DNA of 28,319 nucleotides from a virus. Numbering within the stretch: the stretch's first letter is position 1; each line of letters begins with the position of its first letter. This document shows, piece by piece, positions 1-28,319 of this stretch. The notes beneath the pieces were generated by a model. The model was not told the DNA's origin, made no database searches, and was given only the letters and a program-made list of their open reading frames with translations. Location of the stretch: the IMG/VR virus record IMGVR_UViG_3300031785_000042, positions 1 through 28,319 of that record. The stretch is one strand, 5' to 3'. The position numbers and the translations under genes were made by a program.

Positions 1-23
1 TGTGTAACTTACTGAGGTGTGAC

Positions 24-179
24 ATGACCATGCAAATAGACGAACTTGAAAAATTTTTGGAGTGGTTAAAAACTTCTCCAGCTACCAACTCTATATCTTC
101 TATGTCTGGGGGATATGTTCACGTTAAATTTTTAATCCAACGTAGTCTGAACCAGATACAAAAAGAGGACGAAGAATGA
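24..179 (+). CDS. Small hypothetical protein (51 aa)
   Basis: The protein is 51 residues with an acidic N-terminal helix (IDELEKFLEWL) and a charged C-terminus (QKEDEE). I do not recognise a family. The ATG at 24 has a Shine-Dalgarno-like GAGGT at 14-18 about five bases upstream. The TGA stop at 177-179 overlaps the ATG of the next gene (ATGA), so the two are probably translationally coupled. It is the first of four tiny genes leading into the replication module, a usual place for early host-takeover or accessory proteins in phages, but nothing in the sequence gives a function. The bases upstream (1-23) are too few to judge a preceding gene. Confidence 0.6.
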   Translation: MTMQIDELEKFLEWLKTSPATNSISSMSGGYVHVKFLIQRSLNQIQKEDEE

Positions 180-364
180 AAAGATCAGAATTTTGGAAAT
201 GGTTAGACACTTGCCCAGAAAAAGATTGGTTTCAAGCGGCTGACGATGGTGGAGGAATCCGTATTTATTTTCCAGTAGATGAAGATCCAGAGGAGGGCGA
301 AAGGAAGAGAAGCATAGGGGAAATAATGAGCTTAAAATATAAGATGGAGGCAAAGAAGAACTAA
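176..364 (+). CDS. Small acidic hypothetical protein (62 aa)
   Basis: This 62-residue protein starts with an aromatic stretch (FWKWLDTCPEKDWF), has a Gly-rich turn near residue 25 and a strongly charged second half (DEDPEEGERKR). There is no membrane segment or recognisable motif. The start ATG overlaps the stop of the preceding gene and has AGAGGA in the Shine-Dalgarno position. Its TAA stop overlaps the ATG of the next gene (TAATG). It belongs to the polycistronic string of small early-region genes. Function is unknown. Confidence 0.65.
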   Translation: MKRSEFWKWLDTCPEKDWFQAADDGGGIRIYFPVDEDPEEGERKRSIGEIMSLKYKMEAKKN

Positions 365-546
365 TGAAGCTAAACAAAGCGCAACAAAAATCGCTACACA
401 TAAAATGGCTACAAGATAACCAAGGTCTATCTTATCTGCAGTTCAGGCGCACCGTTGAATCAGGTTTAGGTATGGACAATTGTGCAATGGTAAAATGGTG
501 TGGTATGTGGCTAGGGATTGAGACTGACGGATACACCCATTCATAA
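364..546 (+). CDS. Small hypothetical protein (60 aa)
   Basis: The protein is 60 residues and basic at the N-terminus (MKLNKAQQKSLHIKWL), with a predicted helical region and a C-terminal half rich in Trp, Met and Gly. The N-terminal KxLHxKWLQD pattern is reminiscent of short phage proteins of unknown function that may bind nucleic acid, but I cannot name a family. The start is fixed by the TAATG overlap with the previous gene. The next gene follows after 12 bases. Confidence 0.6.
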   Translation: MKLNKAQQKSLHIKWLQDNQGLSYLQFRRTVESGLGMDNCAMVKWCGMWLGIETDGYTHS

Positions 547-548
547 TT

Positions 549-553
549 GGAGG
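549..553 (+). promoter_or_regulatory. Ribosome binding site deciding the start at 559
   Basis: GGAGG five bases upstream of ATG 559. It rules against the longer reading from TTG 547, because that start would lie on the Shine-Dalgarno itself. Confidence 0.6.
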
Positions 554-558
554 ATGAA

Positions 559-741
559 ATGGAAAATCTAAACATTAAGTTTTTGAAATGTGCAATGTGT
601 CATCAGGACATACAGCCTAATGCAATTGGTTGGCGAGAAGGACACAACGGAGAACCATTAGTTGATGGACGAGTATGTGATGCTTGTAATGTATCTGTAG
701 TAGAACACAGACTAGCTTTAATAATGGGAGGTGAAAAATGA
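559..741 (+). CDS. Small zinc-ribbon-like protein (60 aa)
   Basis: Two CxxC knuckles, Cys11/Cys14 (CAMC) and Cys40/Cys43 (CDAC), are separated by 25 residues, the layout of a treble-clef or zinc-ribbon fold that probably binds one Zn2+. Such mini zinc ribbons are common in phage early regions and often contact nucleic acids or RNA polymerase; that role is inferred. The frame is open from a TTG at 547, but the ATG at 559 is preferred because GGAGG at 549-553 lies five bases upstream. The frame continues past its TGA stop for 22 more codons to a TAA at 808-810 (see findings). Confidence 0.7.
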   Translation: MENLNIKFLKCAMCHQDIQPNAIGWREGHNGEPLVDGRVCDACNVSVVEHRLALIMGGEK

Positions 742-841
742 TGCAAACGGCATAAAGAGTACGAACATCTCACACGAGATGACATTGAGTGGACCAATAC
801 TGGTTCATAATAATCACCAAAAAAATTTGGAGGTTTAAACG
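742..841 (+). other. Intergenic leader before the DUF932 gene, possible weak promoter
   Basis: This 100-base gap holds a possible sigma70-like promoter: TTGAGT at 785-790 and CATAAT at 806-811 with a 15-base spacer, or the overlapping TAATAA at 808-813 with a 17-base spacer. The match is mediocre. GGAGG at 829-833 serves the GTG start at 842. The first part reads in frame with the preceding zinc-ribbon gene if its TGA is read through. No strong hairpin was seen. Confidence 0.3.
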
Positions 842-1993
842 GTGAGAAAATTTTACGATGTAGATGAACAAGGAAAGTTACGATCTTTGCTTGAAAGAGT
901 GCGAGATGATGAATCTCATAAAGTAGATTTCATGGCAAATACTACGGACCTGCAATTCAATGCTTGTACTAGCTCACACGCTTCACAAGTACCAGGACCC
1001 CGTATCATTGCCGAAAGCAAAGGCGGTATGCCAACTAAGACGTTCATAGTCAATGACGTATGCTTGGATCAAATTACCATTGATGCTGGGCTATCCCTCA
1101 AAGATGGCAGACGATTGAGTAAAGATTACCCTGAAGAGTATTCAACGCTCATCAATGCAATCTGGCAGCAAGAGCCTAAAGTCAAACTGCTACGTACTTA
1201 CGAAACACATAGCCAAAATGACATAGCTCGTGCATGGCTTTCAAACAAATACAAAGTCTTTGACCATGCACACATGGTTGAGAGTGTTATGGAGTCCATT
1301 GCTAACAGCGATGCACAATGGAAGATTACACGAGGCGTTGTAACTGACAAGAACATGTATATGCAGTTCAAGAGTGAAATTGCCGTTGCAGAGCCAGCAG
1401 TCGGTGATCGTATGGCACTTGGACTCAATATCTCAAACAGTGAAACAGGTTACGGCAGCGTAGTCATTGGTCAGATGATGTTCACACTTGCTTGCCTCAA
1501 CGGTATGCAAACAGCACAATCACTAAGCCGTGTACGCAGACCACACTTGGGTAAAGCTAGAGGTTGGGAATCAGGTGAACTACAGTACATACAACAAGAC
1601 ACCATTGATGCTCACAACCACGCTTTACGACTTGAGATACGTGATAAAATGTCACACATGAGCAACACTGAAAGCTTTGATGAAGCCATTAGGCAGATGG
1701 AGCTTGCTCATAGTCGTACTGTTGATGGTGAGCCTTCTGAAACAGTTGAACGTTTAGGCCAAGTGCTTAACCTAACTAACTCACAAACTAAATCAGTCCT
1801 TGACGGTTTGATTCAAACTCTCCGACAAGATGGTTATCTGGGGAGGAAAGTTAATCAAGCTACTTTGGTCAATGCAGTAACGGCTGTACAACATACAGTT
1901 CATGCAGATGACGTAAAAGATTGGCAAAGACTAGGCGGTAAGGTACTTGAGCTTCCAAGAACCCAATGGGAATACGTAGCGAGAGCAGCATAA
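842..1993 (+). CDS. DUF932-family phage/plasmid-like protein
   Basis: This 383-residue protein matches the DUF932 (phage/plasmid-like TIGR03299) pattern. It has a central LLRTYE segment followed by ARAWLSNKYKVFDH near residues 128-142, then the hallmark LGLNISNSETGYGSV region near residues 193-207 and an ACLNGM motif near residue 217. Members are found on phages and plasmids beside replication and recombination genes; their biochemical role is not established. Translation starts at GTG 842, supported by GGAGG at 829-833 with eight bases spacing. The TAA stop overlaps an ATG at 1993. Its position at the head of the replication module is typical for the family. Confidence 0.85.
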   Translation: MRKFYDVDEQGKLRSLLERVRDDESHKVDFMANTTDLQFNACTSSHASQVPGPRIIAESKGGMPTKTFIVNDVCLDQITIDAGLSLKDGRRLSKDYPEEYSTLINAIWQQEPKVKLLRTYETHSQNDIARAWLSNKYKVFDHAHMVESVMESIANSDAQWKITRGVVTDKNMYMQFKSEIAVAEPAVGDRMALGLNISNSETGYGSVVIGQMMFTLACLNGMQTAQSLSRVRRPHLGKARGWESGELQYIQQDTIDAHNHALRLEIRDKMSHMSNTESFDEAIRQMELAHSRTVDGEPSETVERLGQVLNLTNSQTKSVLDGLIQTLRQDGYLGRKVNQATLVNAVTAVQHTVHADDVKDWQRLGGKVLELPRTQWEYVARAA

Positions 1994-2056
1994 TGTGGTT
2001 AAGGATATTGAAGTTTATCGAAATCCTTAGTTACCTGTATCTTGTTAGGAAAGTCT

Positions 2057-2275
2057 ATGGCAAAGAAACCGAAGTACCCACTGCTGGATTGGAAGATGAT
2101 GTACGGAGAGATACCGTTCACGATTCAAACCGATCCACCCGAAGCCATCGTGCATCGGACCCATCGACTGAAGAAATCAGAAATAAAAATTCTTCAGAAG
2201 ATGGATAGAACAACAGCTGCTAATATTCGTCAAGAAATATTTGATGACATCATTGCATCGGAGAAATGCAATTGA
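2057..2275 (+). CDS. Small hypothetical protein (72 aa)
   Basis: This 72-residue basic protein has a proline/aromatic N-terminal half (KYPLLDWKMMYGEIPF) and a charged helical C-terminal half. No family was recognised. ATG 2057 is chosen over TTG 2042 because AGGAAAG lies just upstream. A competing frame begins at ATG 1993, overlapping the stop of the DUF932 gene (TAATG), and runs to 2208. Its first 20 residues are hydrophobic, but the rest is low-complexity Ser/Arg/Asp/Glu and looks like a shadow of this gene. A short membrane peptide starting at 1993, or a frameshift joining the two frames, cannot be excluded. Confidence 0.55.
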   Translation: MAKKPKYPLLDWKMMYGEIPFTIQTDPPEAIVHRTHRLKKSEIKILQKMDRTTAANIRQEIFDDIIASEKCN

Positions 2276-2392
2276 TATACTAGCCAGCTGTGCCAAAGTC
2301 TAGCGCATGTGGTAGCGCACTCCGACAGGTATGACCGAGCCTGTAGGCACAAAGTCGGTTCTCAAATAAACAAATGAAACGAGGTACGTTCT
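2276..2392 (+). other. Structured intergenic region with a tRNA-Pro-like D-arm
   Basis: The gap between two plus-strand genes contains TAGCGCA twice (2301-2307 and 2313-2319). GCGC at 2303-2306 pairs with GCGC at 2315-2318 around an eight-base loop, closely resembling the D-arm of bacterial tRNA-Pro. CAAAGTC occurs twice (2294-2300 and 2350-2356). ACAGG/CCTGT (10-base loop) and CCGAC/GTCGG can form nested or alternative stems, and GGTTCTCAAAT near 2357-2367 looks like a damaged T-loop. No seven-base anticodon loop or closing acceptor stem is found, so it is not a functional canonical tRNA. GAGG at about 2381-2384 serves the helicase start. Confidence 0.4.
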
Positions 2393-3766
2393 ATGGCAGT
2401 TCCTGCTTTTTCCCACCAACAAGAAACCACTGACTTCATACTTAACCATGATCGAGTTCTGATTACATCGGACCCAGGCACAGGTAAAACTCGTGCAGTG
2501 CTGGATGCGTTTGCAGAACTGGTAAAGCAAAACCCAGACAGCCGTATGCTTGTGCTTGCGCCTTTGTCTATTTTGCAAGCCTCATGGGTTGAAGACATTG
2601 AGAAGTTCACACCGCATCTTACTTGTGTTGTGGCTTATTCAAAGAATAGAGAAAAAGCATTTAAAGAATCTGCCAACATCGTCATCACTAACCACGATGC
2701 AATCAAATGGCTGGACAAAAACAAAAAGTATATTGACCAGTTTGATACCATTTGTATTGACGAGTTCACTGCTTACAAGAATCGCACAAGCCAACGATCC
2801 AAAGCAGCAGGTCGAGTCATCAAATCATTTGACAGACGTATTGCTATGAGTGGTACACCTAATGGCAATACTATCCGTGACATATGGCATCCTACTAAAC
2901 TGGTTGATGACGGTGAAAGGTTAGGTCCCTCGTTTTATCCATTCCAACAACAAGTCTGCACACCCAAGCTAATACAGCTAGGTAATCGTGTGGTGACAGA
3001 GTGGTTGGACAAAGACAACGCAGAAGAAATGGTAGCTGTCCAACTGCAAGACATCACGATCCGACACAAGTTAGAGGATTGTATTGACATGCCAGAGCAG
3101 ACAGTCACCATGCGTAAAGTAACTTTGCCTAAAAGAATACAGCAGCAGTATGAAACTTTTGCCAAGGACAGTGTGCTGTACACAGGCAAAACTACCATCA
3201 ATGCTATCAACGCAGGAGTAAAGGTAAAAAAACTCCTGCAGTTATGCACAGGTGCTGTATACAAAGACGATGGCACATCAGAAGGCATCCATACAGAACG
3301 TTACGATCTGGTTATGGAGCTAGTCAAACAACGTAAGCATTCACTGGTTGCATTCAATTGGAAACATGAACGTGACCATATGATTGCTATTGCTGAAAAA
3401 GAAGGGATTGCTTATCGAGTAATTGATGGTGATACACCAGAAGAAAAACGTAAGAAGGTAGTGGATGAGTTGCAGCTGGGAATGTTACAAGTTGTTTTCT
3501 GTCATCCACAAAGCGCAGGTCATGGATTGACTATGACTAAAGCTACATCAATCATTTGGTGTTCGCCTACTTACAATGCGGAACATTATCTTCAGTTTAA
3601 CCGCAGGATCTATCGTGCTGGTCAAACCAAACGAACTGAAATCATTCAGATAGCTGCCAACGATACATGGGAGCCAGAGGTTTACAACAAGCTGGGTCAC
3701 AAAATGAATCGTATGGAAGAGCTACTGAGCATTCTGAAAACAACAACGGAGATCAAACATGGGTAG
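2393..3766 (+). CDS. SNF2/SF2-family DNA helicase
   Basis: This 457-residue protein has all major superfamily 2 motifs of the SNF2-like branch: Walker A DPGTGKT at 27-33, motif Ia APLSIL near 56-61, a DEAH-box variant DEFT at 123-126, motif III SGTP at 153-156, and motif VI QFNRRIYRAGQTK near 403-415, with the RxxRxGQ arginine finger pattern of SNF2 enzymes. It should be an ATP-driven DNA translocase or helicase used in replication, recombination or fork remodelling. Length is close to minimal two-RecA-domain phage SNF2 proteins, with no accessory domain. GAGG about nine bases upstream supports ATG 2393. It overlaps the next small gene by eight bases. Confidence 0.93.
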   Translation: MAVPAFSHQQETTDFILNHDRVLITSDPGTGKTRAVLDAFAELVKQNPDSRMLVLAPLSILQASWVEDIEKFTPHLTCVVAYSKNREKAFKESANIVITNHDAIKWLDKNKKYIDQFDTICIDEFTAYKNRTSQRSKAAGRVIKSFDRRIAMSGTPNGNTIRDIWHPTKLVDDGERLGPSFYPFQQQVCTPKLIQLGNRVVTEWLDKDNAEEMVAVQLQDITIRHKLEDCIDMPEQTVTMRKVTLPKRIQQQYETFAKDSVLYTGKTTINAINAGVKVKKLLQLCTGAVYKDDGTSEGIHTERYDLVMELVKQRKHSLVAFNWKHERDHMIAIAEKEGIAYRVIDGDTPEEKRKKVVDELQLGMLQVVFCHPQSAGHGLTMTKATSIIWCSPTYNAEHYLQFNRRIYRAGQTKRTEIIQIAANDTWEPEVYNKLGHKMNRMEELLSILKTTTEIKHG

Positions 3767-3914
3767 AATGAGCGACCTGTATATTGAGAAGTTAGAAAAT
3801 ATGACAGAAGAAGAGCAAATAAAATACGAACAAGAACAAGCAGAAGCAGATATGGCTGAAGCTAGGTATCTTGAAGAGTGTGAAAAAGAGGAGAGGAAAG
3901 AAAATGGAGAATGA
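3759..3914 (+). CDS. Small highly acidic coiled protein (51 aa)
   Basis: ATG 3759 lies inside the end of the helicase gene, and the 51-residue product runs to TGA 3912-3914, overlapping the start of the next gene by 11 bases. It is almost entirely Glu/Lys/Gln/Ala rich (TEEEQIKYEQEQAEADMAEA), so a single acidic helix or coiled coil is likely. No family was recognised. The double overlap implies translational coupling. Low complexity leaves some doubt whether it is a real gene, but the alternative would be a gap of about 140 bases in an otherwise gap-free operon. Confidence 0.55.
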   Translation: MGRMSDLYIEKLENMTEEEQIKYEQEQAEADMAEARYLEECEKEERKENGE

Positions 3915-4533
3915 TATGGTTAGCGTAGAGCTAGACTATGAGATGTGGTGCAGCTTTTTAGCTGACACTAATATCCCATTGGAAAAGTACACTGAATACA
4001 CAACAAGCCACAATCTTATCAAAGTCGAGTTTACTAACAAAGAAGATGCGGCTCTTTGTATTGAGTACATAGGTAGTTTTAATCCAGAAGAAAAACTATC
4101 ACCATTAGCCCCCGTGCCTGACGCATGGACTCCAGAAACTCTTCCTGATATGAAACTTGCAGAGATAGTACGCATTGCAGGTGGTAAAACTGCACGTAAG
4201 AAAGAGCTTGATGCCCAACTTAAAGAGGTGAAAGGTGATCTTGAGATACTCAACTTTCATATCTTAAAGAGGTTAAAAGAAGAAGATCAAACAAAAGGAA
4301 AGTACGGTGATTTTACCGTATCTATTTCATCCCAGATTCAACCGCAGCCTGATCCCGACAAATGGGAAGAAATCTATCAGTGGGCGGTGGACAACGGAAG
4401 GACTGACATGTTGATGAAACGAGTCAACGCAGCACCTTTCAGAGAAGCTTTGGAAAGTGAGGACATTGAGAATCCACCATCGGATTTGATTGGTACTTAC
4501 ACCAGAGAAACAATAAACTTGAGACAATTGTGA
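3904..4533 (+). CDS. Phage hypothetical protein with central coiled coil (209 aa)
   Basis: The central part (about residues 95-135) is a Lys/Glu/Leu-rich coiled coil (ARKKELDAQLKEVKGDLEIL). The C-terminal third carries a DxDKWEEIYQWAVDN segment and ends with TYTRETINLRQL. Proteins with this coiled coil followed by a compact C-terminal domain ending in T-x-x-LNLR commonly precede the SSB-like gene in phage replication operons; I infer a replication accessory or DNA-binding role. ATG 3904 is preferred over the longer TTG 3871 reading because GAGGAGAGG lies just upstream and the longer N-terminus is a shadow of the preceding gene. The next gene follows after 12 bases. Confidence 0.7.
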   Translation: MENDMVSVELDYEMWCSFLADTNIPLEKYTEYTTSHNLIKVEFTNKEDAALCIEYIGSFNPEEKLSPLAPVPDAWTPETLPDMKLAEIVRIAGGKTARKKELDAQLKEVKGDLEILNFHILKRLKEEDQTKGKYGDFTVSISSQIQPQPDPDKWEEIYQWAVDNGRTDMLMKRVNAAPFREALESEDIENPPSDLIGTYTRETINLRQL

Positions 4534-4545
4534 GGAAAAAAACTT

Positions 4546-5256
4546 ATGTCAAATGAAATGGCAATCGTGTCAGAACAACCTTCATACTTGGTAGACTTTG
4601 ATCAGTCGCAAGCCAAAGGTAATGAAGGGCTTAACTCAACTCAACTGGCTACCCCCAGGATGAAGTTGTTACAAGCTACTAATCCTGAACTTATAGAAGG
4701 TTCAGAAAAATACATTGAAGGAGCAAAAGCAGGTCATTTTGCTGATATTCTTAACAAGAAAACATATGGGCCTGAGTTTCTTGCGATAAACATCACCATG
4801 AAAGAAACATTTGTTATTGAAAATAATTTCAATGCAGGTGGTGGATTCTTTGGGACCTTTAAAACACAACAAGAAGCAGAAGAACAAATTGCTTCTGTGT
4901 TGAAAGAAAATAAAGAACTCAAAGCAGAAAACGTTGCGGTGTGGCGGCATCACGAGCATCTGTTATATCTTGCAGACAGTGATATGAACCTTAGTACAAC
5001 ACCTGTACTTTGGGATCTAAAAAGCAGTGCCATCAAAGCGTCAAATGCTTGGAACACACAGATCGTTAGCCAAGCAGGGCATCGCTTTTCATACATATGG
5101 AAAGTAAAAAATGCCAAAGCTAGTAATGGTTCTAACAGCTGGTTCACATTTGCTACAGAGTTAGCTCGTGGAGATACTGGTAATCCTTTGTACACACCAG
5201 AAAAGCTGGTTAACAATATCAAAGAGATGCTAGATTCTGATGCCTTTAGCTTTTAG
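4546..5256 (+). CDS. Putative phage single-stranded-DNA-binding-like protein
   Basis: The protein is 236 residues. After a short disordered start comes a TPRMKLLQATNPEL segment (about residues 36-49), then a mixed alpha/beta body with LAINITMKETFVIE, a conserved-looking WDLKSSAIKASNAWNTQI stretch (about 153-170) and a C-terminus ending DSDAFSF. An acidic tail ending in aromatic residues is a feature of SSB proteins and T7 gp2.5, where it binds replisome partners. Location just before the polymerase fits. The body is not a clear OB-fold by eye, so the function is inferred. GAGGA upstream supports the ATG. A 135-base gap with inverted repeats follows. Confidence 0.55.
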   Translation: MSNEMAIVSEQPSYLVDFDQSQAKGNEGLNSTQLATPRMKLLQATNPELIEGSEKYIEGAKAGHFADILNKKTYGPEFLAINITMKETFVIENNFNAGGGFFGTFKTQQEAEEQIASVLKENKELKAENVAVWRHHEHLLYLADSDMNLSTTPVLWDLKSSAIKASNAWNTQIVSQAGHRFSYIWKVKNAKASNGSNSWFTFATELARGDTGNPLYTPEKLVNNIKEMLDSDAFSF

Positions 5257-5304
5257 AATAGCTTAAACGGGGGGTGATGATAGAGGTTTGGGTAGGATCT
5301 CAGA

Positions 5305-5357
5305 GCGTTTATATTCCCCCCTAGGTATGGTCCCCCACTGCAAGAGGATATAAACGC
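5305..5357. repeat. Perfect 10-bp inverted repeat, 33-base loop
   Basis: GCGTTTATAT at 5305-5314 is exactly repeated as ATATAAACGC at 5348-5357. The loop contains C-runs that could pair with the G-run at 5269-5274, giving an alternative fold. There is no U-tract after the right arm, so an intrinsic terminator is unlikely. Confidence 0.7.
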
Positions 5358-5380
5358 AACTACCCACTTCATTAATTTGC

Positions 5381-5386
5381 AGGAGG
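5381..5386 (+). promoter_or_regulatory. Ribosome binding site deciding the GTG start of DNA polymerase
   Basis: AGGAGG five bases upstream of GTG 5392. A start at TTG 5377 would place this sequence inside the gene. Confidence 0.65.
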
Positions 5387-5391
5387 CAAAT

Positions 5392-7188
5392 GTGGATATA
5401 GTAACACTCGACTTTGAGACTTTTTACAGCAAAGAGTTCTCTCTCACCAAGCTTACCATTGTAGAGTATGTCAATGACCCACGGTTTAAAGTGTGGGGCG
5501 TAGGCATCAAGATTAATCAAGACCCTACTGAATGGTATAGCGCAGACGAAACAGAAGATGCAATTGACGCAATAGATTGGGACAACTCAGTCCTTGTGTG
5601 CCATAACACTATGTTCGATGGCTACATACTTACCCAGAAATACAATGCAAAACCTGCCAAATACGTAGACACAGCTTCAATGAGCCGTGGCTGGTGGCCC
5701 CATGAAAAGGCTAATCTCAAAGATTTAGCGATACGACTGTGGCCTGACGATGAAACTATGCGTAAAGGTGAAGAACTAATTACTTGTATGGGGGTAGAAG
5801 ACTTATCACCAGAACAAGATGAAACAATTGGTGGTTACTGCATACAAGACGTTGATCTCACTTATGCAGCATACAAACGTTTCAACCTTGAGTTCCCAGT
5901 ATCAGAAAAAGCAGTCATTGATGCAACGATCCGTATGTTTACAGAGCCAGTGCTACACGTAAACAAAAAGAAATTGCAACAGTACCACGATGAAGAAGTA
6001 GCTACAGCCAAACAACTTATCGAAAATTCTGGTACAACACGAGAAGTAATGGCAAGCAACGTCAAGTTCTCGAAACTACTGGAAGAGATGGACATTACTG
6101 TGCCACTCAAAAAATCTCCCAACACAGGAAAAATGATTCCTGCATTTGGCAAAAACGATAAAGCATATCAACAGCTACAAGACATGTATCCAGAACATAA
6201 AAACTTGTGGGATGCACGTACAGCGGTTAAGTCTCGTATCTCAGAAACCCGTGCTAAACGGTTTATTGATTCAGTCCATGATGACGGAACAATCAGTGTG
6301 CCGCTTAAATACTACGGGGCGCATACAGGTAGGTTTTCTGGTGAGCAAAAGATCAACATGCAGAACCTACCCCGTGGCAGTGTGTTACGTACTTGTCTGA
6401 TTGCTCCACCAAATCAACTGGTATATGTGGCTGACTTGTCAAACATCGAGGCACGTATGACTGCATACTTGGCAGGAGAAGAGAGCCTACTCAATCAATT
6501 TGCCAATAATGTGGACGTATACAGCAGCTTTGCAAGTAGAGTATACAACCAAAACATCAACAAATATGACAACCCAACAGAAAGATTTGTGGGCAAAACA
6601 GCAGTTCTTGGTCTTGGTTATGGCATGGGACATGTAAAGTTTCGATCTGTGTTGGCCTCTGGATCAGGTGGCCCAGTGCTAGAGATACCTGAAGCTGAAG
6701 CACAAAATATCGTAAACACATACCGCATGACCTACGCTACTATCCCTCATCTGTGGAGGGTCCTTGAAAACATTTTTGTAGAAAGACGTTACTACACTTA
6801 CAAAAATTGTTTGACCTTTGATCGAGATAAGATACTCTTACCTAACGGGATGCGATTGATGTATCCCAATCTGCGTATCGAGCAAGGGCAATTGACCTAC
6901 AACACCATGAGGGGTCAAGAAACTACTTGGGGAGGGAGACTCACTGAAAACGCAGTACAGGCACTCAGTAGAATCATTATTACTGACGCAATGGATAAGA
7001 TCAGACGAGAGTTACCAGAGTATCGGATAGCTCTTACCGTCCACGATGAAGTTGTAATCGTAGGGCCTGATACAAATCCTGAAGAAACAATGGAACACAT
7101 AATAGAATGCATGGTGGCAGCACCTGATTGGTGTAGTGAAATACCACTCGATGCAGAAGGTGGATACGACTTATCGTACAGCAAATGA
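5392..7188 (+). CDS. polA: Family A DNA polymerase with 3'-5' exonuclease domain
   Basis: This 598-residue replicative polymerase has a DEDDy proofreading exonuclease at the N-terminus: Exo I D7-x-E9 (LDFET), Exo II N72...D76 (HNTMFD), Exo III Y149-x3-D153 (YCIQD). The polymerase domain has motif A DLSNIEAR (Asp348, Glu353), motif B R398-x3-K402-x7-Y410-G and motif C H551-D552-E553 (TVHDEVV). All catalytic residues are present. The residue equivalent to Phe762 of E. coli Pol I is Leu406. There is no 5'-3' exonuclease domain, as usual for phages. GTG 5392 is chosen over TTG 5377 because AGGAGG at 5381-5386 lies five bases upstream and the protein then begins directly at the exonuclease strand. 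It ends one base before the CsrA-like gene. Confidence 0.96.
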   Translation: MDIVTLDFETFYSKEFSLTKLTIVEYVNDPRFKVWGVGIKINQDPTEWYSADETEDAIDAIDWDNSVLVCHNTMFDGYILTQKYNAKPAKYVDTASMSRGWWPHEKANLKDLAIRLWPDDETMRKGEELITCMGVEDLSPEQDETIGGYCIQDVDLTYAAYKRFNLEFPVSEKAVIDATIRMFTEPVLHVNKKKLQQYHDEEVATAKQLIENSGTTREVMASNVKFSKLLEEMDITVPLKKSPNTGKMIPAFGKNDKAYQQLQDMYPEHKNLWDARTAVKSRISETRAKRFIDSVHDDGTISVPLKYYGAHTGRFSGEQKINMQNLPRGSVLRTCLIAPPNQLVYVADLSNIEARMTAYLAGEESLLNQFANNVDVYSSFASRVYNQNINKYDNPTERFVGKTAVLGLGYGMGHVKFRSVLASGSGGPVLEIPEAEAQNIVNTYRMTYATIPHLWRVLENIFVERRYYTYKNCLTFDRDKILLPNGMRLMYPNLRIEQGQLTYNTMRGQETTWGGRLTENAVQALSRIIITDAMDKIRRELPEYRIALTVHDEVVIVGPDTNPEETMEHIIECMVAAPDWCSEIPLDAEGGYDLSYSK

Positions 7189-7189
7189 C

Positions 7190-7390
7190 ATGACTAGATT
7201 AGTTCTATCAAGAAAAATAAATCAGAGTGTCATCATCCATGAAAGCGGTAAAGTCATAGCTGAGATTAAACTTAGCAAAGTATCCGATAAAACTGTAAAG
7301 CTTACATTTGATGCTGATGAATCTATCAGTATTGATCGAGCAGAAAAATTAAATGGAGATTTAACTACCGATGAAACTGACCTTCCTTGA
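7190..7390 (+). CDS. CsrA/RsmA-like translational regulator
   Basis: This 66-residue protein aligns end to end with CsrA. The N-terminal RLVLSRK corresponds to the LILTRR strand of CsrA (Leu6, Arg8 and Lys9 equal Leu4, Arg6 and Arg7), five beta-strand-like segments follow, and VKLTFDADESISIDRAE corresponds to the VRIGVNAP...VHREE region with Arg50 in place of the RNA-binding Arg44. CsrA dimers bind GGA motifs in mRNA leaders and usually block translation. The gene starts one base after the polymerase stop (TGAcATG) with no obvious Shine-Dalgarno, suggesting coupling, and overlaps the primase gene by 20 bases. The longer frame from 7136 is a polymerase shadow. The target, phage or host mRNA, is unknown. 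Confidence 0.75.
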   Translation: MTRLVLSRKINQSVIIHESGKVIAEIKLSKVSDKTVKLTFDADESISIDRAEKLNGDLTTDETDLP

Positions 7391-9887
7391 ATCAACAAAC
7401 AGTGTTGCTTTAGCCAAGCACATCTCAGGGGACGAGGTTAGAAATTATCCAATGGTGAAAAATTTCACCTCACATGAGCATACTGTTTCGGCTGACGAAG
7501 CAGGGCTTATGGCCTTTGAGCAATATCTTAGAAGCTATGCAAACAAAGGATATTGTCTTCTTAAAGGTAACTTACGGGAGCCATTAGTAAATGAAAGCCG
7601 TGCCAAAAAGTCAGATCGCACAGCGTATACGCAACTCCTAGTATTGGATATTGATAAACTCGTTATCCCTAACACAGCTATACGGCAGAAAAATTTAAAC
7701 AGTGGTGATGTACAATCTATTGCTGAAAAGATCCTGTCCCAAATGCCACCCGAGTTCCAAGAAACAAGCTACATTGCACAGGCATCTGCATCATTTGGAC
7801 GGGACACTAGCAAAGTAAGCATACACATCTTTATGTTTCTTACTGTGCCCATCCCACCCAAAGCATTAAAGCTCTGGTTAAATGCAGCTAACTTTGAAAC
7901 ACAACTATTCACAGATAACTTAACACTTAGTAGCAACGGTCAATCATTATCTTATCCACTAGACGTTAGTATTTCAGAAAATAGTAAGACAGTATTTATT
8001 GCGCCCCCTACGTTTGACCCAGTAGAAGATGACCCATTTGATTCTAAAGATGATCGGATCGTATTGGTTAAACGAAAGAAACACCATATTGATCTTGCAA
8101 GATTTATGAATGACATCAATCCTGAGTCTGTGTTCCAAAAAACAGTAGAAGCAAAGAATAACTTGCGCTCACAGTCAGGGCTAAGCCGTAAGAAAAGTCA
8201 GATCAAAAACATCAAAGTAGGTATGCAGATTGAAGAGGTGTTACAGAACCCTGATCAAATGTCTATCTCTGTATCAGATGACAGCAACCTGCCATACATA
8301 CGGTGCAACGTAAACGGTGGAGACAGCAACGCTTATTACTTTAAGCTCAACTCACCAACGTATATGTACAACTTCAAAGGTGAGCCTATCTTCCCTATCG
8401 AAAAAGCCGATAGAGATTTCTATCTGTCTATCTTTGAACTGTATGAAGATAAGCAACAGGAAATGGGCATAAGCCGCTATCCCGTAGTCATGCGTGATTT
8501 CTTCACTGATCAATATTACAACGGGCTGTTTGATCCATCTCTTGATCAGTTCTCTGATGACTTTCCTCTGACACCTACGTCTAAAGGATCAGTCGAATCA
8601 TTTATGCTGTCACACGGACATCCACCGCCTGACTTTATACCAGAAGCAACCATCTTCTTTGATCCAACAGCTACAGAAAACCAGATTAATATGACTGCAG
8701 CACCTTTCTGGGTCAACATGTATAGGCGAACCAAGTATGTTCTTGAGGCTGACTTGCATAAGAAAGAACTGGAGTACGGTAAAGCTCATACATTGCAGGA
8801 TGACTGCCCTCTCATTGCTACAATCATTAGTCATATACTTGGTAATGGTGAGGAAGAGTTTGAAAGATTCATTAACTGGATGGCGTACATATTCCAGACC
8901 AGACAAAAAACAACTAAAGCCTGGGTACTAGGTGGTGTACAAGGCACAGGTAAAGGTGTCTTCTATTCTAAGATACTTAGACCATTGTTTGGACCAGAGC
9001 ATGTTCCTATGCGTACTCTTAGAAACATTGAGGAAAATTTTAACCTGTATATGCGGCAAGCTTTGTTCCTGATTGTTGATGAGTTTCACATGGGATCAGC
9101 AAGCACTGGAGTTAAACGTGTGGCTGATCAACTTAAGTCAGACATCACAGACGAAGCAATTACTATACGTGCTATGCGTAGTAATCAAACAGCACCACCT
9201 AACTACACTAACTATATTTTCTTAACTAATCGTCCTGATGCCGTTAACTTAGAAATAACTGACAGACGCTATAATATACCGCCACGGCAAGAAGTAGCTT
9301 TGGAAAAAGCACATCCTGATGTCATAGACAACATGGATAAAATAGAGCTTGAGCTACCAAAGTTTGCAGGGATACTACACGGGTTTAAATACGACAAGTA
9401 TCTAGCAACCAGAGTAGCTATCGACAATGCAGCTAAAGAACAGATGCGAGTAGTTAGTATGACTGTATTTGAAGAGTTTTGTAGCTCAATCAAATCAGGT
9501 GACTTGGGATTCTTTGCCGATATACTAGAGATCACTCCAAGTAACGTAATGGATGGCGGCAGAATCCTAACCGCCCAACGGTACGTTAAATCATGGATAG
9601 CAGATAAATTAAACACAGCTTCATATAGCATCATACCTGCTGAACATTTTCGTGCTGTCTATCATGTAATGACAGAACACAATCCAATCATTAACCAAAG
9701 ACAGTTTAAAAAACAACTAAACAAAAATCACATAGACACTGAAACAAGAAAACGCCCTGCGTTTGGGGGAAGAGACAGTAACCCTATTCGTGGCGTTATG
9801 GTAAACTGGACAACACCAGAAGAAACCGCCAAACATTTAGCTGATGAATACTTTGAATCAGAAGATAAGGTGCTACTAAGTGTTTAA
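7371..9887 (+). CDS. Primase-helicase (AEP-type primase fused to SF3/D5-like helicase)
   Basis: This is an 838-residue replicative protein. The N-terminal half looks like an archaeo-eukaryotic primase: motif I VLDID (Asp93, Asp95), motif II SIH (Ser150, His152) and a later YPLDVS strand (Asp198). A linker (about 260-450) leads to an SF3-like AAA+ helicase of the DUF5906/D5 group: Walker A GVQGTGKG at 522-529, Walker B LFLIVDEF (Asp570, Glu571), sensor-like FLTNRPDA around Asn620 and arginine-finger candidates Arg632/Arg633. It would unwind DNA and lay down primers for the polymerase. ATG 7371 lies inside the CsrA-like gene. GGAG at 7355-7358 is a distant Shine-Dalgarno. Confidence 0.9.
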   Translation: MKLTFLESTNSVALAKHISGDEVRNYPMVKNFTSHEHTVSADEAGLMAFEQYLRSYANKGYCLLKGNLREPLVNESRAKKSDRTAYTQLLVLDIDKLVIPNTAIRQKNLNSGDVQSIAEKILSQMPPEFQETSYIAQASASFGRDTSKVSIHIFMFLTVPIPPKALKLWLNAANFETQLFTDNLTLSSNGQSLSYPLDVSISENSKTVFIAPPTFDPVEDDPFDSKDDRIVLVKRKKHHIDLARFMNDINPESVFQKTVEAKNNLRSQSGLSRKKSQIKNIKVGMQIEEVLQNPDQMSISVSDDSNLPYIRCNVNGGDSNAYYFKLNSPTYMYNFKGEPIFPIEKADRDFYLSIFELYEDKQQEMGISRYPVVMRDFFTDQYYNGLFDPSLDQFSDDFPLTPTSKGSVESFMLSHGHPPPDFIPEATIFFDPTATENQINMTAAPFWVNMYRRTKYVLEADLHKKELEYGKAHTLQDDCPLIATIISHILGNGEEEFERFINWMAYIFQTRQKTTKAWVLGGVQGTGKGVFYSKILRPLFGPEHVPMRTLRNIEENFNLYMRQALFLIVDEFHMGSASTGVKRVADQLKSDITDEAITIRAMRSNQTAPPNYTNYIFLTNRPDAVNLEITDRRYNIPPRQEVALEKAHPDVIDNMDKIELELPKFAGILHGFKYDKYLATRVAIDNAAKEQMRVVSMTVFEEFCSSIKSGDLGFFADILEITPSNVMDGGRILTAQRYVKSWIADKLNTASYSIIPAEHFRAVYHVMTEHNPIINQRQFKKQLNKNHIDTETRKRPAFGGRDSNPIRGVMVNWTTPEETAKHLADEYFESEDKVLLSV

Positions 9888-10041
9888 CCTATATATTTTT
9901 GGCATGATAAATGTTTTCTTGTATGGTAGTTATGATAGTTTAGATGAGTGTTTGTTATATAAACAAAGACTTACTACAGCAAAAGTTGCTGAGCATTTTA
10001 ATTTAGAGTGCATCAAAATAGATGAAACTAATACCAGTTGA
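9880..10041 (+). CDS. Small hypothetical protein (53 aa), double overlap
   Basis: GTG 9880 lies inside the last codons of the primase-helicase gene, and the frame runs 53 residues to TGA 10039-10041, 20 bases into the next gene. AAGG at 9867-9870 is nine bases upstream. The product has a hydrophobic/aromatic start (NLYIFGMINVFLYGSY) followed by a helical, charged half (CLLYKQRLTTAKVAEHF). An internal ATG at 9904 is an alternative start. It fills what would otherwise be a 134-base gap in a gap-free operon, which supports it being real. No family was recognised. Confidence 0.55.
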   Translation: MFNLYIFGMINVFLYGSYDSLDECLLYKQRLTTAKVAEHFNLECIKIDETNTS

Positions 10042-10756
10042 GTCGTTGCCATTTGAACGACCAGAAAAATTAGGACCACTCAAAGCATGGAGCTTTTCAG
10101 CACTCAAAACATTTGAGGAATGTGCCTACCGTGCCTATCTTAGCCGTGTACAAAAGATACCTGAACCAACAAACCCAGCAGCATCCCGTGGATCAAAGAT
10201 ACATGAACAAGCAGAAGCCTATGTCAAAGGTGAACTAGGTGAAATGCCTCAAGAGTTAAAAAAGTTTGCCCAAGACTTTGACCATCTCCGTGCCCTCTAT
10301 GCAGATGCAAAAGTAGAACTAGAAGGTGATTGGGGTTTCACTATGGATTGGGAGCCTACTGCATGGGTAGGCAGTACCACCTGGGTACGCATTAAACTAG
10401 ATGCTTTAGTCTTTGAAGAAGACAACTCTGCTAGAGTCATTGACTACAAGACAGGAAAAAAATGGGGTAATGAAATAACACACGGGCAACAGTGTCTACT
10501 GTATGCCATTGGTACGTTCTATCGCTACCCAGAAATAGAAGCTGTGCAAACAGAACTCTGGTATCTTGATAAACAACAAACCACTAAAAAATTTTACACT
10601 CGCAATGAAGCATTAAACTTTGCTGCAAGTTGGCACAACCGTGGTGTGGCTATGACCACAGAAGAAAACTTTACGCCTTCACCTAGTGCAAGTGCGTGCC
10701 GTTGGTGCAGTTACAAAATAGGAAACCCTGCTCCTTGTGAATGGGGAGTAACTTAA
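10022..10756 (+). CDS. Cas4/RecB-like PD-(D/E)XK nuclease with Fe-S cysteines
   Basis: This 244-residue nuclease is of the RecB/Cas4 type. The core residues are visible in order: His61 (GSKIHEQAE), Asp127 (KLDAL), Asp141 and Lys143 in VIDYKTGK, and Gln157 (HGQQCLLYA, motif QxxxY). Four cysteines sit where Cas4 and AddB place a [4Fe-4S] cluster: Cys34 (FEECAYRAYL), Cys226 and Cys229 (CRWC) and Cys239. The expected activity is single-strand-directed exonuclease or end processing for recombination or replication. Not CRISPR-associated here: no cas genes or repeats are in the window. The start has no strong Shine-Dalgarno and overlaps the preceding small gene. It overlaps the DUF3310 gene. Confidence 0.88.
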   Translation: MKLIPVESLPFERPEKLGPLKAWSFSALKTFEECAYRAYLSRVQKIPEPTNPAASRGSKIHEQAEAYVKGELGEMPQELKKFAQDFDHLRALYADAKVELEGDWGFTMDWEPTAWVGSTTWVRIKLDALVFEEDNSARVIDYKTGKKWGNEITHGQQCLLYAIGTFYRYPEIEAVQTELWYLDKQQTTKKFYTRNEALNFAASWHNRGVAMTTEENFTPSPSASACRWCSYKIGNPAPCEWGVT

Positions 10757-10998
10757 CAGCCACAATGAAAGATAACGTTAACCACCCACCGCATTACACC
10801 AAGGGTAACATCGAATGCATTGATGGAATCAAAGCAAGCATGTCCCATAATGAATACCTTGGGTATCTTAAAGGTGCAGTAATGAAATACCTGTGGCGGT
10901 ATCAATACAAAAGCAAACCAAAAGAAGACATACGAAAAGCCATCTGGTATCTTCAACGCCTAGAGCAAGAATTACCTGATACGGATGAACGAACATAG
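10741..10998 (+). CDS. DUF3310-family protein
   Basis: The protein is 85 residues with the family signature VNHPPHYTKGNIECIDGIK followed by GYLKGAVMKYLWRYQYK and a C-terminal WYLQRLEQ helix. This small helical family is nearly universal in tailed phages and is sometimes annotated as a nucleotide-kinase-like or MazG-like protein, without firm biochemistry. The start is uncertain: ATG 10741 overlaps the nuclease gene by 16 bases, while ATG 10765 would begin directly at MKDNVNHPPHY; neither has a well-placed Shine-Dalgarno. Its end overlaps the next gene by 14 bases. Confidence 0.88.
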   Translation: MGSNLTATMKDNVNHPPHYTKGNIECIDGIKASMSHNEYLGYLKGAVMKYLWRYQYKSKPKEDIRKAIWYLQRLEQELPDTDERT

Positions 10999-11398
10999 CT
11001 TTGTAAAATCTGTCCACCGCAAACTTCCCGTTGACTTATACAAATGGAAAATACACGACTCTTATACTAATGGCGTACCAGACTCCATGTATGCAGGAGA
11101 TAAAGGTATTTTATTTGTTGAATATAAATACGTGCCGTCATTACCTAAAATAAAAACTACTCCAATTAAAATAAATCTAAGTAAACTGCAACTACAATGG
11201 TTAAATAACTTTGTTGATATGGGTCATAATGCTGCTGTAGTAGTTGGAACAGAAGGGAAAAACATCTTAATTCTTCAGGATAAACAATGGAATACCCCAA
11301 TTTCTAAAGAAAACTTCTTGAAAAAAGCTGTAAAACCCTCTGATTTATCTAATTTCATCTTAAATGTTTGCACCAATATAGAAAAAACAGTACGATGA
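10985..11398 (+). CDS. VRR-NUC/PD-(D/E)XK-like endonuclease
   Basis: The protein is 137 residues. GVPDSMYAGDKGILFVEYK carries the PD...ExK catalytic core (Pro32-Asp33, Glu46, Lys48), followed by a KLQLQWLNNFVDMGHNAAVVVG helix-strand (Gln68, Gln70) as in VRR-NUC and phage Holliday-junction-type nucleases, where a Gln-containing helix follows the ExK strand. It probably cleaves branched or nicked DNA intermediates during replication or packaging; that is inferred from the fold. It is the last gene of the replication operon, and an intrinsic terminator lies 60 bases downstream. Confidence 0.75.
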   Translation: MNEHSFVKSVHRKLPVDLYKWKIHDSYTNGVPDSMYAGDKGILFVEYKYVPSLPKIKTTPIKINLSKLQLQWLNNFVDMGHNAAVVVGTEGKNILILQDKQWNTPISKENFLKKAVKPSDLSNFILNVCTNIEKTVR

Positions 11399-11457
11399 TC
11401 TTGTTTGAATCTCCAAATTTAAACATAAGTTTTTTTCATGGATGTACCACCTTGAAG

Positions 11458-11497
11458 AAGGCCCAAGTTAATCTCCCTCTTGGGCCTTTCTTTTTTC
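11458..11497 (+). terminator. Intrinsic terminator after the replication operon
   Basis: AAGGCCCAAG at 11458-11467 pairs perfectly with CTTGGGCCTT at 11479-11488 (10 bp, GC-rich core, 11-base loop) and runs into a T-rich tract (TTTCTTTTTT). It separates the replication genes from the lysis genes. Confidence 0.93.
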
Positions 11498-11508
11498 TAT
11501 TCCTCTAC

Positions 11509-11514
11509 TATAAT
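11509..11514 (+). promoter_or_regulatory. Putative sigma70 -10 element of the lysis operon
   Basis: A perfect TATAAT 32 bases upstream of ATG 11546 and directly after the terminator. No good -35 is present: the region 16-17 bases upstream is the terminator T-tract (TTTCTT). It could be activator-dependent. A small inverted repeat (TCCTA/TAGGA, 11516-11520 and 11528-11532) follows immediately. Confidence 0.5.
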
Positions 11515-11545
11515 GTCCTAACCTAACTAGGAAAGTGAGGACACT

Positions 11546-11722
11546 ATGGGTTTATTCAAATGGGTAGCCAATCTCTTTGGTAACAACACCGACACCAACA
11601 CAGAAGAATTAGAAACAGTTAGAACTAGAGACTCCAAAGGACGTTTTATTAAAGACGATCCTAATACTCCTGAAAACGAAGCTTTTACCACTAGAAAAAA
11701 GAAACGTAAAAAGAATGGCTAA
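11546..11722 (+). CDS. Small basic phage protein (58 aa)
   Basis: ATG 11546 is preceded by GTGAGGAC with AGG four to eight bases away. The protein is 58 residues: a short amphipathic N-terminal helix (GLFKWVANLFG), a TRDSKGRFIKDDPNTPENEAF segment and a Lys/Arg-rich tail (RKKKRKK). The segment S-KGRF-x-DDPxTPxNEA recurs in small hypothetical proteins of marine phages as I know them; the role is unknown, and the basic tail suggests contact with nucleic acid or membrane phosphates. It is first in the unit after the promoter-like element and overlaps the nuclease gene by eight bases. Confidence 0.75.
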   Translation: MGLFKWVANLFGNNTDTNTEELETVRTRDSKGRFIKDDPNTPENEAFTTRKKKRKKNG

Positions 11723-12080
11723 CCAACCGTATTTTTACAAAGCTACATTAAGGCGAGTTGTTGATGGTGACACGGTAGACGTTGACTTAGATTTAGGATT
11801 CAACGTATCACTCACCAATCAACGTATTCGTTTCTATGGCGTTAACGCACCAGAGTCACGCACTAGAAATCTTTTAGAAAAAACAGCTGGTCAAGCAGCT
11901 AAAGCTAGATTAGAAGATTTACTTAAAGACGCAGACTTACATGTACATAGCCACGGAAAAGGCAAATACGGAAGAATATTAGGTGTGTTATATAACGGAA
12001 AGAAAAACATATTTACTACCATGTTAAAGGAAGGACACTTACGTGAGTACAATGGCGGTAAACGGGAGCCGTGGTTTTAG
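11715..12080 (+). CDS. Thermonuclease (staphylococcal nuclease-like)
   Basis: This 121-residue SNase-domain protein has the Ca2+-dependent active-site residues: Asp18 (VVDGDTVDV), Arg39 and Glu47 in IRFYGVNAPES, and Arg87 (GKYGRILG), matching Asp21, Arg35, Glu43 and Arg87 of the S. aureus enzyme. There is no signal peptide, so it acts inside the host cell or is packaged. Likely roles are host DNA degradation, nucleotide salvage or virion function; this is inference. The start overlaps the upstream gene. The stop lies within the start of the next gene (GTG 12071). Confidence 0.92.
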   Translation: MANQPYFYKATLRRVVDGDTVDVDLDLGFNVSLTNQRIRFYGVNAPESRTRNLLEKTAGQAAKARLEDLLKDADLHVHSHGKGKYGRILGVLYNGKKNIFTTMLKEGHLREYNGGKREPWF

Positions 12081-12286
12081 CATTCCTTCTTGTTGTCCTA
12101 GTCGAAGGAGAGGTTGTGTCAGATGATAAAATGCTCTTTCGTAACATTCACAGGTGCAATGTTTTTAGTAGCGCAATTGAGCAAGGTAGGTGGAGTAATA
12201 AACACCGTCCTTACTATCGTCAACAAAATATTACGGCTTACTGTATCCCTAAAAGAGTTAACAAAAACCAAGTCTTCTACGACTAA
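12071..12286 (+). CDS. Small protein with hydrophobic N-terminus (71 aa)
   Basis: The frame from GTG 12071 gives 71 residues: a hydrophobic segment at residues 2-11 (VLAFLLVVLV), then EGEVVS, a Cys (HRCNVF) and a conserved-looking NITAYCIPKRV end. I associate this pattern of short hydrophobic leader, GxVVS and ITAYCxP near the C-terminus with a family of small marine phage proteins of unknown role; the two Cys may pair outside the membrane. GGGAG just before GTG is too close to be a good Shine-Dalgarno, so coupling to the thermonuclease or a start at ATG 12131 is possible. A second open frame (12117-12296) overlaps it, continuous with the i-spanin frame. Confidence 0.6.
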   Translation: MVLAFLLVVLVEGEVVSDDKMLFRNIHRCNVFSSAIEQGRWSNKHRPYYRQQNITAYCIPKRVNKNQVFYD

Positions 12287-12292
12287 AGGAGG
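12287..12292 (+). promoter_or_regulatory. Consensus ribosome binding site of the i-spanin gene
   Basis: AGGAGG four bases before ATG 12297 and directly after the stop of the 71-residue gene. It decides for the 134-residue spanin over the 195-residue reading of the same frame. Confidence 0.7.
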
Positions 12293-12296
12293 TTCT

Positions 12297-12701
12297 ATGT
12301 GGCAAATGAGTGCTTTACTTGGTGTTGGACTAATAGTTATGTCTGGTGCATTTAAACTGTACTACGATAAATCAGAAGCACAAAAACAAACAATGGCTGC
12401 AGAACTAAGACAAGCAGCTGATAATGAATTGTTGCTAGAAAACAGTATCAAACAACTCAATAATCAAGTAATACAAGCAGAAGAAGATAAACAAAGAGCC
12501 TTTGAAAAAATCAACACGCTCCAAGAACAAAACAATCAAGCTCGTGAAGAAGTTAGTAAACTTAAAAGTAAATTTGATAAGCACGATATAAATATGTTGA
12601 GCTTACGCAAACCTAAATTAATTGAGAATATAATTAACAAAGGAACAAAGGAGGTGTTAGGTGAATTTGAAAGTATTACTTCTCCTGCTGCTAACTTGTA
12701 G
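12297..12701 (+). CDS. Rz-like inner-membrane spanin
   Basis: The protein is 134 residues with an N-terminal transmembrane segment (about residues 5-20, ALLGVGLIVMSGAFKL) and a long Gln/Glu/Lys-rich coiled coil from about 28 to 100, the standard i-spanin layout. In Gram-negative hosts the i-spanin and o-spanin bridge the periplasm and fuse inner and outer membranes at the last lysis step. The frame is open 180 bases upstream, but ATG 12297 is selected by a consensus AGGAGG at 12287-12292. The o-spanin gene begins inside this gene in another frame (41-base overlap), as in classical Rz/Rz1 pairs. Confidence 0.75.
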   Translation: MWQMSALLGVGLIVMSGAFKLYYDKSEAQKQTMAAELRQAADNELLLENSIKQLNNQVIQAEEDKQRAFEKINTLQEQNNQAREEVSKLKSKFDKHDINMLSLRKPKLIENIINKGTKEVLGEFESITSPAANL

Positions 12702-13041
12702 TGGCTGCAGCTTAATAGGAAACGGACAGTACACACCAGAAACCAAAGCGGTAGAAGTGGTAACTATCACAAAACCTGCTGCAATATATCACCCACCTCT
12801 TCCTAACAAAATCAACACAAAACCTGTTGAATGGAAAGTTCTAACACCAGAAACAATGGATGAGTATCTTACAGATTTAAAAGAAGGTAATGCCCCTACT
12901 AATGTTTACTATGGCGTTAGCCCTGTTGGATATGAAAACTTATCTGTTAACATGGCAGAAATAAAAAGATATATTCGTCAGATTCTATCTATAGTAACCT
13001 ATTACAAAGAGCTAGATGAGCCAGAGGATAAAGATGAATAA
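12661..13041 (+). CDS. Rz1-like lipoprotein (putative outer-membrane spanin)
   Basis: The protein is 126 residues starting at GTG 12661, with AAAGGAGG six bases upstream. The signal sequence is NLKVLLLLLLT, then CSGC with Cys16 as the probable lipidated residue; Cys rather than Leu at -3 makes the lipobox slightly unusual. The mature part has a proline-containing stretch (YHPPLPNK) and a conserved-looking YYGVSPVGYENLSVNMAEI near residues 81-99. It is longer than typical Rz1 (about 60 aa), so it may be a lipoprotein of another kind, but overlap with the i-spanin gene supports the spanin call. It overlaps the holin candidate by eight bases. Confidence 0.65.
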   Translation: MNLKVLLLLLLTCSGCSLIGNGQYTPETKAVEVVTITKPAAIYHPPLPNKINTKPVEWKVLTPETMDEYLTDLKEGNAPTNVYYGVSPVGYENLSVNMAEIKRYIRQILSIVTYYKELDEPEDKDE

Positions 13042-13360
13042 AGAACTTGAACCAGGAAGTGAGTATGAAAAATACGACGCTGACGGTGATGGTGTGGTAA
13101 CAGATGCGGAACTCGCTACTACAGAAAGATTACAAGCTCTTGAAATAGCTAATGAAAAAGCCGAGGCGCAAAAGAACATGTGCTGGTTCGCCTTATTCGG
13201 TATGCTCCTTTACCCAAGTGGCATTGTCATTACATCTTTTTTAAAATTGGACCAAGCTGCGTCTATACTCGGAGATATTGCGTCCGTATATTTTATTAGT
13301 GTGTCGGGCTTGATCGCAGCGTTCTTTGGCTTCCAAAGCTGGAACAACGGCAAAAAATGA
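13034..13360 (+). CDS. Holin candidate with EF-hand loop and two TM segments
   Basis: The protein is 108 residues. An N-terminal canonical EF-hand loop at residues 15-26 (DADGDGVVTDAE: acidic or oxygen ligands at positions 1, 3, 5, 9 and 12) is followed by a short helix (about 30-48) and two hydrophobic segments (about 49-69 and 81-102, WFALFGMLLYPSGIVITSF and VYFISVSGLIAAFFGF). Position between spanins and muramidase and small size suggest a holin or pinholin; the EF-hand suggests Ca2+ binding. No experiment on this family is known to me. ATG 13034 is supported by AGAGG at 13023-13027; the frame opens earlier (13016) inside the upstream gene. It overlaps the next ORF as ATGA. Confidence 0.7.
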   Translation: MNKELEPGSEYEKYDADGDGVVTDAELATTERLQALEIANEKAEAQKNMCWFALFGMLLYPSGIVITSFLKLDQAASILGDIASVYFISVSGLIAAFFGFQSWNNGKK

Positions 13361-13419
13361 TTGAATTTGCAATGGGTATTATTATTGGCTATATATTAGG
13401 AAAATACGTATGGCGGTAG
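13357..13419 (+). CDS. Membrane micropeptide (20 aa) with glycine zipper
   Basis: ATG 13357 overlaps the holin-candidate stop (ATGA), and TAG 13417-13419 overlaps the lysozyme start (ATG 13410). The 20-residue product is one hydrophobic helix with Gly7, Gly11 and Gly15 in GxxxGxxxG spacing, preceded by Glu3 and followed by Lys16 and Arg20. It could be a holin regulator or antiholin-like micropeptide, or merely a coupling leader for the lysozyme. No good Shine-Dalgarno was seen except by coupling. The call rests on gapless packing on both sides and composition. Confidence 0.5.
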   Translation: MIEFAMGIIIGYILGKYVWR

Positions 13420-13898
13420 ATATAAAAGTTCTTTACGACGAAATAGCAAGTGATGAAGGCAAGGTGCTTCATGCATATCTCTGCACAGAAGGTCACGCCA
13501 CCATTGGTATAGGGCATAAAATCCTTAACACAGACCCAGAAGTTAGTCTGCCTATTAGAGATGCTTATGATAGTGCGCCAGCAAAAGACAGTATTACAGA
13601 ACATAGATGCTACGAGTTATTTCAAGAAGATGTGCAGCTTGCCATAGATGGCTGCCGTAGAATATACGATAGCTGGGAGGAACTACCTCAAGAAGCCCAA
13701 CATATTCTTGTTAATATGTGTTTCCAAATGGGGCCAACTGGTCTTGGTAAATTTAAACACATGAACGAGGCCGTAGAGGATCAAGCTTGGGGGCAGGTTG
13801 CACTTGAAATGGACGACAGTAGATGGAGTAGACAGACTCCAGAAAGAAGCAAACGTCTACGATTACGAATGCTTAAACTAGCAGACAGAGATGATTAG
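13410..13898 (+). CDS. GH24 phage lysozyme (muramidase, endolysin)
   Basis: The protein is 162 residues, the size of T4 lysozyme. The catalytic signature is E-8aa-C-5aa-T: Glu16 (SDEGK), Cys25 (YLCTEGH) and Thr31 (ATIGIGH), in which Cys replaces the Asp20 of T4 lysozyme, a variation known in P1- and P21-type enzymes. It cleaves the beta-1,4 bond between MurNAc and GlcNAc. The C-terminal part is helical (LVNMCFQMGPTGLGKF, then ALEMDDSRWSRQTPERSKRL, as in T4L). No signal peptide or SAR helix is seen at the N-terminus, so release should depend on a holin. The start overlaps the micropeptide. Confidence 0.93.
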   Translation: MAVDIKVLYDEIASDEGKVLHAYLCTEGHATIGIGHKILNTDPEVSLPIRDAYDSAPAKDSITEHRCYELFQEDVQLAIDGCRRIYDSWEELPQEAQHILVNMCFQMGPTGLGKFKHMNEAVEDQAWGQVALEMDDSRWSRQTPERSKRLRLRMLKLADRDD

Positions 13899-13906
13899 GA
13901 GCTATC

Positions 13907-14014
13907 ATGCATAAAGGTAAAAAATGTTTTATTAATGCACCACCAGGAAAATCTATCCGAATGGAAAACAAAAAACCCAACAAAGGTTACTCAAAGAAAA
14001 AATCTAATAAGTAA
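13907..14014 (+). CDS. Small Lys/Asn-rich basic peptide (35 aa)
   Basis: ATG 13907 is preceded by TAGGAG at good spacing. The 35 residues are strongly basic (KGKK, ENKKPNKGYSKKKSNK) with one Cys. No family was recognised. It is the last plus-strand gene, and its stop overlaps by 11 bases the end of the convergent minus-strand gene. A clear Shine-Dalgarno and the location argue for a real gene; low complexity argues for caution. Confidence 0.5.
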   Translation: MHKGKKCFINAPPGKSIRMENKKPNKGYSKKKSNK

Positions 14015-14576
14015 TAGCGTCTAACTCATCCTGCGTTGTTGCTGCATTTATCTTAGTACGTAAGTCTTTTGCTTTTACATGACAAGCATTCATATGCGTA
14101 GACATAGCCGTACCAATGTTCAAATAATCAGCAGAGCTAAAAGTTTTAACTGTATTATCTGCTAGTGTCCAAGCTATCGAAAGACTTGAATCAATCAAAG
14201 CCCGTTGCATAGTGAGTATTAATTTACGCTGACTGTGTTCATCACATTGAAATGTATTATCGCTCCACGTAAAAGTACCGCACTCGTCAGCTTCTCTACT
14301 TAGTTTTACTCTGATCCATGCTTCTCTTTTTGCTCCAGTTAAATCATAGTCCCATGCTTTTGTACCATAGTTAAAGTCACAGTTTTCACTTGGTTTAGTT
14401 GGCATAGCAACAACTTTACCATCTGCTATGTAACTATTTTCTTCTGGATGGTTATCTACGTATAAAAAAGATCGCCCGTCTTGTTCTAATGTAAGCTTTA
14501 CACCTTCTTCAGAACCGCTACAAACTCTAGCAATTTTGCCGTTTGCTTCATAAACAACTGCAATTTTAGCTGTCAT
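14004..14576 (-). CDS. DUF4376-like tail fibre assembly protein
   Basis: The protein is 190 residues. The C-terminal half has the DUF4376 pattern: AWIRVKLSREADE, FQCDEHSQRKLI (about 108-119), AWTLADNTVKTFSSADYLNIGTAM (about 134-157) and HVKAKDLRTKINAATTQDELDAI at the end. Family members lie next to tail-fibre or tip genes and are thought to be assembly chaperones or fibre-attached proteins. The start overlaps the stop of the gpJ-like gene (ATGA), so the two are coupled. It is the last gene of the minus-strand structural operon in this window. Confidence 0.8.
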   Translation of the reverse strand: MTAKIAVVYEANGKIARVCSGSEEGVKLTLEQDGRSFLYVDNHPEENSYIADGKVVAMPTKPSENCDFNYGTKAWDYDLTGAKREAWIRVKLSREADECGTFTWSDNTFQCDEHSQRKLILTMQRALIDSSLSIAWTLADNTVKTFSSADYLNIGTAMSTHMNACHVKAKDLRTKINAATTQDELDAITY

Positions 14577-16636
14577 CGTTTAGAACCTAATACAAAAAAT
14601 CCATACCTAGAAGCTCTACGAAAATTTGAACCACCAGATCCAAAAGGTTCATTTCTACCTTGTATCTTCACTCTACACCCAATAACATCATTAGTAGTAC
14701 CTGATGGAAAATGTTCAGGAACAGCAATATGGTTTGTAGTTACTACTTGTCCCCCATTACCTGTTCTAAAAGATTGAGTAGCCACTGTATTATTAGACGC
14801 TCCAGAATCCAAAGAATATGAAGGACTACCTGAACTACCTATATCCCATTCAATAAGAAATTTTACGTATCCTGTAGCTCCTTGTGATTCAGAACCAGAT
14901 GTATCAGCCCCTAAATAACCTACTTGCCCACCAATAATTAAAGCCGTTGGTCGTTTATTATTATCCCATTGTGGCAACGTAGTGTAACCACTAATATCTA
15001 TAAAAGAATTACCTGCATTAACAGTTGCTGTATTTGATGAATCTCCTGCTGGAACTGTCACTGCATTTCCTGCAATTGCTAGTGTATTTACTGAAGCATT
15101 ATCTATAAAAGCTCCTGCAATTGTTCCGTTAGCAGACAAAACAACATTAGTACCATTATTTAAATCAGTTTCAGTTGGATAAACTTCTAATGCAGATAAC
15201 TTAGCTGTATTGGCGTGCATCACACCACTAGCATCAACGCTAAAATTGCTCCCTCCAAGACGAGTATTAGGATTACTAATCGTCCATTTAGCAGGGTTTT
15301 GATGCGTGATCTTCCAAGCGTTAAATGTACCTGACCCTGTTGTTCGCACTGGTTTATAAGTTAATGTAGTTCCCGAAAACGTAACAACCCGTACATCCAT
15401 ATACACCGCAGTATTAGCATCTGGCACACAACGTAAGGTGTCTCCTGCTGAATAAGTAGGAGTAGGTGAGGCTGTATTAACAGTAAACGTTGAATTAGCC
15501 CCACTACCAGCCAAAGCACGAGAAGTAGTAGACGTAGTTAATCCTTTATTCATTGTCCCCATGTTAATCTGCATGGCTTCAATTCTAGGAGAAGACATAA
15601 ATGCATCAGCTACTACATAATCTGCTTTAATGCTACCTGCTAGTAATTCAGTAATTCGTGCTGAGTTTATAAAAGCATCTTGTATATACACGCCTACAGG
15701 TATAGTTACACCATCAATAGTTTCAGCAGAAGTAGTTACTATAAAAGGCGTATTAGTTGTAGAGGGAGAGTTAGTAGCTCCTACTCCATGATTTGTTGCG
15801 TTTACTACAGCAAACTTATCCGCAGCTATAATAAATGCTGACGTAGGCGTACCATTAAGTGCATTAGTATTTGATAGTCCAAACCCTGCAACGTGCTGCC
15901 CACCTCCTGCATCAGCACTTGCTATTTTCACCATGTACTGTCCGTTTAAATTACTTACAGACGTAGTATTGTTGGTAATAGCTGTTGATAAAGAAGATAC
16001 TAATTGGCTGCTAGTAATTGCACCGCTTAACGTTGATAACAATACATTAACATCAGGCTGTAACGTAGCATTAACAGGACCAGCATAACTACCGTCTTCA
16101 CCTGATACAGAAACATGCCTAACCCAATAATAGTATTGTGTGCTGGCTGAAACAGTTGCATCAACAAACATAGCACCTTCACTCAACCCTATAAATACAG
16201 CATTAGCGCGATTGTTAGATGTACCACGAAATACATCTGTATGTGAATGCCCTGCATAATCAGTAGGATACGTCCAAGAAACTTTAAGTACACCAAACCC
16301 TGCAGATACTGCTAAATTAGTAGGTGTTGTGGGCGTTTCTGAATCAGGTATAGGGTTAGTCGGTTGAAAACCAACGTTTTGTCCTGTTGGATTATTAGGA
16401 TCAAACGGCACAGAGTCTAAATCTTTAGCTAAACCGCTTGCTATTAACTCCCGTAAAGTAATGGCTCTATCTCTTACATCACCACGAAAACCATTTCTAA
16501 CTTCTATAATCTCTTGTAATGCTTCAAGGTATCGTTTTAACTCTGGGCTGGCATCTCGTGGAACCCTACCAATCCCAGGCAATGTAGTTGATCTACCCCC
16601 CGAAACATTATGACTCCGTGTGCCATACTCACTCAT
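14573..16636 (-). CDS. Lambda gpJ-like tail tip/host-specificity protein
   Basis: The protein is 687 residues. The N-terminal 60 residues are helical; a fibronectin type III-like domain follows at about 103-195 (TPTNLAVSAGFGVLKVSWTY ... YYYWVRHVSVSGEDGSY). Next comes a DUF1983-like region at about 230-350 with QYMVKIASADAGGGQHVAGFGLSN, SAFIIAADKFAVVN and VYIQDAFINSARITELLAG, characteristic of the C-terminal part of lambda J. The rest is beta-rich and probably receptor-facing. It lacks the large N-terminal hub domains of lambda J (1132 aa), so it corresponds to the distal tip portion. The stop overlaps the chaperone gene and the start overlaps the 583-residue gene (ATGA). Confidence 0.8.
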   Translation of the reverse strand: MSEYGTRSHNVSGGRSTTLPGIGRVPRDASPELKRYLEALQEIIEVRNGFRGDVRDRAITLRELIASGLAKDLDSVPFDPNNPTGQNVGFQPTNPIPDSETPTTPTNLAVSAGFGVLKVSWTYPTDYAGHSHTDVFRGTSNNRANAVFIGLSEGAMFVDATVSASTQYYYWVRHVSVSGEDGSYAGPVNATLQPDVNVLLSTLSGAITSSQLVSSLSTAITNNTTSVSNLNGQYMVKIASADAGGGQHVAGFGLSNTNALNGTPTSAFIIAADKFAVVNATNHGVGATNSPSTTNTPFIVTTSAETIDGVTIPVGVYIQDAFINSARITELLAGSIKADYVVADAFMSSPRIEAMQINMGTMNKGLTTSTTSRALAGSGANSTFTVNTASPTPTYSAGDTLRCVPDANTAVYMDVRVVTFSGTTLTYKPVRTTGSGTFNAWKITHQNPAKWTISNPNTRLGGSNFSVDASGVMHANTAKLSALEVYPTETDLNNGTNVVLSANGTIAGAFIDNASVNTLAIAGNAVTVPAGDSSNTATVNAGNSFIDISGYTTLPQWDNNKRPTALIIGGQVGYLGADTSGSESQGATGYVKFLIEWDIGSSGSPSYSLDSGASNNTVATQSFRTGNGGQVVTTNHIAVPEHFPSGTTNDVIGCRVKIQGRNEPFGSGGSNFRRASRYGFFVLGSKR

Positions 16637-18384
16637 GTTGCATTAATCTCCGCAATACTTTGCGACAAACAAACTTCATTAATGTTTACTGCACCCGACA
16701 CTTCTACCTCCCATTCTGTGCCTATTGCGCTTGGCAATCGCATCGTAGGAGCTTGTAATGTCACATTACTAATGCCATTGGGCGTAGATGTTTCCTGAGT
16801 AAACACATTACCCGTTTTAGTTATGTTGTAATCAGCAATAACAGTGCCGTCTACCCAGACTCGTATTCGATTTTTTGTGCCTGACGCTGGATAGCTATCT
16901 GCATGTATATGCACCCATGACATAGATACAGGATTAGGTGCTACAAACTTTTTACTTTTCCACGTAGCCGTTTGATTCGTTGTGCTACCTCGATATCTTC
17001 GCACGTTACTTGCAATAATAAGGTCTAACTCCCCATCTTTAGGATTATGGAAGCCCCCACGCACCGCTGCCGAACTGGTTGTAGTAGATATAGCTGCTTC
17101 TTGCGCTCGTGGGTCATATACCCAACCACTTGTTGTACTATGAAATGCTACATAAGTACCTTCATGTTTAAACGCTTTGTAGGTTGTAGGGGCAAAATCA
17201 GCATTCCATTGAGAAGGGCTAATTAATCCTTTTGTTACTACACTGCCATCTGTACCTGCAATGGCGCACAAACCATCTGGTCCTGCATACAATACATAAT
17301 CACCCATATCCACAACACTGTGTTTATTAACACAAGCTTGGGCTAAATCAATCTCTACCGCCACCATTGCTGATGGATCAGTACCCGTTACAAAATAAGG
17401 CTTACCTTGAGTTAAACAAACCACGCCATTACCCGTTGTTGCAATAGCCACAATTTCTTTTTCTAGTGTAATACGATAAGAAATAGGCCATGCATGAGGT
17501 AAAAATGGTTCTGATAAACAAAGCCGTCTGCCTGTAAACCCAGCAAATACACCATTTGCTACAGGTATAAGCCCCTGCATAGGACCATCTGGATATAAAG
17601 TAGTGTCATCATCTGGTGGGCCTATCCATGTTGTAGAAGGAATAACTTCTTGTAGCTGTGCAGGTTGTAGTTGGTCTGCATACTGAGTATTTGCAATATC
17701 AGGAGCTTCATGGACTAACTGAAATGCTGCTTGAGTAGAACCCACTGCACTACGATACAACCGCCACTTAGCAACTTGTGGAAAAGTACCTTGAGTAGAA
17801 CTTAAAGCGTAGTTTCCTGTAGGTAAAGTACCTCTTGTTACAGTAATTGTCTGTGTACTAGGAGTAAAAGACGTAGTTGCTGTAACAGCAGAAGGCGGTC
17901 CTTCTTCTCCATAGTTAGAAACAAATGTTAAAACATACGCTACATCTATAGGAGTAGCATTTGGATCAGCTGTTCCAGACAACGCAATAGAAAGATTTGC
18001 TGGTATAGGTATACCTAACCGATAAGCAGTTGATGGAAAAGGCGCACTACCTGAAGTAATTGCTTGTCGATGAGACATTTTTGGGTAAGTTTCACCAGAC
18101 CAATATAAACGATTTAATGTATCTCCAGGAATAGGCCCTTCAACTGCCTTAATATAGTCATTGTCCCATTGTAACCATTGATTAGTGCCACTATTTTCAT
18201 AGTAATAAATTGAATTTCTTGTACCAGCCGTCAGTGTAGCTGTTGTTGTTTCTTCTGTTATTGGAGTAATACGCCCTGCTTCAAAGTCTATATTTTGTGA
18301 CGTTTGAGCAAACTGTTCTCCCAACAATCGAGAAGAAACAGCAGGAGCTATACCAGAAAAACGTGTTAGTTTGTAATAAGTCAT
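16633..18384 (-). CDS. Phage tail/neck structural protein (583 aa)
   Basis: This 583-residue protein starts YYKLTRFSGIAPAVSSRLLGEQFAQTSQNIDFEAGRITP, a pattern (GGI-P, L-AQ-A-N, G-P) seen in a widespread phage structural family placed near tail tubes or packaged-DNA stabilisation proteins. The middle has an Ig/FnIII-like stretch (VAYVLTFVSNYGEEGPPSAV, about 146-165) and repeated beta-strand segments consistent with a propeller (GLIPVANGVFAGFTGRRLCL; DYVLYAGPDGLCAI). I infer a neck, tail-hub or tail-tube-associated role, not a specific homologue. Flanking ATGA overlaps couple it to both neighbours. Confidence 0.6.
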   Translation of the reverse strand: MTYYKLTRFSGIAPAVSSRLLGEQFAQTSQNIDFEAGRITPITEETTTATLTAGTRNSIYYYENSGTNQWLQWDNDYIKAVEGPIPGDTLNRLYWSGETYPKMSHRQAITSGSAPFPSTAYRLGIPIPANLSIALSGTADPNATPIDVAYVLTFVSNYGEEGPPSAVTATTSFTPSTQTITVTRGTLPTGNYALSSTQGTFPQVAKWRLYRSAVGSTQAAFQLVHEAPDIANTQYADQLQPAQLQEVIPSTTWIGPPDDDTTLYPDGPMQGLIPVANGVFAGFTGRRLCLSEPFLPHAWPISYRITLEKEIVAIATTGNGVVCLTQGKPYFVTGTDPSAMVAVEIDLAQACVNKHSVVDMGDYVLYAGPDGLCAIAGTDGSVVTKGLISPSQWNADFAPTTYKAFKHEGTYVAFHSTTSGWVYDPRAQEAAISTTTSSAAVRGGFHNPKDGELDLIIASNVRRYRGSTTNQTATWKSKKFVAPNPVSMSWVHIHADSYPASGTKNRIRVWVDGTVIADYNITKTGNVFTQETSTPNGISNVTLQAPTMRLPSAIGTEWEVEVSGAVNINEVCLSQSIAEINAT

Positions 18385-18590
18385 TGCTTTTTTATCTTCC
18401 CTGTATCAATTAGTATACGTTCTTTTAATGTATGACTAAGATTTAAGGAGCCTACTTCTAATAAAAACAACTCATCTCGTTTTAATTGTATCAAATGTAA
18501 CCCAGAAAAATACTGACGCACTAATTCTTTTGTTTCGTCAGTCACTGCTTCTAAACTAAAACTCTCTCCATCTATCTCAATATCATCCAT
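18381..18590 (-). CDS. Small acidic hypothetical protein (69 aa)
   Basis: The protein is 69 residues, mostly helical: an acidic start (MDDIEIDGESFSLEAVTDE), then a leucine-rich part (GLHLIQLKRDELFLLEVGSL) resembling small phage DUF6447-like proteins whose C-terminal half is one helix, but the match is weak. AGGAGG at 18595-18600 lies four bases before ATG, a strong start. The stop overlaps the downstream gene (ATGA), implying co-translation with the 583-residue tail protein; a chaperone or small structural role is possible. Confidence 0.7.
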   Translation of the reverse strand: MDDIEIDGESFSLEAVTDETKELVRQYFSGLHLIQLKRDELFLLEVGSLNLSHTLKERILIDTGKIKKQ

Positions 18591-18602
18591 GCATCCTCCT
18601 GA

Positions 18603-19154
18603 TTAGCACTTAACTCTACCACATTTTCGTAAATTCCTTTGACGCTCTTTTGCTTTTTTAAGCCGTTCTTTAGCATCTTCTAGCTGTACTTTCTCATATG
18701 CTTTGTTTAAAACAAATCCTGTTCCTGTAATTACAACTAAAGAAATCCCTATAAACAAAGCTATAGCCCAGTTTTTTATCTTTTCTTTGCGCTGTTTGCG
18801 CCTTATATGTGCTGTTTTTAAAAACTCTTTGTGGTCTCTTTCTGACTGCGCTCTTAACCTTTGAGCCTCGTGGTAAACATCGGCACAGCCAGACATAAGG
18901 CATATATCTTTTATCTGCTGCTCTTGCATTTTAATTTTGCGTCTATGAATACTAAGATCCATTGCCTCTTTTGGCGTAAGAGGCCGCTTTGATTTAGTCT
19001 TTTGCTCCCATTTATCCAGCTTACTAGACGCTGCCCCAAACTTAGACAACAAAGACACTGCATCAGAAGCATTAGCTTTGCTTTCTTTTAACGTAGAAAT
19101 AGTTGAATTTATTGCGCTGAGTGCGCTACCAATTGCCGCTAATTCAGCGAACAT
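18603..19154 (-). CDS. Membrane-anchored coiled-coil protein (183 aa)
   Basis: The N-terminal part (1-50) is Ala/Ser-rich (MFAELAAIGSALSAINSTIS), a form I know from a common but uncharacterised gene in marine phage structural regions. A long basic helical region (55-125) follows, then a single transmembrane segment at about 130-150 (WAIALFIGISLVVITGTGFVL) and a Lys/Glu-rich coiled tail ending in two Cys. It could be a virion-associated or lysis-timing membrane protein; no function is established. The start ATG 19154 has only a weak Shine-Dalgarno. Confidence 0.65.
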   Translation of the reverse strand: MFAELAAIGSALSAINSTISTLKESKANASDAVSLLSKFGAASSKLDKWEQKTKSKRPLTPKEAMDLSIHRRKIKMQEQQIKDICLMSGCADVYHEAQRLRAQSERDHKEFLKTAHIRRKQRKEKIKNWAIALFIGISLVVITGTGFVLNKAYEKVQLEDAKERLKKAKERQRNLRKCGRVKC

Positions 19155-19160
19155 AAGAAA

Positions 19161-19325
19161 TTAGCCTACGAATTTACTAGCTATCAGAAGTCCTACCAGA
19201 AACGGATATAATGCATAGACACTCATTTCTATGCGATTCATGCGTTCTGTCCCACGATCAAGGCGTTCTTCGATATTCTTATATCGTACTGCACACTCTC
19301 TTTCATGGGCTTCTAGTTTATCCAT
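19161..19325 (-). CDS. XhlA/holin-like small membrane protein (54 aa)
   Basis: Read on the minus strand from ATG 19325, the 54-residue product has an amphipathic charged helix (KNIEERLDRGTERMNRIE) followed by one C-terminal transmembrane helix (ALYPFLVGLLIASKF) and a tiny tail. This coiled coil plus TM layout is that of XhlA-type proteins and small phage membrane proteins that can act with holins. It lies in the structural operon, far from the main lysis cassette. It overlaps the 55-residue gene upstream by eight bases. Confidence 0.65.
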   Translation of the reverse strand: MDKLEAHERECAVRYKNIEERLDRGTERMNRIEMSVYALYPFLVGLLIASKFVG

Positions 19326-19485
19326 GTAAAACTTGCCACCAAGCTTTTTTAGGCTCTACCCACGGTTTACTTAACCAAAGGTTATTTTCTAATAGGGCAA
19401 GCTTTGCCTTTAAACGACCTCGTTTATCACCTGACGAACGTTTTATACGTTCTTTTAAATTAATAATTTCTTGCTCAGTATTCAT
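19318..19485 (-). CDS. Small basic hypothetical protein (55 aa)
   Basis: ATG 19485 overlaps the stop of the 97-residue gene (ATGA). The 55-residue product has a charged helical N-terminal half (EIINLKERIKRSSGDKRGRL) and a Trp-rich C-terminus (NNLWLSKPWVEPKKAWWQV). No family was recognised. Gapless coupling on both sides supports it as a gene. Confidence 0.6.
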   Translation of the reverse strand: MNTEQEIINLKERIKRSSGDKRGRLKAKLALLENNLWLSKPWVEPKKAWWQVLHG

Positions 19486-19775
19486 GAGGATATATCATCT
19501 GGCGTAGCGTAAAACTTACCATCATAGAAAATGTATCCCTCACGCACATCATCAGTAAAATCAACACGAAAATCTAAATCTTTATCTTTAAAATAAGGAA
19601 TAACACCAGAGCCAGAAAAGCTTTTACTGTTCCTCCCATACCAAAGAATTGCTCCTTCGCCTTCATTTTTCTTATCTACTTTAACCACAGTAATATAGGT
19701 TTTTTGATCCCCTTTCTTGTTCATGTGAGGGATGTTGTCAACGTAAATAAGATTTGGATGTTCTGCTAACGCCAT
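19482..19775 (-). CDS. Hypothetical structural-region protein (97 aa)
   Basis: The protein is 97 residues, mostly beta-strand-like with many charged and aromatic residues (YITVVKVDKKNEGEGAILWY; YFKDKDLDFRVDFTDD). There is no membrane segment. AAGGAAGG upstream gives a good ribosome site for ATG 19775. It follows the second adhesin gene in transcription order, the position taken in the first adhesin module by the tail chaperone-like 93-residue gene; a chaperone or small adaptor role is possible, but there is no visible similarity between the two. Confidence 0.6.
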   Translation of the reverse strand: MALAEHPNLIYVDNIPHMNKKGDQKTYITVVKVDKKNEGEGAILWYGRNSKSFSGSGVIPYFKDKDLDFRVDFTDDVREGYIFYDGKFYATPDDISS

Positions 19776-19787
19776 AACTTTCCTTCC

Positions 19788-21554
19788 TTAACCATAACGT
19801 ATATCTGCATTTTTAGGATTCCCAGAGGTATCTCTATCTTCCACTGCCTGATTTTCAGGAACTAACGGGTAAAACATATCTTCCTTTTTAAAATAATAGG
19901 TTGAGTTAAGATCACTTGGACTTGTAATCCCAGGGTGAAGCGCAATGTTAACCGTTGATCCAGCAGACGCATCTGCTAATGCGATAGCAGGAGTGTAAAA
20001 AGTTCCTGCCTTAGTCGGGTTCCAATTAGTAGGCGAGTATTGTCTTTGAGATACTGTATCTTGAGCATTATAGTTAAAGCTCGTTGAGCCTATATAGGTT
20101 TCATTCCCAGGCACACCTTTATCAAATTGTGGCACCAAAGTGTAACGAGTATTTAAGGTGTCGGTATCTGCTGTCGTCGTATAAGACGTTTCAAACTGAG
20201 CGTTTCCAGATACAGGAAGTTTAATACAAAAAGACCCTGCGGTGGTGTTTCCATCATCAGCATATATATGTAGAATCTCTTCAGAGGCAACGTAACATCT
20301 TCCTCTGGGACCAGCATTAGTATAGCCTTTCTCATTCCAAAAATAACTGCCATGAGCATAGTTATTAGAATTTTGAAAATTAGCTGGCATCGTTAAAGTT
20401 TCATAAGCACTCACTGTAAAAGCATTTGTTGAGTCATTTAAAGTATATCTTTGGCAATAAAAGTTAGCGTTAGTTGGTCTACTTACTACCCAAAAAACCA
20501 AAGGATTTTTAGTTTGAAAAATCACTGCTTGTTCATTTAAATAAGTAGGACTTCCCGTTGGTTGTGTTCCTGAAAAAGTACAATCAGCATCTGTTGCAGA
20601 ACCATTAGCAGCGATTGTAATCATTTTGGCTTTTAAGTTGTAAGGACTTGATACGTCACAATAAAAATAAATAAAAGTACCGTTTGCATCATTTATTTTG
20701 AAAACTTTAGAAACCCTATCATCATAAGCTAAAGCAGAATAATCTAATGTTGTAACAGCCGTACCTGGGCTTTTAGTCCCAGATGTAGCTAATAAATAAG
20801 TTAGTATCTCTGGACCCCCTGAAGGGTCAAATCCACTATTTCCTGAAGATACCCCCTTGGTCCAACTAGACAAGAAAACTGTATCGCTCCTAGCGGTAGC
20901 TTCAAAATAATTTCTACCAGCAGATACTTGGTTGTTTATATTTGATTGTTGCCCCATATTATATTCGTTTTTGTAGTTACTGATAGACAAGTAGTAACCA
21001 GATTTAGAACACTGTACCCATTTTTTCATTACATAATAAGTGGGGAATAGGCTCATATACCGAGTGGTTGTAAGCGAAAAATACCAGTAACTTGCATCAT
21101 CAAATAAATACTTCATTTGAAAATGGCTTTGCCCTGGATACCAACCGTAATTTCCTGCGGAAAATGTTGTGCCAGATTGATCGTTTGCACTCTCACCAGA
21201 AGTTCCTTCATCAGTGATACCAAAGTAAGCATAAGCAGAGTTGTGATAGGGGGCGTTGTTGTTTCCTGAATGCGAGGTTTCTGTAATCGCAACAAAATGA
21301 CCTCCTAAATTGGGGGTGCTAAAGTCTCCTCCAATCGGAACAAACCAATCTGCATTATAACCACTAACCGTAACTTGATTGTACGGACCTGTTTCCGTAT
21401 ATGATTGATCACCAAGGGCTACGGCAGGATCAAATAGCCGCCCATCGCTTAAAAACGCATAGGATTTCCCTGCTACCACATCTACAGCACATACAGCCGT
21501 TGATGCTTTAAGTACATCTTTGCTACCGCCACCACTGCCACCTAAAACTGCCAT
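19788..21554 (-). CDS. Tail fibre/adhesin protein B (588 aa)
   Basis: This 588-residue Ser/Thr/Asn/Tyr/Gly-rich protein with dense beta-strand pattern and few charged residues is typical of receptor-binding fibres. It starts VLGGSGGGSKD, resembling the KLGGSTGG start of the 716-residue protein upstream; both follow a connector protein that shares a C-terminal domain. The body contains many aromatic-rich strands (YAYFGITDEG; YWYFSLTTTRY). I recognise no enzyme motif, so depolymerase activity is not supported. The start has GGAGAA at good spacing. Confidence 0.65.
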   Translation of the reverse strand: MAVLGGSGGGSKDVLKASTAVCAVDVVAGKSYAFLSDGRLFDPAVALGDQSYTETGPYNQVTVSGYNADWFVPIGGDFSTPNLGGHFVAITETSHSGNNNAPYHNSAYAYFGITDEGTSGESANDQSGTTFSAGNYGWYPGQSHFQMKYLFDDASYWYFSLTTTRYMSLFPTYYVMKKWVQCSKSGYYLSISNYKNEYNMGQQSNINNQVSAGRNYFEATARSDTVFLSSWTKGVSSGNSGFDPSGGPEILTYLLATSGTKSPGTAVTTLDYSALAYDDRVSKVFKINDANGTFIYFYCDVSSPYNLKAKMITIAANGSATDADCTFSGTQPTGSPTYLNEQAVIFQTKNPLVFWVVSRPTNANFYCQRYTLNDSTNAFTVSAYETLTMPANFQNSNNYAHGSYFWNEKGYTNAGPRGRCYVASEEILHIYADDGNTTAGSFCIKLPVSGNAQFETSYTTTADTDTLNTRYTLVPQFDKGVPGNETYIGSTSFNYNAQDTVSQRQYSPTNWNPTKAGTFYTPAIALADASAGSTVNIALHPGITSPSDLNSTYYFKKEDMFYPLVPENQAVEDRDTSGNPKNADIRYG

Positions 21555-21563
21555 GTTTTTCTC

Positions 21564-22070
21564 CTAAATCTCAAACCAACCGATAGTGCTATCGACATAA
21601 ACAAGTTGAACTGAATTACCCTGTGGTAAAGAACCATCTTCTGCTGCTGAATTTATATTAGAACTGTTACGCCCTACTGTTACAGTCCCTGCTCCTGCAT
21701 TAGATATAATGACTGTATTTCCTGCACTGGGAGAAGAAGGCAAAGTTATTGTAAAAGCACTACCACTGTTCGCAATAAGCTGATCCTTATGTACAGCAGT
21801 ATAAGTACCTGTTTTAATAGCCCAAGAAGTATAAGCACCTAACTGAACAGCATCTGCTATTTTTGCTGCTGTTATTGCATCATCTGCAATCTTTGCTGTT
21901 GTTATTGCGGTGTCAGCTATTTTTGCCGTTGTAATATTAGCGTCTGTTATTTTAGCTGTTGTAATATTTGCATCAGCAATCTTTGACGTTATAACTTCAC
22001 CGTCAACAATAGAAGCTCGTCCTACTGAGTTTGCTCCCATTACTCCTGCTTTAACTTTGGTTAACGCCAT
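21564..22070 (-). CDS. Fibre connector protein B with 10-aa repeats (168 aa)
   Basis: Residues 26-75 are five 10-residue repeats of the type ITTAKIADAN. Residues 78-168 form a domain about 71% identical, counted by eye, and of exactly equal length to the C-terminus (333-423) of the 423-residue protein at 24508-25779. Such TTAKIAD repeats form trimeric beta-rich shafts in phage fibres, and the compact C-terminal domain (NSGSAFTITLPSSPSAGNTV ... GRNSSNIN) likely caps or links them. It looks like a shortened copy of the larger protein that lost its N-terminal virion-anchoring part. GGGAG precedes ATG 22070 at nine bases. Confidence 0.75.
   Translation of the reverse strand: MALTKVKAGVMGANSVGRASIVDGEVITSKIADANITTAKITDANITTAKIADTAITTAKIADDAITAAKIADAVQLGAYTSWAIKTGTYTAVHKDQLIANSGSAFTITLPSSPSAGNTVIISNAGAGTVTVGRNSSNINSAAEDGSLPQGNSVQLVYVDSTIGWFEI
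21846..21995 (-). repeat. Tandem 30-bp coding repeats (5 units)
   Basis: Five 30-base units encode ITTAKIADAN-type decapeptides. Units diverge at third positions and are maintained at protein level. Confidence 0.75.
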
Positions 22071-22073
22071 TTA

Positions 22074-22355
22074 TTAACTCCCTAGTTCTGGTTTGGTATC
22101 TGGAAAGTCAGAAGTGCTAGGCCAATCGCGTAACTTTGCTCGATAAGTTTTATACGCATTATGTTGAGAATGGTCTGTAACTGAAACTATCCAATCAGTA
22201 TTTATCAACTCTTGGTCTCTCCAAGACCTAGCAGTTTCTTCTGCGGTTGGGATTGGTCCTTGTGTCCATTTAATGATTAGACCATTTTCATTTTTTACAA
22301 GTTCATCCCCTTCTACTGGGTCTTTGTCAGGATTTGTTAAATTACTTATTCCCAT
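22074..22355 (-). CDS. Phage tail assembly chaperone-like protein (93 aa)
   Basis: The protein is 93 residues. It contains TARSWRDQELINTDWIVSVT followed by DHSQHNAYKTYRAKLRDWPSTSDFP (about residues 61-85), the pattern of the phage tail assembly chaperone family PF16778: R-x2-L-x2-TDW, then YR-x-LRD-x-P-x3-FP. Members lie beside fibre genes and are thought to help fibre folding or attachment. It starts at ATG 22355, overlapping the stop of adhesin A (TAATG), so it is coupled to it. Confidence 0.8.
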   Translation of the reverse strand: MGISNLTNPDKDPVEGDELVKNENGLIIKWTQGPIPTAEETARSWRDQELINTDWIVSVTDHSQHNAYKTYRAKLRDWPSTSDFPDTKPELGS

Positions 22356-24505
22356 TAACCTTCTCCCACTATTTTGTAAGCTACATTCACAGAGGTCGCA
22401 GTAGCAGTAGACATTCTTTGTACTCTAAAACTTTCATTAAATTTTAAATTAGCATGATTAAGATAACCTGCTCTATTTGAGGTAGGCTTCACAAGCTCAC
22501 CTACGACAGAGAGTGGCTGTGCTGTTCCAGTTCCATGAATACCTGTTGAGTAGATTTGAACACCATCAATAAAAACATTTACACCAAAATTAGAGTTTGC
22601 GTAAACCGTTCCTGCATATCCAGTAATAAAAAATAAAACTCTACCTGACCCAGTTACGTTAATTAAATCATTACTACCTGTAACAGTAACGGCAAAAACA
22701 TCAGTGTGATGTTGAATTTCACCTGTCCAACTATAACCGCTAGTAAAGTCAGTCTCAAAACCTGAAGTTGTAAGACCTGTTGTCACATCTTTAAAAAGTT
22801 CAGTATCTTTATCAGGGATAGCTACTTGAATATCTCTTCCTACATTTATTTCGGTTGCGCTAAGTGCTGTGCCATAAAAAGCAAAAGGGGAAGTTGTTGG
22901 TTTGTTTTCAACAAGTGCGCCAGTAGGATCAAAAAAGTATTTTGTTCCAGGTATCTTTCCACTGGTCGTTTGCGTTGCCCCTGACAGATTAAGCGTAAAG
23001 GTATTACCATTACTTGCTCCTGTTTTTGCACTTCCTGATAAAAGGTTCATATCAAAATCAGATGCACTAATGCTATGAAAACGACAATAATTAGCCCCTT
23101 GACCACCAGCGTAAGGTACAGTATCTAATTTTGGGTACATTAAATAGTTGCCTGTGCCGCCAAAACCAGTTACAGCAACATGATTTTCAGCATCACTTTG
23201 CAAGTCAAAGGGTCTGCCTCTTGCAGTTGCTCCATAAGTAGTAGAAGCACCAGCAACCGTTTCTTTTAAATTAACAGGATTACCTGCACTATCTACGCTA
23301 AAAACTACTTTATAAATAGTTGTTTCAAGTGCATTACTTGTTGATGCGTCTTTAGTATAAAAACCTGCAAATTGATCAGCGACTCCATTTAAAACATGAA
23401 GTCCCATGATTCTAGTTACACCTGTTGCATAAGAACCCCAGACTCCATCTTTAACTTTTCCTGCGGTAAAAGCACTGCCTGTATTTGTTAACGTGATTGC
23501 CGCCCCAAACCTGCACTGACAAGCAATTCTTCCATTAGTTGCTGCCATAGAAACTACTTGAGGATAGTTGCTTCCTTGAGCAAGCTCTGACCCAGCTAAA
23601 TCGTTATTTATTCCCATCACACGGTAATGTGATTCACTCAATGCTCCACTACCATCAATGTCGAATGCTGTAATAATTATATTTGAGCTATTATCAGCGG
23701 CTCCTGTCATTGTAAGAATTTGATCGTTTTCAGCATCGTAACAAGCGGTATGCCATTCTGTAGAATTATTAGCATGAACTTGACTGCTAGTGACTGCTGT
23801 CCCTAACGTAGCAGCATCTGCTGCTGTAGAATCAGAAGAATAATTGACTTGTTGCACTCTTGCCCCACGATCATTAGAGCCTCCCCTACAACAGTAATAA
23901 ATTCGACCAGAAGCATCCTTTACTAGAACACCGTGGTATGCTCTATTTGCTGTAGCATAAGGGTCTGATGTTCCTGTAGACATATAGACCGTACCAGTAG
24001 TGCCGTTTGTTGTTTTAAATCTCGCAAACTGCAACTGATCGCTTGAGTTTCTTAATGCAACCAACCAAGCTGTATTTGTTTGATCCCAAATCATATCTAA
24101 AATTACTTGATCCCCTGGACCCATATTGCCTAGTAATGTGCCTCCAGAGATATAAGCACCAGGATTTGCGGCAGAAGAAGAATAAGCACCAGTAGTAGCA
24201 ACGGTCATAGGAAAAATATAAACCCCCCCATTAGTTTGACTAAACGTATGAGAGGCCCAAGCAGCCCTTTGATTTGCTGCATCCATACGGTACAAATCAC
24301 CGTAAGGATAATAAGTTGAATTATCATTGTGATTCCAATAAGGTCCACTTTGGGTTTGAACACCATCGCTAATATTGCCAGCCGCTTTTTTGCCTTTACC
24401 GTTAGACTGTATAATAATGCCGTCACCAGCCGATACCGTTCCAGAAGCGGTTAACGTCATTTCTGTTGGTTCTCCTCCTGTTGAGCCACCTAATTTAACA
24501 GGCAT
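22355..24505 (-). CDS. Tail fibre/adhesin protein A (716 aa)
   Basis: The protein is 716 residues, Gly/Thr/Ser/Asn-rich, beta-strand dense. The N-terminus KLGGSTGGEPTEMTLTASGTVSAGDGIII is followed by stretches with a six- or seven-bladed look (repeated IYYCCRGGSNDRGA, ILTMTGAADNSSNI, RIACQCRFGAAI), hinting at a propeller-like middle domain, and a C-terminal jelly-roll-like part (about 590-716). It is probably the receptor-binding fibre or a branch of it. AAGGAGG precedes the ATG. It lies between connector A (24508-25779) and the chaperone-like gene. Confidence 0.65.
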   Translation of the reverse strand: MPVKLGGSTGGEPTEMTLTASGTVSAGDGIIIQSNGKGKKAAGNISDGVQTQSGPYWNHNDNSTYYPYGDLYRMDAANQRAAWASHTFSQTNGGVYIFPMTVATTGAYSSSAANPGAYISGGTLLGNMGPGDQVILDMIWDQTNTAWLVALRNSSDQLQFARFKTTNGTTGTVYMSTGTSDPYATANRAYHGVLVKDASGRIYYCCRGGSNDRGARVQQVNYSSDSTAADAATLGTAVTSSQVHANNSTEWHTACYDAENDQILTMTGAADNSSNIIITAFDIDGSGALSESHYRVMGINNDLAGSELAQGSNYPQVVSMAATNGRIACQCRFGAAITLTNTGSAFTAGKVKDGVWGSYATGVTRIMGLHVLNGVADQFAGFYTKDASTSNALETTIYKVVFSVDSAGNPVNLKETVAGASTTYGATARGRPFDLQSDAENHVAVTGFGGTGNYLMYPKLDTVPYAGGQGANYCRFHSISASDFDMNLLSGSAKTGASNGNTFTLNLSGATQTTSGKIPGTKYFFDPTGALVENKPTTSPFAFYGTALSATEINVGRDIQVAIPDKDTELFKDVTTGLTTSGFETDFTSGYSWTGEIQHHTDVFAVTVTGSNDLINVTGSGRVLFFITGYAGTVYANSNFGVNVFIDGVQIYSTGIHGTGTAQPLSVVGELVKPTSNRAGYLNHANLKFNESFRVQRMSTATATSVNVAYKIVGEG

Positions 24506-24507
24506 TT

Positions 24508-25779
24508 TTAAACCTCCTTCCAGCCGATAGTCCCATCGACATAAACTAATTGTGTTGATAACCCTGTTGTAAGCTCACCATCGTCAGCAGTCGAATTAAT
24601 GTTTGAACTATTTCTACCGATAGTCACTACTCCTGCCCCTGCATTATGCACAGTAACGCTATTTCCTGCTGACGGACCAGACGGCAATGTAATTGTAACA
24701 GCTGACCCTGAGTTCACAATTAATTGATCTCTAGCTACAGCTGTATAAGCCCCTGTTTTTACTGACCAGTTATTATATGCCCCACCAGCCCCTGCTGCTA
24801 ACTTTGCAGACGTTACACTTCCATCTGCAATTTTTGCTGTTGTAACATTTGCATCTGCAATTTTTGCTGTTGTTACCGCATTATCTACTATAGACGCTGT
24901 TACCACAGCACTTGATGCCAATTGATCGGCTCCCACCGCATCGTCTGCTATTTTGGCTTGAGTCACCGCATCGTTAACAATTTTAACAGTAGACACCGTA
25001 TTGTCATCTGGTGCGCCAACAGTCACAGTAGAAGCTGAAATCCGCACAACTTCTACACTAGAACCATTAGGGGGAGCTTCACTAAAGGTTAAAGTAGTAC
25101 CAGAAATGCCGTAAGTATTTTTCTGTTGGTATACCCCGTCTATGTAAATCTGCGTATTATTTTCTTCAAGAGGATTAGCCCCCATTGTAAACGTAGTATC
25201 AGAGCCATCACCTGTAAAATTGTCTATAGCAAGTGTCGCTCCACCGCCACCAATTTCGCCCCAATCTGACCCATCATAGCCTTCAAATTGTGTTTCAGTA
25301 GAGTTAAATCTAAAGTAACCAGCAGCAGGAGATCCAGGTCTTTGTGCTGTTGTCCCTACAGGAATGTGCATTGAGTCAGTGGCAGACCCCACATCCAAAG
25401 AAACATCAGGGGATGTGTTAAGAATACCTACACGATTATTACCTTGGTCTACTTTTAGTACGGTGTCATCTGGGCCTTCATCTTTTACATCCTGTAAAAG
25501 CGCAGAAGTCATCCGTATTTCTACTTTTGCTCCTGCACTAAAAGCTGCTGCACTCGTACTATCTTGAGCACGAGTAACTGTTAGCGTAGTCCCAGATATA
25601 TTAGTTACTTTAACAACTTCTACCGTAGTGCCATCACCGTTGTCTAAAGTAACGTAGGCATGATGCCCACCACTAATCGTAGGAAAACCTGTAGCACTAG
25701 CAATCGACAATGACGTAACAGAGTTATTTATCCCTGCAGATAGCGTAGTGCTAAATTTATTTGCAAACTTTACGCCCAT
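24508..25779 (-). CDS. Fibre connector protein A with decapeptide repeats (423 aa)
   Basis: The N-terminal 1-100 (NKFSTTLSAGINNSVTSLSI ... TVTRAQDSTSAAAFSAGAKV) is a beta-rich domain common in tail-fibre proteins that attach to the virion. There is a second beta domain around 182-250 (IDNFTGDGSDTTFTMGANPL ... IYIDGVYQQKNTY, a frequent fibre motif), seven decapeptide repeats at 261-330 (VTTAKIADAN type), and a C-terminal domain at 333-423 shared with connector B. I infer a trimeric fibre shaft linking virion to adhesin A. The start has a weak GAG Shine-Dalgarno. Confidence 0.75.
   Translation of the reverse strand: MGVKFANKFSTTLSAGINNSVTSLSIASATGFPTISGGHHAYVTLDNGDGTTVEVVKVTNISGTTLTVTRAQDSTSAAAFSAGAKVEIRMTSALLQDVKDEGPDDTVLKVDQGNNRVGILNTSPDVSLDVGSATDSMHIPVGTTAQRPGSPAAGYFRFNSTETQFEGYDGSDWGEIGGGGATLAIDNFTGDGSDTTFTMGANPLEENNTQIYIDGVYQQKNTYGISGTTLTFSEAPPNGSSVEVVRISASTVTVGAPDDNTVSTVKIVNDAVTQAKIADDAVGADQLASSAVVTASIVDNAVTTAKIADANVTTAKIADGSVTSAKLAAGAGGAYNNWSVKTGAYTAVARDQLIVNSGSAVTITLPSGPSAGNSVTVHNAGAGVVTIGRNSSNINSTADDGELTTGLSTQLVYVDGTIGWKEV
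24790..24999 (-). repeat. Tandem 30-bp coding repeats (7 units)
   Basis: Seven 30-base units encode degenerate decapeptides from VSTVKIVNDA to VTSAKLAAGA, paralogous to those at 21846-21995. Confidence 0.75.
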
Positions 25780-25791
25780 GCTCTCACGCCT

Positions 25792-26223
25792 TTACGAGAC
25801 AGTAATTACCCAAGTAATTGTCATCGAGTCGTTACTAGATTTATTAATAGTGGTATACACAGTTCTACATAGCATTGTACCGCCAGAAGAAGCATTTAAT
25901 ATACCTGCTTCTACCAAAGCACCTGTACCCGTACCAGCACCAAAAGTAGCTACATAAGTTACTGTGCCAGCCCCTGTATTAACAGTAGTGCTAGTCAAAG
26001 CAACTCTAGCTGCTTCTGCACTTAACGCAGTTTGACCTGCCGCAGCTGCTGTGTTGTTTGTGCCTACAGCCATATGGCTCATAGCCGTTGCAGTCGTATC
26101 CTTCATACGGGAAGCAACGTAGCCTTTGCCAGCTGTAACCACTAGGTTATCAACTTCTTGGACGATTTCATCATTCAAACGAATAATTAATCGGCCTTTC
26201 ATATTTAAATCATCTGAAATCAT
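25792..26223 (-). CDS. Phage structural protein (143 aa)
   Basis: The protein is 143 residues. An N-terminal strand pair (GRLIIRLNDEIVQEVDNLVV) and a MSHMAVGTNNTAAAAGQTAL segment (about 48-67) followed by EAARVALTSTT match a common phage structural type (MAxGTGxxAxxxxxTxL-x2-E-x3-R) near tail fibres, of unknown exact role. The C-terminal half is beta-rich (VTYVATFGAGTGTGALVEAG). TAGGAG precedes ATG 26223. It sits between the repeat protein and connector A. Confidence 0.65.
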   Translation of the reverse strand: MISDDLNMKGRLIIRLNDEIVQEVDNLVVTAGKGYVASRMKDTTATAMSHMAVGTNNTAAAAGQTALSAEAARVALTSTTVNTGAGTVTYVATFGAGTGTGALVEAGILNASSGGTMLCRTVYTTINKSSNDSMTITWVITVS

Positions 26224-26232
26224 TGTCTGCTC

Positions 26233-26874
26233 CTAGCCATTAAACGTTGCCGTATTCATGGTTGAGTTGTTTAAAAGTGAAAGAGTACCACTTACATAAT
26301 TAATTGACAGCACTTCTGCTACAGAAGCACTATCAGCTAATGAATTTAAAGCAAAATTAACCGTTAACTGATCCGATATACTAGCTGAATCAGCCAGTGC
26401 TTTGCCAACAGAAGCTGTAAAAACATCACTCATTCCCACAACATTCTGTTTAAGGATCGACTGAATTGTTTGGCTATCAAACACTTCATCTACTGTAAAC
26501 GCATCAGAAAGCGGTAAACCTATAGTTAATAACGGTGAAATACTGTCACTCATGCTGACAGAATCACTAAATGTTCTAAGGATATTCAGTAATGGACTAA
26601 AAGAATCGCTCATGCTTACTGAATCAGTTAACGCTTTACCCACGTTGATAGCAGGAACATCAGCCATACCTATGCTATCTGCTACCGCTTTACTGTACGC
26701 AAATACAGGAGCATCACTAAAACCAAAAGAATCACCAAAAAATTGATTTAAGGAGTCTGGATCAAGCCGAATATCGACCATCTGTATGTTTTGATAGGCC
26801 AATAAAGCTTCTGGCTGAGCGTGAGCAATCTCTGCCTTAATGTTTTGAAAGGTAATTGTTACCTTACTGCTCAA
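26233..26874 (-). CDS. Ser/Asp-rich repeat protein (213 aa)
   Basis: Residues 1-44 form a unique head (TITFQNIKAEIAHAQPEALL). Residues 45-197 consist of about eight degenerate 18-20-residue repeats of the form L-x-DSxSMSD followed by a hydrophobic stretch, often ending GKA. The repeats resemble elongated, probably beta-structured stalks in phage and bacterial surface proteins; the function is unknown. Translation starts at TTG 26874, overlapping the TGA of the BppU-like gene (TTGA), supported by AGGAG at 26884-26888. No other start codon before Met32 is available. Confidence 0.7.
   Translation of the reverse strand: MSSKVTITFQNIKAEIAHAQPEALLAYQNIQMVDIRLDPDSLNQFFGDSFGFSDAPVFAYSKAVADSIGMADVPAINVGKALTDSVSMSDSFSPLLNILRTFSDSVSMSDSISPLLTIGLPLSDAFTVDEVFDSQTIQSILKQNVVGMSDVFTASVGKALADSASISDQLTVNFALNSLADSASVAEVLSINYVSGTLSLLNNSTMNTATFNG
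26284..26742 (-). repeat. Degenerate coding repeats of the Ser/Asp-rich protein
   Basis: About eight units of 54-60 bases encode LxDSxSMSD-type repeats. Two central units (residues 82-99 and 102-119) are nearly identical, sharing DSVSMSDSxSPLLxI. Confidence 0.7.
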
Positions 26875-27245
26875 TCGAAGTCGCTCCTAACCTTTAATTT
26901 AACAAGATCATATACCGTATGGATGCCACCATTTGAAAAAGTAATCTCTAATTCTCCTTCAAATGTGCCTTCCTTTGTCAGTGTGCCAGCAGGGAAGTTA
27001 GTAGTTACTTGCCCCCCAGACGCATTAGTTACCGTACATGTTAGAGTAGATAGCACTGTAGTCGTACCTACTTCTCTGATCCGTAGCCTAACTGTTGCTC
27101 CAGTTAAACCAATTGCTGCCCAAGTGTCACTGTCACTTGAATCTAGTGTTTGCCCTGTCGCTGCTGTGGAAGAGTCTTTCAGGGTAAACGTCAACTCAGG
27201 TAACGTATCACCCGTGACTAAATTTAATGTGCTTGAATATGCCAT
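26871..27245 (-). CDS. BppU_N-like baseplate upper protein
   Basis: The protein is 124 residues. GDTLPELTFTLKDSS (residues 12-26), AIGLTGATVRLRIREVGTT and a closing GTFEGELEITFSNGGIHTVY are the pattern of the BppU N-terminal domain (DUF2479), which in lactococcal phages docks receptor-binding proteins on the baseplate; in other phages a stand-alone version like this one attaches fibres. Only the beta-rich docking domain is present, with no receptor-binding extension. AGGAA precedes ATG 27245. Its stop overlaps the next gene. Confidence 0.8.
   Translation of the reverse strand: MAYSSTLNLVTGDTLPELTFTLKDSSTAATGQTLDSSDSDTWAAIGLTGATVRLRIREVGTTTVLSTLTCTVTNASGGQVTTNFPAGTLTKEGTFEGELEITFSNGGIHTVYDLVKLKVRSDFD
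26884..26888 (-). promoter_or_regulatory. Ribosome binding site for the TTG start at 26874
   Basis: AGGAG on the minus strand, nine bases upstream of TTG. It supports the unusual start codon and the TTGA stop/start overlap. Confidence 0.55.
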
Positions 27246-27263
27246 GTTCTATTCCTGTATACC

Positions 27264-28319
27264 CTAAAGTTGATTATAAATAGGTATTAATCGTTGATCT
27301 AAAGTTTTTCCTATATCAAATCCATTTCTATAAATGCTTGCAATTGTTTCTGCTGTTGGTCCCAATACAGGTAATAATGGATTTCTACCCCATTCTGCTT
27401 GTTGATGCATCATATTAACAAGAGTAAACGGTCCATAAATACCTGATCTATCTATAATGTCGCCCATATAATCAGGCCAACTCATCGTATCAGACCTAAA
27501 GTAACTTTCATCAGCATCTACTCCTGGTAATAACCAAGCTAAACCGTACTTAGCATACTCACGTAATTCTAAACCAAGCATTGCTAAAGGCAATGTAACT
27601 AGCCCTGCTAAAGCAACAATTAAACCTGCTTCTGTAATTCTTCTTGTAGTAGTATTAGTTGTATCACCTAAACGAGTTGCTGCTTCCCGTCTTGTTCCAC
27701 CAAAAATTACTTTGCCGTATGCCCAGAAGAAAGATTTTAGCTGCCATACCAAAGCCCAACGAGGATCAGATGCCCACACAGGACGCTCTGCTGCATTAGG
27801 TCTAAGAACAGAACTTTCAACAAATCGAATAATTCCTGCTTTTACTTTTAAACCTGTTGCATCTGTCATGCTTTTACCGCCTTTAACCCAAGCGTTAACT
27901 TCTGCTGCGGTTAAACCTAACTCATCTAAATACCGTACAGAGTTTGCATCATTTGGCCTACCTGCATGATGCAAGATAAAATTTCTTCCAGCATTAGTTG
28001 CAAAAACCCTAGTAAAATTAGTAAACAAAGTTAACCCTGTATATTTAAAAAACGTGTCAGAATACTCACGTACTTTGGGGTCCATGTAATCTAGCTCAGC
28101 TTGAGTCATCCACACAGTTGCTACGGTTTCAGTCGTTATAATTCCCATATCTCTAGCAAACTTTTCTGCTTCTTTGCGGTCTTTAATTGATTCTTTAAGT
28201 GTAGAAATAAAAGACCCAAAAGAACGTACCGCCCCTCTAAAATCTTTAGACACAATTAAAGGCCCTGCAAGCTCTGGTAAACTTGCAAGAGCAGCAAAAG
28301 GTAATATGGTTACAGTCTG
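27264..28319 (-). CDS. C-terminal part of a large virion protein (partial)
   Basis: The frame is open to the right edge of the window, so the 5' part is missing; a GTG at 28253 is internal, not the start. The visible 351 residues begin with TILPFAALASLPELAGPLI and include VWQLKSFFWAYGKVIFGGTR (about 193-212), a hydrophobic segment (about 230-250, AGLIVALAGLVTLPLAMLGL) and a C-terminus ending RNGFDIGKTLDQRLIPIYNQ. This resembles the C-terminal ends of very large phage internal virion or polyvalent proteins (often with transglycosylase, peptidase or methyltransferase domains upstream), probably ejected with the DNA. It ends in TAG, 18 bases before the BppU-like start. Confidence 0.65.
   Translation of the reverse strand, partial: QTVTILPFAALASLPELAGPLIVSKDFRGAVRSFGSFISTLKESIKDRKEAEKFARDMGIITTETVATVWMTQAELDYMDPKVREYSDTFFKYTGLTLFTNFTRVFATNAGRNFILHHAGRPNDANSVRYLDELGLTAAEVNAWVKGGKSMTDATGLKVKAGIIRFVESSVLRPNAAERPVWASDPRWALVWQLKSFFWAYGKVIFGGTRREAATRLGDTTNTTTRRITEAGLIVALAGLVTLPLAMLGLELREYAKYGLAWLLPGVDADESYFRSDTMSWPDYMGDIIDRSGIYGPFTLVNMMHQQAEWGRNPLLPVLGPTAETIASIYRNGFDIGKTLDQRLIPIYNQL

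Follow-up and report, generated by a model that had tools for sequence, protein, structure and literature searches.

Genes of the CsrA/RsmA family are already known from phages. Csr homologues were listed in 30 phages in 2020 (PMC7366521), phage RsmA proteins found in GenBank and IMG/VR were proposed in 2021 to be anti-CRISPR regulators (PMC8450108), and in 2025 the knock-down of csrA in the E. coli phage PTXU04 was reported to result in smaller plaques (PMC11879866). Phage csrA is usually discussed as a captured host gene that acts on the host. The genes annotated so far in Lessievirus DC1/Bcep22, F116-like phages, VvAW1 and Vibrio podoviruses (PMC7366521) are found in head, early or recombination regions, and that of PTXU04 (gp28) adjoins the holin and lysozyme genes. 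The protein analyzed here is phage-encoded like gp28, but its gene lies between a DNA polymerase and a primase gene in a 28.3-kb virus record, the whole of which we refer to as the window. When the window protein was used as a tblastn query, none of the csrA genes of DC1/Bcep22, the F116-like phages, VvAW1 or the Vibrio podoviruses was recovered, nor any convincing isolate member of its subfamily. We found no isolate phage with csrA between polymerase and primase, the isolate genes lying elsewhere, and no description of a lineage in which csrA is fixed at this place in the open-licence literature. Phage csrA genes as such are thus not new, but this position appears previously unreported within the literature searched.

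The csrA-like gene and its product

The gene extends over positions 7190-7390 of the plus strand and encodes a protein of 66 aa plus stop (MTRLVLSRKINQSVIIHESGKVIAEIKLSKVSDKTVKLTFDADESISIDRAEKLNGDLTTDETDLP). As proposed in a first-pass annotation, it is placed between the polymerase and primase genes, with its end overlapping the start of the latter: it opens 1 nt past the polymerase stop codon (TGA, 7186-7188), has no Shine-Dalgarno sequence of its own, and shares its last 20 nt with the beginning of the primase gene (ATG 7371). The product matches the Pfam CsrA family PF02599 (E-value 4.3e-9, 36.6 bits versus a curated cut-off of 27; 3.1e-10 in a search of the whole record), which was the match on which that annotation had beforehand made its CsrA assignment depend, as well as the PHROG family of CsrA-like regulators phrog_9500 (8.1e-5). 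This similarity is far outside chance, and the open reading frame is a bona fide CsrA-family gene. The score against the NCBIfam equivalog model TIGR00202 (csrA) falls below the cut-off (32.2 versus 70.1 bits), and the protein is therefore a member of the CsrA family and, by that rule, not an orthologue of bacterial CsrA. Among close relatives (86-94% identity) the dN/dS ratio of the gene is 0.12-0.29, which indicates that the protein is under purifying selection.

The landmarks pointed out earlier (L6, R8, K9 and R50) are all present in the translation, and L6, R8, K9, I48 and R50 correspond to L4, R6, R7, V42 and R44 of E. coli CsrA. Two AlphaFold monomer models, built with 21 and 58 relatives (pLDDT 74 and 83.5, respectively), both had only CsrA, RsmA or RsmE structures among their 14 best PDB matches. 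For the model with the higher pLDDT, TM-scores by target ranged from 0.61 to 0.84; the Foldseek probability was 1.00, with E-values of only ~0.01 owing to the very small size of the protein. The window protein is thus predicted to adopt the CsrA protomer fold, in line with the earlier expectation, and would presumably form the interlaced homodimer. Across 77 distinct relatives, with identities to the window protein down to 29%, L4, R8, A42 and R50 are invariant (77/77), K or R occupies position 9 and I (76/77) or V position 48, and E52 is kept in 75/77, while the surface loop joining strands 1 and 2 is variable. The conserved positions correspond to the first and last strands of CsrA, which contact RNA, and the putative RNA-contact residues are therefore invariant or nearly so. 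Domain, predicted protomer fold and RNA-contact residues are common to the window protein and bacterial CsrA/RsmA/RsmE, from which it differs by a longer loop between strands 1 and 2, a short C-terminus, and a D in place of the proline of the APKEV motif.

The surrounding genes form a replication module on the plus strand. The upstream neighbor encodes a family A DNA polymerase with a 3'-5' exonuclease motif (VDIVTLDFETF...; 5392-7188; PF00476, 1e-31; PHROG DNA polymerase, 9e-79); based on its Shine-Dalgarno sequence and homologues, its start is probably the GTG at 5392, the mechanical open reading frame opening at 5377. The downstream neighbor encodes an 838-aa primase-like protein with a DUF5906 domain (7371-9887; PF19263, 5e-17; PHROG DNA primase, 9e-21). 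The module further comprises a DNA helicase (2393-3766; PHROG 62, 4e-106), a Pam3 gp34-like protein (4546-5256; PF23977, 3e-35) and a PD-(D/E)XK exonuclease (10022-10756; PF12705, 3e-21). Helicase and exonuclease are encoded on the strand of csrA; tail, internal virion and other structural genes are on the opposite strand. Two open reading frames of the structural module (19788-21554 and 22355-24505, minus strand; 588 and 716 aa) have no PHROGs match. No Rfam RNA family and no tRNA (ARAGORN) was detected in the window.

Gene order, inheritance and translation of csrA

We surveyed related loci using the primase as anchor, and thus blind to csrA, in the best 80 of 439 viral-contig relatives plus one contig from a bacterial bin. 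All 82 loci that keep both neighbors (on these 81 contigs, L036 and L184 being one contig) have the order polymerase-csrA-primase. An 83rd locus (L153) carries csrA on a contig that ends before the polymerase, and further loci anchored on csrA itself showed the identical order. The three-gene coupling, which the first-pass annotation had called unusual and for which it had suggested a synteny survey, is thus a real and fixed feature of the whole lineage. Pairwise distances of csrA agree with those of the polymerase (Spearman 0.85) and the primase (0.81; permutation maximum 0.12), indicating that the three genes have been inherited together. csrA thus belongs, as a fixed component, to the replication operon of an uncultured, mostly marine phage lineage.

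In a more distant sister lineage (~40% polymerase identity) another gene follows the polymerase, and no CsrA was found in its records, several of which are at least 50 kb long. Aeromonas phage phiA008 and Pseudomonas phage KPP25, the nearest isolates by polymerase and primase (~30-34% identity), differ from the window phage in that CsrA is absent from their genomes, as it is from those of Rollin and RHph_TM3_14A. In phiA008 (L007), an unannotated small C4 zinc-finger-like open reading frame at about 4790-4985 takes the place of csrA between polymerase and primase.

The csrA start lies at -11 to +8 nt relative to the polymerase stop codon in 77 loci, none of which has a Shine-Dalgarno-like sequence ahead of csrA (0/77 versus 77/77 for the primase). 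Based on this spacing and the missing Shine-Dalgarno sequence, csrA translation is probably coupled to that of the polymerase.

Candidate hairpins at the polymerase and primase leaders

An ATGGAG in the primase leader had been put forward as a possible site of autoregulation. The motif is indeed found at 7353-7358, but its GGA is itself the primase Shine-Dalgarno sequence, and as GGA belongs to any good Shine-Dalgarno, it proves nothing alone; what stands is that a 6-bp hairpin carries it in its loop. This candidate CsrA site (TTAAAT-GGAG-ATTTAA, 7349-7364, plus strand) is weak (-0.6 kcal/mol). A second candidate, at the polymerase ribosome-binding site and with the polymerase Shine-Dalgarno sequence and its GGA in the loop, lies at 5375-5391 on the same strand (ATTTGC-AGGAG-GCAAAT). 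Using a criterion chosen after the hairpins were seen (a stem of 6 or more Watson-Crick pairs closing a 4-6-nt loop that contains GGA), these two are the only such hairpins on the plus strand of the window, versus 0.74 per strand expected by shuffling.

In the relatives, the primase Shine-Dalgarno often lies in a GGA loop closed by differing stems (AAGGCUC-AGGAG-GAGCUUU, UUCUC/GAGAA, GCUC/GAGC). The sequences flanking it pair better than swapped flanks (mean stem 3.35 versus 2.61, p 0.0005), and the polymerase leaders display a weaker excess (p 0.0095), which those of the sister lineage without CsrA do not show (p 0.79, n 15). A degree of excess pairing is also seen in other, ordinary leaders, and several clades (L136, L038-L045, L144-L149) have no primase hairpin. 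We consider the polymerase and primase leaders a lead as CsrA targets, and not a demonstration. A general regulon of GGA hairpins at phage ribosome-binding sites is unsupported in comparison with the CsrA-less sister lineage, Shine-Dalgarno hairpins with GGA loops showing no phage-wide enrichment over that lineage (27.7% versus 25.7%).

Other structures were observed around the locus. The leader AAGTTC-AAGGAG-GAACT found in the MTNK clade resembles a perfect CsrA site; judging from the sequences, it can be explained as the conserved coding end of the upstream gene. In a freshwater clade (L143, L150-L152), the csrA 3' end encodes strong, sequence-variable hairpins upstream of the primase, such as CUCUUGUUUAUCA-GCGGA-UGAUAAACAAGAG in L143. 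Where csrA and primase are separated by 30-75 nt (L156-L208 and others), we found a dispersed intergenic palindrome, TATTAG-N5-CTAATA, at several gene boundaries (81 copies versus 0.7 expected; absent from the window), which might serve as an operator or RNA element.

Possible roles of the phage CsrA

The location of csrA, locked between polymerase and primase and inherited with them, suggests that its targets are the replication genes of the phage itself. Ribosomes finishing the polymerase would re-initiate on csrA, such that CsrA output would be proportional to polymerase output; the presumed dimer would bind the GGA-loop hairpins overlapping the polymerase and primase ribosome-binding sites and damp translation of both genes, and the resulting feedback loop would set the amount or timing of the replication proteins. 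That the phage CsrA exerts feedback control on its own replication genes is a reading to which we give a little less than even credence. More tentatively, CsrA may have been domesticated as a dedicated replisome regulator, translated only through coupling to the polymerase and repressing polymerase and primase through the GGA-loop hairpins.

The phage CsrA could also act mainly by binding host mRNAs or Csr sRNAs, and so redirect metabolism or repress defence genes (e.g., CRISPR-Cas), with the site by the polymerase only timing its expression, a role that we regard as possible if somewhat doubtful. RsmA represses CRISPR-Cas in Serratia, and it has been proposed that RsmA homologues of phages take advantage of this (PMC8450108); the plaque phenotype of PTXU04 (PMC11879866) fits such a role as well, as does the missing phage-wide enrichment of GGA hairpins. 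Yet, the phage RsmA proteins of the Serratia study are highly similar to bacterial ones (PMC8450108), whereas the window subfamily is diverged and was co-inherited with polymerase and primase, not repeatedly captured. The only MAG contig with a relative (L136, 60.8 kb, labelled Neomarinimicrobiota) carries the polymerase-csrA-primase block, and the MAG has no CsrA besides the phage copy, which also speaks against a host target, although the binning is unsure. CsrA occurs in 20 of 80 Neomarinimicrobiota genomes. A phage contig in a bin may be a host hint or a binning error and does not prove which host is infected.

That the gene is always found between those of two replication proteins, and is inherited in step with them, would also suit a CsrA fold kept for another job, such as an interaction with the polymerase or primase protein, or a place in the replisome as a structural subunit or RNA chaperone, with no sequence-specific control of mRNAs. 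This seems unlikely, as the best-conserved residues are those predicted to contact RNA and it is the surface loop that varies. We consider it more improbable still that the hairpins in the leaders reflect chance or the usual structure near Shine-Dalgarno sequences, with the true targets elsewhere in the phage transcriptome; the excess pairing in other leaders and the patchy occurrence of the hairpin are in its favor, but the only two such hairpins on the plus strand are both found at the genes flanking csrA.

In this widespread aquatic phage lineage, csrA is a fixed core gene, and two specific hairpins are now available as testable candidate targets of the proposed feedback on replication. Control of replication genes is known from phage T4, where it is exerted by RegA and gp43; the regulation proposed here would be similar, but carried out by a protein of a different family.
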